From NCBI GenBank assembly GCA_018780365.1, contig JADMJR010000214.1:1-64000 (forward strand): a stretch of DNA of 64,000 bases, read 5' to 3'. Both the position numbers and the translations under genes were made by a program. Under the pieces are notes generated by a model. It did no database searches. It worked only from the letters and a program-made list of their open reading frames with translations, and was not told the origin of the DNA. The stretch is from Acidovorax sp. (GTDB lineage: Bacteria; Pseudomonadota; Gammaproteobacteria; Burkholderiales; Burkholderiaceae_C). Of this stretch, positions 1 through 64,000 are shown piece by piece (position 1 is the stretch's first letter; every line of letters starts with the position of its first letter).

Positions 1-367
1 TCGAGAATTCGCGGTTGCCCTCGGTGAACCAGGGCGAGTTGTAGTACTGCTCCTGGAACACCACTTCGGCATACTGGTCCAGCCGGTGCCGCAACAGGTT
101 GCCCCAGGCGCGCCGCACGCGGGCGCGGTAGGGCATGCCAGGCGCGATGCCCTCCATGATGCGGGCGGCCGTGACCGTCTTGGCATCTTGGTAGAGCTGG
201 CTGATGAGTTCATCCTTGGACGGGTAATACACATACAGCGTGCTGGTGGCAATGCCCGCTGCGCGGGCAATGTCGGCCAGGGTCAGGCCGCTCAGGCCCG
301 TCTGGGCCACCAGCTCGAAGGTGGCCTGGGCAATGGCGCGCTGCTTTTCGTTGTCTTTGGGCTTCAT
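1..367 (-). CDS. TetR/AcrR family transcriptional regulator (3' part cut by window edge)
   Basis: The frame starts with ATG at 367 and stays open to position 1, giving 122 residues of the N-terminal part. The helix-turn-helix is clear: residues about 9-55 contain the run LTLADIARAAGIATSTLYVY followed by YPSKDELI, the classic TetR recognition helix. The ligand-binding domain begins after it and runs off the window, so the inducer cannot be guessed. A 14-bp palindrome lies 17 bp upstream of the start (384-397) and is a likely autoregulatory operator. The gene is divergent from pdxH. The target could be itself or a gene outside the window. Confidence 0.85.
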   Translation of the reverse strand, partial: MKPKDNEKQRAIAQATFELVAQTGLSGLTLADIARAAGIATSTLYVYYPSKDELISQLYQDAKTVTAARIMEGIAPGMPYRARVRRAWGNLLRHRLDQYAEVVFQEQYYNSPWFTEGNREFS

Positions 368-383
368 CGGGGGGCAATATAAG

Positions 384-397
384 CGAATAGTTATTCG
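384..397. promoter_or_regulatory. Palindromic candidate operator of the TetR gene
   Basis: CGAATAGTTATTCG has perfect 6-bp arms (CGAATA/TATTCG) around a 2-bp centre. It sits just upstream of the divergent TetR gene and about 118 bp upstream of pdxH. It is AT-rich against a very GC-rich background. Autoregulation by TetR is an inference. Confidence 0.5.
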
Positions 398-514
398 ACG
401 ACAACGGGGCCACCGAAGACCCCACGTTACCTAGATCCCGCCCGGCCGTCGCCCTCTTTAGAGCGTGCCCGCCGTGGCTGGCAACCGTCCTGCCCTCGCA
501 TGCACAATTGGCCC

Positions 515-1153
515 ATGACCACCTCCATCGCCGACCTTCGCAAGAGCTACGAGCGCGCCGAACTCAACGAAGACGCCTCGCACGCCGCCCCCCTGCAGCA
601 GTTTGACCAGTGGCTCCAAGAAGCCATCAGTGCCGAAGTGCCCGAGCCCAACGCCATGACCTTGGCCACCGTGGGCAGCGACCTGCGCCCCAGCACCCGC
701 ATCGTGCTGATCAAGGGGTATGACGAACGCGGCATCGTCTGGTTCACCAACTACGACAGCCGCAAGGGCCGCCAGATCGCGGGCAACCCCTGTGCAGCCC
801 TGCAGTTCCACTGGGTGGAGCTGGAACGTGTGGTGCGCATCGAAGGCGTGGTGGAAAAGGTCAGCGATGAAGAGAGCGACGAGTACTTTGCCAGCCGCCC
901 GCTGGACTCCCGCATCGGCGCCTGGGCCAGCCCGCAAAGCCAGGTGATCTCCGGGCGGGGCGTGCTGGTGGCCAACGCGGCCAAATACGGCGCGCAGTTT
1001 TTGCTGAAACCGCCCCGCCCGCCGCACTGGGGTGGGTATCGCCTGAAGCCTGACCAGTGGGAGTTTTGGCAGGGGCGCAAGAGCCGCCTGCATGACCGGT
1101 TGCGCTACAGGCTGGATGGCGGAGAGTGGGTGCGGGAGCGGCTGGCGCCGTGA
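515..1153 (+). CDS. pdxH: Pyridoxamine 5'-phosphate oxidase PdxH
   Basis: Cytosolic FMN enzyme that oxidises pyridoxine or pyridoxamine 5'-phosphate to pyridoxal 5'-phosphate, in vitamin B6 synthesis and salvage. The 212-residue product starts with the family-typical [17 protein letters not shown], has the FMN-binding stretch [24 protein letters not shown] around residues 62-85, the conserved [14 protein letters not shown] near 133-146, and ends in the characteristic C-terminal RLHDRLRYR and ERLAP. Length matches the E. coli enzyme closely. ATG 515 was preferred over the in-frame ATG at 500 because homologs begin at this point. Followed by a toxin-antitoxin pair. Confidence 0.95.
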
Positions 1154-1214
1154 TTCGCAGGTAGCGCACAAGGCGTTTCTTGCCAATTTTTGCCAAACCT
1201 GCCATCCTGCCGCC

Positions 1215-1472
1215 ATGAGCACCATGAATATCTCTTTGCCTGAGAGCCTCAAAGTCTTTGTGGACGAGCAGGTGAACGAGCGTGGCTACAGCACCAGCAG
1301 TGAATATGTGCGCGAACTGATTCGCAAGGACCAGGACCGACTGCAACTGCGCAGCTTGCTGCTGACGGGGGCCGCCTCTGTGCCTGCAGAGCCTGTCAGC
1401 CTCGCTTACTTTGAGGGGCTGCGAAAGCGTGTGCAGCAAGCCAAGACTGCAGGCTCACTCGCCAGGCCGTGA
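1215..1472 (+). CDS. parD: ParD-family antitoxin (ribbon-helix-helix)
   Basis: Predicted antitoxin of a type II toxin-antitoxin pair: a DNA-binding dimer that neutralises the toxin encoded next and represses the operon. The 85-residue product opens with MSTMNISLPESLKVFVDEQV, a beta strand plus helix typical of ParD/CopG ribbon-helix-helix proteins, and contains the ParD signature YSTSSEYVRELIR at about residues 28-40. The C-terminal half is the toxin-wrapping segment. It shares a 4-base GTGA overlap with the toxin gene, so the pair is translationally coupled. ATG 1224 (MNIS) is an alternative start. No promoter could be picked out in the short gap after pdxH. Confidence 0.85.
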   Translation: MSTMNISLPESLKVFVDEQVNERGYSTSSEYVRELIRKDQDRLQLRSLLLTGAASVPAEPVSLAYFEGLRKRVQQAKTAGSLARP

Positions 1473-1789
1473 AAACCAAGCCCGTTGTTCCACGCACGTC
1501 GGCGCTGCAGGATGTGGAGGATGCGTTGTCCCACTACCTCGACGAAGGCGCCGAGCAGGCGGCGCTGGGCTTCATTGACGCGCTGGAGCAGGCCTACAGC
1601 CACATTGGCAGCCACCCTGCCACCGGCTCGCCCCGCTACGCCCATGAACTGAACCTGCCGGGGCTGCGATTCTGGCCGCTCACACGGTATCCGCACCTGG
1701 TGTTCTATGTAGAACAGGCCGACCACATCGATATTTGGCGCGTGCTGCACGGAAAGCGCGATATCCCTGCCTGGATGTCCGAACCCTGA
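1469..1789 (+). CDS. parE: ParE-family toxin (RelE/ParE superfamily)
   Basis: Toxin partner of the upstream ParD-like protein. The product has 106 residues, normal for the family, with the helical hairpin DVEDALSHYLDEGAEQAALGFIDALEQAYSHI split over residues 15-46, then the strands G-LRFWPLTRYPHLVFYVE and the terminal IWRVLHGKRDIPAWM typical of ParE. Family members act on DNA gyrase or, less often, ribosomes; which target applies here cannot be read from the sequence. It starts at GTG 1469 inside the antitoxin stop (GTGA), so expression depends on translation of the antitoxin. Confidence 0.85.
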   Translation: MKTKPVVPRTSALQDVEDALSHYLDEGAEQAALGFIDALEQAYSHIGSHPATGSPRYAHELNLPGLRFWPLTRYPHLVFYVEQADHIDIWRVLHGKRDIPAWMSEP

Positions 1790-1811
1790 GTGCTGATCCC
1801 CTGGGGCCGCG

Positions 1812-2822
1812 TTACCCCACCACCCACCGCGTCACCACCACAATCACCACCGGCATCGTCACCAGCCCCAGCGCGGTAGACACGGCCACGCTGGCCGTCA
1901 CCTCTTCTTCTGCCACGCGGTAGCGCTGCGAGAACAGGAATACATTGGCCCCCACGGGCAGCGATGCCGCCACGATCATCACCGCCAGTGGCAGGCCCGA
2001 CAGGCCCAGCGCCCAGCCCAGGGCGGCCAGCACGACGGGGTGCACCACACATTTGACGAGCGCAATGCGCAGCGCCGCCTTGAACTGGTGGCCGACCTTG
2101 GTGAACGCCAGCGTCACGCCCACCAGCAGCAGCGCAATCGGCCCCAGGGCCTGGCCCAGCAGCAGCAGGGGTTTGTCCACCACCTGGGGCACCACCAGGC
2201 CGGTTTGCGCAAACAGCAGGCCCGCAATGATGGGCAGCGGCACCGGGTGCACGATGCCGTTGCGCACGGCCTGCAGCACGGTGCGCCACATGGGCTGCTG
2301 CGCGGAGCCCTCCCGGCCTGCATGCTCGCGCGCGGCGGCCAGTTCAAACACCACGGTGGCGGCGGTCAGCAGGATGAGCGAGTGCACCGAGATCAGCGTG
2401 AACAGCGTGACCAGCCCCGCATCGCCAAACACCAGGCCCACCAGCGGCACGCCGATCATCAGCGTGTTGCTGAAGGTGTTGGCCAGCGCCCGCGCCGCGC
2501 CCAGGCTGGTAAAGCCCAGCACCGCCAGCGTGGCCGTGTACACCACGCCAAACGCCACAAAGTAGATACCCACGGGGCCGAAGTTGAGGTCTTCGATGTG
2601 CACCGTGCTCATGGTGCGAAACAGCAGCGCGGGCGTGAGCACCATGAACACCAGGTTGGCCAGGTCCTTCACGGCTGCAGCCCGAATCCAGCCGCGCCGC
2701 CCCACATAAAAGCCGATGGCTATGAACAGGATGACGGGGATCAGCGAGGTGAAAACGGGCGAGTTCAAGGTGGTAGCCGGCGCGCGAACGCGGCAAGAAG
2801 GGGCAAGCGGGAGGGGGCACAT
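1812..2822 (-). CDS. AEC (auxin efflux carrier) family transporter
   Basis: Inner membrane protein with about ten hydrophobic segments arranged as two half-domains. The N-terminal LIPVILFIAIGFYVGRRGW, the central TFSNTLMIGVPLVGLVFGD and the C-terminal ASLPVGANVFLFSQRY are AEC signatures; the SLPVGANVFLF motif is particularly typical. Bacterial members export or import small organic acids such as malate; the substrate here is unknown. ATG 2822 gives 336 residues, but the first 18 are not family-like. A TTG at 2768 would give a start (LNSPVFTSLIPVI) that aligns better. It converges on the ParDE genes and has the first copy of the dispersed repeat upstream. Confidence 0.85.
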   Translation of the reverse strand: MCPLPLAPSCRVRAPATTLNSPVFTSLIPVILFIAIGFYVGRRGWIRAAAVKDLANLVFMVLTPALLFRTMSTVHIEDLNFGPVGIYFVAFGVVYTATLAVLGFTSLGAARALANTFSNTLMIGVPLVGLVFGDAGLVTLFTLISVHSLILLTAATVVFELAAAREHAGREGSAQQPMWRTVLQAVRNGIVHPVPLPIIAGLLFAQTGLVVPQVVDKPLLLLGQALGPIALLLVGVTLAFTKVGHQFKAALRIALVKCVVHPVVLAALGWALGLSGLPLAVMIVAASLPVGANVFLFSQRYRVAEEEVTASVAVSTALGLVTMPVVIVVVTRWVVG

Positions 2823-2880
2823 AGCCGGCAGCAGGGCCCTATTGTGGCCTGGGCGGCCACCGCACGCGCATCTCTATACT

Positions 2881-2935
2881 ATGAATTCAATAGCTGTTAG
2901 CGCTTAACCAGAAGGCGCAAGAGGCCATTTTGATG
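2881..2935 (-). repeat. Dispersed intergenic repeat, copy 1
   Basis: Read on the minus strand it begins CAAAATGGCCTCTTGCGCC and ends AGCGCTAACAGCTATTGAA. The same frame of conserved blocks (AAAATGGC, then GCGC, an inner hairpin arm, AGC, then AGCTAT followed by A-rich sequence) recurs in eight other places in the window. This copy lies between two genes. Function unknown. Confidence 0.75.
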
Positions 2936-2983
2936 CGGAAATTCCCGGCGCCAGCGACGGCCCGCGATCCCTGGCTCGACGCT

Positions 2984-4606
2984 TTATTGAAACACGCACA
3001 CGCCCAATGACTGACTTTTGGCCCGGTACATGGCGGTGTCTGCAGCGCGCAGGTAGTCGTCGACCGTCGCCAGCCTGGATGCGCTGCTGGCCAATCCGAT
3101 ACTCGCACCACTGATCACGGTGTGCCTGCCAATCACGTAAGGCACTTTTAGGGCGGCGGCAATCTGCCCTGCACGGTGGGTGGCTTCAGCGGGATCAATG
3201 GACTCCAGCAGCACATTGAACTCGTCGCCACCCATGCGGGCGACCAGGTCCACCGCCCGCACGCAGGATTCGAGCCGCCGCGCCACCTGCTGCAACAGCT
3301 GGTCGCCCACGTGGTGCCCGTAGCTGTCATTGACGGCCTTGAACCCGTTGAGATCCAGCAGCAGCACCGAGAACATCGTGGCTCCATCGCGCGCCGGCAC
3401 GCCATCACCGTTCACCACCTCGTTTTGCTGCAGCGCGATGAGTTGCGCGAGGCGATCGCGGAACAACGGCCGACCCGGCAAATTGGTCAGTGCATCGTAG
3501 GAACTGCCCCGCTCGGCCAGATCGCTCAACGATCCTGCCATGCGCACGGGCACCCCCTCTTCGAACTCGGCGAGCCCGCGCCAATTGACCCACACCAGCC
3601 TATCAGCCCCGTGGAACGCGCGGAAGTCCACCGAAAAGTTCGGGCTGCTTCCCGACAGGTGCCTGCGGTAGGCCTCCTGCACGCGCCCGCGATCCTCGGG
3701 ATCGATGAGTTGCTCCAAAAAGCGCCAGCCTCCGTCATGCACATGATCGCGGCGACCCAGCCCGACGATCTGGAGAAAGCGCCCCGACACATGCAGGGCG
3801 TCGGTTCGCAAGTCCCAGTCCCAGATGCCGTCATTGGACCCGCGTGTTGCCAGCGAATAGCGGTTTTCGGAGCGCAACAACTCGAGTTCGGTGTCCTTCT
3901 GCTGGGTCACGTCGATCATCAGGCCGATCATGCGGTTCGGCCGCCCCGGCTCGACCACGGCGCGGCACAGATCACGCACCCACACGACCTTGCCGGACTT
4001 GGCAATCAGCCTGTAACTCATCTCGTAGGCATGGCTCTGCGTGGCGTTGTAGGCGGCATCGTCAATCAGCAGGGCCTGCGCCAGATCATCGGGGTGCACA
4101 TGCGCGCGCCAGAAGCCCGGGTCAGACCGCCACTCCTCGACGGAGTAGCCGAACAAGCGTTCGACCTGCGGGCTCAGAAAGGTATTGCCCACCCCGATTT
4201 CAGCCTCCCACACCACGCCATCAATGGTTTCCAGCAAGCGCAGAAAGCGCTGGCGAATTTCCACCAGCACCTGTTCGGTGACCTCGGTGATCTCGATCAG
4301 GACACCCTGGCGGCTGATCACCCGCTCCGCCGCATCCGTCTCCGGGTGGAGCTGCAGACGCACCCAGCGATAGTCCGCGTCGGCAAAGCGCAAGCGGAAC
4401 ACCGGCATGCCCGAGCGCATGGTGCCGATGTCGTCGGGATGCACGAATTCCAGCAAAGACCGGCCAAGCGCCGCCGCCACCGAGTGGCCGGTGAGCTTGT
4501 GCCACGCTGGATTCAGATAAGTGATCTCCCACAGCGCATCGGTTTGCACCACCGCCTCGGGTAACAGTTGCAGCAGTTTTGCGGACGGCGTGGGAGTGGT
4601 GGGCAT
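2984..4606 (-). CDS. PAS-domain diguanylate cyclase
   Basis: Predicted to make cyclic di-GMP from two GTP. The 540-residue protein has three PAS-like modules (about residues 10-120, 125-245 and 250-370; visible as WHKLTGHSVAAALGRSLLEF, LFGYSVEEW and the NDGIWDWDL block) and a C-terminal GGDEF domain. The catalytic motif is intact as RMGGDEF near residue 460, and the inhibitory site RxxD is present as RAVD five residues upstream, so product inhibition is expected. No membrane segments are seen. ATG 4606 was chosen; an upstream ATG at 4723 adds 39 residues that do not resemble a PAS protein. No EAL partner is adjacent. Confidence 0.88.
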   Translation of the reverse strand: MPTTPTPSAKLLQLLPEAVVQTDALWEITYLNPAWHKLTGHSVAAALGRSLLEFVHPDDIGTMRSGMPVFRLRFADADYRWVRLQLHPETDAAERVISRQGVLIEITEVTEQVLVEIRQRFLRLLETIDGVVWEAEIGVGNTFLSPQVERLFGYSVEEWRSDPGFWRAHVHPDDLAQALLIDDAAYNATQSHAYEMSYRLIAKSGKVVWVRDLCRAVVEPGRPNRMIGLMIDVTQQKDTELELLRSENRYSLATRGSNDGIWDWDLRTDALHVSGRFLQIVGLGRRDHVHDGGWRFLEQLIDPEDRGRVQEAYRRHLSGSSPNFSVDFRAFHGADRLVWVNWRGLAEFEEGVPVRMAGSLSDLAERGSSYDALTNLPGRPLFRDRLAQLIALQQNEVVNGDGVPARDGATMFSVLLLDLNGFKAVNDSYGHHVGDQLLQQVARRLESCVRAVDLVARMGGDEFNVLLESIDPAEATHRAGQIAAALKVPYVIGRHTVISGASIGLASSASRLATVDDYLRAADTAMYRAKSQSLGVCVFQ

Positions 4607-4918
4607 GCAGGGAGGGCTATCGCAAAACGGGGCAGATACATACAGGGCAGCGCTGAACAAGTCCTTCGCGCGTCGCGCAACCCGGCTTGGGGCGGCCTGC
4701 TGCGGTGCCAATCCCATTCCCAAATCGGTCGCGCCATCACGGAGACTTAGGCAGCGTCGCCTTAACGGTCCGGAAAATCAACCAAGTAAAACCTAGTATG
4801 GCACGCATCCAAGCCATCCTTGGTTTGGGTGGTTTGGGTGGTTTGGGGCAGTGAGGTGCGCGAGCCCGCAACGCCCTCCCCCGCCGCTGGCTCGCTCACA
4901 TCACAACGGCAGTACCCG
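4607..4918. other. Intergenic stretch between cyclase and TonB receptor
   Basis: This 312-bp stretch holds the cyclase leader and the downstream flank of the receptor gene. The only structure I see is the G-rich tandem repeat at 4822-4848. No convincing gene lies on either strand. Confidence 0.6.
4822..4848 (+). repeat. 9-bp G-rich tandem repeat
   Basis: Three copies of GGTTTGGGT (the last ends GGTTTGGGG). The + strand therefore carries alternating GG and GGG runs with 1-3 base loops, enough for a two-tetrad G-quadruplex. It lies upstream of the cyclase gene and just past the end of the receptor gene. Confidence 0.7.
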
Positions 4919-7042
4919 TCAGAACGCCACCTTCACCCCCACCGTCACATTCCGCCCCATCAACGGCGCGGCGTTTTTGATGAAGGAGGTGTGCGCATAC
5001 GCCAGGCGGTCCGTCAGGTTGGTGCCTTTCAGGTACACCTGCCAGGGCGTGCCGCTGCTGAACTGGCCGTTGTAGGCCAGGCCCACATTCAGCATGCCGT
5101 AGCCGGGGGTTGCAGTTTCGAAGGCGGCGATGCGGTTCTGGCGGGCTACCTGCACCCATTCCACCTGGCCTTCCCAGGCGTTCCAGTTCGCATCGAGACG
5201 CAGGCCGGCGCGGGTGGCCGGGATGCGCGGCAGGTTGCCTGCGCCGTCAATCTTGGCTCGCACGGTGTCGCCGAACAGGGTGACGCCCAGGTGGCGCGTG
5301 AGGCGCTGGCGCACCTGGCCTTCGATGCCGGTGAAGGTGGCGTCGGCCTGGCTGTATTGCAGCAGCTGCAGGCCGTCCTGCGCATCGAGCGTGCGGCCGT
5401 AGATGTAGTTGTTGATGCGGTTGCGGAACACGCTCACGCCAAAGGTGGTGTCGCCCGCCGTCTTTTTCAGGCTGAGGTCGAAGTTCTGCGAGGTTTCGGA
5501 GCGCAGGTTGGCGTTGCCGCGCTCGTACGTGCTGGTGGCCATGTGCAGGCCCTGGGCGCACAGCTCTTCGGCCGAGGGGGCGCGGCTGGCGCGGGTGAAG
5601 GATGTGCCGACCTGGTAGCCGGGCGTGAACTTCCAGACCGCGCCCAGCGATGCGGAGGTGCCGTTGTGGCTGCGCTCAATGCCGCTGGTTTCAGCGCGGG
5701 CCGTCTGGCGGTCGTGGCGCAGGGCGGCTTCAAAGCGCCAGTCGCCCAGGCGGTATTCCTCCAGCGCGAAGAAGCCCAGCTTGCGGGTGATGGTGGGCTC
5801 GACATACGCTTCTTCGCCGTCGGCACTGAACTTGCGCTGCGAGGTTTGCAGGCCGACAACCCCCTTGAAGCCACCGATGGGCTCGTGCTGCAACTCGATG
5901 CGGGTGTCGTAGGCCTTGTTCTTGAAGGTGGTGGCGATGGTGCCGCCCTCCACTTCGTCGTGCACGTAGTCCGTCACCCCCGCGCGCAGGCGCAGGGCCG
6001 AGAAGCCGGTGAAGGGGTTGCGCAGCTCGCCCCGGATGTCGAAGCGTTCGCTGCGCAGGTCCACCACCGGGACGTCGCCATGTTCGGCGCCATGGTCATG
6101 GTCGTGGCCGTCTTCTCCTTCGCCTTCGTGGGCGCCGCAGTGCAGATGGTTGCCATGGGTGTGGCAGCCTTCAAAGCTGTGGTTGTGGCCCGGCAGGCCA
6201 TATTTGGCGGCCTGCCGGGTGTAGGCCGCGCCCAGGTACCCACGGTCGCCCACCCACGACAGGCCCACGCTGCCGGTGTGGGTGCGGTTGAAGCTGCCCA
6301 GCACCTTGCGCGTGGCTTCGCCCTCGGGCGCCCAGCCTTTGCCGACGCGGTAGTCACCGGCGTCGCGCGCCACGCCTTCCACGTGCACGGCCAGGTTGCC
6401 GGTGCCGCCGGTGAGCGAGAAGGCCCCTGCCCCTTCGCGCGCGCCGGTGTTGGCACGCAGTTCGGCGCTGCCCTCCAGCCCCTTGGCCGGGACGGCGGTG
6501 GGCACTTTGCCGTCGAGCACGTTGACCACGCCGCCCACGGCGCCGTTGCCATAGATCAGTGCCGAGGGGCCGCGCAGCACTTCGATCTGGGTGGCGAGCA
6601 TGGGCTCGGACACCACGGCGTGGTCGGGGCTGATGGTGGAGGCGTCGTGCAGCTCGGCGCCGTCAGACAGCACCTTGACGCGTGGGCCGTCCATGCCGCG
6701 AATGATGGGGCGGCTGGCTCCGGCGCCAAAGTGGCTGCTGGTGATGCCGGGCTCGCTGTTGAGCGTCTCGCCCAGCGTGGCCTCGCGGCGGCGCACGAGT
6801 TCGTCGCCCTCCAGCACGGTGGCGGGGGTGGTCATGTCATTGGCACCCAGTTGCAGACCGCTGGCGGAGACGGTGACGGACGGCAGGCTGGGTGCGTCGG
6901 ATGGCGCATGGGCCCCGGGCGTGGTCTGCGCTTGGGCAATGCCTGCGCCCGAGAGTGCCAGCATGGCGGCCAGGGCCACGGGGTGCAGGGCGGGACGGCT
7001 GCTGCGGGCGGCAAAACGGAGGGCAAGGGTGGTGTGGGTCAT
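4919..7042 (-). CDS. TonB-dependent receptor, ZnuD-like (zinc uptake)
   Basis: Outer membrane beta-barrel receptor of 707 residues from ATG 7042. A signal peptide ends around AGIAQAQ. The plug follows with IIRGMDGPRVKVLSDG, IEVLRGPSALIYGNGAVGGV and VNVLDG; the barrel ends in VTVGVKVAF with terminal Phe. An extracellular loop at about residues 285-325 is packed with His, Cys and acidic residues (HNHSFEGCHTHGNHLHCGAH, then further HDHDH runs), the hallmark of ZnuD-type zinc receptors. It sits downstream of a Fur/Zur-led operon on the same strand, which fits zinc import. A 206-bp leader plus a dispersed repeat separates it from that operon, so it may have its own promoter. Nickel or heme transport is less likely. 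Confidence 0.87.
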   Translation of the reverse strand: MTHTTLALRFAARSSRPALHPVALAAMLALSGAGIAQAQTTPGAHAPSDAPSLPSVTVSASGLQLGANDMTTPATVLEGDELVRRREATLGETLNSEPGITSSHFGAGASRPIIRGMDGPRVKVLSDGAELHDASTISPDHAVVSEPMLATQIEVLRGPSALIYGNGAVGGVVNVLDGKVPTAVPAKGLEGSAELRANTGAREGAGAFSLTGGTGNLAVHVEGVARDAGDYRVGKGWAPEGEATRKVLGSFNRTHTGSVGLSWVGDRGYLGAAYTRQAAKYGLPGHNHSFEGCHTHGNHLHCGAHEGEGEDGHDHDHGAEHGDVPVVDLRSERFDIRGELRNPFTGFSALRLRAGVTDYVHDEVEGGTIATTFKNKAYDTRIELQHEPIGGFKGVVGLQTSQRKFSADGEEAYVEPTITRKLGFFALEEYRLGDWRFEAALRHDRQTARAETSGIERSHNGTSASLGAVWKFTPGYQVGTSFTRASRAPSAEELCAQGLHMATSTYERGNANLRSETSQNFDLSLKKTAGDTTFGVSVFRNRINNYIYGRTLDAQDGLQLLQYSQADATFTGIEGQVRQRLTRHLGVTLFGDTVRAKIDGAGNLPRIPATRAGLRLDANWNAWEGQVEWVQVARQNRIAAFETATPGYGMLNVGLAYNGQFSSGTPWQVYLKGTNLTDRLAYAHTSFIKNAAPLMGRNVTVGVKVAF

Positions 7043-7349
7043 GGTGGTGGTTGCAACAAGGCATGCGCGGCGTTGGCCCGGTTCGGCCAGACGCGCTCGC
7101 GCACGCGGCACCGCGCCACAGGGCACGGGGTTATGAATAAAAAATGCCTCTAGCGCCTGATAGGCAAGCGCTGATAGCTATGAAATCAGGAGTAATGGGC
7201 GGCACACAGCGGGTGCAGCCCTGTGCACCCCTGCCTCAGCGTGTGCGCAACGGCACAGCACAGGCGCCTGCACGGGCCCGGCCCACACTGCAGGGCAATG
7301 CGGCGGTTGTGCAGAACAGAAGGCGAAGGTTCAGGGATGCCGTGGCGCG
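7043..7349. other. Leader of the TonB receptor gene
   Basis: This 307-bp gap contains dispersed repeat copy 2 (7135-7192). An 8-bp palindrome GTTGCAAC at 7050-7057 resembles one half of the candidate Zur site upstream of the regulator gene. I see no gene here. Confidence 0.5.
7135..7192 (+). repeat. Dispersed intergenic repeat, copy 2
   Basis: Reads GAATAAAAAATGCCTCTAGC, then an inner AGGCAAGCGCTGATAGCTAT and ends in GAAATC. Same family as the copies at 2881, 10103, 26303, 31091, 36668, 42865, 44823 and 60680. It lies between the TonB receptor gene and the upstream membrane-protein gene. Confidence 0.75.
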
Positions 7350-7844
7350 TCAGGCCGCTGGCGGGCCGCGCGCCTGGAACAGCGCAACATGTGAAGCCCC
7401 ACGGCGCCCCGCCAGGGGCGTGGGCGCTGCCTGTGGTGGCACGGCTTCGGGCAGCACCAGGGGGGTGCTGTGCAAGGCATCGCCCAGCGCCAGCTGGTCG
7501 AGCAACAGGCAATCCACCGGGGCATGGTGGGCCAAAAACAGCGGGGAGGCCTCCCCCACCGCTTCGGCCGATGCCGGGAGTGATGGCGATGGCAGCCCCA
7601 AGGCCTGCTGCCCGGCATGCACCCGGTCCAGCGCGCCGCCGTGGGCCACCTGGTGCAGCCGCCCCAGCGTGGGCACCACCACCAGGGCCAGCAGCAGCCA
7701 GACCAGGGCCATGCGCTGCGCCACCCGCGCCTGCAGGCTGCGTGCCGCCCCGCGCCAGGGCGCGCCCTGCCCTGCGCTGCGCAAGGCGTCAGGCAGCGTG
7801 GGCCAGAGCGGGTGGGAGGGGCGGGTCACGAACAATGAAACCAA
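7350..7844 (-). CDS. Small membrane-anchored protein of the zinc block (DUF2946-like)
   Basis: 164 residues with one strong hydrophobic segment at about residues 45-62 (MALVWLLLALVVVPTLGRLH), followed by a stretch with HQVAHG, HHAPVDCLLLDQLALGDALH and a C-terminal ARGPPAA. The His spread, the DC-LLD motif and the ARGPP ending recall DUF2946 proteins, which are found beside metal transport genes. That assignment is tentative. It lies 46 bp after the DUF3299 gene in the same direction and is probably co-transcribed. Function unknown. Confidence 0.6.
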   Translation of the reverse strand: MVSLFVTRPSHPLWPTLPDALRSAGQGAPWRGAARSLQARVAQRMALVWLLLALVVVPTLGRLHQVAHGGALDRVHAGQQALGLPSPSLPASAEAVGEASPLFLAHHAPVDCLLLDQLALGDALHSTPLVLPEAVPPQAAPTPLAGRRGASHVALFQARGPPAA

Positions 7845-7890
7845 CGAGACAACAAGAAAAAGAGGTGCAAGGTTTGCTGCCAGGCCGCGA

Positions 7891-8520
7891 TTATTTCACT
7901 GGCACCGCGTCCACCACGCGGTAGTACAGGCCATATTGGTCGTTGGTGAGTACGGTGAACTTGCCCTCTACCACCACGGGCTCCAGCGAGTAGCGCACGG
8001 GGGTTTTGGCCTTCACCTCGACCATGCTCTCCGGCCCGCCTGGCAGGCAGAACGAGCAGGTCAGCGGCACGGACGTGAGCAAGAAGTGTGTCTGCGTGGC
8101 CTTGGCGTCCAGCGGCATCATGAAGCCCTGGATGCGCTGCACGGTTTTGTCCATGCCCTTCTGGGCGTCGCTGAACACGGGCAGGATGCCGTCTTTGGTG
8201 GTTTTTTTGGTCAGGTCGGTCAGCACCGACCACGGGATCACGTCGTTGCGCTGGGGCAGCGGCGCGATGGGGCTGTTGGGGCTGTGGTAGCCAGCGCCCG
8301 AGCCCGATGGCACGGCAGTGCCCGTGCCCGCAGGCAGCGGCGACGAGAGCACCGGCGCTGCGGCCGCCCCCTCTTTGGCACGCTCAAAAGCGCCCGGTGC
8401 GGGTTTGGTGGCGATGCCATGCTGGGCCTGCGCGCCGCCAGCCAGTACCAGTGCGGCCGCCATGCCGGCAAAACGAAGCGTTCGGCCGTGGGCGGGGAGA
8501 GGGGTCAGGGCATGGGGCAT
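7891..8520 (-). CDS. DUF3299 exported protein of the zinc block
   Basis: 209 residues with an N-terminal signal peptide (hydrophobic core LRFAGMAAALVLAGGAQA, residues about 15-32), a Pro/Ala/Ser-rich linker and a C-terminal DUF3299 domain recognisable by GFMMPLDAKATQTHFLLTSV and the CSFCLPGGPES motif with two Cys. Family members are periplasmic and usually encoded beside a MacB-like ABC permease/ATPase pair, as here. The role is unknown; the conserved CxxC-like pair suggests metal handling, which is inference. Gap of 42 bp to the upstream small Cys/His gene. Confidence 0.82.
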   Translation of the reverse strand: MPHALTPLPAHGRTLRFAGMAAALVLAGGAQAQHGIATKPAPGAFERAKEGAAAAPVLSSPLPAGTGTAVPSGSGAGYHSPNSPIAPLPQRNDVIPWSVLTDLTKKTTKDGILPVFSDAQKGMDKTVQRIQGFMMPLDAKATQTHFLLTSVPLTCSFCLPGGPESMVEVKAKTPVRYSLEPVVVEGKFTVLTNDQYGLYYRVVDAVPVK

Positions 8521-8562
8521 GGCGGCAGTCTCGGTAAACGGGAGTCGATGGGGAACAGGCGC

Positions 8563-8814
8563 TCAGTGCGCGTGTTTCATGCCGCAGTATTTTCCGATAG
8601 CCAGGCTTTTGCAGGCGGCCTGCAGGTCTTTCTGGCACTGGTCGTGGCCCTTGCCAGACTCCAGGCATTTGGCGGCGGCCTCATGCGCGGCGGCCATGGC
8701 GCGGTGGCGGGCGATGTCCTCCTTGGTGTCCTTGTCGTTGTGGGCCTGGGCGTGGGCCAGGGCTCCGACGAGGAGCATGGGGGCCAGGGCGAGAGCGGTG
8801 AGGAGCTTTTTCAT
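8563..8814 (-). CDS. Small exported Cys/His protein of the zinc block
   Basis: 83 residues. MKKLLTALALAPMLLVGALA is a standard signal peptide. The mature part, about 60 residues, holds four Cys (50, 60, 68, 77) and His at 25, 37, 44, 58, 81 and 83, ending KYCGMKHAH. The spacing would suit two disulfides or a metal site. I do not recognise a named family. Its place between an ABC permease and a DUF3299 gene, in an operon led by a Fur/Zur regulator, suggests a periplasmic metal-binding partner of the transporter. That is inference. Confidence 0.72.
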   Translation of the reverse strand: MKKLLTALALAPMLLVGALAHAQAHNDKDTKEDIARHRAMAAAHEAAAKCLESGKGHDQCQKDLQAACKSLAIGKYCGMKHAH

Positions 8815-8874
8815 GGAGGGACTTTCAGGTTGAGTTGGTAGAGGGTTTATGGCGGTCAGAACTTGGTGGCTGCA

Positions 8875-10110
8875 TCAGGGCTGGCCGAGCAGGTCCGCCA
8901 CGTCGGTGCGGTAGGCCTGCATGGCGGGCAGCAGTGCCGCCAGCGCCGCCACACCCGCTGCCAGCAGCGGTACACCCACCTCGGCGGGCAGCCAGATGAG
9001 GCCGGTCACGGGCAACAGCCCCTGCGCCTGCAGTGCCCAGCCCAGGCCATGCGCCAGGCCGTGGCCCAGCAGTAGCCCGAGGATGGACGCCAGCGCAGCC
9101 AGCCACAGAGCCTCCCACAGCACCAGCCCCGCCACGCGGCCGGGCGGCGCGCCCAGCATGCGCAGCATGGCCAGGTCGGCGCGGCGCTCGCGCACGGCGT
9201 TCCACAAGGCAATGAACACGCTGAGCGCGGCCACGGCCAGCAGCACGCCGCCGAAGGCGCGCAGCACATCGGCCCCCACGCCCAACAGGCGCAAGAGGCG
9301 TGTGACCTCGATGGCGGGTGCCGCCGCCTGCATGGCGGTGTCGGCGTTGATCTTGCGCGGCAGCGTGACGGCAGCCATGGGCGTGCGGTAGCGCACCAAT
9401 GCCACGGTCACTTCGCGCTCCTGTTTCATGATTTCCAGGTCCTCGGCATCGTTGGCCGTGGCGGTCTCGTGCACCATCCAGACGGATTCGGTGCTGGTCA
9501 GGATGAGCCGGTCAAGCACGCAGCCGCAGGGCGCGAGCACGCCGCTCACGCGGTAGGGGTGGTTGCCATGTGCGTGCCCTCCCCCGCCCAGCCCGTGGCT
9601 GCCGACAAAGGTGGCGCCCACCAGCGGCGCGCCTGCATGGCTGCTTTTGACAATGCCACGCGCCACACTGGCGCCCAGCACCGCATCCATGGGCTGCTGC
9701 CACAACGCGCCCTCGGCCAGCGTGGCCTCGTAATGCGCCACATAGTCGGGCGTGGTGCCGACGATGCGAAAGCCCTGGTAGCTGTCGCCCAGGCTCAGCG
9801 GGATGACCTGGGCCACCAGCGGGTTCTGCTGCAGCGCCTGCACTTCTTGCAGCGGGATGTTGCCGGTGGGCACGTCGATGTGGAACACGCCCGCCAGGAT
9901 CAGCTGCAGCGGGCTGCCCTTGGCACCCACCACCAGGTCGATGCCGTCCAGGTCGCGCTCAAAGGCCTTGTCGAGCTGCGTGGCCACCAGCAGCACCAGG
10001 GTGATGGCGGCCAGGCCCAGCGTGAGCACCAGCAGGTTGAGCACTGCCGCCAGCGGGCGGGACCACAGGTAGCGCCACGACAGGCGGGCCAGTTTTACTA
10101 TGTTTTTCAT
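8875..10110 (-). CDS. ABC transporter permease, FtsX/MacB type
   Basis: 411 residues with an N-terminal membrane helix (about 20-45), a large periplasmic domain and three C-terminal helices (about 285-305, 335-360, 375-395), the FtsX-like topology. MacB-type signatures include NLLVLTLGLAAITLVLL near the N terminus and LRMLGAPPGRVAGLVLWEAL before the last helices. MacB-like systems usually drive extrusion or periplasmic mechanotransmission, not classic uptake, so its role in a zinc operon is open. The start codon lies inside dispersed repeat copy 3, two bases after the ATPase stop. Confidence 0.87.
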   Translation of the reverse strand: MKNIVKLARLSWRYLWSRPLAAVLNLLVLTLGLAAITLVLLVATQLDKAFERDLDGIDLVVGAKGSPLQLILAGVFHIDVPTGNIPLQEVQALQQNPLVAQVIPLSLGDSYQGFRIVGTTPDYVAHYEATLAEGALWQQPMDAVLGASVARGIVKSSHAGAPLVGATFVGSHGLGGGGHAHGNHPYRVSGVLAPCGCVLDRLILTSTESVWMVHETATANDAEDLEIMKQEREVTVALVRYRTPMAAVTLPRKINADTAMQAAAPAIEVTRLLRLLGVGADVLRAFGGVLLAVAALSVFIALWNAVRERRADLAMLRMLGAPPGRVAGLVLWEALWLAALASILGLLLGHGLAHGLGWALQAQGLLPVTGLIWLPAEVGVPLLAAGVAALAALLPAMQAYRTDVADLLGQP

Positions 10111-10155
10111 AGCTACTCGCGCCCTTCTGTTGCGCGGTAGGCCGCTATTTCATTC
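10103..10155 (-). repeat. Dispersed repeat, copy 3, spanning an operon junction
   Basis: Read on the minus strand: GAATGAAATAGCGGCCTACC, then GCGCAACAGAAGGGCGCGAG and TAGCTATGAAAAA. It encodes the last residues of the ATPase, its TAG stop codon and the ATG of the permease. The repeat thus forms the translational junction between two genes of the operon. Confidence 0.7.
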
Positions 10156-10790
10156 AAATCCAGCGTCTGCGCACCGGCCAGGGCCGACACCACACGCTGG
10201 TCGTGCGTGGCAATGATCAGGCTGGCATCGCAGGCGGCGGCGCTGCGCTGCAGCAGTGCCAGCGCATCCGCGGCAGCTTCGTCGTCCAGGCTGGCCGTGG
10301 GCTCGTCGGCCAGCAGCACCTGCGGCGCCAGCAGCACGGCCCGCGCCAGCGCCACACGCTGCGCCTGCCCGCCCGAAAGCTGGTGTGGCTTGCGCGTCGC
10401 CAGCTCGGCCACGCCCACCTGCGCCAGCGCACGCTGGATGGCCGCATCGTCGCGCGGCAGCCCGGCCGCAAAGTAGACCAGCGCCAGGTTGTCGGCCACC
10501 GAAAGCGCGCTGCTGAGGTACAGCTTCTGCGGCAGAAAACCAATGTTGCGCGCGCGCCAGGCATCGATCTCGGCCCCGCGCTGCGTGCCCAGCTGGGTGC
10601 CTGCCACAAACAGGTCGCCCCCGCTGGCACCGCGCAGCCCCGCCATCAGCGCCAGCCAGGTGGACTTGCCGGTGCCCGAGCGCCCGCGCAGCAGCAGCGT
10701 GCCCCCCTGGCGCAGGTCTACATCGGGGAAACGCAGCGGCGCGGCGCCGCCCGTGGCATAGGTGTATGAAAGGCCCCGGGTGCGGATCAT
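10113..10790 (-). CDS. ABC transporter ATP-binding protein (MacB/LolD type)
   Basis: 225-residue ATPase that powers the FtsX-type permease encoded next. Walker A is GRSGTGKST (about residues 35-43), the ABC signature is LSGGQAQR (about 138-145), Walker B is VLLADEPTASLDD (about 157-169) and the switch His is in IIATHDQRV. ATG 10790 overlaps the regulator stop in an ATGA tetranucleotide, indicating coupling with the Zur gene. The last 14 codons and the stop lie in dispersed repeat copy 3, so its C terminus (NEIAAYRATEGRE) is repeat-derived. The ATPase class is the one used by MacB and LolD. Confidence 0.92.
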   Translation of the reverse strand: MIRTRGLSYTYATGGAAPLRFPDVDLRQGGTLLLRGRSGTGKSTWLALMAGLRGASGGDLFVAGTQLGTQRGAEIDAWRARNIGFLPQKLYLSSALSVADNLALVYFAAGLPRDDAAIQRALAQVGVAELATRKPHQLSGGQAQRVALARAVLLAPQVLLADEPTASLDDEAAADALALLQRSAAACDASLIIATHDQRVVSALAGAQTLDLNEIAAYRATEGRE

Positions 10791-11269
10791 GCGGCGGCAC
10801 CTTCGGCCGGGTGGGCGCACTCCGCACACCGCCCGTGCACGGCAATGTCCACCGCCAGGCGCTCGTGCCCGGCCGTGGCCAGTGCCTGCAGCATCTGCTT
10901 GAGGGCGCTCTGCACCTTGGCCGAGCCCTGCGACAGGCGGAACTGGCGGTGGCAGTCGTCGCATTCAAAGCGGGGGGCGGCGCCCTCTTCGCCCTGGGGC
11001 GCCCGTGCGTAACGGGTGACGCGGGCGGCATCGACCTGCTTGTGCAGCAGGCCGGCGGCAGCAAAACGGTCGAGCATGCGGTACACGGTGACCTTGTTGA
11101 CGGGGGCGCCAGCCATGGCGAGGGCGGCCTCGACTTCGGGTTCGGAGAGTGCTGCGTCGGGGCGCGCTTCATAGAGCGCCGCCAGCGCCCGGGTGGCACG
11201 GGTGGCGCGCATGCCGGGTGGAAGTGACCAAGGCGGGTGGTATGGGGACGAGGGGGCGGAGGTGGGCAT
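10787..11269 (-). CDS. zur: Fur-family metal regulator, probable Zur
   Basis: 160 residues. A winged-helix N-terminal domain (recognition stretch NKVTVYRMLDRFAAAGLLHK, about residues 58-77) is followed by a dimerisation domain with two CxxC pairs (FECDDC and GRCAEC), the structural zinc site of Fur-family proteins. It leads an operon of ABC transporter, Cys/His protein and DUF3299 genes that ends in a His-rich ZnuD-like receptor, so Zur fits better than Fur or PerR. ATG 11269 was chosen because the longer frame from 11317 would run through an inverted repeat (11299-11319) that looks like its own operator. Confidence 0.82.
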   Translation of the reverse strand: MPTSAPSSPYHPPWSLPPGMRATRATRALAALYEARPDAALSEPEVEAALAMAGAPVNKVTVYRMLDRFAAAGLLHKQVDAARVTRYARAPQGEEGAAPRFECDDCHRQFRLSQGSAKVQSALKQMLQALATAGHERLAVDIAVHGRCAECAHPAEGAAA

Positions 11270-11298
11270 GGGGAGGCGTAGTGGGCGGGCGAGGCTTG

Positions 11299-11319
11299 TA
11301 ACGCAATCGGGTTGCATTA
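11299..11319. promoter_or_regulatory. Inverted repeat, candidate Zur operator
   Basis: A 21-bp imperfect dyad: left arm TAACGCAATC, central G, right arm GGTTGCATTA, matching at 8 of 10 positions. It sits 30 bp upstream of the regulator start. Length and AT-rich ends are in the range of Fur-family boxes. Assignment to Zur is inferred from position only. Confidence 0.55.
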
Positions 11320-11374
11320 TGCGCCGACAGGGAGGTCAGAAATGCCCGCCCTCGGGAATCAAGGGGGTAGCGAC

Positions 11375-11869
11375 TCACCCCTTGCTTGAACTCAACCGCA
11401 GCATCAGCGTCATCGGCTGCAGCGGCGACGGCTGAAACCCGTAGTGCTCGTAGAACTGTTTGGCAGAGTCATTCAGCGCGTGGACCCACAGCGCCCGCAC
11501 TCCCGCGTTGTGCGCAACCGCGACGGCCCTGTTCACCGCGTCCTGGAGCAGTCCGGCACCTAACTTGATGCCCTGGGCGCGGTGGTCCACAGCGAGTCGC
11601 GCCAGCACCATCACCGGAATCGGGTCCGGCATGTTGCGCCGCACGTTGCTGATAGCCATCTGGTGCGACACCGCGCCGGCCGCCATGGCGTAGTAGCCGA
11701 ACACGCGCCCTTCCGGATCGGTGACAACAAATGTGCGGCTGGCTCCACTGAGGTGATTGGCCCTGGCGCGGCGCTTGAGCCATTCATCGAGACTGGGCTC
11801 CCCGCACGCAAACTGATCCAGCTGATGGTGTGTGGCCAGCGGTTGTGGTGCAGCCAGCTGCAAATTCAT
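11375..11869 (-). CDS. GNAT acetyltransferase toxin, TacT-like
   Basis: 164-residue GNAT enzyme. TacT-type toxins acetylate the amino group of charged tRNAs and so block translation. The acetyl-CoA loop is visible as RAQGIKLGAGLL (residues 97-108) and the catalytic Tyr in QFYEHYGF (Tyr140), the same number as the catalytic Tyr I recall in TacT. The N-terminal FACGEPSLDEWLKRRARANH is also typical. ATG 11869 overlaps the stop of the upstream DUF1778 antitoxin as ATGA, so that start is preferred over 11887. Confidence 0.85.
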   Translation of the reverse strand: MNLQLAAPQPLATHHQLDQFACGEPSLDEWLKRRARANHLSGASRTFVVTDPEGRVFGYYAMAAGAVSHQMAISNVRRNMPDPIPVMVLARLAVDHRAQGIKLGAGLLQDAVNRAVAVAHNAGVRALWVHALNDSAKQFYEHYGFQPSPLQPMTLMLRLSSSKG

Positions 11870-12138
11870 GCCGCGTCCGTACTCCACGGCGCCTTGACGG
11901 CCATGAGGCGTTCCAACCCCGGGTTGGCTGCAGGGGGGGCGTCCAGCATGGCGGTAAATTGCTGGAACCTGTCGGCATCCAGGCTGAAGAAGACCTGGTC
12001 CAGCACCACGGCTTGCGCGCGGTCGCAGGCGGCTTCAAGCATGAAGTCGGAGCGGTTCTTGCCGAGCAGGCTGGCAGCGTGGTCGATCAGGTCACGTTGC
12101 TCAGGCAGGGCCCGCAGGTTGATGGCGGCATCACGCAT
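11866..12138 (-). CDS. DUF1778 antitoxin, TacA-like
   Basis: 90-residue antitoxin with an N-terminal ribbon-helix-helix (MRDAAINLRALPEQRDLIDH, then AASLLGKNRSDFMLEAACDRA), the standard DUF1778/TacA arrangement, and a C-terminal toxin-binding tail. ATG 12138 has a strong GGAGG ribosome-binding site 7 bases upstream. The frame extends further up, but those codons carry the candidate operator. It probably represses its own promoter together with the toxin (see 12154-12179). Confidence 0.87.
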   Translation of the reverse strand: MRDAAINLRALPEQRDLIDHAASLLGKNRSDFMLEAACDRAQAVVLDQVFFSLDADRFQQFTAMLDAPPAANPGLERLMAVKAPWSTDAA

Positions 12139-12153
12139 AACAAGCCTCCGTTG

Positions 12154-12179
12154 TGTGTACGTTAGATACACAAATTATA
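12154..12179 (-). promoter_or_regulatory. Promoter -10 box and inverted-repeat operator of tacA-tacT
   Basis: On the minus strand a TATAAT hexamer (12174-12179) is followed by TGTGTA, 7 bases, then TACACA (12154-12172), a perfect 6-bp dyad just downstream of the -10. This is where a ribbon-helix-helix antitoxin would block transcription. A TTGACA occurs upstream but 26 bases away, too far for a normal -35. Confidence 0.5.
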
Positions 12180-12221
12180 CAGGCGATGGGCTGATGTATA
12201 GCTTTTGTCAACACAAACTCT

Positions 12222-12243
12222 GCCCCTCTCAATGTTGAGGGGC
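12222..12243 (-). terminator. Hairpin after msrA
   Basis: Perfect 7-bp stem GCCCCTC/GAGGGGC with an 8-base loop, starting 3 bases past the msrA stop codon. In the msrA direction the sequence after it is AGAGTTTGTGTT, a weak T tract. Probable intrinsic terminator. Confidence 0.55.
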
Positions 12244-12246
12244 GCC

Positions 12247-12783
12247 TCACCCCTTCAAATACCGCACAAACGTCTTCCTGAACTTCTCCACCTTCGGCCC
12301 CACCACAAATGCGCAATACCCCGCGTTGGGGTTGTTCGCAAAGTAGTCCTGGTGGTAGGCCTCGGCCGCGCTGTAGTTGGCCAGCGGCCTCACCTCAGTG
12401 GTGATGGGCGCGCCAAACAGCTTGTCCTGTGACATCTGTCGGACCATGTCGCTGGCGATCTGGCCGTGCTCAGGGGTTTCGTAATAGATGCCGCTACGGT
12501 ACTGCGTGCCCACGTCGTTGCCCTGGCGGTTGAGGGTGGTCGGGTCGTGGGTGTGGAAGAAGATTTCCAGGATCTCCTCCAGGCTGATCTCGTCGGCATC
12601 AAACACCAGGCGCACCACCTCGGCATGGCCGGTGTCGCCCTGGCAGATCTGTTCGTAGCTGGGGTTGATGGTGTGGCCGTTGGTGTAGCCGCTTTCCACA
12701 TCGGTGATGCCGCGCACGCGGTCGAACACGGCTTCGGTGCACCAGAAGCAGCCGCCGCCCAGGGTGATGGTTTGCAAAGTCAT
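12247..12783 (-). CDS. msrA: Peptide methionine-(S)-S-oxide reductase MsrA
   Basis: Repairs methionine (S)-sulfoxide in proteins using thioredoxin. 178 residues. The active site GGGCFWCTEAVF has the catalytic Cys12; the conserved GYTNGHTINPSYEQICQGDTGHAE is split across residues 32-55; the EAYHQDYF motif and the recycling Cys of NAGYCAFVVGPKV lie near the C terminus. Length and motif order match MsrA enzymes with few Cys. GAGG lies 6-9 bases before the ATG. It is divergent from a TetR gene and a TetR-type operator lies between them, so its expression could be affected by that regulator. Confidence 0.95.
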   Translation of the reverse strand: MTLQTITLGGGCFWCTEAVFDRVRGITDVESGYTNGHTINPSYEQICQGDTGHAEVVRLVFDADEISLEEILEIFFHTHDPTTLNRQGNDVGTQYRSGIYYETPEHGQIASDMVRQMSQDKLFGAPITTEVRPLANYSAAEAYHQDYFANNPNAGYCAFVVGPKVEKFRKTFVRYLKG

Positions 12784-12846
12784 GGGGATCCTCGGGTCGA
12801 AACCTGGTCATTATGAATTGACGCCCTATCCTGCGCTTGCTACATT

Positions 12847-12860
12847 ACTAACCGGTCAGT
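12847..12860. promoter_or_regulatory. TetR-type operator upstream of the RND operon
   Basis: ACTAACCGGTCAGT is a 14-bp dyad centred on ACCGGT with one mismatched pair. It is placed between divergent msrA and the TetR gene, 17 bp before the latter's start. Motifs built on ACC-GGT dyads are common targets of TetR repressors of efflux operons. Confidence 0.6.
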
Positions 12861-12876
12861 CATTAGCAAAAACACC

Positions 12877-13578
12877 TTGTCTCCCACGCCCCCCTCCCCC
12901 TCTTCTGCAGCCGCTGGCACCAAGCGCGAACGCCGCAAGGAAGCCCGTCCCGGTGAGCTGCTGGAAGCCGCGCTCGACCTTTTTGTGGAAAAGGGCTTTG
13001 CCGCCACGCGCGTGGACGAGGTGGCCGCGCGGGCCGGGGTGTCCAAAGGCACGCTGTTTTTGTACTTCCCCAGCAAGGAAGAACTCTTCAAGGCCGTGGT
13101 GCGCGAGAACATCGCGGGCCGCTTTGCGGAGTGGAACGATGAGCTGGAAGCCTTTGTGGGCACCACCAGCGAGGTGCTGCGTTATTGCTACAAGGTCTGG
13201 TGGGAGCGCATTGGTTGCACCAAGGCATCGGGCATCACCAAGCTGATGCTCAGCGAGGCCCAGAATTTCCCCGAGATCGTCCAGTTCTACCAGCAGGAAG
13301 TGATCCTGCCGGGCCAGGCACTGATTCGCCGCATCCTGGAGCGTGGGGTGGCCCGTAGCGAGTTCCGGGCCATGAACCTGGACTACACGGTGTACGTGGT
13401 GCTGGCCCCCATGATCTTCCTCATGCTGTGGAAACACTCCATCGGCGCCTGCGTGCCCGACGCGCTGGGCATGACGCCCGAGCAGTACATCGAGATCCAG
13501 GCCGACAACATCCTGCATGGGCTGTGTGTGCGGCCCGATGCGCCCCCCTCCCCTCCTTCTTCCACAGGCACCTTCTGA
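12877..13578 (+). CDS. TetR/AcrR family repressor of the RND efflux operon
   Basis: 233 residues. The helix-turn-helix spans about residues 28-70: LLEAALDLFVEKGFAATRVD, then EVAARAGVSKGTLFLYFPSK. The C-terminal domain is the ligand-binding dimer domain, with ITKLMLSEAQNFPEIVQFY typical of TetR regulators of efflux genes. The start is TTG 12877; the N-terminal 15 residues are Ser/Pro-rich. The membrane fusion protein gene begins 3 bp after the stop, so regulator and pump form one operon, likely autorepressed through the dyad at 12847-12860. Confidence 0.88.
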   Translation: MSPTPPSPSSAAAGTKRERRKEARPGELLEAALDLFVEKGFAATRVDEVAARAGVSKGTLFLYFPSKEELFKAVVRENIAGRFAEWNDELEAFVGTTSEVLRYCYKVWWERIGCTKASGITKLMLSEAQNFPEIVQFYQQEVILPGQALIRRILERGVARSEFRAMNLDYTVYVVLAPMIFLMLWKHSIGACVPDALGMTPEQYIEIQADNILHGLCVRPDAPPSPPSSTGTF

Positions 13579-13580
13579 TC

Positions 13581-14759
13581 ATGAAACGCTGGATTCCATG
13601 GATGGCCGCAGCCATCGCCGTTGTGTTGTTGGGCAGTGGGGTTTGGCGGGCCATGGCCGCACGGCAGGCGCAGCAAAAGGCGCTGAGCGAGGCCAGTGCG
13701 CAGCGCGCCGAAGCACCGATGCAGCTGGGGGCCGACGAGGTGTTGCCCGTGCAGCAGCTGAACCTGCCGTTGGGTGTGCCGGTGTCTGGCGCCTTGCGGG
13801 CGGTGGACTCGGCCATGGTCAAGGCCCGTGTGGGCGGTGAATTGCAGGGCCTCACGGTGCGCGAGGGCGACAGCGTGAAGACCGGCCAAGAGGTGGCCCG
13901 CATCGACCCCACCGAGGCCCGCGCCCGCCTGCGCCAGGCGCAGCAACAGGCCGATGCCGCCAAATCCCAGGTGGACATCAATCAGCGCCAGTACGCCAAC
14001 AACCGGGCGCTGGTGGACCAGGGCTTTATCTCGCCCACGGCGCTGGTGACCTCGCAGGCCAGCCTGGAGGCCGCGCAATCCAGCTACCAGGCCGCCGTGT
14101 CAGCCGCTGACGTGGCCCGCAAGGCACTGGATGACACGGTGCTGCGCAGCCCGATCAACGGCCTGGTGGCCCAGCGGCTGGCCCAGCCAGGCGAGCGGGT
14201 GGCGATCGACGCCCGCATCATCGAGGTGGTGGACTTGTCGCGCCTGGAGCTGGAGGCGCTGCTGACCCCGGCCGATTCCGTGGCGGTGCGTGTGGGCCAG
14301 AAGGCACAGCTTTCCATCGAGGGCATCGCGGCCCCAGTGCCTGCCACCGTGGTACGCATCAACCCCAGCGCTCAGGCGGGCAGCCGCACCGTGCCGGTCT
14401 ACCTGCGGGTGGAGCAGGCCCAGAATGGAACGCCCCTGCGCCAAGGCCTGTTTGTGCAGGGCACGCTCGACACCGGTCGCGCCGATGTGCTGGCCGTGCC
14501 ACTGGATGCGGTGCGCACCGACAAGCCCGCGCCCTATCTGCAGACGCTGAAGGATGGCCGGGTGGCTTACGTGCAGGTCTTGACCGGCACGCGTGCCGTG
14601 GTCAAGGGGCAGACCCTGGTAGCGGTCGAGGGGGTGCCTGCGGGCACGTCCGTGATTGCCGGTCGCATTGGCCTGCTGCGCGAGGGCACGGCGGTATCCA
14701 TCGCCGGGGCTTCCCCTGCGGTTGCCGCTGCGCCCGCAGCCTCCCGCACCGCGCCCTGA
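13581..14759 (+). CDS. RND efflux periplasmic adaptor (membrane fusion protein)
   Basis: 392 residues. One N-terminal membrane anchor (residues about 5-25), a biotinyl-lipoyl-like half motif (SAMVKARVGGELQGLTVREG), a coiled-coil hairpin at about residues 110-180 rich in Gln/Ala, the second lipoyl half (LRSPINGLVAQRLAQPGERV) and beta-barrel domains. It bridges the RND pump encoded next and an outer membrane channel, probably the TolC-type protein at 19152. The last 15 residues are Ala/Pro-rich. It is 15 bp from the pump gene. Confidence 0.92.
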   Translation: MKRWIPWMAAAIAVVLLGSGVWRAMAARQAQQKALSEASAQRAEAPMQLGADEVLPVQQLNLPLGVPVSGALRAVDSAMVKARVGGELQGLTVREGDSVKTGQEVARIDPTEARARLRQAQQQADAAKSQVDINQRQYANNRALVDQGFISPTALVTSQASLEAAQSSYQAAVSAADVARKALDDTVLRSPINGLVAQRLAQPGERVAIDARIIEVVDLSRLELEALLTPADSVAVRVGQKAQLSIEGIAAPVPATVVRINPSAQAGSRTVPVYLRVEQAQNGTPLRQGLFVQGTLDTGRADVLAVPLDAVRTDKPAPYLQTLKDGRVAYVQVLTGTRAVVKGQTLVAVEGVPAGTSVIAGRIGLLREGTAVSIAGASPAVAAAPAASRTAP

Positions 14760-14774
14760 CCGACCCGCACCGCT

Positions 14775-17700
14775 ATGTGGTTCACCAAAGTCAGCCTCAA
14801 AAACCCCGTGTTCGCCACGATGGTGATGCTCGCCATCGTCGTGCTGGGCCTGTTTTCTTACCAGCGCCTCAAGGTTGATCAGTTTCCCAACATCGACTTC
14901 CCGGTGGTGGTGGTCACCGTGGACTACCCCGGTGCTTCGCCTGAAATTGTCGAGAGCGAGGTCACCAAGAAGATCGAGGAAGGCGTCAACTCGATCGCGG
15001 GCATCAACGCCCTCACCTCGCGCAGCTACGAAGGCACGGCCGTCGTCATCATTGAGTTCCAGCTGCACATCGACGGCCGCAAGGCCGCCGAGGATGTACG
15101 CGAGAAGGTGGCCACCGTGCGCCCCAACCTGCGCACCGAGGTCAAGGAGCCGCGCGTGCTGCGCTTCGACCCCGCCAGCCGCGCCGTGTGGTCGCTGGCC
15201 GTGCTGCCCGATGAAAAATCCGGCCGCAGCGCGGTGGAGCTGACCACCTGGGCCGAACAGATCCTGAAGAAACGCCTGGAGAACGTGCGCGGCGTGGGCG
15301 CCGTGAACCTGGTGGGTGCCACCAAGCGCGAAATCAACATCTACCTGAACCCGCAGGCGCTCGAAGCCTTCGGCGTGACGCCCGAGCAGGTGGCCAGCGC
15401 CGTGCGCAACGAAAACCAGGACCTTCCCGTGGGCGCCATCCGCTCGCTCGCGCAGGAGCGCGTGGTGCAGATCGATGCGCGCATGGAGCGCCCCGAGGAC
15501 TTCGGCAAGATCATCGTGGCCCGCAAGAACGGCGCCCCGGTGCGCCTGGACCAGGTGGCTCGGGTGAACGACGGCGCGCAGGAAGTGGAGAGCCTGGCCC
15601 TGTACAACGGCCAGCGCACCCTGCTGCTGTCGGTGCAGAAGTCGCAGGGCGAAAACACCATCGAGGTGGTCGATGGCCTGAACGCGGCCGTGGCCGAACT
15701 CAAGAACCAGCTGCCCCCCGGCGTGCGGCTGGAGAGCATTGGCGACAGCTCCCGCCCCATCCGCGTGGCGGTGAACAACGTGCGCCAGACACTGATCGAG
15801 GGCGCGATCCTCACGGTGCTCATCGTGTTCCTGTTCCTGAACTCCTGGCGCTCCACCGTGATCACCGGGCTGACGCTGCCGATTGCGCTGATCGGCACGT
15901 TTTTGTTCATGAACATGTTCGGCTTCACCATCAACATGATCACGCTCATGGCTTTGAGCCTGTGCGTGGGCCTGCTGATCGACGATGCCATCGTGGTGCG
16001 CGAGAACATCGTGCGCCATGTGCAGATGGGCAAGGGCGCGTATGACGCGGCCATGGACGGCACGCAGGAGATTGGCCTGGCCGTGCTGGCCACCACCCTG
16101 TCCATCGTGGCGGTGTTCATGCCCATCGGGTTCATGGGCGGCATCATCGGCAAGTTCTTCCACGAGTTCGGCATCACCATCGTCGCGGCGGTGATGATCT
16201 CGATGTTTGTGAGCTTCACGCTCGACCCCATGCTGTCGAGCATCTGGCATGACCCGAGCATCCACGCCCACGGCCAGAAGACGGAGCCCGTCACTTTCTA
16301 CGACAAGACCATTGGCCGCGTCACTGGCTGGTTTGACCGCGCCACCGATGCGCTGGCCGAGGGCTACCAGCACATCCTGCGCTGGTCGCTGGTGCACAAG
16401 CTGGCCACCATGGCCATTGCCGTGGCGATCTTCGTGCTGAGTGTGGTCATGGTGCCGCTGCTGGGCACCGAGTTTGTGCCCAAGGCCGATTTTTCGGAGA
16501 CCAGCCTCAATTTTTACACCCCCGTGGGTTCGTCGCTGGAGGCCACTGAGGCCAAGGCCAAACAGGTGGAAGGCATCCTGCGCGAGATGCCCGAGGTGCG
16601 CTACACGCTGGCCACCATCAACACCGGCAGCGCCCAGGGCAAGATGTACGCCAGCATCTACGTGCGCCTGGTGGACCGCAAGGACCGCAGCCGCAGTGTG
16701 GACCAGATGTCCGATGTGCTGCGCGAGCGCCTGAAAACGGTGCCGGGCATCACCATCACCCACGTGGGCCTGCTGGACGCCGTGGGGGGCAACAAGCAGG
16801 TGGAGTTCTCGCTGCAAGGGCCCGACCTGCAGGAGCTGGAGCGCCTGACCAAGGTGGTCACCGAAAAGATCCGCGACATCCCCGGCCTGGTGGACCTGGA
16901 CACGAGCGCCAAGCCCAACAAGCCGGTGATCGCGCTCGAAGTCAAACGCGACGCGGCGTCTGACCTGGGCCTGTCGGTAGCCCCCATGGCCGCATCGCTG
17001 CGCACCTTGGTGGCGGGCACCACGGTGGGCAACTGGCGCGCCCCGGATGACCAGACCTACGACGTGAACGTGCGCCTGGCCCCGGAGGCCCGCACGGCCC
17101 CGGCAGACCTGGAGCGCCTGCCCTTTGCCCTGGCGGCCGCAGATGGCACCACCCGGATCGTGCGCCTGAACCAGGTGGCCCGCGTGACCGAATCCACCGG
17201 CGCCAACCAGATCAACCGGCGCGACCTGACCCGCGAAGTGGCCGTGAACGCCAACGTGGCCCAGCGCTCGGCGGGCGAGGTGTCGGGCGACATCAAAAAA
17301 GCGCTGGAGAGCGTGAGTTTCCCGCCCGGCTACCGCTACCAGTTCGGTGGCTCCACCAAGAACATGGCCGAATCCTTCGGCTACGCCATCTCGGCCCTGG
17401 CCATGGCGATCATCTTCATCTACATGATCCTGGCGAGCCAGTTCAAGAGCTTTTTGCAGCCGCTGGCACTGATGACCTCGCTGCCGCTCACGCTCATTGG
17501 CGTGGTGCTGGCGCTGATGATGTTCCGCTCCACGCTGTCGATGTTCTCCATCATCGGTGTGGTGATGCTGATGGGCCTGGTCACCAAAAACGCCATCTTG
17601 CTGGTGGACTTTGCGATCCGCGCCCGGGACGAGCATGTGAATGACGAAGGCCACACCGTGCCCGGCCTGCCCCGCGCCGAGGCCCTGCTGCTGGCGGCCC

Positions 17701-17957
17701 GCGTGCGGCTGAGGCCCATCCTGATGACCACGCTGGCCATGATTTTTGGCATGGTGCCGCTGGCGTTTGCGCTGTCCGAGGGCTCCGAGCAGCGTGCGCC
17801 CATGGGCCAGGCGGTGATCGGCGGCGTCATCACCTCGTCGCTGCTCACGCTGGTGGTGGTGCCTGTGGTGTATTGCTACATGGACGATCTGGCGCAATGG
17901 GCACTGCGAAAGATGGGGCGCACCCCGCCAGCGCCTAAAATCAAGGGTTTGTCCTGA
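14775..17957 (+). CDS. RND multidrug efflux permease (HAE1 family)
   Basis: 1060-residue inner membrane proton antiporter that exports hydrophobic compounds. It opens with MWFTKVSLKNPVFATMVML (first helix) and has two large periplasmic loops. The second helix group carries LMALSLCVGLLIDDAIVVRE, with the adjacent Asp pair used for proton relay in HAE1 pumps, and the C-terminal part carries GLVTKNAILLVDFA. Length and topology are typical. It follows the adaptor gene and precedes pcm at 34 bp. Substrates cannot be read from the sequence. Confidence 0.95.
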   Translation: MWFTKVSLKNPVFATMVMLAIVVLGLFSYQRLKVDQFPNIDFPVVVVTVDYPGASPEIVESEVTKKIEEGVNSIAGINALTSRSYEGTAVVIIEFQLHIDGRKAAEDVREKVATVRPNLRTEVKEPRVLRFDPASRAVWSLAVLPDEKSGRSAVELTTWAEQILKKRLENVRGVGAVNLVGATKREINIYLNPQALEAFGVTPEQVASAVRNENQDLPVGAIRSLAQERVVQIDARMERPEDFGKIIVARKNGAPVRLDQVARVNDGAQEVESLALYNGQRTLLLSVQKSQGENTIEVVDGLNAAVAELKNQLPPGVRLESIGDSSRPIRVAVNNVRQTLIEGAILTVLIVFLFLNSWRSTVITGLTLPIALIGTFLFMNMFGFTINMITLMALSLCVGLLIDDAIVVRENIVRHVQMGKGAYDAAMDGTQEIGLAVLATTLSIVAVFMPIGFMGGIIGKFFHEFGITIVAAVMISMFVSFTLDPMLSSIWHDPSIHAHGQKTEPVTFYDKTIGRVTGWFDRATDALAEGYQHILRWSLVHKLATMAIAVAIFVLSVVMVPLLGTEFVPKADFSETSLNFYTPVGSSLEATEAKAKQVEGILREMPEVRYTLATINTGSAQGKMYASIYVRLVDRKDRSRSVDQMSDVLRERLKTVPGITITHVGLLDAVGGNKQVEFSLQGPDLQELERLTKVVTEKIRDIPGLVDLDTSAKPNKPVIALEVKRDAASDLGLSVAPMAASLRTLVAGTTVGNWRAPDDQTYDVNVRLAPEARTAPADLERLPFALAAADGTTRIVRLNQVARVTESTGANQINRRDLTREVAVNANVAQRSAGEVSGDIKKALESVSFPPGYRYQFGGSTKNMAESFGYAISALAMAIIFIYMILASQFKSFLQPLALMTSLPLTLIGVVLALMMFRSTLSMFSIIGVVMLMGLVTKNAILLVDFAIRARDEHVNDEGHTVPGLPRAEALLLAARVRLRPILMTTLAMIFGMVPLAFALSEGSEQRAPMGQAVIGGVITSSLLTLVVVPVVYCYMDDLAQWALRKMGRTPPAPKIKGLS

Positions 17958-17991
17958 ACATCCCGGCACCCGCCTCCCACGGAGAAATTCC

Positions 17992-18705
17992 ATGAACATG
18001 CCCCTGAACACGTCCGCCAACATCAGCGACCCCGTCGCCCAGGCCCGCTACAACATGATCGAGCAGCAGATCCGGCCCTGGAACGTGCTCGACGCCGACG
18101 TGCTCGACCTGCTGGCCGTGGTGCGCCGCGAAGACTTTGTGCCCCCGGCTTACCGCAGCCTGGCGTTCATGGACATTGAAGTGCCCCTGCTGGGCGACGA
18201 TGCCGAAGAGGCCGTGCGCCTGGGCCACAGCATGCTGCAGCCGCGCGTCGAAGCACGCGTGCTGCAAGACCTGCAAGTCAAATCCACCGACCGCGTGCTC
18301 GAAATCGGCTCCGGCTCCGGCTATATGGCCGCCTTGCTGGCCCACCGCGCCGAGCGCGTGGTGTCGCTCGAAATCAATGCCGAGCTGGCCGAAATGGCTC
18401 GCGAGAACCTGCGCGACGCCGGCATCCAGAACGCCGATGTGCGCCAGGCCGACGGCGCCCGTGACGCGATCCCGGACGGCCCGTTCGACGTGATCGTGCT
18501 CAGCGGCTCGGTGGCCGAAGTGCCCGCCGCCCTGCTCTCGCTGCTGAAAGACGGCGGCCGCCTGGGCGCCATCGTGGGCGGTGAGCCCGTGATGCGCTTC
18601 ACCCTGACCCGCCGCACCGGCGACCGCTTTGAAACCACGGCCCCCTGGGACACCATCGCACCGCGCCTGGTGAACTTCCCCGAGCCGTCCGGTTTCACGT
18701 TCTGA
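17992..18705 (+). CDS. pcm: Protein-L-isoaspartate O-methyltransferase family protein
   Basis: SAM-dependent enzyme that methylates isoaspartyl residues in damaged proteins. 237 residues. The N-terminal NMIEQQIRPWNVLDADVLDL and REDFVPPAYRSLAFMD are typical of the short betaproteobacterial PCMT form. Motif I is VLEIGSGSGYMAALL (about residues 103-117), followed by VVSLEINAELAEMAREN. The usual TVSQP substrate loop of classic Pcm is replaced by GHSMLQPRVEAR, as in many divergent members, so activity on isoaspartate is likely but not certain. Pcm, rhodanese and TolC genes follow each other closely. Confidence 0.85.
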   Translation: MNMPLNTSANISDPVAQARYNMIEQQIRPWNVLDADVLDLLAVVRREDFVPPAYRSLAFMDIEVPLLGDDAEEAVRLGHSMLQPRVEARVLQDLQVKSTDRVLEIGSGSGYMAALLAHRAERVVSLEINAELAEMARENLRDAGIQNADVRQADGARDAIPDGPFDVIVLSGSVAEVPAALLSLLKDGGRLGAIVGGEPVMRFTLTRRTGDRFETTAPWDTIAPRLVNFPEPSGFTF

Positions 18706-18739
18706 CCCCTGCCCCCTGAGTCCCCCTTCGGAGTTCTGC

Positions 18740-19081
18740 ATGATCGATCACGTCCGCCCTGCCCAGCTGTCTGCCTGGTTCGCCACGGCACCCGAAGGCA
18801 GCCAGCCCCTGGTGCTGGACGTGCGGGAACCCTGGGAGCTGCAGACCGCCAGCGTGCGCGCTGAGGGTTTCGAGCTGGTCGCCATCCCCATGGGCGAGCT
18901 GCCCGCGCGCCTGGCCGAACTGAACCCCACCCGCCCCATTGCCTGCCTGTGCCACCACGGCGCACGCAGCCTGCGGGTGGCGGCATTTTTGCAGCACAAC
19001 GGTTTTGAGCAGTTGGCCAACATCACGGGTGGCATCGACGCCTGGTCGCATGAAAACGACCCCGCCGTTCCCCGCTACTGA
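18740..19081 (+). CDS. Single-domain rhodanese-like protein
   Basis: 113 residues, one rhodanese domain. The active-site loop is CHHGARS with the catalytic Cys71, and the CDC25-like LVLDVREPWEL lies at residues 25-35. Such proteins carry sulfane sulfur as a Cys persulfide; the physiological acceptor is unknown. It sits between pcm and the TolC-type gene on the same strand with short gaps (34 and 70 bp). Confidence 0.9.
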   Translation: MIDHVRPAQLSAWFATAPEGSQPLVLDVREPWELQTASVRAEGFELVAIPMGELPARLAELNPTRPIACLCHHGARSLRVAAFLQHNGFEQLANITGGIDAWSHENDPAVPRY

Positions 19082-19151
19082 CGCTCCGCCCCGGCCCCGA
19101 CCGCCCCGCTCGCTTCCTCCATCGAACCGCAGACTCTTCCGAAGGATCTCC

Positions 19152-20486
19152 ATGACACCGTTCCGGCCTCTTTCCCTGTCCCTCCTGTCCCTGGCACTGG
19201 GCGCGGCGCTCACTGCCCCGGCGCAGGCCCAGAGCCTGCTGGAGCTGGTGGAGTCGGCCCGCACCTACGACACGGCCTGGCAATCGGCCCGCGCCCAGCT
19301 CGATGCGGCAGGCCGCAAGGCCGACCAGGCTCGCGCAGGCCTGCTGCCCTCGGCCGCGCTGACCAGTGGCGTCACCCGCAGCAACGTGGAGCTGAGCAAG
19401 CCCAAGATTGAAAACACCGGCACGGCCCAGACGGTGGGCATCAACGCCTCGCAACCACTGTACCGCCCGGCCAACCGCATCAGCCTGGAGCAAGGCCAGC
19501 GCGGCGTGGACGTGGCCCAGGCCCAACTGGATGCCGCCACCCAGGACCTGCTGGTGCGCGTGAGCCAGGCCTACTTTGACGTGCTGGCCGCGCAGGACAC
19601 CCTGACCTTCGTACAGGCCCAGAAAGCCGCCGTGTCCGAGCAACTGGCCTCGGCTAAACGCAATTTCGAGGTCGGCACCACCACGGTGACGGATTCGCGC
19701 GAAGCCCAGGCCCGCTATGACCTGGTGGCTGCACAAGAGATCGCAGCCGAGAACGATCTGCGCGTGAAGCGCCTGGCACTCGACCAACTGGTGGGCATCA
19801 CCGGCACCAAGCCCCGCCCATTGGCCCTGCCGCTGCCGTTGCCAGCCGTGCAGCCCGACAACGTGGCCACCTGGGTAGATACCGCACGCGACCAGCAGCC
19901 CGCCGTGCGCCAGGCCGCCATTGCACTGGACATCGCCCGCCTGGAAACCAAGAAGGCCGAAACCGGCCACCTGCCCACGGTGGACCTGCAGGCCGGCTAC
20001 AACGTCACACGCAACCTGCACGGCACCATCAGCTCGCCCGGCGTCACGGCCCGCAGCAATGCCGCCAGCGTAGGCGTGGCGCTGAACCTGCCGCTGTTTG
20101 CCGGTTTTGCGGTGCAAAACCGCGTCAAGGAAACGCTGGCCCTGGAAGAAAAGGCCACGGCCGACCTCGAAACCGCGCGCCGCAGCGTGGCCCAGAGCAC
20201 CCGCGCCGCCTTCTTTGGCGTGCAGTCGGGCAAGGGCCAGGTGCAGGCCCTGGAGGCTGCCGAAGCCTCCAGCCAAAGCGCGCTCGATGCCAACAAGCTC
20301 GGCTACCAGGTGGGTGTGCGCATCAACATCGACGTGCTCAACGCGCAAAGCCAGTTGTTCCAGACCAAACGCGACCTGGCCCAGGCCCGCTACAACGTAC
20401 TGCTGGGCACGCTCAAGCTGCGCCAGGCGGCGGGCACGCTGGCGCAGCAGGACGTGGAAGCCATCAACGCGCTGCTGGTCAAGTAA
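19152..20486 (+). CDS. tolC: TolC-family outer membrane channel protein
   Basis: 444 residues with a signal peptide (LSLSLLSLALGAALTAPAQA). The mature protein shows the internally duplicated TolC fold: two halves rich in Ala/Gln helices, with YFDVLAAQDTLTFVQAQKAA and NFEVGTTTVTDSREAQARYD in the first half and the equivalent LGYQVGVRINIDVLNAQSQL in the second. It forms the outer membrane exit duct for RND pumps or type I secretion. Placement two genes after the RND permease suggests it is the channel of that pump. ATG 19152 starts the signal peptide; the frame is open further upstream. Confidence 0.92.
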   Translation: MTPFRPLSLSLLSLALGAALTAPAQAQSLLELVESARTYDTAWQSARAQLDAAGRKADQARAGLLPSAALTSGVTRSNVELSKPKIENTGTAQTVGINASQPLYRPANRISLEQGQRGVDVAQAQLDAATQDLLVRVSQAYFDVLAAQDTLTFVQAQKAAVSEQLASAKRNFEVGTTTVTDSREAQARYDLVAAQEIAAENDLRVKRLALDQLVGITGTKPRPLALPLPLPAVQPDNVATWVDTARDQQPAVRQAAIALDIARLETKKAETGHLPTVDLQAGYNVTRNLHGTISSPGVTARSNAASVGVALNLPLFAGFAVQNRVKETLALEEKATADLETARRSVAQSTRAAFFGVQSGKGQVQALEAAEASSQSALDANKLGYQVGVRINIDVLNAQSQLFQTKRDLAQARYNVLLGTLKLRQAAGTLAQQDVEAINALLVK

Positions 20487-20502
20487 GCGTTGAACTGTCT
20501 GC

Positions 20503-22800
20503 TCAGATGACCGCGTCGGGGATGTTGCGCTCCTCCCCGGCCAGCACCTGCGGGTGCGCGCGCAGCTGCTCGGCGGCCATGGGCCGGCCCAGCAGGTAAC
20601 CCTGCAGAAAGTCGCAGCCCTCGGCCTTGAGGATTTCGTACTGGCGCCAGGTCTCCACCCCTTCGGCCACCACCTTGAGGTGCAAGCTGTGCGCCATGGA
20701 GATGATGGCGCGCACCAGCGAGTGGTTGCGGCTGCTCTCCTGCAACTCCATCACGAAGCTGCGGTCGATCTTGACCGTATTGAGGCTGAAGCGCGAGAGG
20801 TAGCTCAGCGATGAATACCCCGTGCCAAAGTCGTCCAGCGACAGCCCCACCCCCGCGTCGTGCAGGCGGTGCAGCAGCGCGGGCAGGTCTTCCTGGTCGC
20901 TGGCCAGCAGGGTTTCGGTCAGCTCCAGCTCAATGCCCGAGGGCGGCAGGCCATAACGCTGCAACAAGGCAAACACCTGGCCCTCAAAACCCGGCTGCGT
21001 GAATTGCCGCACCGACACATTGATGCTCACCACCGGTGCCAGCCCCTGCGCGCGCCACTGCGCTGCCTGGCGGATCGCCTCTTCCAGAATCCACTCGCCC
21101 ACCTCCAGGATGAGCGAGGTTTCCTCGGCCACCGGGATGAAACGCCCCGGTGGCACCCAGCCCAGCTGCGGGCTCTCCCAGCGCACCAGCGCCTCGGCCT
21201 TGGCCATGCGGCCCGTGTCGCAGCAGTAGATGGGCTGGTAGTGCAGCCGCAGTTCCCGCCGGGGCACCGCCTGGCGCAGGGCCGACTCCAGGCGCAGGGA
21301 TTCGGCCAGGCGCTCGTCCATGTCGGACTCGAAAAAGCACCAGCCCCCGCGCCCGCGCGCCTTGGACTCGTACATCGCCACTTCGGCGTGCTGCAGCAGC
21401 ACCGCAGCCGTGAGCCCTTCCCGGCCCGAAAACGCCACGCCAATGGTGGACTCGATCTGGTAGTCCATGCCATCCGAGCGGAACTGGCGCCGGATGAGCT
21501 GCAGCACCGCCAACGCCCGGGCCTCGACCTCCAGAATGCTCATCAGCGACGGCAACCCGGCCATCACCAGCGCAAATTCGTCACCACTCAGTCGCGCCAG
21601 CAGGTCGCCAGGTTTCTTTTGCTCTTGCAAGGCCTGGGCGATGTCGCGCAGGATCTCATCGCCAAAGGCATGGCCCAGCGTGTCGTTGACTTTCTTGAAG
21701 TGGTCCAGGTCGATCAGCAGCACCGCGCACTGCGTGTGCTGGCGCTGCGCGATCCAGAGCACGGCATCAAGCTGCTGCTCCAGAAAGCGGCGGTTGGGCA
21801 AGCCGGTCAACTGGTCGGTGTTGGCCTGGTGCAGGCGCTCCTCCTCGCCCCTCTTGCGCTCGCTCAGGTCGCGGATCAGGCCCAGGATGACCGGGTAGCC
21901 CAGGTCCATGTAGCTCGAGAAGATGATCTCTGCCGGAAACGGCTCGCCACGTGTGGGGGTGATGGCGCGCTCCAGGCGCATGGGCTCATCCATGGGACCC
22001 GACTGCACCATGGCATTGACCTTGCGGAACATGGCTTCGGCCTCTTCCTGCTCGCGCGCCAGCAGCGGCACCTGCCGGCCCACCAGGTCCTCGGGGGAGG
22101 TATTGCCGGCCAGTTGCGCAAACCGATCGTTGCAGAACAGGATCTTGCCGTCGAGCCTGCGGGCCACCAGTGCATCGGGCAGGTGCTTGATCACGCTGGA
22201 CAGCCGCTGGCGCGTCTGCGCAATCGCCGCATCGACCAGCACCAGCCCCAGGAGCACGCTGGTAACCCAGCCCGCCCCCGCAATGGCCGGGCTCTGGAAA
22301 GGCGTGCCAATGGTGGAAGGCTCCAGAAAGTACAACAGGCAAGCCCCGGTCTTGAGGGCAAAAGCCGTTGCCAGCAGCCGGTAGTTCATGCGCAGGCACA
22401 GATAGGCCGAAGCCCCATACACCAGCATCATCAGGCCCAGCACCAGGACGCTGCCTGCGAACCTGCCGCCCCCAAAACCCACCACGGCAATCAGGAAGGC
22501 GGCCCCCAGGCTGCGCCCAACCAAGCCGCCCGGGCCAATGATGCGCCCCTGCAGGAAATTGGTGCCCGCATGCAGGCTGGCCAGAAAAAAGCCCGTGAGC
22601 ACCGTAGCGACCGCCCCCAGCCACGGCATGTCAGGCTGCAGGTGGAACCGGTAGCCGGTGAACGTGGCCCCTGCCAGGGCCAGGTGGGCGATGCCCCACA
22701 GCAGCGTGGCCTGGTTCAGCCGCGCCCCATTCCAGCCGATCAGGAAGGCCAGGCCCAGAATCGCCAGTGCAGCAACCCCCAGGTCATGAACAGGAACCAC
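20503..22800 (-). CDS. Membrane PAS-GGDEF-EAL cyclic di-GMP protein
   Basis: 765 residues. Six to seven N-terminal membrane helices (about residues 8-200), a PAS module (about 205-325), GGDEF (about 330-500) and EAL (about 505-755). The cyclase motif is SGDEF, with the first Gly replaced, and the inhibitory site is KPGD instead of RxxD. The phosphodiesterase domain looks complete: EALVRW, NVSVRQF, ELTETLL, DDFGTGYSS, VKIDRSFV, VAEGVET. I expect mainly c-di-GMP hydrolysis; SGDEF variants can retain some cyclase activity. It converges on the tolC gene with a 16-bp gap. Confidence 0.9.
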   Translation of the reverse strand: MVPVHDLGVAALAILGLAFLIGWNGARLNQATLLWGIAHLALAGATFTGYRFHLQPDMPWLGAVATVLTGFFLASLHAGTNFLQGRIIGPGGLVGRSLGAAFLIAVVGFGGGRFAGSVLVLGLMMLVYGASAYLCLRMNYRLLATAFALKTGACLLYFLEPSTIGTPFQSPAIAGAGWVTSVLLGLVLVDAAIAQTRQRLSSVIKHLPDALVARRLDGKILFCNDRFAQLAGNTSPEDLVGRQVPLLAREQEEAEAMFRKVNAMVQSGPMDEPMRLERAITPTRGEPFPAEIIFSSYMDLGYPVILGLIRDLSERKRGEEERLHQANTDQLTGLPNRRFLEQQLDAVLWIAQRQHTQCAVLLIDLDHFKKVNDTLGHAFGDEILRDIAQALQEQKKPGDLLARLSGDEFALVMAGLPSLMSILEVEARALAVLQLIRRQFRSDGMDYQIESTIGVAFSGREGLTAAVLLQHAEVAMYESKARGRGGWCFFESDMDERLAESLRLESALRQAVPRRELRLHYQPIYCCDTGRMAKAEALVRWESPQLGWVPPGRFIPVAEETSLILEVGEWILEEAIRQAAQWRAQGLAPVVSINVSVRQFTQPGFEGQVFALLQRYGLPPSGIELELTETLLASDQEDLPALLHRLHDAGVGLSLDDFGTGYSSLSYLSRFSLNTVKIDRSFVMELQESSRNHSLVRAIISMAHSLHLKVVAEGVETWRQYEILKAEGCDFLQGYLLGRPMAAEQLRAHPQVLAGEERNIPDAVI

Positions 22801-23056
22801 AGGACACCGCCTGAAACAGTTGTTTCATTCCATGGTAACGGCTGCAGCTTACTTTGTGCTTGGAACTTGGGTGAATCGTCGTTCGACCGCTCTGCCGCGC
22901 ATCCGCCGACCCGCTCTTACCGCTGCAGGCACGGCGCCAGTCCCTGGAGGATGCGGTCGTTGCCGCTCATGCCATGATCAGGCGTCTGACACAATATGAC
23001 GCACATTGCAGCTCCTAACTCACGCGCATTGTCATTCTTATCGCAAGGAACGTCCC

Positions 23057-25627
23057 ATGGTTTTTGGCTGGAAACAGTTCACACAGTTGGCCCTGCTGGG
23101 CTGCCTCTTCGTTCTCAGCGCCTGCGGCGGGGGCGGCTCCGCTGAACTGCAGTTGAATCTCCCGCTGCAAGGGGCAAGCGTTCAAATCACCCACGATGCC
23201 CAAGACGCTACGCGGCCGGCGCAGATCATGGCGACATACAGCGCTCGCGTCATCAACGTTGCAACGGATTTCCTCGTGGTAGGCGGCACTTGCACCCAGG
23301 CGCCTGCTCCTGTCATCTCCGTCGATACTGCGCGCATGCTGGTCACGGTGCGCTTGAGCGGCGGCAACTGCGAGGGCGGCCAGACGCTTACGCTCACGGT
23401 GGACCCCGCCAAAGTCACGCTCGAGAACGCGACGCTGGCCAACACGGCGATCTGGACGCGCAGCTTCGCCATCTCGCCCACGAGCCAGAAGATCAGTGGC
23501 TCTATCAGTTGGTTGGCCGGCACCGTGGTGCTCAGGATCAACGGCGGAGAGACGGTGACGGTTGCGAGCGACGGTTCTTTCGCGTTCCCCACACCGGTCA
23601 GAGCAGGTAGCTTCTATACCGTGACCGTGGATACCCAGCCGGTCGGCCAAACTTGCTCGGTGAGCAACGGCAGCGGCGTGGTGGGCACAAGCCCTGTGGA
23701 AAAGTTGATCGTCATGTGCTCCACGGATGCGTACCAGGTCGGGGGCACGGTCGCCGGACTGACCGGCACTTTGGAACTGGTCAACAACGGTGCTGACTTG
23801 TTGGCAATCAACGCCAATGGACGCTTTATCTTCCCTGTTCCCGTGGCCTACGGCGCCGGGTATGCCGTCACCGTCCGCACCCAGCCAATTGGCCAGACCT
23901 GCTCGGTCAGCCGTGGTACCGGGGCCATGGGAGGCCCCGTGAGCGACGTGGCCGTGGTGTGCGCAACCAACGCCTACAAAGTGGGGGGCACGGCTTCTGG
24001 TCTTGTGGGCACCCTGGAGCTGCTCAACAACGGCGTTGATTTGTGGGCAATCACTGCCAACGGCTCTTTCGCATTCCCCACCTCTGTGGCATTCGGCTCT
24101 CCGTACAATGTCACGATCAAGACCCAGCCTCTGAACCAGACCTGTACCGTGGCCAACGGCAGCGGAACGATGGGCGGCGCCAACGTCACCAATGTCACGC
24201 TGGTATGTGCAACGTCCATCTTTTCAGCAGGCAACACCTACAACGGAGCCTCGGGGGCCGGTGATGTGTTCACAGGCCCCATCGCCGGCCTGAACGGATC
24301 GACCTTCAATGGCAATGCGGCCGACACCGACGCGATGACCTTCACCACGGCCGGAAGCGTGAACCTCAACAATGGCACGACCGGCGGCACGCTCTCGAAC
24401 ATCAAAGTGCTGAATCTTGCCAATGGCTCCAATACCATCACGTTTGCCAACGCAACTTCAGGCGTCACCACAGTCGTTGGTGGCACCGGTAACGACGTGG
24501 TCGACCTTGCCAACACAGGCAACACGTTTCTGGCCGGCACAGTCAACCTGGGCACGGGCAGCAACAGCCTGACACTGGAAAACAAGACCTACACGGGCAG
24601 CTACACGTCGGGCTCTGGTGGCAATGACACGCTGTATCTGTTCAACGGCACCAATATCGCCGGAGCAAGCGTGTCGGGCTTCGAGAACCTCGTGGTTGCC
24701 AGCAACGCGACGGTCACTATGGCACCAGGCCAGTCCTCGCAGTTCATAGGCACAATCACCGCCGCAGGCACGGAAACCATCAACCTGGCATCCTCAGGCA
24801 CCTTCAACGCGCTGCCAAATATCGAGAACTACAACCTGGCCAACGGAACGAACAACTTCAGCTCGGCCAATGTGCCCGTGACGGTGGTGGGCGGTTCGGG
24901 CGTTGACGTGTTTAATTTCACAGCAAACCAGATCATCAACTTCCTGACCTCGATTGATGGTGGCGGCGGCGGCACCAACATACTGAACATTGGCGCGACC
25001 GCGACACAGTCGATAGACCTCAGCACCAAGGTCATCAGCAACATACAGATCGTCAATGTTGCGGGCAGCGTCGGAACGGCGAGTTTTACCAACATCAATG
25101 GTGCTGGTGCAACCCTGACCTACACCAAGTCCACAGGCGATAACACCATCAATTTGGGGTCAGGCGGTCAGACACTGAATTTGCTTGGCTCTAGCTCCAC
25201 AAGCACGACCGTCACAGGTAGCCCTGCCGCTGACACCATCAACCTTCCGTTCAGTGGCAGTGGCTCAGAAACCCTGATCGAGACGGGAGCGAACATGTCA
25301 AACCGCACCCAAATAGACACAGTGGGGAATTTCAACGCCACGGGCACCGACTATTTCAAGACCGGAGTGAACGCAACGTCCGTGGGAAGCTTCATCATTG
25401 GCAATGCAGACACCGGCAATTATCTGACCACCATTGGCGCCGGGCTGGCGGTCGTGCTGAACAATACCGGGCAGGCTTACCTCATCACCATCCAGACGGG
25501 CACGGCGGCCGGCACCTACTTGTTCCAGAACACAGGCAGCAACACCGCCCAATTCGACAATACGGATTTCTTTGTGCAACTGACCGGCACCATAGGAACG
25601 ATATCCACCGGTAATTTGATTCAATAG
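23057..25627 (+). CDS. Large surface lipoprotein with tandem beta modules and RTX-like repeats
   Basis: 856 residues. The signal peptide ends in the lipobox LSAC (Cys23), followed by a Gly run, so a lipidated outer-membrane or surface protein is predicted. Three consecutive modules of about 78 residues (about 145-222, 224-303, 304-385) share the pattern GGT-GL-GTLEL-NNG-NG-F-FP, then TQP-GQTC-V-GSG. The remainder is a Gly/Asn/Thr-rich repetitive region (for example VVGGTGNDVVDLAN) like RTX or S-layer-type beta helices. The end, TYLFQNTGS and DFFVQLTG, recalls type I-secreted surface proteins. Function unknown; adhesion or surface coat is plausible. ATG 23057 begins the signal peptide. Confidence 0.8.
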   Translation: MVFGWKQFTQLALLGCLFVLSACGGGGSAELQLNLPLQGASVQITHDAQDATRPAQIMATYSARVINVATDFLVVGGTCTQAPAPVISVDTARMLVTVRLSGGNCEGGQTLTLTVDPAKVTLENATLANTAIWTRSFAISPTSQKISGSISWLAGTVVLRINGGETVTVASDGSFAFPTPVRAGSFYTVTVDTQPVGQTCSVSNGSGVVGTSPVEKLIVMCSTDAYQVGGTVAGLTGTLELVNNGADLLAINANGRFIFPVPVAYGAGYAVTVRTQPIGQTCSVSRGTGAMGGPVSDVAVVCATNAYKVGGTASGLVGTLELLNNGVDLWAITANGSFAFPTSVAFGSPYNVTIKTQPLNQTCTVANGSGTMGGANVTNVTLVCATSIFSAGNTYNGASGAGDVFTGPIAGLNGSTFNGNAADTDAMTFTTAGSVNLNNGTTGGTLSNIKVLNLANGSNTITFANATSGVTTVVGGTGNDVVDLANTGNTFLAGTVNLGTGSNSLTLENKTYTGSYTSGSGGNDTLYLFNGTNIAGASVSGFENLVVASNATVTMAPGQSSQFIGTITAAGTETINLASSGTFNALPNIENYNLANGTNNFSSANVPVTVVGGSGVDVFNFTANQIINFLTSIDGGGGGTNILNIGATATQSIDLSTKVISNIQIVNVAGSVGTASFTNINGAGATLTYTKSTGDNTINLGSGGQTLNLLGSSSTSTTVTGSPAADTINLPFSGSGSETLIETGANMSNRTQIDTVGNFNATGTDYFKTGVNATSVGSFIIGNADTGNYLTTIGAGLAVVLNNTGQAYLITIQTGTAAGTYLFQNTGSNTAQFDNTDFFVQLTGTIGTISTGNLIQ
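23489..24211 (+). repeat. Three tandem coding repeats in the surface lipoprotein
   Basis: Three copies of about 235-240 bp. Each encodes the strands TLEL-NNG and the motif TQP-GQTC-V, with one conserved Cys in that motif and another at the module end (MCST or VCAT). Confidence 0.75.
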
Positions 25628-25724
25628 CCCCTGGGTCAAGAAGCGCCAACGGCCATCATCCCGGTGCACCGGGTGCAGGTTGATGCGTGAACCTCCTGCT
25701 TGGTACAGGCCTTCTGGCCTTCTG

Positions 25725-25740
25725 GCCGCCTTGCGGCTTT
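25725..25740 (+). terminator. Possible terminator between lipoprotein gene and waaA
   Basis: Short hairpin GCCGC-CTT-GCGGC followed by TTT, about 100 bp past the lipoprotein stop and before the convergent waaA end. The stem is only 5 bp, so this is a weak call. Confidence 0.3.
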
Positions 25741-25786
25741 GTGTGCGCGATGTGAATTCGGGGCGCACGCGTCCCCTTCCACCAAA

Positions 25787-27142
25787 TCAATGATCGGCTT
25801 GCACCATGCCCAGAATGGCCTGCGCCGTGGCCTGTGCCGCACCGCGGTGGGCGGTGGCAAAGCCGGTGGCGCGCTCGCTGGCGGCGTTTTGTGCGCTGGC
25901 GTCCTGTGCCAGGGTGGCCGCCAGTGCCATGCCAGCAGCCATGTCGGGCACACGCTGCGCCGCGCCCGCTGCGCAGGCCAACTCTGCGGCCTCGGCAAAA
26001 TTGAAGGTGTGGGGCCCCAGCACCACGGGGCAGCCGCAGGCGGCGGCCTCGATGAGGTTCTGGCCGCCCAGCGGGGCAAAGCTGCCGCCCAGCATGGCCA
26101 CATGGGCCAGGCCGTAGTACAGCGCCATTTCCCCCAGCGAGTCGCCCAGCCACACATCGGCCGGTGTGGGGCCTGCGGCCCAGGTGCTGCGGCGCGACAC
26201 ACTCAGGCCCGCGCGCAGCAGCAACTGGTGCACCTCGTCAAAACGCTGCGGGTGGCGCGGCACGATGAGCCATTGCACGCCACAGGTCGCAGGGTCGATT
26301 GCTCTGTTTTTGATAGCTGATTGCGCTTGCTGGTCGCGCGCCAGGGCCATTTTTGACTTCAAATTTTCCAGCCACAGGGTTTCTTCGCCCTCGCGGCTGC
26401 TGGCCAGCATGACCACTGGGCGGCCAGCGTCCCTGCGCCAGAGGCGGCCCCGCTCCAGCAACGGTGCATCGGGCACCACGTCGAACTTCAGGTTGCCGAA
26501 CACACCATGCACCGGGGCCCCGATGGTGCGCAGGCGCCGGGCATCGTCCCTGGTCTGGGCCCACACGGCCGCCAGGCCGCCGTAGGCTGGCCGTGCCAGC
26601 GCCGACAGGCGCTGCGCCTTGTGCAAGGATTTTTCATTGAAGCGCGCATTGGCCAGCACCAGCGGAATGCCCCGCTGCCGGCAGCCTGCCACCAGGTTGG
26701 GCCACACCTCTGTCTCCATCAGGACGCCGATGGCCGGGCGGAACTTGCGCAGAAAGCGGGCCACGGCGCCGGGCGTGTCCCAGGGCTGCCACACCTGCAC
26801 GTCGCCGGGCAGCAGCAGCTTTTCGCCCTCGGCCCGGCCCGTGGCGGTGCCGTGCGTGAGCAACAGGCGCATGCCCGGCAGTTGCTCGCGCAGTTGCGCC
26901 AGCAGGATGGCGGCCGCCCGTGTTTCGCCCAGCGAGACGGCATGCACCCACACAAACCGGCCCAGCGGGTCGGAGCTGCTGTGGGGCATCAGGCTGTCGA
27001 TGGGCGCAGGGTAGCGGCCAAAACGTTCGCCCACGGCCAGCCCGTAGCCAGGCTCCGCCACGGCCCGGCGGCGCAGCTTGCGGCGCAGCAGCGGCTGAGC
27101 GCCCCAGGTGATCAGCGAATACAGGGCACGTGCGGCGTTCAT
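25787..27142 (-). CDS. waaA: 3-deoxy-D-manno-octulosonic acid (Kdo) transferase WaaA
   Basis: Inner membrane-associated GT30 enzyme that adds Kdo from CMP-Kdo to lipid IV-A in lipopolysaccharide synthesis. 451 residues from ATG 27142. Family motifs include the N-terminal membrane helix, VWVHAVSLGETRAA, LLLTHGTATGR, GVLMETEVWPNL, VMLASSREGEE, LIVPRHPQRFDEV and the donor-site GGSFAPLGGQNLIEAAACGCPVV. An extra segment of about 20 residues after SSREGEETLWLEN (about 260-280, including LKSKMALARDQQAQSAIK) is encoded by a dispersed repeat read in frame and is not expected in homologs. It overlaps the upstream nitrilase-family gene by ATGA. Confidence 0.93.
   Translation of the reverse strand: MNAARALYSLITWGAQPLLRRKLRRRAVAEPGYGLAVGERFGRYPAPIDSLMPHSSSDPLGRFVWVHAVSLGETRAAAILLAQLREQLPGMRLLLTHGTATGRAEGEKLLLPGDVQVWQPWDTPGAVARFLRKFRPAIGVLMETEVWPNLVAGCRQRGIPLVLANARFNEKSLHKAQRLSALARPAYGGLAAVWAQTRDDARRLRTIGAPVHGVFGNLKFDVVPDAPLLERGRLWRRDAGRPVVMLASSREGEETLWLENLKSKMALARDQQAQSAIKNRAIDPATCGVQWLIVPRHPQRFDEVHQLLLRAGLSVSRRSTWAAGPTPADVWLGDSLGEMALYYGLAHVAMLGGSFAPLGGQNLIEAAACGCPVVLGPHTFNFAEAAELACAAGAAQRVPDMAAGMALAATLAQDASAQNAASERATGFATAHRGAAQATAQAILGMVQADH
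26303..26363 (-). repeat. Dispersed repeat, copy 4, inside waaA
   Basis: Read on the minus strand: GTCAAAAATGGCCCTGGCGC, GCGACCAGCAAGCGCAATC, AGCTATCAAAAACAG. Same block order as the intergenic copies. It keeps the waaA reading frame open and adds about 20 codons. Confidence 0.75.
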
Positions 27143-27921
27143 AACGGGAGGTTCAGCCCCACGACCCCACCGGCCCAGCCGCTGTCGCCGCGCTCCGCCC
27201 ACACCAGGCAGGGTGCGTCAGCGAGTGCGGCCACCACACAGTGCCCGCCTGGCGCCCAGAAGGCGCTGCGGCCGGCGCTGGCATACCCCCCGGAGGGCCC
27301 GCTGTAGTTGGCCAGCAGCACCGCCATGTCGTGGTCGCGGGCATAACCCTGCAGCAGGGCCGACTCGGCTTGGTAGGCTTTTTCGGAGATCAGCACCCCC
27401 GCCGCATAGAGGGCCGCGCCCGCACTGCGGGCGGCCTGGGCGTGTGCGGGGTGTGTGATGTCGGCGCACACCGCCAGCCCGGTGGGTTCACCCGCCAGCA
27501 GATGCACCTGTGCGTCATCGGTGCCAGCGCTGGCGAACTGCTCCTCGCTGGTGTGCAGGTGGCGCTTGCGGTACAGCGCCATGCTGCCGTCCGCGCCCAG
27601 CACCCAGGCGCCGATGGCGGGCAATGTGCCCTGCACCACCGGTGCTGCCGGGGCGCCTACCACCAGGGTGATGCCGTGGCTTTGCGCGGCCTGCCCCAGT
27701 GCCGCCAGCGCGGGGTGGTCGGCAGGCAGCAGGTTGTTGGCCATCAGCGCGGGTTCGTACCCGGTCAGCGACAGCTCTGGAAACACCAGCACCTGCACAT
27801 GCTCAAGCACTGCCGCCCGCACAAAGGCCAGGTGGGTCTGCACATTGCGCTCCAGGTTGCCAGGCGCCGAGGGCGACTGGGCTGCGGCCACTCGCAGTGG
27901 GGTGGACAGGGACAGCTTCAT
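27139..27921 (-). CDS. Carbon-nitrogen hydrolase (nitrilase superfamily)
   Basis: 260 residues. The catalytic Glu-Lys-Cys triad is visible: Glu49 in FPELSLTGYE, Lys119 in YRKRHLH and Cys152 in LAVCADITHP. Members hydrolyse amides or nitriles or act as amidotransferase domains; the substrate is not evident. The stop codon overlaps the waaA start (ATGA), so the two are co-translated. The link to lipopolysaccharide synthesis is probably only genomic. ATG 27921. Confidence 0.87.
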   Translation of the reverse strand: MKLSLSTPLRVAAAQSPSAPGNLERNVQTHLAFVRAAVLEHVQVLVFPELSLTGYEPALMANNLLPADHPALAALGQAAQSHGITLVVGAPAAPVVQGTLPAIGAWVLGADGSMALYRKRHLHTSEEQFASAGTDDAQVHLLAGEPTGLAVCADITHPAHAQAARSAGAALYAAGVLISEKAYQAESALLQGYARDHDMAVLLANYSGPSGGYASAGRSAFWAPGGHCVVAALADAPCLVWAERGDSGWAGGVVGLNLPL

Positions 27922-27989
27922 GCAGGGCGGTTCACAAAAGACACAAGGGTTTGTGGCAGGCAGCGTGGCGGGTTGGGTCAGAGCCGGCT

Positions 27990-29378
27990 TCAGTGGCTGG
28001 CCGCGCCCACATGGGCGTCGGGCTTGACCTTGTGCAGCAGCGCCAGCATGGCGGCCTCGATGCGGGCCAGGGCCTCGGTGGTCTGGCCTTCAAAACGCAG
28101 CACCAGCACGGGGGTGGTGTTGCTGGCGCGGATCAGGCCAAAACCATCGGGCCAGTCCACGCGCAGGCCGTCGATGGTGCTGATGGTGGCGGGGGCCGCA
28201 AAGCTGTCGGCCGCCAGGGCCTGCAGCTCGGCCGTGAGGCGGTGGGGTTCGCCCTCGGCGCAGGCCACGTTCAGCTCGGGGGTGGAGAAACTGGTGGGCA
28301 GCGCGTTGAGCACGGCGCTCGGGTCGTTGGTCTTGCTCAGGATTTCCAGCAGGCGGCAGCCCGCATAGGTGCCGTCGTCAAAGCCGTACCAGCGCTCCTT
28401 GAAGAAGATGTGGCCGCTCATCTCGCCGCCCAGCGGGGAGTTGGTCTCCTTCATGCGGGCCTTGATGAGCGAGTGGCCGGTCTTGAACATCACCGGCACG
28501 CCGCCAGCGGCGGCAATGGCGGGCGCCAGGCGCTGGGTGCATTTCACGTCGAAGATGATCTCGCCGCCAGGCACACGCGAGAGCACGTCTTGCGCAAACA
28601 GCATCATCTGGCGGTCGGGGAAGATGTTGGTGCCGTCCTTGGTCACGATCCCTAAGCGGTCGCCGTCGCCGTCAAAGGCCAGGCCCAGTTCGGCGTCGCT
28701 GGCTTTCAAGGCCTCGATCAGATCGCGCAGGTTCTCGGGCTTGCTCGGGTCGGGGTGGTGGTTGGGGAAGTTGCCATCCACCTCCGAGAACAGCTCGATC
28801 ACTTCGCAGCCCAGGGCGCGGAAGATGTCCGGCGCCGAGGCACCGGCAATGCCGTTGCCGCAGTCCACGACAACCTTCATGGGGCGCGCCAGCTTCACGT
28901 CGCCCACGATGCGTTCACGGTAAGTGGGCAGCACATCCACATGGCGCACCGAGCCGCCGGGCGCCAGTTGCCAGCTCTCTTGCTCCATGGTGCGGCGCAG
29001 GCCCTGGATCTCTTCGCCATAGATGGCACGGCCGTTCAGCACCATCTTGAAGCCGTTGTAGTCCTTGGGGTTGTGGCTGCCCGTGACCTGGATCCCGCTG
29101 TTGCACAGCGTGCTGGCCGCAAAGTACAGGAGCGGCGTGGTCACCAGGCCCACGTCGATGACCTCGATGCCCGCCTCCACCAGCCCCTGGATCAGCGCCC
29201 CCGACATCGTCGGGCCCGACAGGCGCCCGTCGCGCCCCACGGCCACCGTGGTTTGCCCCTCGGCGCGGGCGGCGCTGCCAAAGGCCCGGCCCAGGCCCAG
29301 GGCCACTTCTTCGTTCAGGGTCGACGGCACGATGCCGCGAATGTCGTAGGCTTTGAAAATGGCGGGCGTCGGTTGCAC
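27990..29378 (-). CDS. Phosphomannomutase/phosphoglucomutase
   Basis: 462-residue alpha-D-phosphohexomutase that interconverts 6-phospho and 1-phospho sugars for surface polysaccharides and lipopolysaccharide. All four signature loops are present: phosphoserine loop TGSHNPKDYNG (about residues 98-108), metal loop DGDGDRLG (about 240), sugar-binding GEMSGH (about 322) and phosphate-binding RASNTTPVL (about 420). It resembles P. aeruginosa AlgC and E. coli ManB. GTG 29378 is the start, with AAAGG 9-13 bases upstream. It lies 68 bp upstream of the nitrilase-family gene on the same strand. Confidence 0.93.
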   Translation of the reverse strand: MQPTPAIFKAYDIRGIVPSTLNEEVALGLGRAFGSAARAEGQTTVAVGRDGRLSGPTMSGALIQGLVEAGIEVIDVGLVTTPLLYFAASTLCNSGIQVTGSHNPKDYNGFKMVLNGRAIYGEEIQGLRRTMEQESWQLAPGGSVRHVDVLPTYRERIVGDVKLARPMKVVVDCGNGIAGASAPDIFRALGCEVIELFSEVDGNFPNHHPDPSKPENLRDLIEALKASDAELGLAFDGDGDRLGIVTKDGTNIFPDRQMMLFAQDVLSRVPGGEIIFDVKCTQRLAPAIAAAGGVPVMFKTGHSLIKARMKETNSPLGGEMSGHIFFKERWYGFDDGTYAGCRLLEILSKTNDPSAVLNALPTSFSTPELNVACAEGEPHRLTAELQALAADSFAAPATISTIDGLRVDWPDGFGLIRASNTTPVLVLRFEGQTTEALARIEAAMLALLHKVKPDAHVGAASH

Positions 29379-29518
29379 GTCGAAGGACCTTTAGCGAGGG
29401 GGTTGAAGAGCCGGCTGCATTGTAGGCGGCCCCCCTGCCCGGCCAGGCGTCCGGGCCGCCGCAGGCATATGTCCGAAAACGGCCAGTGCGGGCGCACCCC
29501 ATCCCTATGATCCAGCCC

Positions 29519-31090
29519 ATGACTTCACCCACCACGACCGGCACAGCCACCACCGACACCGCCTCGGACGAGGGCCGCTACCTGGCCGTGCTGGCCCGGG
29601 ATGCGCGTTTTGACGGGCACTTTTTTACCGGCGTGACCTCTACCGGCATCTATTGCCGCCCCGTGTGTGCCGTGCGCACCCCCCGGCGCGAGAACTGCCG
29701 CTTCTTTGTGCTGGCCGCACAGGCGGAGAACGCCGGTTTCCGGCCCTGCCTGCGCTGCCGGCCCGAGCTGGCACCCCAGGCGCTGGTGTGGTCGGTGCAG
29801 GACGCGAGCAGCATCCTGGTGCAACAGGCCGTGCGCCTGCTGGATGCGCCCGACCTCTGGCCGGCCCCATCCACACACAAAACCACACCACCAGCCACAC
29901 CCGGCGACAGCAGCGCCACCGTGGCCCGCCTGGCCGAGCGCCTGGGCGTGAGCGACCGCCACCTGCGGCGCATTTTTGAGGCCGCACTGGGCGTATCGCC
30001 CCTGCAATACCTGCAGACACGCCGCCTGCTCACGGCCAAACAGTTGCTCACCGACACCACCATGCCCGTCACGCAGGTGGCGCTGGCCAGCGGCTTTGCG
30101 AGCGTGCGCCGCTTCAATGCCGCCTTTGCGGGGCACTATGGCCTGAACCCCACCCAGTTGCGCCGCAGCGGCGCAGCCCCCGCCAAAACAGGCGCTCCGG
30201 GTGCGGGCGGCACGCTGCGGCTGGCCTGGCGCCCACCGTTTGATGTGGCCGCACTGCTGGCGTTTTTTGAGCGGCGGCAGTTCCATGGAGTGGAATGGGT
30301 GCTGCCACATGAGGCCACGCTGCGGCGCACCGTGCGCCTGCCCGCCAGCACCACAGGCCTGGGCCAGGAAACCACCGGCTGGTTCAGCGCGCGTTTTGAC
30401 GTGGCCCGCCACCAGGTGCTGCTGCAGACCAGCGACAGCCTGTACCCGGTGCTGCCGCTGGTGATCCGCCGCGTGCGCGCCATGCTCGACCTGGACGCCG
30501 ACCCCGCCGCCATCAACGCCGTGCTGCACCCCCATTTCCCCGACGGCGACGGCCTGCGCGTGCCCGGGGCGTTCGATGGCTTTGAGCTGGCCGTGCGCGC
30601 CGTGCTGGGCCAGCAGATCACCGTGGCCGCCGCGCGCACCCTGGGCCAGCGGCTGGTGGAGCGGCTGGGCGAGCCCATCGAAACGCCCTGGCCCGAACTG
30701 AGCCGCTTGTTCCCCACCGCCGCCACGCTGGCCGTGGCCGACGGCGACACCCTGGGCCAGCTGGGCATCGTGCGCCAGCGCCAGGCCGCCATCGTGGCGC
30801 TGGCCCGCGCCGTGGACAGCGGTGCCCTGGCCCTGCATGCCGGGGCTGACGTGGCCAGCACCACGGCCGCGTTGTGCGCGCTGCCCGGCATTGGCGACTG
30901 GACGGCCCAGTACATCGCCATGCGCGTGCTGCGCTGGCCCGACGCGTTCCCGGCCGGCGACGTGGCCTTGCACAAGGCTCTGGGCGTGTTGGCCGAAAAA
31001 AGCCCGGCCCGCGCGGCCACCGCAGCATCCGAGGCCTGGCGCCCCTGGCGCAGCTACGCCGTGCTGCGCGCCTGGGCCGGCCTATCATGA
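29519..31090 (+). CDS. Ada-AlkA fusion: AraC-type methyl-sensor plus 3-methyladenine DNA glycosylase
   Basis: 523 residues in three parts. The N-terminal Ada methylphosphotriester domain (about 15-85) has Cys motifs IYCRPVCAVRTPRREN and FRPCLRCRPE. An AraC helix-turn-helix pair follows (about 125-205). The AlkA-type glycosylase (about 220-520) has the helix-hairpin-helix LCALPGIGDWTAQYIAMR and the catalytic Asp in FPAGDVAL. It should sense and repair alkylated DNA and excise alkylated bases. The C-terminal O6-methyltransferase domain of classic Ada is missing but is supplied by the next gene. In-frame starts exist at 29507 and 29486. A repeat follows directly after the stop. Confidence 0.9.
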   Translation: MTSPTTTGTATTDTASDEGRYLAVLARDARFDGHFFTGVTSTGIYCRPVCAVRTPRRENCRFFVLAAQAENAGFRPCLRCRPELAPQALVWSVQDASSILVQQAVRLLDAPDLWPAPSTHKTTPPATPGDSSATVARLAERLGVSDRHLRRIFEAALGVSPLQYLQTRRLLTAKQLLTDTTMPVTQVALASGFASVRRFNAAFAGHYGLNPTQLRRSGAAPAKTGAPGAGGTLRLAWRPPFDVAALLAFFERRQFHGVEWVLPHEATLRRTVRLPASTTGLGQETTGWFSARFDVARHQVLLQTSDSLYPVLPLVIRRVRAMLDLDADPAAINAVLHPHFPDGDGLRVPGAFDGFELAVRAVLGQQITVAAARTLGQRLVERLGEPIETPWPELSRLFPTAATLAVADGDTLGQLGIVRQRQAAIVALARAVDSGALALHAGADVASTTAALCALPGIGDWTAQYIAMRVLRWPDAFPAGDVALHKALGVLAEKSPARAATAASEAWRPWRSYAVLRAWAGLS

Positions 31091-31150
31091 ATGCTATTGA
31101 ATATATAGCTATCAATGCTTACCCAAAGCGCGCAGAAGCCTGTTTTCATC
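31091..31150 (-). repeat. Dispersed repeat, copy 5
   Basis: On the minus strand: GATGAAAACAGGCTTCTGCG, CGCTTTGGGTAAGCATTGAT, AGCTATATATTCAATAGCAT. It starts directly after the Ada-AlkA stop codon and ends 22 bp before ogt, so it sits inside an alkylation-repair operon. Confidence 0.75.
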
Positions 31151-31171
31151 CCTAAATCACAGAGACTCCCC

Positions 31172-31723
31172 ATGCAATACCACCCCCACACCGTGCAGGC
31201 CCGCGCCAGCACCGCCCTTGGACCGGTGCGCCTGGCGGCCTCGCCCAAGGGCCTTTGCGGCGTCTGGTTCGAAGGCCAGCGCCACGAACCCAGCCGCCTG
31301 CTGCACGGCAATAGCGCCTGGGCCGAGGCCGCAGACCACGCGCTGCTGCAACAGGCCACCCACCAGTTGCAGCAGTACCTGCGGGGTGAACGGGATGGGT
31401 TTGACCTGCCCCTGGACCTCTCGGGCGGCACGCCGTTCCAGCAAGAGGTGTGGCACGCGCTGCTGGCCATTGGCCGGGGCGGCACCTGCACCTATGGCCA
31501 CCTCAGCGAACAGCTGGGCCGGCCCCGCGCGGTGCGGGCCGTGGGCGCGGCCGTGGGGCGCAACCCGCTGAGCGTGGTGGTGCCCTGCCACCGCGTGCTG
31601 GGTGCGGACGGCAGCCTGACCGGCTACGCGGGCGGGCTGGATCGCAAGGCCGCGCTGCTGACGCTGGAGAATGCCCCCTCGCAACACGCGCGCTCCCCCG
31701 CTCCCCAGAAAGGCCATGCATGA
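31172..31723 (+). CDS. ogt: Methylated-DNA-[protein]-cysteine S-methyltransferase
   Basis: Suicide repair protein that removes O6-alkyl groups from guanine. 183 residues. The DNA-binding and catalytic stretch is typical: GTPFQQEVWHALLAI, TYGHLSEQLGRPRAVRAVG and the active site VVVPCHRVLGADGSLTGYAGG. ATG 31172 was chosen because the frame upstream is repeat sequence. It overlaps the next gene by ATGA. Together with the preceding Ada-AlkA gene it recreates the full set of Ada activities as separate proteins. Confidence 0.93.
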   Translation: MQYHPHTVQARASTALGPVRLAASPKGLCGVWFEGQRHEPSRLLHGNSAWAEAADHALLQQATHQLQQYLRGERDGFDLPLDLSGGTPFQQEVWHALLAIGRGGTCTYGHLSEQLGRPRAVRAVGAAVGRNPLSVVVPCHRVLGADGSLTGYAGGLDRKAALLTLENAPSQHARSPAPQKGHA

Positions 31724-32646
31724 ACAGTCCGGGAAACCAGCCCGTCTCCACCTGGATCATTGAATTCATCCTGCTCGCGGCGCTCTGGGGCGCCTCGTTC
31801 CTCTTCATGCGCATGGGGGCTTCGGAGTTCGGGCCGTTGCCCATGGCGGGGCTGCGCGTGGCGCTGGCCGCCGTGTTCCTGTGGCCCATCATGCTGCACC
31901 AGGGCCACTGGCCCGCGCTGCGCCAGCACTGGCGCCCCATCCTGTTTGCGGGCGTGATCAACTCGGCCATTCCGTTTGCGCTGTTCGCCTGGGCCGTGCT
32001 GCACATCGCCACGGGGCTGGCCTCCATCCTCAATGCCACGGTGCCACTGTTTGGTGCGCTGATTGCCTGGCTCTGGCTGGGCGACCGCATCAACCGGCTG
32101 CGCTGGGCGGGCCTGGCGCTGGGTTTTGTGGGCGTGGCCCTGCTGGCCTGGCGCGCACCAGCGGGCACGGGCTTCAAGACCGACAGCGCCGGGTGGGCGA
32201 TTGGCGCCTGCCTGCTGGCCTCGTGTTTTTATGGCCTGTCGGCCAGCGTTGCACGGCGCCACCTCACGGGCATCCCGCCACTGGCCACGGCCACCGGCAG
32301 CCAGTTGGGTGCGGCACTGGGCCTGGCGCTGCCCACGCTGTGGTTCTGGCCCACACACATGCCGGGGCTGCATGCCTGGGGCGCCATCGCGGCCATTGCC
32401 GTGTTGTGCACGGGCATCGCCTACATCATCTACTTTCGCCTCATCGCCAGTGCCGGCCCCAGCCGGGCCCTGACCGTGACCTTCATCACCCCGGTTTTCG
32501 CGGTGTTGTATGGCGTGTTGTTCCTGGGCGAAACCGTCACGCCCTGGATGATTGGCTGCGCGTTGGTGATTGCGTGCGGCACGATGTTGTCAACCGGGCT
32601 TATCAGGACGGGCCCTGCGCCCGCCACACCTGCTGAACGCGCCTAA
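31720..32646 (+). CDS. DMT superfamily transporter (EamA)
   Basis: 308 residues, about ten membrane helices in two EamA halves. Signatures are ALWGASFLFMRMGASEFGPL at the N terminus, ASILNATVPLFGALIAW in helix 4 and ALTVTFITPVFAVLYGVLFLGE in the second half. The family exports metabolites such as amino acids; the substrate is unknown. The ATGA overlap with ogt makes them a transcriptional unit, though a functional link is not obvious. Confidence 0.88.
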   Translation: MNSPGNQPVSTWIIEFILLAALWGASFLFMRMGASEFGPLPMAGLRVALAAVFLWPIMLHQGHWPALRQHWRPILFAGVINSAIPFALFAWAVLHIATGLASILNATVPLFGALIAWLWLGDRINRLRWAGLALGFVGVALLAWRAPAGTGFKTDSAGWAIGACLLASCFYGLSASVARRHLTGIPPLATATGSQLGAALGLALPTLWFWPTHMPGLHAWGAIAAIAVLCTGIAYIIYFRLIASAGPSRALTVTFITPVFAVLYGVLFLGETVTPWMIGCALVIACGTMLSTGLIRTGPAPATPAERA

Positions 32647-32824
32647 ACTAGGTGCATGGTTTCTGTGCCGGGTTCTTGCTCACGCGCCACGAGTCACCCG
32701 TGGCGGGACACCGGGTTGGGGGCGTGCCTGCCCACCTGGCCCGGTGCGCTGGGCCCTGGGTACTGCACCGCCATTTCCCCCCTTTCCTCGTCTTTTTCTT
32801 CCACTTTGACACGGGCCTTTCACC

Positions 32825-35800
32825 ATGGCCCATAACGCGCTGCTGGCAGGCGGACTGCTGATCTTGCTCGTGCTGGTGCTGGCCCACCTGCAGCCGGCCG
32901 AAATCCTGCGCCCTTCGCGCCGCACGCAGGTGCTGACCGGGATCGCGGGCGGCGTGGTGTCGGCCCTGGTGCTGGTGGTGTTGCGCATGAATGCGCCCGA
33001 ACTGGGGGTGGTGGCCTACCCCACGGCCACCGCCTTCATGGGCCTGTACTTCGGGCCGCTGTCGGCGTTGATCACCGCCGCCTTGGCCTTGCTGGCCTTG
33101 GTCTGGAGCGACGACGCAGCGTGGTTGGCCGCCCTGGCCGTGCTGGTGGGGGCTGGCGCACTGGGCGCGCTGTGGCGCAAGGTCGACACCCGCCCCGGCG
33201 CCAATCCCTGGATGGGCATGGCGGGCATGGCCCTCACGCTGCCGCCGGTGGTCACGCTGTGCCTGATGGCCGGTGGCGCCATGCCAGTTTCGGACTCGGC
33301 CCTGGAATGGCTGCAGCAGCTGCCCTGGTACCACGGCGCCGGCATTCTGATCCTGGGCACGGGGCGGCAGTTGCTGGTGGGCAAGGCGCAATCGGTGGTA
33401 GCGCTGGAACACGCCCACCACCGGCTGGAAGAACGCGAGCAGCAACTGCGCCTGGCGCTGGACTCACTGGGCGGCGGGCGCTGGGAATGGGATGTGGCAA
33501 CCCGCCAATTCCGCTGCGACGGCGCCTTTTACGAGGCCTACGGGATCACCCACGCCGATGCAGGCAACCCGGACCTGTGGGCGCGCTGGTATGCCCGGCG
33601 CCACCCTCTGGACGCCGAGCGCAACGCCGCGCGGCTGGCGCGTGCCATGGACGGGCTGGAGGAAAGCTACGAGGCCGAGTTCCGGGTGGTGGACCTGGCG
33701 GGCCGCTGGCGCTGGCTGATGTCGCGTGGCACGGTAGCGCGGCGCGACGCCCAGGGCCGGCCGGTCAGCATGATCGGCATGGATGTGGACATCACCGCCC
33801 ACCGCGAGGTAGAGGATGCGCTGCGCTCCTCCGAAGCCAAATACACCACCTTCTACCAGACACTGCCCGACCCGGCCGGCATCTCGCGCATCTCGGACGG
33901 CCGCTATGTGGACGTGAACCCGGCCTTTTGCGAGGTGCTGGGCCGCCCACGCGAGGAAGTGATCGGGCGCACCTCCACCGAGCTGCAGATCTGGGCCAGC
34001 GAACAAGAGCGCGCACGCCTGCTCGACACCTTCCGGCGCGAAGGCAAGGTGGACCGCCTGCCCCTGGTGGCCCAGAGCAACGGCGTGCGCATTCCGGGCC
34101 TGATGTCGGCACGCTCCGTGCTTGTGGATGGCGAGAACTGCTTTGTTTTCGTTTTCCACGACATGACCGAAGCCCAACGCACCAGCGACGAACTTCGGGC
34201 GCTCTACAACCAGCTGCAGCAAGCCGGCCGCCTGGCGCGCCTGGGCGCCTGGGAGGACGAGCGTGGCAAGGGCCTGGTGTACTGGTCGGAGATGTGTTTT
34301 GACATCCACGGCCTGGACCCCAGCCAGCCGCCGCCCAGCGACTACATCGACCGCCATGTGGCCCCCGCCTACCGCGAGCCGCTGCGCGAAAAATTCCGCC
34401 AGAGCCTGCGCTCGCGCACCGCGTGGAGCATGGAGCTGGAGGTCATCCACGCCGATGGCCACCTGCTGTGGGTGCGCGCGCGCGGCGAGCCCGTGATCGA
34501 GAACGGCCGCGTTGCGCGCGTGCGCGGCGTGATGCAGGACATCGACGAAGCCAAACGCGCCGAGCAGCGCCTGCGCCAGTCGGAGGAGCGCTTTTCGCGC
34601 ATTTTCCAGCTCATGCCCTACCCCATGGGCCTGTCGCGCCGCAGCGACGGCCGCTATGTAGACATCAACCCCGCCTGGGTAGAGATGCTCGGCATCCCGC
34701 GCAACCAGGCCATTGGCCACACAGGCATCGAACTGGGCATCTTCACCGCTGAAGACCGCCAGCGGCTCATCGCGCAGGCAGAGCTGACCGGCCAGGTCAG
34801 CGACCACGAAATGACCCTGGCCGTGCGCGGCGGCCCGCCCCGCACGGTGCTGCAGTCCATGCGGGCCACCGAGTTTGATGGGGAACCCTGCTGGCTGTTC
34901 TCGGTGCACGACATCACCAACCGCAAGCGCGAAGAAGAACAGGTACGCGAACGGGAGGAACTGCTCTCGCTCACCATCTCGGCCGCTTCGCTGGGGCTGT
35001 GGGACTGGAACCTGCAGACCGGCGTTGTCACCGGCGACGGCCGCTGGCGCGCCATGCGGGGCCTGGAATCCCCAGGCAGCGCACCGGTGTCTGCACAGTG
35101 GGCCACCGCCATTGCGCCCGACGACATCGACCGCATTACCGCCGAACTGGCGCGCCACACCACCAACCCCGGCACACCGTTTGATGCCACCTGGCGCGTG
35201 ACCCCGACCGGCGACGCCGCGCGCTGGGTGCGCAACCTGGGCAAGATCGTGGGCTTTGACGAGGCGGGCCGCCCCGCCCGCATGCTGGGCGTGGCCATCG
35301 ACGTGACCCCCCAGCGCGAACAAGAGGTCATGCTGCAGCGGCTGGCGCTGTTTGACGCCCTCACCGGCCTGCCCAACCGCGTGCTGCTGGCCCGCAAGCT
35401 GCAAGAGAGCATGGGCAAGGCCCGCGACAACGGCACACAACTGGGCGTTGCGTACCTGGACCTGGACGGCTTCAAACCCGTGAACGACCGCCTGGGCCAT
35501 GGCGCGGGCGACCGCCTGCTGGTGATGGTGGCTGGCCGCCTTACCCGCGCACTGCGGCCCAGCGACTGTGTGGCCCGCCTGGGTGGCGACGAGTTTGTGA
35601 TCCTCATGCCCGGGCTGGAGTCCGTCAGCGACTGCGAACACCTGCTTGAACGCGTGATGGAAAGCGTCTCGGCCCCCTACACGCTGGACGCCGAACGCGT
35701 GGTGGTCACGGCCAGCATTGGCTACACCGTGTTCCCGCAGGACGATGCCGATGCCGACACCCTGCTGCGCCACGCCGACCAGGCCATGTACGCCGCCAAG

Positions 35801-36661
35801 CAGGCCGGGCGCAACCGTTTTCACCAGTTCGACGCGGCCCAGGAGCGCGCCGTGCAACTGCGGCGCGCCCAGGGCCGCCACCTGCGCGACGCGCTGGCAG
35901 ACGCCCAGTTCACCCTGTACCTGCAACCCAAGGTGGACATGCGCAGCGGCACCGTGGTGGGCGCCGAAGTGCTCTCGCGCTGGCAACACCCCGAGCGCGG
36001 CCTGGTACCGCCCGGCGAGTTCCTGCCGCTGCTGCAGGGCACCGAGCTGGAGATCGGCTTTGGCGAATGGGTGGCCGAGGCCGCACTCACGGTGCTGGAG
36101 CAGTTGCAGGACCGGGGCCTGCCCATGCCGCTGAGCATCAACATCGCCGCCCAGCACCTGCAGCAGCCCGGTTTTGCCCGCTGGATGGCCCAATGCCTGG
36201 CGCGCCACCCCAAGGTGCCCACCCACTTGGTCGAAATCGAGATCACCGAAAGCGCTGCGCTTTATGACCTGTCGGCCGTGGCGGTCACCCTCACCGAGCT
36301 GCGCGCCATGGGCGTGACCGTGTCGCTGGACGACTTTGGCACCGGCTATTCATCGCTGACCTACCTGCGCCGCCTGCCCATGGACACGCTCAAGATCGAC
36401 CAGAGTTTTGTGCACGGCATGATGGGCGACCCCGGCGACCTGGCCATCGTGCAGGGCGTGATCGGCCTGGCCCGCTCCTTCGGCTACCGCGTGATCGCCG
36501 AGGGCGTGGAAACCATCGAACAAGGCCAGATGCTGCTGCAACTGGGCTGCACCCAAGCCCAGGGTTACTGCATTGCCCGGCCCATGCCGTTGGACGATTT
36601 CATCGACTGGACACCGGGGTGGCAGCCGCCGGCGGGGTGGCAGCGGCAGCGGCCGGTGTGA
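32825..36661 (+). CDS. Membrane multi-PAS GGDEF-EAL protein
   Basis: 1278 residues: about five N-terminal membrane helices (residues 5-180), five PAS/PAC modules between about 200 and 840 (the RYVDVNPAF and RYVDINPAW blocks show two clear copies), GGDEF at about 848-1010 and EAL at about 1020-1265. The GGDEF motif is intact (RLGGDEF, residue 920) with the inhibitory site RPSD. The EAL motif reads EVL (residue 1048); the other phosphodiesterase residues are present (INIAAQHL, EIEITES, DDFGTGYSS, LKIDQSFV, IAEGVET). Both cyclase and phosphodiesterase activity are possible. ATG 32825 starts at the first helix. Confidence 0.9.
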   Translation: MAHNALLAGGLLILLVLVLAHLQPAEILRPSRRTQVLTGIAGGVVSALVLVVLRMNAPELGVVAYPTATAFMGLYFGPLSALITAALALLALVWSDDAAWLAALAVLVGAGALGALWRKVDTRPGANPWMGMAGMALTLPPVVTLCLMAGGAMPVSDSALEWLQQLPWYHGAGILILGTGRQLLVGKAQSVVALEHAHHRLEEREQQLRLALDSLGGGRWEWDVATRQFRCDGAFYEAYGITHADAGNPDLWARWYARRHPLDAERNAARLARAMDGLEESYEAEFRVVDLAGRWRWLMSRGTVARRDAQGRPVSMIGMDVDITAHREVEDALRSSEAKYTTFYQTLPDPAGISRISDGRYVDVNPAFCEVLGRPREEVIGRTSTELQIWASEQERARLLDTFRREGKVDRLPLVAQSNGVRIPGLMSARSVLVDGENCFVFVFHDMTEAQRTSDELRALYNQLQQAGRLARLGAWEDERGKGLVYWSEMCFDIHGLDPSQPPPSDYIDRHVAPAYREPLREKFRQSLRSRTAWSMELEVIHADGHLLWVRARGEPVIENGRVARVRGVMQDIDEAKRAEQRLRQSEERFSRIFQLMPYPMGLSRRSDGRYVDINPAWVEMLGIPRNQAIGHTGIELGIFTAEDRQRLIAQAELTGQVSDHEMTLAVRGGPPRTVLQSMRATEFDGEPCWLFSVHDITNRKREEEQVREREELLSLTISAASLGLWDWNLQTGVVTGDGRWRAMRGLESPGSAPVSAQWATAIAPDDIDRITAELARHTTNPGTPFDATWRVTPTGDAARWVRNLGKIVGFDEAGRPARMLGVAIDVTPQREQEVMLQRLALFDALTGLPNRVLLARKLQESMGKARDNGTQLGVAYLDLDGFKPVNDRLGHGAGDRLLVMVAGRLTRALRPSDCVARLGGDEFVILMPGLESVSDCEHLLERVMESVSAPYTLDAERVVVTASIGYTVFPQDDADADTLLRHADQAMYAAKQAGRNRFHQFDAAQERAVQLRRAQGRHLRDALADAQFTLYLQPKVDMRSGTVVGAEVLSRWQHPERGLVPPGEFLPLLQGTELEIGFGEWVAEAALTVLEQLQDRGLPMPLSINIAAQHLQQPGFARWMAQCLARHPKVPTHLVEIEITESAALYDLSAVAVTLTELRAMGVTVSLDDFGTGYSSLTYLRRLPMDTLKIDQSFVHGMMGDPGDLAIVQGVIGLARSFGYRVIAEGVETIEQGQMLLQLGCTQAQGYCIARPMPLDDFIDWTPGWQPPAGWQRQRPV

Positions 36662-36667
36662 AATGAA

Positions 36668-36726
36668 GGATAAAAATGGCTGCCAGTTATTCTTCTGAAT
36701 GCACTGATAGCTATTATTTTGATAGC
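36668..36726 (+). repeat. Dispersed repeat, copy 6
   Basis: GGATAAAAATGGCTGCCAGT, TATTCTTCTGAATGCACTG, ATAGCTATTATTTTGATAGC. It begins just past the stop codon of the multi-PAS gene. The inner arm is more diverged than in other copies. Confidence 0.65.
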
Positions 36727-36795
36727 TTTTTATGGCCAGCCATGTACCTCCATGAAGCAAGCCAATGGGCTGGCTTCCATTTTTAATGGGCCCAT

Positions 36796-37224
36796 ATGCT
36801 GAGACTCCTCGCCGACTTTGTTGATCATCCACTCACGCGGGTGGCGGCAGGGCTCATTGGGCTCGCTGCAATCGCTTTTCTGGGGCTTTTTGGCATCGTC
36901 GTGGCGTTAACTCCGAAGACCAGCTGGATGCTGGCAGCAGGAGCAGGAGGTCTGGTCGGCTTGGTAGGCTGGTGGCTGCGGGTGTTTGTCAGTCTGCCCA
37001 CACTGGCCGCACACCCGCTTTTGCGCTGGACGGTTTGCGGCTCGCTTGCGGTGGGCATTGCAGCGATTACCTACACAGTACTTACCTGGCCTGACGCAAA
37101 TGCCTGGCGGCAGTTTTTGTTCCCCATTGGCTTCACTGGCATGTTGCTCTTTGTCGGCACGTTGGCCTCGTGGCAAAGGCCTGGCAATTCACTCAAGCCG
37201 GACCCGTTTCGCGGGCCAGCTTGA
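36796..37224 (+). CDS. Small four-helix membrane protein of unknown function
   Basis: 142 residues with four hydrophobic segments (about 15-38, 43-62, 75-95 and 107-125) and a short charged tail ending KPDPFRGPA. No motif allows assignment. It has normal host codon use and lies between the multi-PAS gene and the convergent prpE. Confidence 0.65.
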   Translation: MLRLLADFVDHPLTRVAAGLIGLAAIAFLGLFGIVVALTPKTSWMLAAGAGGLVGLVGWWLRVFVSLPTLAAHPLLRWTVCGSLAVGIAAITYTVLTWPDANAWRQFLFPIGFTGMLLFVGTLASWQRPGNSLKPDPFRGPA

Positions 37225-37310
37225 ATCCGCTGTTTGCCACTCCATTGCCGTGCATCGCCGTACGTCGGGCTTCGCCCGGTTGCCAGCAGGTCGGCTTCTC
37301 TATCTGACTG

Positions 37311-39203
37311 TCACCCCACCAGCTCTTTCACCTGCTGCAACGCCGCCGGGTCTTCCATCGTCGTCAGATCTCCCGGATCGCGCCGCTCGGCCACGGCCTG
37401 GAGTGCGCGGCGCAGCAGCTTGCCGCTGCGGGTCTTGGGCAACACCGTCACAAAGTACACGCGCGACGGCCGGGCTACGGCGCCGAGCTGGCCGTCCACC
37501 TGTTTCATCACCTCGCCTTCGAGCTTCAGGCGCGCAGCGTCGTCCGTCAGGCCCGAGGTATCGCGCGCCACGGCAAACGCCATGGCCACCTGGCCCTTCA
37601 GGCTGTCGGCCACGCCCACCACGGCCACTTCGGCGATGTTGGGGTGGGAGGCAATGCTTTCCTCGATCTCGCGTGTGCCCAGGCGGTGGCCGGCCACATT
37701 GATCACGTCGTCGGTGCGGCCCAGGATGAAGTGGTAGCCGTCGGCGTCGCGGATGCCCCAGTCAAAGGTGCTGTAGATCAGGCGGCCGGGGATGCTCTTC
37801 CAGTAGGTGTTCACAAAGCGAGCGTCGTCGCGCCACACGGTCTGCATGCAGCCGGGCGGCAGCGGGCCTTCGATGGCGACCACGCCCTTCTGGTTGGGCC
37901 CGGTCAGTTCCTCGCCCGTGGCCTCGTCGAGCAGCTTGACGTGGTAACCATAGACCGCTTTGCCCGGGCTGCCCCAGCGCGCCGCGTTGTCTTCGATGCC
38001 ATTGGCCACCGCCAGGATGGGCCAGCCGGTTTCGGTCTGCCAGTAGTTGTCGATGATGGGGATGTTCAGCGCCGCGCCAATCCAGCGTGCCGTGGGCTCG
38101 TCCACCGGCTCGCCCGCCAGCCACAGGGCCTTGAGGCTCTTCACGTTGTATTGGGTGAGGCAGGCCGGGTCTTGCTTCTTCAGCACCCGCACCGCCGTGG
38201 GGGCCGAAAACATGTGCGTGACCTGGTATTTCTCCACAATGCTCCACCACACCCCCGCGTCGGGCCGGATCGGCAGGCCTTCGTACAGGATGGTGGTCAT
38301 GCCCGCTATCAGCGGGCCGTAGACGATGTAGCTGTGCCCCACCACCCAGCCGATGTCGCTGGTGGCGAAGTACACCTCCCCCGCCTTGGCATCGAAGATG
38401 TGCTTCATGCTGGCGGCCAGCGCCACGGTGTAGCCACCCGTGTCGCGCTGCACGCCCTTGGGCTTGCCGGTGGTGCCGCTGGTGTACAGCGTGTAGCTGG
38501 GGTGGGTGGATTCGACCCACTCGCAGGACACCACCGTGTTCAGGTGCTGTTCGCGCAGCGGGGCCCAGTCGTGGTCGAGGCCCGGTTGCAGGTGCATGGG
38601 CGCCAGGCCCCGGTTCACCATCAATACAGCGGCGGGTTTATGTTTGGACAATGCAATCGCCTCGTCCAGCAGCGGCTTGTAGGGCACCACCTTGCCGCCG
38701 CGCGACCCGGCATCGGCGCTGACCACGGCCACGGGCTCGGAGTCTTCAATGCGCGAGGCCAGCGAGCCCGAGGCAAACCCGCCAAACACCACCGAATGCA
38801 GCGCCCCAATGCGCACGCAGGCCAGCATGGCAAACGCAGCCTCGGCAATCATGGGCATGTAGATGAGCACACGGTCGCCCTTCTTCACGCCCAGCGACAA
38901 CAACACGGCCGCCATGCGCTGCACCTCGGCGTGCAGCTCCGCAAAGCTGTAGCTGCGCTCGGTGTCGGTTTCGGTGGAGATCGCCACCAGCGCCGCCTGG
39001 CTGGCGCGCGTGGCCAGGTGCCGGTCTACGGCGTTGTGGCACAGGTTGGTGGTGCCGCCCACAAACCATTGGGCAAACGGCGGGTTGCTGTAGTCGCACA
39101 CCTGCTGGGGCGGGGTTTGCCAGTCAATCAGCTGGGCTTGCTCGCTCCAGAAGGTGTCAGGTTGGTCGATGGACTGGCGGTAGAAGTCGGCGTATGTGGT
39201 CAT
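37311..39203 (-). CDS. prpE: Propionate-CoA ligase PrpE
   Basis: ANL-superfamily enzyme that activates propionate (and other short acids) to the CoA thioester via an acyl adenylate, feeding the methylcitrate cycle. 630 residues, the usual length. The P-loop-like YTSGTTGKPKGVQRD lies at about residue 235, DNYWQTETGWP at about 390, the hinge FDWGIRDADGYHFILGRTDD at about 480 and the catalytic C-terminal Lys in LPKTRSGKLLRR. The N-terminal YADFYRQSIDQPDTFW is typical of PrpE. The other prp genes are not in the window. Divergent from chrB. Confidence 0.93.
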   Translation of the reverse strand: MTTYADFYRQSIDQPDTFWSEQAQLIDWQTPPQQVCDYSNPPFAQWFVGGTTNLCHNAVDRHLATRASQAALVAISTETDTERSYSFAELHAEVQRMAAVLLSLGVKKGDRVLIYMPMIAEAAFAMLACVRIGALHSVVFGGFASGSLASRIEDSEPVAVVSADAGSRGGKVVPYKPLLDEAIALSKHKPAAVLMVNRGLAPMHLQPGLDHDWAPLREQHLNTVVSCEWVESTHPSYTLYTSGTTGKPKGVQRDTGGYTVALAASMKHIFDAKAGEVYFATSDIGWVVGHSYIVYGPLIAGMTTILYEGLPIRPDAGVWWSIVEKYQVTHMFSAPTAVRVLKKQDPACLTQYNVKSLKALWLAGEPVDEPTARWIGAALNIPIIDNYWQTETGWPILAVANGIEDNAARWGSPGKAVYGYHVKLLDEATGEELTGPNQKGVVAIEGPLPPGCMQTVWRDDARFVNTYWKSIPGRLIYSTFDWGIRDADGYHFILGRTDDVINVAGHRLGTREIEESIASHPNIAEVAVVGVADSLKGQVAMAFAVARDTSGLTDDAARLKLEGEVMKQVDGQLGAVARPSRVYFVTVLPKTRSGKLLRRALQAVAERRDPGDLTTMEDPAALQQVKELVG

Positions 39204-39451
39204 GGTGGGTGTCTCCTCGGCATCTCTCTCGCCCTGCCACGGCAGCAGGTTTTGAATTCATAATTATTCATAACGGGCTTGCGGCAAACTGACGCAGGCC
39301 TTCGCAGCAGCCCTGAATCCACCGCGATACTGGCCTGGTGCCCGCTGCCACACAGCGCCTGCAATCACCGCACGCACGTCCCTCCGCTCTCTTGTATGCC
39401 CTGAAGCACCCAGCGTGCAAGGATTCTTTGGTGACAACAATATTAAAAATA

Positions 39452-39465
39452 GAAATAATTATTTC
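39452..39465. promoter_or_regulatory. Perfect palindrome upstream of chrB
   Basis: GAAATAATTATTTC is a perfect 14-bp dyad, 26 bp before the chrB start, in a short AT-rich tract within the 288-bp prpE-chrB gap. It is a candidate site for the ChrB regulator. A shorter ATAATTAT (39260-39267) lies near the prpE start. Confidence 0.5.
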
Positions 39466-39491
39466 AACAAACAACACATATACTTCAGACC

Positions 39492-40460
39492 ATGTGGTCC
39501 ACCCTCATCATGACGCTGCCCACGCAGCCCAACGCCGTGCGGCTGCGCATCTGGCGCAATCTCAAGGCACTGGGCTGTGCCGCCCTGCGCGACGGCGCCT
39601 ACCTGTTGCCCGAAGAACACGCGGGCCTACTCGCCCCCATTGCCACCGAGGTGCGAGAACACGGCGGCACGGCCATGCTGCTGACCCTCACTGCGCCGGA
39701 CAGCGCACAGCGCCAGGAGATCGAAGCGCTGTTCGACCGCACCGAAGCCTTCATGCTGTGGCGCGATACGGCGACGGCCTTGCAGGCGGAGCTGGCACAG
39801 CTCACCGAAACCGAAGCCCGCCGCCGCCTGCGCGGCATTGCCGATGCGCTGCAGGCGCTGCACCGCATCGACTACTACCCAGGCGCCGCCGCCGCGCAGG
39901 CCGATGCCGACCTGGCCAGCCTGCGGCAGGCACTGGACGCTTGCTTCTCACGCGGGGAGCCCGTCGCCCTGCCCGCCCATGGCATCGCCCGCCTGGACGC
40001 CGCCCAGTTCCAGAACCAGCGTTGGGCGACCCGCGCCCGGCCCTGGGTGGACCGCCTGGCCTGCGCCTGGCTGATCCACCGCTTCATCGACCCGGGCGCG
40101 CGGTTCGTATGGCTGGCCGATCCGGCCTCAGCGCTCGCCGATGTGCTGGGCTTTGACTTTGACGGCGCCCGATTCACCCATGTGGGCGCCCTGGTGACCT
40201 TTGAGGTGCTCATTGCCAGCTTTGGGCTCGAAGCCGACCCCCGGCTACAACGCCTGGCCCGCGCCGTGCACTACCTGGACACGGGCGGCATGCCCGTGCC
40301 CGAAGCCGCCGGGCTGGAAGCCGTGCTGGCCGGCCTGCGCGAAGTGCATGCCGATGATGACGCCCTGGCCCAGGCCGCCGCGCAGGTGTTCGACGCCTTG
40401 TACGCCGTGCCGTCCACCCTCCCTTCCTCGCAGGCCCCGCTGTCCAGCGCCGCACCATGA
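39492..40460 (+). CDS. chrB: Chromate-sensing regulator ChrB
   Basis: 322 residues. The N-terminal ChrB domain is recognisable by LIMTLPTQPNAVRLRIWRN, LKALGCAALRDGAYLLPE; the C-terminal domain by RARPWVDRLACAWLIHRFID and GARFTHVGALVTFEVL. ChrB proteins regulate the chrA efflux gene in response to chromate. The last 15 residues are Ser/Ala/Pro-rich. ATG 39492 matches the family N terminus (WSTLIMTLPT). It overlaps chrA by ATGA. Confidence 0.92.
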   Translation: MWSTLIMTLPTQPNAVRLRIWRNLKALGCAALRDGAYLLPEEHAGLLAPIATEVREHGGTAMLLTLTAPDSAQRQEIEALFDRTEAFMLWRDTATALQAELAQLTETEARRRLRGIADALQALHRIDYYPGAAAAQADADLASLRQALDACFSRGEPVALPAHGIARLDAAQFQNQRWATRARPWVDRLACAWLIHRFIDPGARFVWLADPASALADVLGFDFDGARFTHVGALVTFEVLIASFGLEADPRLQRLARAVHYLDTGGMPVPEAAGLEAVLAGLREVHADDDALAQAAAQVFDALYAVPSTLPSSQAPLSSAAP

Positions 40461-41830
40461 CCACCCCCACCCCTGCTCCCGCCACCCCCGCCCTGGACCG
40501 CCCCGCCCCCGTGGGTTTTGGCGAGGCTTTCCTGTTCTGGCTCAAGCTGGGCTTCATCAGCTTTGGCGGGCCAGCGGGCCAGATCGCGATCATGCATGCC
40601 GAGCTGGTGGAGCGCCGCCGCTGGATCAGCGAAAAGCGATTTCTGCACGCCCTCAACTACTGCATGCTGCTGCCCGGCCCCGAGGCGCAGCAGCTGGCCA
40701 CCTACATCGGCTGGCTCATGCACCGTACCTGGGGGGGCATCGTGGCCGGGGCGCTGTTTGTGCTGCCCTCGCTGTTCATCCTGATCGCACTGTCGTGGGT
40801 GTACCTGCGGTTTGGCGACGTGCCGGTGGTGGCGGGCATCTTCTACGGCATCAAGCCCGCCGTGACCGCGCTGGTGCTGCACGCAGCGCACCGCATTGGC
40901 ACGCGCGCGCTCAAGAACGGCTGGATGTGGGGCATTGCCGCTGCGTCTTTTGTGGCCATCTTTGCGTTCGACACGCCCTTCCCTGCCATCGTGCTTGTGG
41001 CAGGCCTCATTGGCTACTTTGGCGCACAGCACTGGCCGGCCGTGTTTGCCCTGGGGGGCGGCCATGCCAACGGCCACCAGGGCTACGGCCCGGCGTTGAT
41101 CGACGACGACACCCCCACGCCCGCCCACGCGCGCTTCTCGCGCAGCCACTTGGCCAAGGTGCTCGCGGCAGGGCTGGCGCTGTGGCTCGCAGCCATGGCC
41201 GCGCTGGTGGCCACGCAGGGCTGGCAAGGCACGCTCACGCAGATGGGCTGGTTCTTCACCAAGGCCGCGCTGCTCACCTTTGGCGGTGCCTATGCCGTGC
41301 TGCCCTATGTGTACCAGGGCGCGGTGGAGCAATACCAGTGGCTCAGCGGCCCGCAGATGATTGACGGCCTGGCGCTGGGCGAGACCACCCCCGGCCCGCT
41401 GATCATGGTGGTGGCGTTTGTGGGTTTTGTGGGCGGCTGGTTGCAGCAGGTGTGGGGGCCGGATGCGCTGTTTGCGGGCGCCGCTGCCGCAGCCGCCGTG
41501 GTGACCTTTGTGACCTTCCTGCCCTCGTTCATCTTCATCCTCGCGGGTGGCCCGGTGGTGGAGGCCACCCACGGCAAGCTCGGTTTCACCGCGCCACTGT
41601 CGGCCATCACCGCCGCCGTGGTGGGCGTAGTCCTGAACCTGGCGCTGTTTTTTGCCTACCACCTGCTGTGGCCCAAGGGTTTTGGCGGGGCGTTTGATGC
41701 GATCTCCGCCGTGATTGCACTGGGGGCGGGCGTGGCGTTGTTCCGCTTCAAGACCGGTGTGCTGCCTTTGCTGGGCGCGTGCGCAGCCATCGGGCTGGCG
41801 GTGACTTTTCTCAAACCGTGGCTTGCCTGA
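40457..41830 (+). CDS. chrA: Chromate transporter ChrA (long, two-domain form)
   Basis: 457-residue inner membrane protein of the CHR superfamily that exports chromate. Two CHR domains: the first with LGFISFGGPAGQIAIMHAEL and NYCMLLPGPEAQQLATYIGW, the second with LTFGGAYAVLPYVYQGAVEQ and GLALGETTPGPLIMVVAFVG. About 10-12 membrane helices. ATG 40457 overlaps the chrB stop. The gene 34 bp downstream encodes a superoxide dismutase-rhodanese fusion, consistent with a chrBAC-type operon. Confidence 0.94.
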   Translation: MTTPTPAPATPALDRPAPVGFGEAFLFWLKLGFISFGGPAGQIAIMHAELVERRRWISEKRFLHALNYCMLLPGPEAQQLATYIGWLMHRTWGGIVAGALFVLPSLFILIALSWVYLRFGDVPVVAGIFYGIKPAVTALVLHAAHRIGTRALKNGWMWGIAAASFVAIFAFDTPFPAIVLVAGLIGYFGAQHWPAVFALGGGHANGHQGYGPALIDDDTPTPAHARFSRSHLAKVLAAGLALWLAAMAALVATQGWQGTLTQMGWFFTKAALLTFGGAYAVLPYVYQGAVEQYQWLSGPQMIDGLALGETTPGPLIMVVAFVGFVGGWLQQVWGPDALFAGAAAAAAVVTFVTFLPSFIFILAGGPVVEATHGKLGFTAPLSAITAAVVGVVLNLALFFAYHLLWPKGFGGAFDAISAVIALGAGVALFRFKTGVLPLLGACAAIGLAVTFLKPWLA

Positions 41831-41864
41831 GCCGCCATTCACCCACCTTCGCAGGAGTCTCACC

Positions 41865-42791
41865 ATGCAAGCACACCCCCAAGCCCTTCCTTTTGACCCG
41901 GCCACACTGCCCGGCCTGTCTGAAAAGCTGCTGCGCAGCCACCACAAGAACAACTATGGCGGCGCGGTGGCGCGGCTCAACGCAATCCGGTCACAGCTGG
42001 CGGGTGTGGACTTTGCCGCTGCACCCGGCTTTGCACTCAATGGGCTCAAGCGCGAAGAGCTGATCGCCAGCAACTCCATGCTGCTGCACGAGCTGTACTT
42101 CGCCAGCCTGGGCGGCCAGGGCGCGGCACCGGCGCCCGGCATGGCGCTGGCCCTGGCGGCCAGCTTTGGCAGCCCGGAGCGCTGGCGCGAGGAATTCGTC
42201 GCCATGGGCAAGGCGCTGGGCGGTGGTTCGGGCTGGGTGCTGCTGGTGTTCCAGCCGCGCGAGGGCACGCTCGTCAACCAGTGGGCCGCCGACCACACCC
42301 AGGTGGCAGCGGGAGGGGTGCCCATCCTCGCGCTGGACATGTACGAGCACGCCTACCACCTCGACCACGGTGCAGCAGCGGGTACCTATGTGGACGTATT
42401 CATGGCAAACATCCACTGGGCCGCCGTCTATGAGCGCTACCAGCATGCAGTACATGCAGCAAGCGAAGGGCTGCAAGCCTCGATCCAGGACGCGCAAGCG
42501 GCGGCGCAACTGATTGATGTGCGCCGCGCCGGTGTATACGAGGCGGCCACTACCGCCATCCCCAACGCCCGCTGGCGCGACCCTGCTGCCATCGACACAT
42601 GGGCCCCGGAGCTGTCTGCCAGCGAAGAGGTAGTTGTGTACTGCGTCTATGGCCACGAAGTCGGCCGCTCGACCGCGTTGCGCTTGCGCGCAGCGGGCTT
42701 CAATGCACGCTTTCTCCAAGGGGGCATAGACGGCTGGGCCGCCTCCGGCAACGCCGTGTGTGCCAAGGCAGAGGCGCAGCGGGCGGGGTGA
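41865..42791 (+). CDS. Fe/Mn superoxide dismutase-rhodanese fusion (ChrC-ChrE type)
   Basis: 308 residues. Residues 1-200 are an iron/manganese superoxide dismutase with metal ligands visible as His26 or His27 (RSHHKNNYGG), His75 (MLLHELYF), Asp158 and His162 (LALDMYEHAYHLDH). Residues about 205-300 are a rhodanese domain with catalytic Cys260 in VVYCVYGHEVGRS. In chr operons a dismutase (ChrC) and a rhodanese-like protein (ChrE) are known as separate genes; here both are one chain. It should remove superoxide formed during chromate reduction. A GGAG ribosome-binding site precedes ATG 41865. Confidence 0.88.
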   Translation: MQAHPQALPFDPATLPGLSEKLLRSHHKNNYGGAVARLNAIRSQLAGVDFAAAPGFALNGLKREELIASNSMLLHELYFASLGGQGAAPAPGMALALAASFGSPERWREEFVAMGKALGGGSGWVLLVFQPREGTLVNQWAADHTQVAAGGVPILALDMYEHAYHLDHGAAAGTYVDVFMANIHWAAVYERYQHAVHAASEGLQASIQDAQAAAQLIDVRRAGVYEAATTAIPNARWRDPAAIDTWAPELSASEEVVVYCVYGHEVGRSTALRLRAAGFNARFLQGGIDGWAASGNAVCAKAEAQRAG

Positions 42792-42864
42792 ATCGAAGGC
42801 GGCGACGAACCGTGCCGCCGGTGGGGTTTCAGCGGCGCGCCTCTCCACCGTCTCTGGGTTGATT

Positions 42865-42923
42865 TGCTATTATTTCAATAGCTTTCAGCGCTTTATGGAC
42901 GGGCGAAGAAGGCCAAAAAGACC
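42865..42923 (-). repeat. Dispersed repeat, copy 7
   Basis: On the minus strand: GTCTTTTTGGCCTTCTTCGC, CCGTCCATAAAGCGCTGAA, AGCTATTGAAATAATAGCA. It fills the gap between the chr operon and the convergent isochorismatase-type gene. Confidence 0.75.
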
Positions 42924-42930
42924 CAAATTT

Positions 42931-43536
42931 TTACTTGATCAGCCCCAGCACATCCTTGAACGCCGGGTGCTCGCAGCTGCCCAGCCACTCAAACGCCACC
43001 ATCTCAGTGGTCACCAGCTCGGCGCCCGCGCCGGCCAGGCGGTCAAAGGCGGCGTCGCGGTTGCGTTCGGTGCGCGAGCCGCAGGCATCGGTCACCACCC
43101 ACACTTCGAACTCGTCTTCCAGCAGGTCCAGCGCAGTCTGCAGCAGGCAGACATGGGCTTCGCAACCGGCAATCACAATGGTGCCGCGCTCGTCACCCTG
43201 GGCAGCGGCGGGCTTTTGCAGGTGTTTGGGCAGGCTGCGCGCGTTGCCGCCCTGGGGCTTGGCGGGGGGGCGCAGCCATTCGCCCAGGCCTTCCTCGGCG
43301 GCGCTGAAGTGCATCTTGGCCAGGGTTTTCTGGCACAGGGCGCGCAGCGCGGGGTCGTTGGCACCCAGTCGCGAGGGGTTTTGCTCGGTGCCCCACACGG
43401 GCACATCCAGCATGCGGGCGATCTCGGCCAGGCGGCGTGCGTTGGCCAGCACGGCGGGGCCTTCAAAGATGGCGGGCATCAGGCGCTCCTGGTAGTCAAC
43501 CAGAACGAGTTGGGATTCGGTGGCGTCAAGCAGCAT
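42931..43536 (-). CDS. Isochorismatase-family cysteine hydrolase
   Basis: 201 residues. The catalytic triad Asp-Lys-Cys is visible in LVLVDYQERLMPA (about residue 13), AKMHFSA (Lys) and IVIAGCEAHVCLLQTALDLL (Cys). The family hydrolyses amides, ureas or vinyl ethers; the substrate here is unknown. ATG 43536 was chosen because homologs start just before LVLVDYQ; the open frame upstream lacks family similarity. Confidence 0.85.
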   Translation of the reverse strand: MLLDATESQLVLVDYQERLMPAIFEGPAVLANARRLAEIARMLDVPVWGTEQNPSRLGANDPALRALCQKTLAKMHFSAAEEGLGEWLRPPAKPQGGNARSLPKHLQKPAAAQGDERGTIVIAGCEAHVCLLQTALDLLEDEFEVWVVTDACGSRTERNRDAAFDRLAGAGAELVTTEMVAFEWLGSCEHPAFKDVLGLIK

Positions 43537-43739
43537 GGTGTGGTCGATCGTGTGTGTGTTCTGGGGGGCGTCCGCCGAGACAGTGGGCGCAAAGAATGGT
43601 GCATTGTCGCAGCCCTGCGGCCAGCCTAAGTGCGGATAAAAAACCAGCGGAGCAGTTCTGACCAAGGGCCGCCGCCAGGGCCATCGCGTTGCTCAGGTGC
43701 CGAATGCAGGCCGTGCTCCACAGCTCGCCCACCTCCCCG

Positions 43740-44891
43740 TCATTCCGGCTGCAGGCGCAGCAGCCGCCCCTGGGGGCTGTCGGTCAGCACATAGAGCAGG
43801 CCATCCGGCCCCTGGCGCACATCGCGGATGCGTTCGCCGTTGCCTTGCAGCAGCTTTTCTTCGCGCAACACCTTGCCGCCCGCCACTTCCAGGCGGTGCA
43901 GGGTGCCAAATTTGAGCGATCCGACAAACAGACTGCCCTGCCACGCCGTGCCGTAGCGCGTGCTGGTCAAAAAGGCTATGCCCGAGGGCGCAATGGATGG
44001 CACCCAGTAGTGCAGCGGCGGCTCCATGCCCGCCTTGGCCGTGCCTTCGCCGATCTTGCCGCCGCCGTAGTTCTCGCCAAAGGTGACCACCGGCCAGCCA
44101 TAGTTGCGGCCTGGCTGGGGCAGGTTGATCTCGTCGCCCCCTTGTGGGCCGTGTTCGTGCATCCACAGCTTGCCGTCGGGCCCCAGCGTGGCGCCCTGGG
44201 GGTTGCGGTGGCCGTAGCTCCAGATCTCGGGCAAGGCGCCGGGCTGGTTGGCAAAGGGGTTGCCGGGTGGCAAGGCGCCGTCGGGGGTGATGCGGATGAC
44301 CTTGCCGTGGTGGTTGTCGAGTTTTTGCGCGTCGTCCTTGCGGTGGTAGCGCTCGCCCAAGGCCACCAACAGGTTGCCGTCCGGCGCCTGCACGATGCGG
44401 CAGCCAAAATGCAGCGCACTTTCGACCTTGGGCCGCTGGCTGAAGACCACGCGCACGTCCTGCAGGCTGCGCGCATCGGCCGCCAGGGTGGCGCGCGCCA
44501 CGGCCGTGCTGTTGCCCGGCCCACGGGCTGCGGGTTCGGAAAAGCAAAAGTAAATGCGGCGGTTGCGCCCAAAGTCGGCGTCCGTCACCACATCCAGCAG
44601 CCCGCCCTGCCCGCCCGCAGCCACCGGGGGCACGCCGGCCAGGGCGGGGCCCAGCTGGCCACTGGCACTGACAACGCGCAGGTGGCCCGCCCGTTCGGTG
44701 ACCAGAAACTGCCCCTGCGGCAAAAAAGCCAGGCCCCACGGATGGAGCAGCCCCGTCGCCACCGGTACGAGAGACACAGAGGGGGCCGCGTTCTGGGCCA
44801 CACCCGCACCACAGAAACCAAGAACTATCAAAACGATAGCTGCTTGCGCTTGATGGACGGGCGCTGGCAGCCATTTTTTCATCGAAACCAT
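43740..44891 (-). CDS. PQQ-dependent aldose sugar dehydrogenase-like protein (YliI/GDH-B type)
   Basis: 383 residues, exported. Six-bladed propeller of the glucose/sorbosone dehydrogenase family, with LLHPWGLAFLPQGQFLVTER, GGQGGLLDVVTDADF, SYGHRNPQG, HEHGPQGGDEIN and GRNYGWPVVTFG. The His of HEHGPQGGDE is typical of the PQQ/catalytic site. It likely oxidises aldoses in the periplasm. ATG 44891 has a textbook AAGGAGG Shine-Dalgarno. The signal peptide (MVSMKKWLPAPVHQAQAAIV then LIVLGFCGAG) is largely encoded by dispersed repeat copy 8. Confidence 0.88.
   Translation of the reverse strand: MVSMKKWLPAPVHQAQAAIVLIVLGFCGAGVAQNAAPSVSLVPVATGLLHPWGLAFLPQGQFLVTERAGHLRVVSASGQLGPALAGVPPVAAGGQGGLLDVVTDADFGRNRRIYFCFSEPAARGPGNSTAVARATLAADARSLQDVRVVFSQRPKVESALHFGCRIVQAPDGNLLVALGERYHRKDDAQKLDNHHGKVIRITPDGALPPGNPFANQPGALPEIWSYGHRNPQGATLGPDGKLWMHEHGPQGGDEINLPQPGRNYGWPVVTFGENYGGGKIGEGTAKAGMEPPLHYWVPSIAPSGIAFLTSTRYGTAWQGSLFVGSLKFGTLHRLEVAGGKVLREEKLLQGNGERIRDVRQGPDGLLYVLTDSPQGRLLRLQPE
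44823..44884 (-). repeat. Dispersed repeat, copy 8, encoding a signal peptide
   Basis: On the minus strand: CGATGAAAAAATGGCTGCCA, GCGCCCGTCCATCAAGCGC, AAGCAGCTATCGTTTTGATA. It starts 7 bases after the sugar dehydrogenase ATG and encodes its residues 3 to about 23. Confidence 0.75.
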
Positions 44892-45085
44892 GGCACAAAC
44901 CTCCTTGCATACAAGAACAGCGCCACCGGTGTGCCACCACGGCGCAAGAGCCCGCCCTGCAGGCCGCCTGTGCGCCGCAGAACAACACGCGGACGCCAAC
45001 AAAGCTGATTTATCTGAATCAAATCAATGGCTTGCAAAATCGGTTATTTTTGATAAGTAACCATACCGTGTTACCCTTCGCCCCC

Positions 45086-45676
45086 ATGTCCAGATGGTTT
45101 TGCCTCCTTCTCCTGCTCTGCGCCTTCGCTGCGCAGGCTGCGCCCCCAGCGGGCAATTCTGACGATATGGACCGCTTGCTGGCAGACAAAGGCCTGCTCA
45201 CGCGGCTCGAAAACGTGAGCCACCAGGTGGCCGACAGGGCCCACACGGTGGCCGGTCGGGCGTCTGATCTGGTGGTCAACGCCATGGGTTTCCTGGGCGT
45301 GCCCTACAAACGCGGTGGCAACAGTGCCGAGACCGGTTTTGACTGCAGCGGTTTTGTGCGCGCCATGTACGAGCAGACCGTGGGCTTGCTGCTGCCCCGC
45401 CGAGCAGACCAGCAAGCCGCCGCCACCCAGGTCATCGACAAAAAAGAGCTGCAACCGGGCGACCTGGTGTTCTTCAACACCATGCGCCGCAATTTCAGCC
45501 ATGTGGGCATCTATGTCGGCGACGGCAAGTTCATCCACTCCCCCCGCAGCGGCTCCGAGATCCGGGTCGAAGATATGGGCATGGCCTACTGGAAGCGCCG
45601 CTTCAATGGCGCCCGCCGCGTCACGCCTGCCGAAGGTGGCATGGACAGCGGTATGCAGGCAGCTCGGCAGCCATAA
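45086..45676 (+). CDS. NlpC/P60 family peptidoglycan endopeptidase
   Basis: 196 residues with a signal peptide (WFCLLLLLCAFAAQA) and a C-terminal NlpC/P60 domain. The catalytic Cys is in GFDCSGFVRAMYEQ and the catalytic His in FSHVGIYVGDGKFIHSP. Members cut the D-Glu-diamino acid bond of cell wall peptides. The segment between signal peptide and domain is a short helical spacer. ATG 45086 is the signal peptide start. Convergent with the next gene. Confidence 0.92.
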   Translation: MSRWFCLLLLLCAFAAQAAPPAGNSDDMDRLLADKGLLTRLENVSHQVADRAHTVAGRASDLVVNAMGFLGVPYKRGGNSAETGFDCSGFVRAMYEQTVGLLLPRRADQQAAATQVIDKKELQPGDLVFFNTMRRNFSHVGIYVGDGKFIHSPRSGSEIRVEDMGMAYWKRRFNGARRVTPAEGGMDSGMQAARQP

Positions 45677-45683
45677 AAACGGC

Positions 45684-46064
45684 TTAGCGCTTGATTTCGT
45701 ACACCGTCTCGGTGCTGCGGATCGGCCCTCCCGTCACATTCACCGGCCCGGCAGACGGGTCTTTCAACAGCGCCTTGGCGGCCGCCATGTCGGCCTGGTA
45801 ACGCGTGCGGGCCTGGGTTTCACAACCCCTGCGCTCCACCGCGGCCATCACACGGCATTCCTCCAGGCCCACCTTGAGCCCACCACCCGCCTCCCGGATA
45901 GCGGACTGGTAGCGCTGCTGGGGCGTGCTGTCAGGCACCGCGCCCCGCGCCAGTGAGGCTTCGTCCACTTGCGCCATGGCGCCGACAGGCAGAGCCAGCA
46001 CACCCCCCAAAACCAAGGCAATAGCCAGCGGCGCGCTGGAGCGGGTACGTCGTAGAGAGGTCAT
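45684..46064 (-). CDS. Exported hypothetical protein
   Basis: 126 residues with an N-terminal signal peptide (ALAIALVLGGVLALPVGAMA). The mature part has two Cys (LEECRVM and RRGCETQA), probably a disulfide, and a helical ARTRYQADMAAAKALL; it ends GGPIRSTETVYEIKR. Similar small secreted proteins occur in Comamonadaceae without known role. ATG 46064 opens the signal peptide. 7 bp separate its end from the NlpC gene. Confidence 0.7.
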   Translation of the reverse strand: MTSLRRTRSSAPLAIALVLGGVLALPVGAMAQVDEASLARGAVPDSTPQQRYQSAIREAGGGLKVGLEECRVMAAVERRGCETQARTRYQADMAAAKALLKDPSAGPVNVTGGPIRSTETVYEIKR

Positions 46065-46237
46065 GAAGCTTCCTTGGTGCGTGTGTAGACAGCCGGGAAG
46101 CCCGCAGGAAGCGCATTGCTCGCTCCCTGCCGAGAGGCCCGGCCCGACAGGAAACCCCACTGTAGATTCGGGGCCAGGCCCTGCCCCGCCAGCAGGTGCC
46201 GCGCTACCATGTCAGACACCACCCACAGGCCGCTGCC

Positions 46238-46945
46238 ATGACCCACCCTCCTGCGCACCCCCATGGGGGCAAGACCCCGCACGACAAGGACTACCTGCGG
46301 CGCCTGCTGGCCGAGCGCAACCAGGCGCCCGCCAACGCCGCAGGCATCGATGCGGCCATCGAACAGGCCTTTGTGCGCAACGTTGCCATCCTGGTGCTGG
46401 ACATGTGTGGCTTTTCCCGCATCACCCAGCGCCACGGCATCATCCACTTCCTGGCCATGATCCACCAGATGGAACAGGCCGCCCGCCCCGCCATCCGGGG
46501 CAACGGTGGTGAGGTCATCAAGCAGGAGGCCGACAACCTGTTTGCGGTGTTCACCACCCCCGAGCAGGCCCTGGAGGCCGCTCTGGACACCTTGCGCGCC
46601 CTCCAGGCAATGAACACCGTGTTGCCCCCCGAGCGCATCCTCAACGTGAGCGCGGGCATTGGATTCGGCCCCACGCTTGTGATTGCGCACCAGGACCTCT
46701 TTGGCCCCGAAATGAACTGCGCCTGCAAACTCGGCGAAGACATCGCCGGTGCCAACGACATCCTGCTCACCCAGGCGGCCTACGCCGGCCTGCCGCCGGA
46801 CCGTTATGTCTGCGCGGGCACGGACCACCAGATTTCGGGCATGGATTTGCACGCGCACCGGTTCGAGCATTGCCTTTTCGACCGCCCCTTGAGTCCATTG
46901 GCGGCATTGAATTCCACACCCCCAGGCACCATGTCACCTGAGTGA
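46238..46945 (+). CDS. Single-domain class III nucleotidyl cyclase
   Basis: 235 residues, no membrane segment. The class III catalytic fold is visible: first metal Asp in LVLDMCGFSRITQRHG, the VIKQEADNLFAVF block with the second Asp, and DLFGPEMNCACKLGEDIAGA with the conserved Asn. The position usually occupied by the transition-state Arg (NxAxR) is Lys (NCACK), so activity may be low or altered. Product (cAMP or cGMP) cannot be decided. The N-terminal 30 residues are His/Pro-rich. ATG 46238. Confidence 0.8.
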   Translation: MTHPPAHPHGGKTPHDKDYLRRLLAERNQAPANAAGIDAAIEQAFVRNVAILVLDMCGFSRITQRHGIIHFLAMIHQMEQAARPAIRGNGGEVIKQEADNLFAVFTTPEQALEAALDTLRALQAMNTVLPPERILNVSAGIGFGPTLVIAHQDLFGPEMNCACKLGEDIAGANDILLTQAAYAGLPPDRYVCAGTDHQISGMDLHAHRFEHCLFDRPLSPLAALNSTPPGTMSPE

Positions 46946-47040
46946 GGCACACAGGGGGCGTTGTCCGACAGGGACGGGCCCTGCCCTTCGGTACAGTCGC
47001 CCTGTCATCAAAAACCACTCTCAAGCTCAAAGGGGAAAAC

Positions 47041-47295
47041 ATGCTGTCAATTCTGGGAACGTTGCTGGTCGGTCTGGTTGTGGGTTTGATTGCCCGCGCC
47101 GTCAAACCCGGGGACGACAAGCTGGGCTGGATCATGACCGCGCTGCTTGGCGTGGCGGGGTCCTTCCTGGCCAGTTACGTGGGCATGGCCATGGGCTGGT
47201 ATGCACAAGGCGACTCGGCGGGCTGGATTGCATCGGTGGTGGGCGCCGTGGTCTTGCTGGTGGTGTACAGCCTGGTCAAGGGCAAGTCGTCGTAA
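47041..47295 (+). CDS. GlsB/YeaQ/YmgE family membrane protein
   Basis: 84 residues, three hydrophobic segments. The Gly-rich LGTLLVGLVVGLIARAVKPG and DDKLGWIMTALLGVAGSFLA are the family signature. Members are induced by envelope or general stress; molecular role unknown. An AAAGGGGA ribosome-binding site precedes ATG 47041. Confidence 0.9.
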   Translation: MLSILGTLLVGLVVGLIARAVKPGDDKLGWIMTALLGVAGSFLASYVGMAMGWYAQGDSAGWIASVVGAVVLLVVYSLVKGKSS

Positions 47296-47316
47296 GCCCG
47301 TTTTCAGGACCACCCC

Positions 47317-47814
47317 ATGCCCAGCGCTTCACACATGGCCGCCGGAAACCCCGAGCTGGCGGCAGCCGTGCAGCGCGCACGCAAGCTGCTGCACCGGCGC
47401 GCCCTGGTGGCCGCCGCAGCCAGCATGGTGCCGGTGCCTGGCCTCGATTGGGCCGTGGACGCAGCCCTGCTCTCACGGCTGATTCCGCAGGTCAGTGCCG
47501 AATTTGGGTTGTCGGCCGGGCAGATCGACCAGTTGGACCCCAAAAAACGCGAGCAGGTGCAAAAGGCCGTGAGCCTGGTGGGCTCCGTGCTCATCGGCAA
47601 GCTGATCACGCGCGAGCTGGTATTGCGCGCCACCCAGACCGTGGGCCTGCGCCTGACCACCAAACAGGTGGCCAAATACGTGCCGCTGGCCGGCCAGGCG
47701 GTGGCCGCCACCATAGGCTACGCCACGCTGCGCTATCTGGGCGAGCAGCACCTGCGCGACTGTGTGCGGGTGGTGCAGGAGGCGGGCCTGTCATTGCCCG
47801 CCCCGCGCAAGTAA
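47317..47814 (+). CDS. Conserved hypothetical protein, DUF697-like
   Basis: 165 residues. Hydrophobic helices at about 28-45 (ALVAAAASMVPVPGLDWAVD), 85-100 and 120-140 (YVPLAGQAVAATIGYATLRY). The PVPGLDW motif and terminal GEQHLRDCVRV resemble the C-terminal membrane domain found in YcjF-like GTPase partners (DUF697). No enzyme motif. 21 bp after the GlsB-type gene, same strand. Confidence 0.7.
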   Translation: MPSASHMAAGNPELAAAVQRARKLLHRRALVAAAASMVPVPGLDWAVDAALLSRLIPQVSAEFGLSAGQIDQLDPKKREQVQKAVSLVGSVLIGKLITRELVLRATQTVGLRLTTKQVAKYVPLAGQAVAATIGYATLRYLGEQHLRDCVRVVQEAGLSLPAPRK

Positions 47815-47853
47815 GCCCGGCCCTGCGCCTGGCGACTCCATCCATCCGCTCCG

Positions 47854-49548
47854 CTACTCGGCAGCACAGGCAAAGCTGCTCGCATCTTCCGCGCTGCCCG
47901 AGCCCTTGTACTTGGCGAACTGAGGGTAGGCACACAGGGGGCGGGTGCGGTTGGGCATGTAGGTGTTGGCCGGCAGCGCCTTGGCGGGGATGGCCTCGGG
48001 CGCGACGCCCTTTTCCACCCAGTCCACCATAGCCTGGATTGAATCAAAGTTGTCAGTGGCCGGGCCGCCCGAGCAGTGGGCCATGCCCGGCACCAGGAAG
48101 GTGCGTGCAAAACCCTGCGTGGCCGCCATGCCGCCATGGTTGGCGGCCAGGCGCTCGTAGTAGTCCACGGTGTCCAAGGCCGAAAAAATCGGGTCCGACA
48201 TGCCGTGGATGAACAGCATCTTGCCGCCGCGCTGCTTGAAGGCCGTGAGCTTGTCGTCACGGTAGGTGTCATACACCGCCGAGTAGGCCTCCATGCGCGC
48301 CGGGTCGGTGTCGAAGTTGAAGGTGAGCGGGTTGAACGTGAGATCTGGCGGCGTGAAGAACTCGTTCACCAGCGCGTCCACCATCAGCGTGATGTAGCGT
48401 GCGTCTGGCGTGGCCGTGGTGGAGCTGCCCAGCGTCCAGGTGCGCCAGCCTGGCGCGGCCAGGCCCGGGTCCCAGGGTTGGCCGGCGTACAGCGCCTGGC
48501 CTGCTGAATTGCGCGGCCCCGCAAACACACTCTTGAGCGCGCCCACCTGGGCGCTGCTCAGGCAATTGGCCCCCTTGGCGCCGCTGCACCGCAGCACCGC
48601 CGGGTCAAACTTGCAGGCCTTCACGTTGTTCACCAGTCCATCGGCCACACCATCGGCCGCGTCGCACGACGATTTGACCGCATCGGCCACCAGGTTCAGG
48701 TCGGCATTGCTGAACGCCTGCGACAGGATGCGCTTGCCCGACGCATCCTGCGGGGCGATGGCGTCGAACTGGATGGTGTTCCACATCGCCGCCACCGTGG
48801 CGCCGCTCGATACCCGCATGGCCGGCGCACCAGCGGTGATGGCGTCAAAGTAATCCGGGAACCGCTGCGAAAACATCATGCCCTGGCGCCCGCCACCCGA
48901 ACAGCCCGAGAAATACGAATGGTCGGGCTTGCGGCCATAGCGCGTGGCAATCAGCGACTTGGCGGCCACCGCCGTCTTGTCGTAGGAGTTGTAGGCGTGG
49001 TCGGTGCGCGCCTGCGGGTCGGCCCCGAAGCTGGCCGAGGTGCCGCTGTGCCCCGCGTCCGTCGAGACCACCGCAAAACCCTGCCCCAGCGGCGACGGCG
49101 TGCCGCCCGAGATGCTGGAGCTGAGCGAGGTGTCGCGCAGGATGCCGTCGTTGCCGCCACCGCCAATGAACAGGAAGCGCCCGTTCCAGTGGTCCGGCAG
49201 GCTCAGCTGGAAGCCAATGGCGTAGTTTTTGCCATCCACGCCCACGCGGGGGTTGATGGCGCCCGTGACCACGCAGTGGCCCGGCAGGAAGGCGCCGGTG
49301 GTGGCGCCGCCCGGGCGTTTGGTGTCGGCCGCCACATAGCTGGTGGAGAGCGTGGTGGCGGCCAGCCCTGCCTTGGCCGATAGATCGGCGCAGGCCGCAG
49401 CGGGCGTGAGCTGCTGGGCCGACGCATCGCCGTTGCCACCACCGCAGGCGGCCATCAGCAAAGGCATGGCGAGTGCGGCGGGTACCAGCTTGCGGCGTAG
49501 TCCCGCAGCTGGGGGGCTGGCGGGCTGCAGAGCGTGGAGAAAGGACAT
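47854..49548 (-). CDS. Tannase/feruloyl esterase family lipoprotein
   Basis: 564 residues with a lipobox (LLMAAC, Cys about 35) followed by Gly residues, so probably anchored in the envelope. Alpha/beta hydrolase of the tannase family with the CS-D-HC arrangement: catalytic Ser in SGCSGGGRQG, Asp in HGMSDPIF and His in VPGMAHCSGG, with Cys next to Ser and His that form the family disulfide. It should cleave aromatic esters such as gallates or ferulates. Its operon partners (Bug and DUF3237 proteins) and a divergent LuxR regulator suggest aromatic ester use. Confidence 0.9.
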   Translation of the reverse strand: MSFLHALQPASPPAAGLRRKLVPAALAMPLLMAACGGGNGDASAQQLTPAAACADLSAKAGLAATTLSTSYVAADTKRPGGATTGAFLPGHCVVTGAINPRVGVDGKNYAIGFQLSLPDHWNGRFLFIGGGGNDGILRDTSLSSSISGGTPSPLGQGFAVVSTDAGHSGTSASFGADPQARTDHAYNSYDKTAVAAKSLIATRYGRKPDHSYFSGCSGGGRQGMMFSQRFPDYFDAITAGAPAMRVSSGATVAAMWNTIQFDAIAPQDASGKRILSQAFSNADLNLVADAVKSSCDAADGVADGLVNNVKACKFDPAVLRCSGAKGANCLSSAQVGALKSVFAGPRNSAGQALYAGQPWDPGLAAPGWRTWTLGSSTTATPDARYITLMVDALVNEFFTPPDLTFNPLTFNFDTDPARMEAYSAVYDTYRDDKLTAFKQRGGKMLFIHGMSDPIFSALDTVDYYERLAANHGGMAATQGFARTFLVPGMAHCSGGPATDNFDSIQAMVDWVEKGVAPEAIPAKALPANTYMPNRTRPLCAYPQFAKYKGSGSAEDASSFACAAE

Positions 49549-49693
49549 GGTGTGTGCCTCCGGTCGTGTTGTGGCTGAAATGAAAGTGGAGCCCGTGCCC
49601 TGCGCCAGGGATGGCTGCGCCCCGGCCCGTGCCGCCTGCGAAGGCAGGTGCGCGGGTCTGGACGCGGGGAAATGTGTTGAGCGGGCTGGGCGC

Positions 49694-50716
49694 TCAGTCG
49701 GCCTTGAAACCCGTGGCGGCCACGGCCTTGCCCCAGGTCACCGTGTCGGCGGCGATGGTGCGGGCAAAGTCTTGCTGGCTGGTGCCCGTCACGCGGAAAC
49801 CCGCCTCTTCCATCTTGGCCTTGCCTTCGGCCGACTGCACGGCCTTCACGATGTCGGCATTGAGCTTGGCAATGATGTCTGGCGGCGTCTTGGCGGGGGC
49901 CACGATGCCGAACCACGAGGAGAACTCCAGGTTGGCGTAGCCCTGCTCCTTGATGGTGGGCACCTCTGGCAGCGTGCTGGTGCGCGTGGCGCCGGTGGAG
50001 CCCAGTGCCACCAGCTTGCCCGCCTTCACATTGGGGGCTGCCAGCCCCACACTGGCAAACACCCCCTGCACATCGCCGCTGAACAGGCCGCCCAGCGCGT
50101 CGGCCGTGTTTTTGTAGTGCACGGGCTCGGGCTTGAGCTTGACCGCATCGCCAAACATGAAGGCACCAAAATGCCCCGGCGTGCCCGCGCCGAACGTGGC
50201 CAGGAACAGGCCTTTTTGCTGTTTGGTCCAGTCCACAAACTCCTTCACATTGCGCGCCGGCACCTTTTGTGGGTTGACCAGCAGCACAAAGTCGGAGGTG
50301 ACGACCTGGCTCACGGCCGTAAAGTCCTTGGCCGGGTCGTAGGGCAGCTTGTTGTAGCTGCTGGGCGCAATGCTGAGCTGGCCCGTCTCGCCCAGCATCA
50401 GGGTGTAGCCGTCGGGCACGGCACGCGCCGCTTCACCCGCCGCGATCAGGCCGCCCGCACCGGGCTTGTTGTCCACGATCACGCCCGCATTGCCCCAGCC
50501 TTCAGAGAGCTTTTGCGCCAGCAGGCGCGCCACAATGTCCGGCCCCGTGCCCGCCGGGAAGCCCACGATGATGCGCACGGGCTTGTTGGGGTACGTGGCC
50601 GCACCCTGCGCCTGGGCACCGGCCCAGGGCATCAACCCGGCGAACATGGCTGCGGCCACGAGGGCGCGGCGTGGCATGGCGGCAAGAGGGGAAGGTTGGG
50701 CAAGGTTCTTCTTCAT
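49694..50716 (-). CDS. Bug-family tripartite tricarboxylate transporter solute-binding protein
   Basis: 340 residues. Signal peptide MKKNLAQPS to AGAQAQ. Mature N terminus YPNKPVRIIVGFPAGTGPDI is the Bug hallmark, and VIVDNKPGAGGLIAAG the second. Binds a small carboxylate in the periplasm. No TctA/TctB membrane genes are nearby, which is common in Burkholderiales, where Bug genes are amplified. AGGAG lies 7 bases before ATG 50716. Encoded between DUF3237 and tannase genes, so the ligand may be an aromatic acid released by the esterase (inference). Confidence 0.92.
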   Translation of the reverse strand: MKKNLAQPSPLAAMPRRALVAAAMFAGLMPWAGAQAQGAATYPNKPVRIIVGFPAGTGPDIVARLLAQKLSEGWGNAGVIVDNKPGAGGLIAAGEAARAVPDGYTLMLGETGQLSIAPSSYNKLPYDPAKDFTAVSQVVTSDFVLLVNPQKVPARNVKEFVDWTKQQKGLFLATFGAGTPGHFGAFMFGDAVKLKPEPVHYKNTADALGGLFSGDVQGVFASVGLAAPNVKAGKLVALGSTGATRTSTLPEVPTIKEQGYANLEFSSWFGIVAPAKTPPDIIAKLNADIVKAVQSAEGKAKMEEAGFRVTGTSQQDFARTIAADTVTWGKAVAATGFKAD

Positions 50717-50786
50717 GGTTGTCTCCTGGGTTCTTGTGTATCGGTAAGGGGCAGAAAGCGGAAAAATCTGCGGGCATCGCCGGGCG

Positions 50787-51263
50787 CTAGCGCAGCTCGA
50801 AAAAGCGCATGGCCACGGCATCCGGGTAACGCGCGCCGGTGCCCACAAACATGCGCTCGGCAATCCAGCCAAGCGCGGTAGAGGCGGTCTCGAAGCTTGG
50901 GCTGCAGCGGAAGTAAATCTGCGCCGGGTCCACCGGCTCGCCACGCACCAGGCGGGCAATCAGCTCGGCCGGGCCGGAGCGCACGGCGCGGTTTTGCACG
51001 TAGATCAGATCGCCACCGTCGGTTTCCAGCACATAACGCGCATCCAGCTCCGACAGCCGGTCGTTCACGATGAGCTGAAAATCCGCACCGCCGGGCAACA
51101 CCCGTGCGCGCCAGCCGTCGCCGGTGGCGCTGCCGCCCAGGATGGGGATCAACCGGCGCAGCCCGTGCACGGTGTGGCCCACCTCCTGGGGGGTGCCCAC
51201 CTCCACGCGCAGGTCGGCAAAAAATCGGAACTGGGGTTCGGGCAAGGCGCTCAGGTCGGACAT
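50787..51263 (-). CDS. DUF3237 domain protein
   Basis: 158 residues, cytosolic. DUF3237 hallmarks are RRLIPILGGSATGDGWRARVLPGGADFQ and YVLETDGGDLIYVQNRAVRSG, both read as a beta-barrel fold. The biochemical role is unknown. First gene of the minus-strand unit with the Bug and tannase genes; divergent from the LuxR-type regulator with a 165-bp gap. Confidence 0.88.
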   Translation of the reverse strand: MSDLSALPEPQFRFFADLRVEVGTPQEVGHTVHGLRRLIPILGGSATGDGWRARVLPGGADFQLIVNDRLSELDARYVLETDGGDLIYVQNRAVRSGPAELIARLVRGEPVDPAQIYFRCSPSFETASTALGWIAERMFVGTGARYPDAVAMRFFELR

Positions 51264-51428
51264 GGCGTGAAGGAAGAGTCGATGCGTTAGCGTAAATCCG
51301 GTTGCACGGGCCGCCTGTCATCCCAGAGGATGACGGGATAACCCGGGCGTCTGGTGGCGGCCTTGGGGGCTTTTTCAGCGCACACTCCACGTTTTCGGCA
51401 ACGATCACCCCAATTTCCGACTTTCCCC

Positions 51429-52325
51429 ATGCGGCAGTGGCTCCCCCCTTCCTTGCAGAAAGCGCCCGGCCGGCAGGTGCTGCACAGCGCCGCCAGCGAG
51501 ACCCTGGCCAGCATGGTCCACCGCCTGGGCGGCAACGGTTTTGCACCCGGCCTGCTGCAGGACCTGGAGCCCGTGCTGCCCGCCGCATCGTGGTCGGTCT
51601 ACCGCACGGGCCACCGCTGCAAACCCACGCTGTTCATGTCGGCCAGCCGGGGGGTGCCCGACACCACGCAGGATTGCTGGTGGGCCTATCTCTCAGGCCC
51701 CTACCGCAGTGACCGCACCTGGGGCCGCGCGTTTGACGACATTCCCCAGGCCGAACCACAGACGCGGCTGTGCCACGTCACAGCCACCGAGGTGGAAGGA
51801 GAACACCGCGCCCGGGTCTATGAGGCCCATGGCGTGGCCGAGCGCGTCTCTGTGGTCGAGTACGAAAGCGACGGCTCGGTGTTCGCCGTCAACTTCTACC
51901 GGCACCTGCACCAGCAGGCGTTCAGCGACCGGCAGATCTGCGCCTTTGAAGCCGTGGCGCCCGTGCTGCTGGCGCTCACGCGCAAGCACATCGACCTGTC
52001 GCACCCCCACCAGCCCCCGGTAACGTTGTGGCCTGAAACCACCGACGGTGGCCAGGCCCTGGCACTGCCTGCCGACGCGGCCCTGGCCCCGCTGGCGGCC
52101 GACGGCCTGCCCGTGCTGCGCATGCGCCTGGTGCGCCTGCAGGCCGAGTTGACCGACCGCGAGCTGGACGTGTGCGCCCGCCTGCTGCAGGGCATGACGC
52201 ACGAGGGCATCGCCAGCGACCTGGGCCTGAGCGTGCCCACCGTCAAGACCTACCGCAACCGCGCCTTTGCGCGGCTAGGCATCCACTTCCGCAACGAGCT
52301 GTTTGCGCGGGTGCTGAGCGGCTGA
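51429..52325 (+). CDS. LuxR-family transcriptional regulator
   Basis: 298 residues. The N-terminal two-thirds has no recognised sensor motif but is GAF-like in length. The C-terminal LuxR helix-turn-helix is clear: LTDRELDVCARLLQGMTHEG then IASDLGLSVPTVKTYRNRAF. Being divergent from the DUF3237-Bug-tannase genes, it probably regulates them in response to an aromatic effector. Its last codons and stop lie in an 8-bp tandem repeat, so repeat slippage would change the C-terminal residues. Confidence 0.87.
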   Translation: MRQWLPPSLQKAPGRQVLHSAASETLASMVHRLGGNGFAPGLLQDLEPVLPAASWSVYRTGHRCKPTLFMSASRGVPDTTQDCWWAYLSGPYRSDRTWGRAFDDIPQAEPQTRLCHVTATEVEGEHRARVYEAHGVAERVSVVEYESDGSVFAVNFYRHLHQQAFSDRQICAFEAVAPVLLALTRKHIDLSHPHQPPVTLWPETTDGGQALALPADAALAPLAADGLPVLRMRLVRLQAELTDRELDVCARLLQGMTHEGIASDLGLSVPTVKTYRNRAFARLGIHFRNELFARVLSG

Positions 52326-52352
52326 GCGGCTGAGCGGCTGAGCGGCTGAGCG
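52313..52352 (+). repeat. 8-bp tandem repeat at the end of the LuxR gene
   Basis: Five perfect copies of GCTGAGCG. The LuxR stop codon (TGA, 52323-52325) is in the second copy. 8 bp is not a multiple of 3, but because each unit carries TGA the effect on the protein would be small. Confidence 0.85.
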
Positions 52353-52365
52353 GCGCCCTTCCTCT

Positions 52366-52587
52366 TCAGACGCCTGGAACCCAGGGCGGCGGCCGCCGCC
52401 GGATGGTCTGCGCCTTCACGATGGCCGTGTTGGTCTGCGGCTTGTCGGCAATGCGGTCCAGCACCCCGTCCAGCTGCTCGATGGAGCGCACAAACACCCG
52501 GGCCACAAAACAGTCGTCGCCCGTGACCTTGTCGCACTCGCAGAACTCGGGCGTGTCGCGGACGAACTCGACCAGCGCAGAAGCAGT
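52366..52587 (-). pseudogene. C-terminal remnant of an Lrp/AsnC-family regulator
   Basis: Read on the minus strand the frame gives VEFVRDTPEFCECDKVTGDD, CFVARVFVRSIEQLDGVLDR and IADKPQTNTAIVKAQTI, then RRRPPPWVPGV and a stop. This is the second half of the Lrp/AsnC ligand-binding (RAM) domain. Homology breaks just upstream of ALVEF and the frame meets a TGA at 52588-52590. The DNA-binding half is absent; instead the AT-rich island begins. The missing half is not found at the far end of the island. Confidence 0.8.
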
Positions 52588-52684
52588 TCAAGTCGTACTT
52601 ATCAAATTCTATTTTCCAATCCCGGCTACTTCATTGGGAAGTTGACAAAAAAATCTTACCGATTATCAACGGAAAGGCTGAACT

Positions 52685-53875
52685 CTATAAAAATATTGCA
52701 GAAATAGAAAAAATAAACAATCCAATTATTAATGCATATGAGAATAGAGTAACTATTGGCCCAAAAAAGAGCGCCAGCTTGTCAATTACGCCATGCCGGA
52801 TGAAATTAAAATTTCTTTTATCCACCACCTCCACATCAGAGTGCAAGTTGAGAAGCGGCAGCCAAAAGTCACGAATAAAACTATCGCCGATAAAAAAGGA
52901 ACTGTGCCCGCCTTTGAAGAATCTATTTATCATCAAGCCATCAGAAAACCCATAAAACCCGCTTCGCCCCCCCATTCCAACACCCCAAACGAAAAACTGA
53001 CTTAAGTACAACGTGTAATCATGATCTGCGCAGTCATTAATAACTTGAATATTGTTTCTTGCAAATAAACTCCAGTCTGTGCGATGCTTGAGAACGCTAC
53101 CAGATAGAATAATTCTTTTTACGGGGAGGGTGGGAAATTCCCCGCTTAAAATAATTTTTAACAAAGATGAATGAAGTAAGAATGTTCCAAAACTATGACT
53201 AAATATAACAATCTTCTTGTTGGGCGTTGATTGAAATTTTTCAATCAACGCTTTTTTCAATTTCTCACTTTCCCGAGATCTAAAATACGGAACAAAAAAG
53301 GCAAGTGCAGAAAACACCCCATACTTATAAGAGTGGAAACCAACCGAGCCAACACTCTCACTCACTAAGCGCTGCAATTTATTTTGCCACTTTCCAAAAG
53401 TCTGAATGCCATGTATCGAAATTATCTCAATATCGCTACTAGACAGAACTTTTGCAACCCCAGATTCTTTTGAGTACGAGACAATATCGCACAACGTACT
53501 TCTCCATGTCGAATCACCAGGAGTTGCTTCAATAACGGTTGTACAGGCCGCAACAAACTGCTGACGATATGATCCGATATCTTTGATGTTTGCAGTTATT
53601 CCAATGATGCGATTGGGCTTGCGAATTCCTTTTCCTTTAAGAACTGTACGAAGAAGGTCTATTCCATTTCGACTGCTACCAAATTCATTCTGGCGCTTAG
53701 GCAATATTACATCGAGTATTAGAACCTCATAATATGAAGTGCGCAGCATTTCAATGCCACTACTGGAATTCTCTGCTATGCTGACCTGATCCTCGTCAAT
53801 GCCAGCATTTATGGCAAGGTAATTTTTAAGAGTATTTGATCGATTAAAATCATCATCAATAATAAGTATTTTCAT
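52685..53875 (-). CDS. dtcC: Detocs-like effector: receiver domain fused to alpha/beta hydrolase with membrane anchor
   Basis: 396 residues. Residues 1-125 form a response-regulator receiver (acidic pocket IIDDD at 5-9, phosphoacceptor Asp55 in LILDVILP, Thr in IGITAN). Residues about 148-345 form an alpha/beta hydrolase: IISIHGIQTFGKWQNKLQ (oxyanion region), nucleophile elbow FSHSFGT with Ser228 (Ser226 replaces the usual Gly), a candidate acid in the NDCADHD cluster (281-286) and His324 in GGHSSFF. Residues about 367-395 are very hydrophobic, one or two membrane helices. In Detocs the receiver-effector protein is activated by phosphorylation and kills the infected cell; here a lipase- or esterase-like attack at the membrane is inferred. 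ATGA overlap with dtcB. Confidence 0.8.
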   Translation of the reverse strand: MKILIIDDDFNRSNTLKNYLAINAGIDEDQVSIAENSSSGIEMLRTSYYEVLILDVILPKRQNEFGSSRNGIDLLRTVLKGKGIRKPNRIIGITANIKDIGSYRQQFVAACTTVIEATPGDSTWRSTLCDIVSYSKESGVAKVLSSSDIEIISIHGIQTFGKWQNKLQRLVSESVGSVGFHSYKYGVFSALAFFVPYFRSRESEKLKKALIEKFQSTPNKKIVIFSHSFGTFLLHSSLLKIILSGEFPTLPVKRIILSGSVLKHRTDWSLFARNNIQVINDCADHDYTLYLSQFFVWGVGMGGRSGFYGFSDGLMINRFFKGGHSSFFIGDSFIRDFWLPLLNLHSDVEVVDKRNFNFIRHGVIDKLALFFGPIVTLFSYALIIGLFIFSISAIFL

Positions 53876-54333
53876 TGATTATTAGATGCATCAAGAACAG
53901 AAGAGAGGCTTTCCTTCCAAGTGGAAACGGAGGTGTCAAAGAAAACTGCCCCTTTGAAGCTTGCCCCACAATCTTTCGCAAGTACAGAGACCAGCTCCTC
54001 AAAAGTATAAGAGCTACCTTTGTCACTAAATGATTTATATTGGGTGATAAACAAAATAGGCACCTGATCAATTGCTTTGATTGCCTTCCGAGCAAGCTCA
54101 CGCCCCCCAAAGGTTCTGAATCGGCCACCACCCTCAGATGGGGTTTTGTCGTAGGTTGGAAGACTTACATCGAGCAATAATAAGTCAAATTTTTGTAGCT
54201 CAATAGCTTCTTTGCCGGAGGTGTAGGATCTTGCCTCAACGACGACGACAGAAGGGTATTCAGATGAGATATAGTCCAAAATTCTTCCGCGCTTGTAATC
54301 ATTATCTTCGACCAATAATAGTTTAGTGGACAT
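53872..54333 (-). CDS. dtcB: Detocs-like stand-alone receiver (phosphate sink) protein
   Basis: 153 residues, a single response-regulator receiver with no output domain. Acidic pocket VEDND (8-12), phosphoacceptor Asp55 in LLLLDVSLP, switch Thr near residue 96 (FITQYK). An unusually long Gly-rich loop follows the phosphorylation site (TPSEGGGRFRTFGG, about 64-77); the effector receiver has an insertion in the same place. In Detocs this protein draws phosphate away from the effector receiver and so prevents accidental activation. It overlaps the sensor gene by 11 bp and the effector gene by ATGA, so the three are translated as one set. Confidence 0.82.
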   Translation of the reverse strand: MSTKLLLVEDNDYKRGRILDYISSEYPSVVVVEARSYTSGKEAIELQKFDLLLLDVSLPTYDKTPSEGGGRFRTFGGRELARKAIKAIDQVPILFITQYKSFSDKGSSYTFEELVSVLAKDCGASFKGAVFFDTSVSTWKESLSSVLDASNNQ

Positions 54334-57300
54334 ATGTTATCCTGGCAACAAAATCATCCTGCCGAAGTAAGAACTCAACATCGGATTTTGGAAAGTTATT
54401 CACAATCTCTCTATACGCTTTTACCGTGCCTGAGCCGCCCTCTGAACGAGTCATTATCGCATTCTGCTCGTTTCTTGCGCTACTATTTAGTGCTGCAATA
54501 ACAGTTTCATCAAAAAGACTTAAGCGCTCCTCACTGAGCTTGTTGGTCACCTCTATGATCGTTTGAGTTTCATTTGAAGTGCAGTCAATCTTGATTTTCG
54601 TTGCCCGAGAAAATCCACTGTGCATTAGGCAGTTGTCGAATATATTAATTAAAGCAATTACAAAAGGCCTCGTTGACTCCTTCTGAATAACAATATGTGC
54701 ACTGCCGTATCGTTCAAAAGAAGCATTATGGCCGAGTGCATTCACCCTTTCAAACGCTTGAATTGCAACATTTATAAGCGAATCGACACTTCCAGCGGGT
54801 AAATTGTTATGCGCCGCTCGGCAAAACCAGCCGGAAGCAGTCGCAACATCTGATAAAAATTCAGCCTGGGCAATTCTAATATTTTCAGACACATCCAAAA
54901 AAGGAAGATTGCCCTTCGCGCACCCAAAATCTACTTCAAGTTGAGTAAATGCGTTTACTATTTTCTCTCGGAATTCAACATTGAGTTTGGATCTGATTTC
55001 ATGCAAAGCAAAATCGATATTAGACCAAATCAAATCCAATACCTTATCAATAATCTGGTTGGAATCCGCGCCAAGCTGTGCCAATCGTGTGAGTTCGGCC
55101 AGCTTTACATTAGTCATATATAGGTGAATTCCATCCCCCCCAGTTTCCCCACGAACCTGCATCCAGGATTCAGCCAAATCGATTGTGGAATTTATACTTT
55201 GAGAGAAATTCGCAAAAGCTGCATCAATTTCCTCCCAAACTCTAGGTAAGACAAGTGGGTTCGTGTCGCGCAAAGAAAGACTAGCTCTATATTTCCCGTG
55301 TTCGTCACGCTCCACAAGAAGCTTCCTCTCTTCGAGTTTTGAACGAATAAGGTTGGAAAAAAAACCGTGACGAATTTCAGCACTAAGATTTTTTTCTAAT
55401 CCGTACTTCTCATCGTGGATAAATTCTTTCTTTACAACTGACCAAATTTTTATTGCTGCTGCGGACTTGGCATTCATTACAATAGCGCGCTTCAGCTCTT
55501 CGCCCGCCTCTTCTTTTGAATTTTCCTCGTCGAAACTTTCAAGTTCGATCAGCTCCTCAACAGGCGGCTCATCATCGGAAATTGATTTATAGAGAAGGAG
55601 CAGTTTGTCAACATCCTCTCTAACCTTTCTTTTTATTCCGGCCTCATCGACATAAATTTTGGCGCCATCCATTTTGTGCGCAGCTGCTTCAAAGATGGAT
55701 TGATTTATTAACTCTTCAAATTCTCGCCTACGATAGCCCGGCTCTACACAACCAATATCAATAAGGCAATCCAATATTTTAATGCGCTCAGCCTTAAGGT
55801 CGTCTCCTGATTTAAAGCAAGATAGACAGTCCATTGTGCCGATAACGCAGATATCGCGAAAAAAAACCACCTCCATCGCACTCAAAGCGCGCTTGCTTTG
55901 AAGTAATTCAGAGGGGCGTCGCACAGATTGATTTTCAAGAAAGGCTTCAAATGATTCATTGAGAATGATGTCCTTTGAGTCATCAATATGCTTCACATAG
56001 TTATAGGCCACTATAGATGAAGAGATTGAGCCTACATTTTTTTCTTCAATGCAATCAACGAGAGCATCCATAGGAAAACATGAAACTGTAATAGGATTCA
56101 AGCAAAGATGTTTTGCGGCAAAATCAATCAACTCCTCCAATCGATCAAATTTCACACAGAAATCAGCAAATAATTCAAGATAATCTTTTTCAAGACAATG
56201 ACCAATTGATATTTTCTGAACCAAAGCTTCTATAACATGCTCGCCATCTCCGCTTTGCATCGCGAGCTGCGCGTTTAGGCGCAAATTTCTATCATTTGCA
56301 CCATCCGAAGTCCCGTATGGAATCAGGTTTTTCTCCGTGCTGAGGGATTCGGTCAACGGAGTAACTTCAATATTTTCTATTTTCGAGAGTCTGGCAATTT
56401 TACGACCAAGCCCAGATTTTCTGTGAGAAGGAATGGCACACTTGATGGCGCAAAGCTGAATACTTGCAGATTTTCGGAGAAAATTGAGTCGCACTGACAT
56501 GGCCGATATTGCCTCGTCGGCAATGATTGCATTCTGATCCAAGGAATACATTTGTGCCGTAAAATCAATCAGCTTTGATATTGGATTGCCCCCGCCCTCA
56601 GGGCCAATACTCTTTAAGTATGCTTTTGACTTGCCAATCACATTGACATAGCCAATTATATTTTCAAGTTGCTGCTTCTCAGAGTTAAATATTTTTATTG
56701 CTTTCGCATAATTTCCAGACTCATACTCATCAAGCAGCCTCCCTCCAGCTTCAGATCGCCTAAAATCTCGATCACGGCTGCTCGTTGATGCCGCCATCAA
56801 TAATTCATCGTCTGCTATAGAGGCGAAATTTTTGATCAATTGACTGAAATTCTTCGCGTATTCGCCACTAGCAAGGTGCTCATCAATTGAGGCTTCCATA
56901 AGAATGCAGCTCAAGAAGTCATACAAATCGATCGCGGGCAGCAATTGCAAAATATACAATGCATCCGAAAGTTCCATATTTTGGCGGAAAGAATATGGGA
57001 GAAAAAGTCCAGAAAATAGGGCCGCAAAACTATGACTTCCAGCCGCTTCAAACTCCTGCACCAGCGGCAAAATTGTAGAAATCAATGCGTAATTTGTGTC
57101 ACTCGCAACGGTCAGTGACTGCATTCGCCCTATTACGATTTTTAAAATTTTACTTTCACAACGTCGATGCGCACTTTGAAATATTTCATTAGCATCTGAC
57201 AGCCTTCCAAGTTCGACTAAAATTTGTGATTTAGCTCTGAGGCTCCATAGACTTTCACCTTCTAATTCAATAAATTTGTTTATTGAATCCAAGGCATTTT

Positions 57301-57667
57301 CAAAATCCCCAAGCAACATTGCGTTGGCAACTAAGGTCCGCGTGGAAATAAAGGAAACTATCGACCCCCTAAATTGTCGAATAATTCCCTCATAAACAAT
57401 CCAAATTTTTTCATCAGCCGCTCTGGGATTCCAATATGGAAACCTCCCAATTGTGTCGAATCTCCTTTGACTCTGGTTTAGAGAGTTTATTATTTTTGAT
57501 TTCTGCAGCAGGGGGGATATTTTTGCGCGCAGGTTAGAATTTGGAGTTCTAGCTATCACTTTTTTGAAATGCAAGTCAACAGACCGCTCGTCAAGCACAG
57601 ATAGGGTTAGAAAATTACTTAATATTTCGGCTGAACTCTTATCTACTTTCCGTTTAAAAATCTTCAT
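54323..57667 (-). CDS. dtcA: Detocs-like sensor: TPR-like repeats with divergent histidine kinase
   Basis: 1114 residues, no membrane segments. Residues about 110-870 are alpha-helical; the stretch 112-172 (LLGDFENALDSINKFIEL, then LVELGRLSDANEIFQSA) is a clear TPR-like pair. The C-terminal kinase has an H-box LHEIRSKL (His889), an N-box INIFDNCLMHS (Asn1012) and a G2-box SEGGSGTVKAYREI (1075-1088). The usual DxGxG G1-box is replaced by EVTNKLS, so the ATP lid is unusual. Predicted to sense infection and phosphorylate the two receivers encoded next. First gene of the operon; TATAAA (57705-57710, minus) is a possible -10. Strongly AT-rich. Confidence 0.8.
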   Translation of the reverse strand: MKIFKRKVDKSSAEILSNFLTLSVLDERSVDLHFKKVIARTPNSNLRAKISPLLQKSKIINSLNQSQRRFDTIGRFPYWNPRAADEKIWIVYEGIIRQFRGSIVSFISTRTLVANAMLLGDFENALDSINKFIELEGESLWSLRAKSQILVELGRLSDANEIFQSAHRRCESKILKIVIGRMQSLTVASDTNYALISTILPLVQEFEAAGSHSFAALFSGLFLPYSFRQNMELSDALYILQLLPAIDLYDFLSCILMEASIDEHLASGEYAKNFSQLIKNFASIADDELLMAASTSSRDRDFRRSEAGGRLLDEYESGNYAKAIKIFNSEKQQLENIIGYVNVIGKSKAYLKSIGPEGGGNPISKLIDFTAQMYSLDQNAIIADEAISAMSVRLNFLRKSASIQLCAIKCAIPSHRKSGLGRKIARLSKIENIEVTPLTESLSTEKNLIPYGTSDGANDRNLRLNAQLAMQSGDGEHVIEALVQKISIGHCLEKDYLELFADFCVKFDRLEELIDFAAKHLCLNPITVSCFPMDALVDCIEEKNVGSISSSIVAYNYVKHIDDSKDIILNESFEAFLENQSVRRPSELLQSKRALSAMEVVFFRDICVIGTMDCLSCFKSGDDLKAERIKILDCLIDIGCVEPGYRRREFEELINQSIFEAAAHKMDGAKIYVDEAGIKRKVREDVDKLLLLYKSISDDEPPVEELIELESFDEENSKEEAGEELKRAIVMNAKSAAAIKIWSVVKKEFIHDEKYGLEKNLSAEIRHGFFSNLIRSKLEERKLLVERDEHGKYRASLSLRDTNPLVLPRVWEEIDAAFANFSQSINSTIDLAESWMQVRGETGGDGIHLYMTNVKLAELTRLAQLGADSNQIIDKVLDLIWSNIDFALHEIRSKLNVEFREKIVNAFTQLEVDFGCAKGNLPFLDVSENIRIAQAEFLSDVATASGWFCRAAHNNLPAGSVDSLINVAIQAFERVNALGHNASFERYGSAHIVIQKESTRPFVIALINIFDNCLMHSGFSRATKIKIDCTSNETQTIIEVTNKLSEERLSLFDETVIAALNSSARNEQNAIMTRSEGGSGTVKAYREIVNNFPKSDVEFLLRQDDFVARITYVH

Positions 57668-57847
57668 TTGTCGCCATTTTCAATTGATAGGTAAACATTT
57701 TTAGTTTATAGAGTTTCTTGCTGATGTCGAGTTTTTTGTCTTCGTCTTGCGCCCAACCGGGTTCGATGGACGGCTCCCTACGGTGAAGTACCTGACACTA
57801 GCGCCTTACCTAGCCCCGCGCAGCCACCACGGCACAATCGGCGGCCT

Positions 57848-60685
57848 ATGCCTGCCGCTGGCCACGACCCTGCCCACCCCGCGCCCCCTGATCAGCCCCG
57901 GTCGAACCGGAGCGCCCTGATCGCCGCCTGGGCCCAGGCCCTGCGCCAGCGCGCCGATGCGGCCACGCTGCAGGCGTTGGCACCGCTGACCGACGCCGAG
58001 GCCGCACAGGTGATGGCGCTGCTGCGCGACGGCGCCGCACCAGCCCCTTCTGGGGCCCCTACCGCTTCGTCGGCGCCAGCCGCCGCTGCATCCGGTGTGG
58101 TCGCAGGCCAGTTCCGCCCCCGCATCACCCTCATGACCCTGGGCCGGGGCGACGGCCTGCTGGGCATGGCGCCCCAAGGCAAGCTGGGGCCACGCGGCGA
58201 CAACGTGACCCTGGCACAGATCGACTGGACCTACCGCACCGACACCGGCGCCCAGTGGGAGACTGCCGCGCCCACCTCGGTGCTCAACGCCCGCCCCGCG
58301 CCCGTGCAAGACCTGTACGACACCGGCGGCCCCGTGCTGCGCATGCAGCGCCACCTGGCCGCCGAGGCCGACGCCACGGACCGCGTGTGGGACCTGGGCC
58401 TGACCCCCGTGGACCCCAAAAGCCTGCAGTGGCGCCACCGCGCGGCCGCCGCCACGCTGGGCCCCGTGTGGACCCTGGCGCAGGAGGCGCACTTTGGCGA
58501 CTTCTGGGCCGACGTGGTTCCGCAGCTGCGCGCCGAGGGCTGGAGCGTGGTGGTACACCCCGGCTTTGCGCACGAAAGCGTGCCCGTGTCGCGCTGGAAG
58601 CTCGTCATCGCCCCCGACACCGGCGAGCTGCTGGCCAAGGAAGTCGATGGCCCGCTGGGCACACGCCAGCGCCCCGTGCAGAAGCTGCACCTGCCCGAAC
58701 GCGAAGGCGCCTGGCTGCTCAGCCTGGGCATCGAGATCGACGGCGAGGTGTTGGACCTGGCCCCCATGCTGGCCGACCTGCTGCGCCGCGACATGCGCTG
58801 GCTCAACGCGCGGCAGATGGCGGCCATCGACGACATCGCCGTCATTTCGCTGCGCGCTCCTGGCGGGCGGCGCATCGACGCACCCGCAGGACCGCTCAAG
58901 GCCATCGTGGGCGCCATGGTGGACCTGCTCACCGACCCCTCCCGCAAACAGCTGAAGGACGGCGACCCGCTGCGCCTGGGCGCCTGGGAGGTCCGCCGCA
59001 TCGAGGCCCTGCGTGCCGGGCTGGTGCAAGCCCACCGCGTGGGCACCGTCAGCGGCTGGAGCAACGACTGGCAGCTGCAGGGCGACGTGGGCCTGGCACA
59101 GCTCGCCCAGCGCCTGCGCCGCATCGGCACCCCGCAGCCCGTGCCCGCACCCCAAGGCCTGCAGGTGCAGCTGCGCCCCTACCAGCTCGACGGCCTGGCC
59201 TGGCTGCAGTACCTGCGCGCCCAGGGCCTGGGCGGCATCCTGGCCGACGACATGGGCCTGGGCAAAACCGCGCAGGCGCTGGCCCATGTGCTGGTGGAGA
59301 AACAAGCGGGCCGCCTCACCCGCCCGGCCCTGGTGGTGCTGCCCACGTCGCTGCTCTTCAACTGGCAGGCCGAGGCCGCGCGCATGGCGCCGGGCCTGCG
59401 CGTGCTGGCCCTGCACGGCGCTAGCCGGGGCCAGCGCTACCTGCAGGTCGCCGACCACGACCTGGTGCTGACCACCTACCCGCTGCTCTGGCGTGACGTG
59501 GATGCGTTGGCGGCAGAGCCTTTTCACCTGCTGATCCTGGACGAAGCCCAGATGGTGAAAAACGCAGGCAGCCGCAGCGCCCGCGCCCTGCGCAAACTGC
59601 AGGCCCCGCACCTGCTGTGCCTGACGGGCACGCCGCTCGAAAACCACCTGGGCGAGCTGTGGGCGCAGTTCGACTTCTTGATGCCCGGCTTTCTGGGCGA
59701 TGTGCGCAGCTTCAACGCGCGCTGGCGCAAGCCCATCGAAGAGAACGGTGAAACCCTGCGCGCCCAGCTGCTGGCCCAGCGCGTGCGCCCCTTCATCCTG
59801 CGCCGCCGCAAGCAGGACGTGGCCACCGAACTACCGCCGCGCACCGAAACCATCTTGCGCGTGCAGCTGCAGGGCAAGCAGCGCGAGCTGTACGAGGCCG
59901 TGCGCACCACGGCCGACAAGCAGGTGCGCCGAGCGCTGGAGCGCCAGAGCTTTGATGGCGCGCAGATCACCATCCTGGATGCACTGCTCAAGCTGCGCCA
60001 GGTGTGCTGCGATCCGCGCCTGGTCAAAGGCGCGAAGATCCACCCCGGCACCGAACGCGCCAAGCTCGACCTGCTGGCTGACATGCTGCCCGCCCTGGTC
60101 GAAGAAGGCCGCCGCGTGCTGGTGTTCTCTCAGTTCACCGAGATGCTGATGCTGGCCGCCGAACAACTGGACGCGCTGGCCCTGCCCTACCTCACCCTCA
60201 CCGGCCAGACGCCACCGGGCCAGCGCGGCGCCATGGTTCAACGTTTTCAGGCGCAGGACGCCACCAGCGCGCCCATCCTGCTGGTCAGCCTCAAGGCGGG
60301 CGGCACGGGTCTGAACCTGACGGCCGCCGACACCGTGATCCACCTCGACCCCTGGTGGAACCCTGCCGTGGAGGAGCAGGCCACCGCCCGTGCCCACCGC
60401 ATCGGGCAGGACCAGCCGGTGTTCGTCTACAAGCTGGTGGTCGAGGGCAGCATCGAGGAGCGCATGCTGGAGCTGCAGGCGCGCAAGGCCGCGCTGGCCA
60501 GCGGCGTGCTGGGCCACGACGCGGCCGGTGCGCTGAAGTTCAGCGAGGCCGACCTCACGGCCCTGCTCGCGCCACTGGCCGAGCCCGCCGACAACCCGCT
60601 GGCCATCCCGGGCGAGGATGCGCGGCGCTGGGGTGGCACCGGCCAGCGCCGCCCGCGCCCGCTGCAGCCGCCAGAATATGAATAA
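57848..60685 (+). CDS. SNF2-family DEAD/DEAH helicase
   Basis: 945 residues. The N-terminal half (1-430) is specific to bacterial SNF2 proteins; the ATPase starts with QLRPYQLDGLAWLQYLRAQG, motif I LADDMGLGKTAQ, motif II LDEAQ, motif III LTGTPLENHLGELW, motif IV-V region VLVFSQFTEM and VSLKAGGTGLNLTAADTVIH, and motif VI QATARAHRIGQDQ. Probably remodels nucleoprotein complexes; the target is unknown. Host-like GC content, so it is not part of the AT-rich island beside it. The stop codon TAA (60683-60685) lies in dispersed repeat copy 9. Confidence 0.92.
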   Translation: MPAAGHDPAHPAPPDQPRSNRSALIAAWAQALRQRADAATLQALAPLTDAEAAQVMALLRDGAAPAPSGAPTASSAPAAAASGVVAGQFRPRITLMTLGRGDGLLGMAPQGKLGPRGDNVTLAQIDWTYRTDTGAQWETAAPTSVLNARPAPVQDLYDTGGPVLRMQRHLAAEADATDRVWDLGLTPVDPKSLQWRHRAAAATLGPVWTLAQEAHFGDFWADVVPQLRAEGWSVVVHPGFAHESVPVSRWKLVIAPDTGELLAKEVDGPLGTRQRPVQKLHLPEREGAWLLSLGIEIDGEVLDLAPMLADLLRRDMRWLNARQMAAIDDIAVISLRAPGGRRIDAPAGPLKAIVGAMVDLLTDPSRKQLKDGDPLRLGAWEVRRIEALRAGLVQAHRVGTVSGWSNDWQLQGDVGLAQLAQRLRRIGTPQPVPAPQGLQVQLRPYQLDGLAWLQYLRAQGLGGILADDMGLGKTAQALAHVLVEKQAGRLTRPALVVLPTSLLFNWQAEAARMAPGLRVLALHGASRGQRYLQVADHDLVLTTYPLLWRDVDALAAEPFHLLILDEAQMVKNAGSRSARALRKLQAPHLLCLTGTPLENHLGELWAQFDFLMPGFLGDVRSFNARWRKPIEENGETLRAQLLAQRVRPFILRRRKQDVATELPPRTETILRVQLQGKQRELYEAVRTTADKQVRRALERQSFDGAQITILDALLKLRQVCCDPRLVKGAKIHPGTERAKLDLLADMLPALVEEGRRVLVFSQFTEMLMLAAEQLDALALPYLTLTGQTPPGQRGAMVQRFQAQDATSAPILLVSLKAGGTGLNLTAADTVIHLDPWWNPAVEEQATARAHRIGQDQPVFVYKLVVEGSIEERMLELQARKAALASGVLGHDAAGALKFSEADLTALLAPLAEPADNPLAIPGEDARRWGGTGQRRPRPLQPPEYE

Positions 60686-60738
60686 AAATGGCCTCTACCG
60701 CCTGATAGACATGCCTTTATAGCTATCAAAACAATAGT
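60680..60738 (+). repeat. Dispersed repeat, copy 9, supplying the SNF2 stop codon
   Basis: GAATAAAAATGGCCTCTACC, GCCTGATAGACATGCCTTT, ATAGCTATCAAAACAATAG. The TAA of its GAATAA start is the helicase stop codon. With copy 2 it is among the closest to the family consensus. Confidence 0.8.
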
Positions 60739-60903
60739 ATTTGATGGGCCAACAGGGGGAACCGACTACGCACCCGGCCGAGGTGCAGAATTCAAAAGCA
60801 AGCTTCGGAGTGCACACTGCACGCGCCGTTTCTACAGTGAGGGCATCGCAACGCCAGCTGTTCGCACCCCGTGTGTGAACAGGTTCTTTTCGGAACCCTC
60901 ACC

Positions 60904-62088
60904 ATGCAAGCCCTAGCCACCGCAAATTCCTCAACGCCCCCACTGCCCATGCCCACCCGCCCGGCACCCCGCACCGCCCAGGCAGCGCAACAAGCCGCCG
61001 CCACCCAGGCCGACCCGCGCTGGGCGGCGGTGTTGGCGCGCAGTGCGGCGGCGGATGGCAGCTTCTGGTATTCGGTGTTGTCCACAGGCGTGTATTGCCG
61101 CCCCAGCTGCGCGGCGCGCACGCCCCGGCCCGAGAACGTGCGCTTCCACACCAGCTGCGCCGACGCCGAAAACGCAGGCTTTCGCCCCTGCCAGCGCTGC
61201 AAGCCACAGCAGCCCTCGGCGCAGTCGCACCATGCCGAATGGGTCACACAGGCCTGCCGTTTCATCGAAGCCGATGCGGCCGAGGGGCGCGCCCCCACGC
61301 TCGATGCACTGGCTGCCCGCCTGGGGCTGAGCGGCTCGCACCTGCACCGCATCTTCAAGCAGGCCACGGGCCTCACGCCCAAGGCCTACGCCGCCGCGCA
61401 GCGCGAGCAGCGCGTGCGCAGCGCACTGGGGCAAACCACCGATTCGGTGACCGAGGCCATCTACGGCGCGGGCTACCAGTCCAGCAGCCGCTTCTACGAA
61501 AAATCTGCCCAGGTGCTGGGCATGACACCCACGCGCTACCGCGCGGGCGGTGCCGCGCAACACATCCACTTTGCCGTGGCGCAATGCTCGCTGGGGGCCA
61601 TTCTGGTGGCACACAGCGGCCAGGGTTTGTGCGCCATCCTGCTCGGCGACGACCCGGATGTGCTGGTGCGCGACCTGCAGGACCGGTTTGCGCAGGCGCA
61701 GCTGGTGGGCGGCGATGCCGGTTTTGAATCGCTGGTGGCCCAGGTGGTGGCTTTTGTCGAAGCGCCCGGCCTGGGCCTTCACCTGCCGCTTGACGTGCAG
61801 GGCACGGCCTTCCAGCAGCGCGTGTGGCAGGCGCTGCGCACCATCCCGCCCGGGCAGACAGCGAGTTATGCCGAGATTGCAGCGCGCATCGGCGCCCCCG
61901 CCGCCACCCGCGCCGTGGCCCAGGCCTGTGGCGCCAACGCGCTGGCCGTGGCCATCCCCTGCCACCGGGTGGTGAGGAGCGACGGCGCGCTCTCGGGCTA
62001 CCGCTGGGGTGTGGAGCGCAAGCGCGCGCTGCTGGAGCGCGAGTCCGGCGCCGCCGAACCCACACGCCTGCAGGAGAAGGCCGCATGA
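60904..62088 (+). CDS. ada: Ada: bifunctional DNA methyl-acceptor and transcriptional activator
   Basis: 394 residues with all Ada parts. The N-terminal phosphotriester acceptor has VYCRPSCAARTPRPENVRF and GFRPCQRCKP. The AraC helix-turn-helix region contains LAARLGLSGSHLHRIFKQAT. The C-terminal O6-methylguanine methyltransferase has GTAFQQRVWQALRTIPPGQT and the acceptor Cys in AIPCHRVVRSDG. Methylated Ada activates the adaptive response. It heads an ATGA-coupled operon with a 2OG-Fe oxygenase gene and alkB, and these are its likely targets. ATG 60904. Confidence 0.95.
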   Translation: MQALATANSSTPPLPMPTRPAPRTAQAAQQAAATQADPRWAAVLARSAAADGSFWYSVLSTGVYCRPSCAARTPRPENVRFHTSCADAENAGFRPCQRCKPQQPSAQSHHAEWVTQACRFIEADAAEGRAPTLDALAARLGLSGSHLHRIFKQATGLTPKAYAAAQREQRVRSALGQTTDSVTEAIYGAGYQSSSRFYEKSAQVLGMTPTRYRAGGAAQHIHFAVAQCSLGAILVAHSGQGLCAILLGDDPDVLVRDLQDRFAQAQLVGGDAGFESLVAQVVAFVEAPGLGLHLPLDVQGTAFQQRVWQALRTIPPGQTASYAEIAARIGAPAATRAVAQACGANALAVAIPCHRVVRSDGALSGYRWGVERKRALLERESGAAEPTRLQEKAA

Positions 62089-62843
62089 GTGGCTTGAGCG
62101 CCTTGCCCCACAGCACACCACAGGCCACCAGCCCCTGGCCCGGGCGTGTGGCCGCGCTCGACTGGGCCCAGGCCACCGACGACCTGCACACCCAGGGCCA
62201 TGCGGTGTTGCCGCAACTGCTGAGCGCCGAGGAATGCTCGGCCCTCGCCGGGCTCTACCGCCGCCCCGGCCCACCCCTGTTCCGCAGTCGCGTGGTGATG
62301 CAGCGCCACGGCTTTGGCCTGGGCGAATACCAGTATTTCAACTACCCGCTGCCGGACATGGTGGCCGGGCTGCGCGACGCGCTCTACCCGCAACTGCAGC
62401 CCATCGCCAACCACTGGAATGCCGCCATGGGCATCGACGTGCGCTACCCCGCGCACCACGCCGACTTCATCGCCCGCTGCCATGCGGCCGGGCAACTGCG
62501 CCCCACGCCACTGCTGCTGCAGTACGCGCCGGGCGACTACAACTGCCTGCACCAGGATTTGTATGGCGAGCATGTGTTCCCGCTGCAGGTGGCCATCCTG
62601 CTGTCGGAGCCCGGCCACGACTTCACCGGCGGCGAATTTGTGCTGACCGAGCAACGCCCCCGCATGCAGTCACGCGCCGAAGTCGTGCCCTTGCGCCAGG
62701 GCGATGCCGTGGCATTTGCCGTGCACCACCGCCCGGTGCAAGGCACACGCGGCACCTACCGCGTGAACCTGCGCCACGGTGTGAGCCGCGTGCGGTCTGG
62801 GCAGCGCCACACAATGGGCATCATCTTTCACGACGCTGAGTAG
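62085..62843 (+). CDS. 2-oxoglutarate/Fe(II) oxygenase of the adaptive-response operon
   Basis: 252 residues. Double-stranded beta-helix oxygenase with metal ligands in NCLHQDLYGEHVF (HxD) and the distal His in FAVHHRPVQGTRG, with Arg for 2-oxoglutarate in YRVNLRHGV. It resembles the Oxygenase-NA family (PF09859, from memory). The N-terminal DDLHTQGHAVLPQLLSAEEC is the family start. Translationally coupled to ada by ATGA and followed by alkB at 6 bp, so a role in alkylation repair is likely, although no activity is established as far as I know. Confidence 0.87.
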   Translation: MSGLSALPHSTPQATSPWPGRVAALDWAQATDDLHTQGHAVLPQLLSAEECSALAGLYRRPGPPLFRSRVVMQRHGFGLGEYQYFNYPLPDMVAGLRDALYPQLQPIANHWNAAMGIDVRYPAHHADFIARCHAAGQLRPTPLLLQYAPGDYNCLHQDLYGEHVFPLQVAILLSEPGHDFTGGEFVLTEQRPRMQSRAEVVPLRQGDAVAFAVHHRPVQGTRGTYRVNLRHGVSRVRSGQRHTMGIIFHDAE

Positions 62844-62849
62844 GTGGCG

Positions 62850-63503
62850 ATGACCCTCGGCCTGTTTGACGACCTGCCCGCCACGCCCCAGGCCCCCGAG
62901 TGGCTGGAGCCAGGCGCCGTGGTGCTGCGCGGCTTTGCATTGCCGCAGGCTACCGATTTGTTGCAGGCCGTGGATGCCATCACGGCCCAGGCGCCCTTCC
63001 GGCACCTCATCACGCCCGGCGGGCAGCGCATGTCGGTGGCCATGAGCAACAGCGGCGCGCTGGGCTGGATCAGCGACCGCAGCGGCTACCGCTATGGCCC
63101 CACCGACCCGACCACCGGGTTGAACTGGCCGCCCATGCCTGCACTGTTTCGCCAACTGGCCCGGGACGCGGCCGAGGCGGCAGGCTACCCCGGCTTTGCG
63201 CCCGATGCCTGCCTCATCAACCGCTACGCGCCCGGCACGCGGTTGTCGCTGCACCAGGACCGCGACGAGGGCCACTACGACCACCCCATCGTGTCTGTCT
63301 CCCTGGGCATCCCGGCCATCTTCCTGTGGGGCGGTGCTGAGCGCGCCGACAAGGCCCGGCGTGTGGGCCTGTGGCATGGCGATGTGGTGGTGTGGGGCGG
63401 CCCGGCGCGGCTGCGGTTTCATGGCGTGTTGCCGCTGGCCGACGCCAGCCATGCGATGACGGGCGGGTTGCGCATCAACCTCACGTTTCGCAAGGCGCGC
63501 TGA
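62850..63503 (+). CDS. alkB: AlkB: 2OG-Fe(II) DNA/RNA demethylase
   Basis: 217 residues. Oxidatively removes methyl groups from 1-methyladenine and 3-methylcytosine. Active site: HQDRDEGHYDHPIVSVSLG (HxD), second His in RLRFHGVLPL and the 2-oxoglutarate-binding GGLRINLTFRKAR near the end. FRHLITPGGQRMSVAMSNSG is a typical AlkB nucleotide-lid stretch. ATG 62850 was chosen; GTG 62844 is an alternative two codons upstream, and AGGTGG precedes. Third gene of the ada operon. Confidence 0.95.
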   Translation: MTLGLFDDLPATPQAPEWLEPGAVVLRGFALPQATDLLQAVDAITAQAPFRHLITPGGQRMSVAMSNSGALGWISDRSGYRYGPTDPTTGLNWPPMPALFRQLARDAAEAAGYPGFAPDACLINRYAPGTRLSLHQDRDEGHYDHPIVSVSLGIPAIFLWGGAERADKARRVGLWHGDVVVWGGPARLRFHGVLPLADASHAMTGGLRINLTFRKAR

Positions 63504-63527
63504 AACCCTTCCACCGCATCGGAGACA

Positions 63528-64000
63528 TCAGCGAATGGGATACCCCGTCGCGCTGCCAATGGACGCGAGCATCCGGTCCGCGTCCTGGCGTCCCTTCAGG
63601 TCCTGGGCCACGGTGATCTTCTTGCCGCTGCGCAGCTCGGCCTCGATGCGGTAGTAGATCTCGCGGCGGTTGTTGATCTCCACGGTGTAGCCCTCCACCA
63701 CACGCAGCCGGGTTATCTCGGGGGCTGGCACCTGGTGCCATTGCAGCATCAGGCCCAGCAGGCGCCGTTCGGTGCGCAGGCCGTCGCGGTCGATCTGCAC
63801 GCGCAGGCTGTTGGCCAGCGCGTAAAACGCGCCCACCAGCACCGCGCCTCCCACGCCCCCAAAGCCCAGCCTGAACAGCCAGGGCCCGATGTCGGACTGG
63901 GCCTCCTGCTCCCAGGGCACCAGCGCGCCCACAGCCATAAACACCACCCCCACCAGCCCCATCGCCAGCTTGAGTCCCCACCACCGCCCGGCCGGAAAGT
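63528..64000 (-). CDS. Hypothetical membrane protein (5' end outside window)
   Basis: At least 157 residues. The frame is open through position 64000 (FPAGRWWGLKLA before the internal Met at 63962), so the true start lies outside. Two hydrophobic segments (about GLVGVVFMAVGALV and FGGVGGAVLVGAFYAL) precede a soluble C-terminal domain with VVEGYTVEINNRREIYYRI and SGKKITVAQDLKGRQDADRM. No family recognised. Convergent with alkB. Confidence 0.7.
   Translation of the reverse strand, partial: FPAGRWWGLKLAMGLVGVVFMAVGALVPWEQEAQSDIGPWLFRLGFGGVGGAVLVGAFYALANSLRVQIDRDGLRTERRLLGLMLQWHQVPAPEITRLRVVEGYTVEINNRREIYYRIEAELRSGKKITVAQDLKGRQDADRMLASIGSATGYPIR

Follow-up and report, generated by a model that had tools for sequence, protein, structure and literature searches.

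A conserved four-cysteine, predicted periplasmic protein in a putative Zur-controlled zinc operon of Acidovorax

Results

The stretch of Acidovorax DNA analysed here (the window; 64,000 nucleotides) carries a minus-strand operon in the order zur (a Fur-family regulator), ATPase, MacB/FtsX-type permease, four-Cys gene, DUF3299 gene, one-helix protein and ZnuD-type receptor. The features are as follows.

11299..11319, no strand: palindromic operator TAACGCAATCGGGTTGCATTA (TAAYGCAA-N5-TTGCRTTA), putative Zur box, before zur
10787..11269, minus: Fur-family regulator, putative Zur, head of the operon; likely start 11269 or 11212
10113..10790, minus: ABC ATPase (ZrgC/PA4064 counterpart), PF00005
8875..10110, minus: MacB/FtsX-type permease (ZrgB/PA4065 counterpart), PF02687 and PF12704
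8563..8814, minus: four-Cys protein gene, ATG start, 83 aa; predicted signal peptide 1-22/24, predicted helices 27-52 and 57-69, CGMKHAH tail
7891..8520, minus: DUF3299 periplasmic protein (ZrgE/PA4066 counterpart), PF11736 at 25.2 bits (cut-off 22)
7350..7844, minus: one-helix protein (one predicted membrane helix, H/C-LLDQ segment), an ORF that recurs in related loci
4919..7126, minus: ZnuD-type TonB-dependent receptor with a His-rich loop, NF038289 at 680.6 bits (E 3e-204), below that model's strict cut-off of 950

The start codon of the ATPase gene overlaps the stop codon of zur (ATGA). The regulator ORF as listed extends to 11317, but that position lies inside the operator, which makes a start there unlikely and 11269 or 11212 the likely choices. 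The DUF3299 profile matches PDB 4hsp, the PA4066 structure, with E 5e-6; a CxFC motif (PPxCxFCxPGGP) is invariant in the aligned DUF3299 proteins of the window's clade. The one-helix protein gave no Pfam match; it has a conserved DCxLLDQ-like segment and, by position only, is possibly the counterpart of ZrgD. The His-rich loop of the receptor also contains Cys (HNHSFEGCHTHGNHLHCGAHEGEGEDGHDHDHGAEH). Upstream of the operon, a GNAT acetyltransferase and a TacA-like antitoxin (a TacAT-type toxin-antitoxin pair, 11375-12171) are inserted between zur and msrA, which are adjacent in some relatives.

The operator was found de novo by reading the regions upstream of the regulator in relatives. Of 57 testable related loci, 55 carry it immediately upstream of the regulator, with close to none expected by chance. 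It occurs once in the window, and with up to two mismatches allowed this remains the only site in the 4.6-Mb assembly. It differs from the E. coli-type Zur box (TGTTATANTATAACA), for which no credible site was found. Its designation as a putative Zur box comes from the content of the operon, the regulator's own profile match being weak (Pfam FUR 21.6 bits, just below cut-off; weak NCBIfam Irr and Zur matches). That the operator is unique in the genome suggests that this operon is the main zinc-starvation response of these bacteria.

The four-Cys ORF is a translated gene, because differences among 79 homologues concentrate at the third codon positions of its frame (596, 470 and 1658 changes at positions 1, 2 and 3 of the mature part). 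Cleavage of the signal peptide after residue 22 or 24, judged by eye only, leaves a mature protein of 59-61 residues ending in KYCGMKHAH, in agreement with the original prediction of 60 residues and this tail. Its cysteines are residues 50, 60, 68 and 77, and the mature part has His at 25, 37, 44, 57, 81 and 83. All four Cys are invariant in 98 distinct homologues, and so are Asp33, His37, His44 and His83; His25 and His81 are each kept in 97, and His57 in 46. The earlier description of a four-Cys, six-His protein thus holds for the cysteines and for the six histidines present here; since His57 varies while the others are kept, the family is better called a conserved four-Cys, five-His protein. 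One search of contigs used HRAMAAAH- and AAKCLESG-like patterns, so that among its hits some of the constancy of His37, His44 and Cys50 follows from the search itself; the homologues from genome searches and the plasmid copy described below are free of this bias.

No Pfam or NCBIfam model matched the protein at cut-off, nor did any Pfam model match across 50 homologues. Sub-threshold Pfam matches to Conotoxin and DUF6488 were attributed to the signal peptide and to a generic spacing of cysteines, and a search for phage copies found none. The four-Cys protein represents an unnamed, strictly conserved family linked to zinc starvation.

AlphaFold2 predicts an all-helical hairpin, with helices at 27-52 and 57-69 (core pLDDT 90-95) and a loose tail of low confidence (pLDDT about 55). 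Neither a sequence-profile nor a predicted-fold search of the PDB returned anything for it. Our reasoning on helical geometry would place Asp33, His37, Met40 and His44 on one face of helix 1, and would turn Cys60, Leu64 and Cys68 towards that helix, an arrangement compatible with disulfides 50-60 and 68-77. Because the invariant cysteines are even in number and the predicted location is the oxidising periplasm, we favour disulfides for the cysteines and His/Asp for metal; the cysteines may therefore not be metal ligands. A twin CX9C (CHCH) hairpin was considered and rejected, since here the CX9C spans the turn between the helices, the second spacing is CX8C, and Cys77 lies in the tail.

The four-Cys gene is present in 46 of 101 relatives and in 54 of 201 family genomes. 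The permease lies directly upstream in 71 of 80 named loci (median gap 34 bp) and the DUF3299 gene downstream in 68 of 76, so that the order noted in the original prediction, between permease and DUF3299 gene, is the usual one. ZnuD is present in 53 of 69 four-Cys loci. In a small number of genomes from other families of Burkholderiales the gene likewise lies between permease and DUF3299, and some of these loci also contain Zur and COG0523 GTPases.

This co-occurrence, which had been proposed as a check, is clear at the level of loci, but some genomes are discordant: 8 of 54 have the four-Cys gene without a permease of this clade, several of them beside ZnuD, and 17 of 63 with this permease clade are without the gene. 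The protein is therefore not obligatory. In the loci read, nothing obvious took its slot. In one genome (G092, L140:7024-7287) a different small secreted protein with His and two Cys, PepSY-like by eye, lies between permease and DUF3299. One locus (L080) retains just the regulator and the four-Cys gene, and another (L069) has the same pair at a contig end. A further genome (G607, L186:5592-6026) encodes a tandem two-domain version a few kb from the ABC operon, with the His-containing tail kept in the second repeat only.

On Polaromonas plasmids (L197:3276-7305 and L198) the gene belongs to a cassette that also encodes a binding protein of the AztC/ZnuA type (PF01297, 276 bits) and a ZnuD-like receptor; about 600 bp upstream lie two sites resembling the operator. 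The cassette adjoins toxin-antitoxin genes, and no permease or ATPase was found by it within the stretches read. The plasmid copy does not keep Asp33, His25 or His83. Persistence of the gene without the ABC operon, plasmids included, indicates that its recurrent partners are zinc acquisition genes in general, ZnuD foremost. The proposal that the protein is dedicated to this ABC system is consequently too strict and not supported in that form: where the permease is lacking the gene is still found, in most cases next to ZnuD, and on plasmids it lies between the AztC/ZnuA-type binding protein and the ZnuD-like receptor; the ABC operon also occurs without the gene.

The same distribution bears on two other readings. 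The protein could bind no metal and act as a structural or assembly partner, locked by disulfides, of the permease/DUF3299 complex, its conserved His and Met making protein contacts. The even number of invariant cysteines, the hairpin fold and the tight coupling to permease and DUF3299 would fit this; we nevertheless regard it as unlikely, because the gene is kept beside ZnuD where permease or DUF3299 is lacking, in the company of Zur only, and with the AztC/ZnuA-type plasmid protein. Alternatively, it could be a thiol-redox partner of the DUF3299 protein, whose CxFC is invariant, or of MsrA, which is nearby in many genomes and adjacent in standalone loci. This seems to us extremely improbable: the CxFC is kept in the DUF3299 proteins of nearly all loci without the four-Cys gene, and MsrA, a chromosomal neighbour absent from the plasmid cassette, was judged a positional rather than a functional partner.

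The operon resembles Vibrio ZrgABCDE (PMC9820375, PMC9817125) and Pseudomonas aeruginosa PA4063-PA4066 (PMC8561739, PMC11481552) in having an ABC ATPase and a four-helix MacB-like permease as separate genes, a DUF3299 (ZrgE) protein and an extra periplasmic metal-type protein; Zur control may be a further point in common. It differs from them in that ZnuD and zur lie within the operon, the permease belongs to a separate clade, and an unrelated 60-residue four-Cys helical protein replaces ZrgA (PF10986), the proposed zinc-binding protein of ZrgBC (PMC9820375). ZrgA is also absent from the rest of the genome, in an assembly about 85% complete. Like ZrgA/PA4063, the four-Cys protein is predicted to be secreted, contains His and sits beside the zrgB, zrgC and zrgE counterparts, its role in the operon being assigned by position. 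ZrgA and PA4063, however, have a ferredoxin-like fold with His-rich loops, whereas the four-Cys protein is a predicted helical hairpin with four invariant cysteines. Membership of the ZrgA family was rejected: neither the protein nor 50 homologues match PF10986, and the predicted all-helical fold is not ferredoxin-like alpha/beta.

Among 201 family genomes, ZrgA occurs in 34, the four-Cys protein in 54 and both in none (hypergeometric p 7e-6, uncorrected for kinship), an exclusion that tracks permease clade and is not phylogenetically independent. In a tree of 64 permeases, the 12 linked to ZrgA fall in one clade and the rest in another, both with 100/100 support; within the second clade the four-Cys gene is broadly present, with several losses. 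Given two separate permease clades, any 'replacement' of ZrgA is an alternative at the level of the clade and does not reflect a recent exchange. The permeases of both clades have three invariant His in common, in keeping with shared metal handling.

The plasmid cassette invites comparison with the AztC-AztD and ZnuA-ZinT pairs, in which a small accessory likewise accompanies a cluster A-I zinc-binding protein, but the four-Cys protein is much smaller than AztD or ZinT and has no family match in the libraries searched. It is not itself a cluster A-I binding protein of the ZnuA/AztC kind (PF01297, two-domain, about 300 residues), having 83 aa and no match. HvfA/bufferin RiPP metallophores (NF050188) are also small, secreted, Cys-containing and metal-associated; this assignment was discarded on a score of 13.6 bits against a cut-off of 95, with no modifying (MNIO) enzyme among the operon genes identified.

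ZnuA was absent from 34 of the 37 genus genomes searched; in 48, a clear ZnuB was found in only 4 and ZIP transporters in 47. Nearly all genomes of the genus Acidovorax (G001-G047), single-contig ones included, appear to be without ZnuABC. With ZnuA and ZnuB mostly absent from the genus, other zinc carriers are needed. A literature search on an Acidovorax zinc system found nothing relevant.

Discussion

The zinc link of the four-Cys protein, which the original prediction had proposed, is strong. At the locus it is borne out by the zur gene and operator with which the operon begins, by ZnuD, which closes it, and by a Zrg/PA4063-PA4066-type ABC transporter between them; it is strengthened by the exclusion with ZrgA and by the lack of ZnuA and ZnuB in nearly all Acidovorax genomes searched. 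A role in zinc homeostasis is, in our estimate, very probable.

Judging from sequence and gene context, we think it probable that the protein, under Zur control, carries zinc in the periplasm and stands in ZrgA's place, between ZnuD and inner-membrane acceptors; 'carrier' should be read here as a plausible role. In a Zrg-type operon for zinc acquisition that has no ZrgA, the protein would serve as metallochaperone or as a minimal binding protein. It would be exported to the periplasm and there form two disulfides, of which the simplest arrangement is 50-60 across the turn of the hairpin and 68-77 holding the tail in place. A labile zinc site could be built from one face of a helix (Asp33, His37 and His44) and the tail residues His81 and His83. 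Zinc arriving through ZnuD would be taken by the protein and handed on, either to the Zrg complex of the inner membrane or, in its absence, to a different acceptor.

A related idea is that the protein buffers periplasmic zinc (or cobalt or copper) against metal surges when ZnuD is induced, and delivers nothing. It is small, contains His, Met and Cys, and accompanies ZnuD more widely than the ABC genes do. The operator, however, groups the gene with starvation genes, and no resistance genes were found in the neighbourhoods seen; a buffer is in our view decidedly unlikely.

Whether Zrg-type complexes import or export is contested: one account is of zinc import, ZrgA being the binding protein (PMC9820375), the other of pyochelin-cobalt export (PMC11481552). 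It counts against a carrier that the entire operon may serve export. PA4064-PA4065 has been modelled as an exporter of the MacB type and tied to pyochelin-cobalt, with PA4065 deletion data (PMC11481552). Also counting against a carrier are the 17 genomes that have this permease clade but not the gene, the low-confidence prediction of the tail, the residues lost from the plasmid copy and the phylogenetic dependence of the exclusion with ZrgA. By analogy with this proposal for the PA4063-PA4066 operon, and given the MacB/FtsX-type permease here, the four-Cys protein might be an accessory of a metallophore exporter. The gene exists without the exporter, though, and no metallophore biosynthesis or pyochelin genes were found in the loci examined; we consider an exporter accessory very unlikely.

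Returning to the zinc carrier, a broader form of the proposal can be put forward tentatively, as a possibility we rate below an even chance. The family may constitute a new class of periplasmic zinc relay, in which a disulfide-locked 60-residue helical hairpin connects ZnuD-type receptors to different inner-membrane acceptors (a Zrg-type ABC complex, an AztC/ZnuA-type binding protein, or others). Throughout one permease clade it would have taken over from ZrgA, and bacteria without ZnuABC would have it as their principal high-affinity zinc carrier.

Two questions are at stake: the route of zinc from ZnuD to the inner membrane, and import versus export by the Zrg and PA4063-PA4066 systems. Because most Acidovorax genomes are without ZnuABC, this operon is a clean place for testing both. 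The four-Cys family also offers a testable role for many entries now annotated 'hypothetical protein'.
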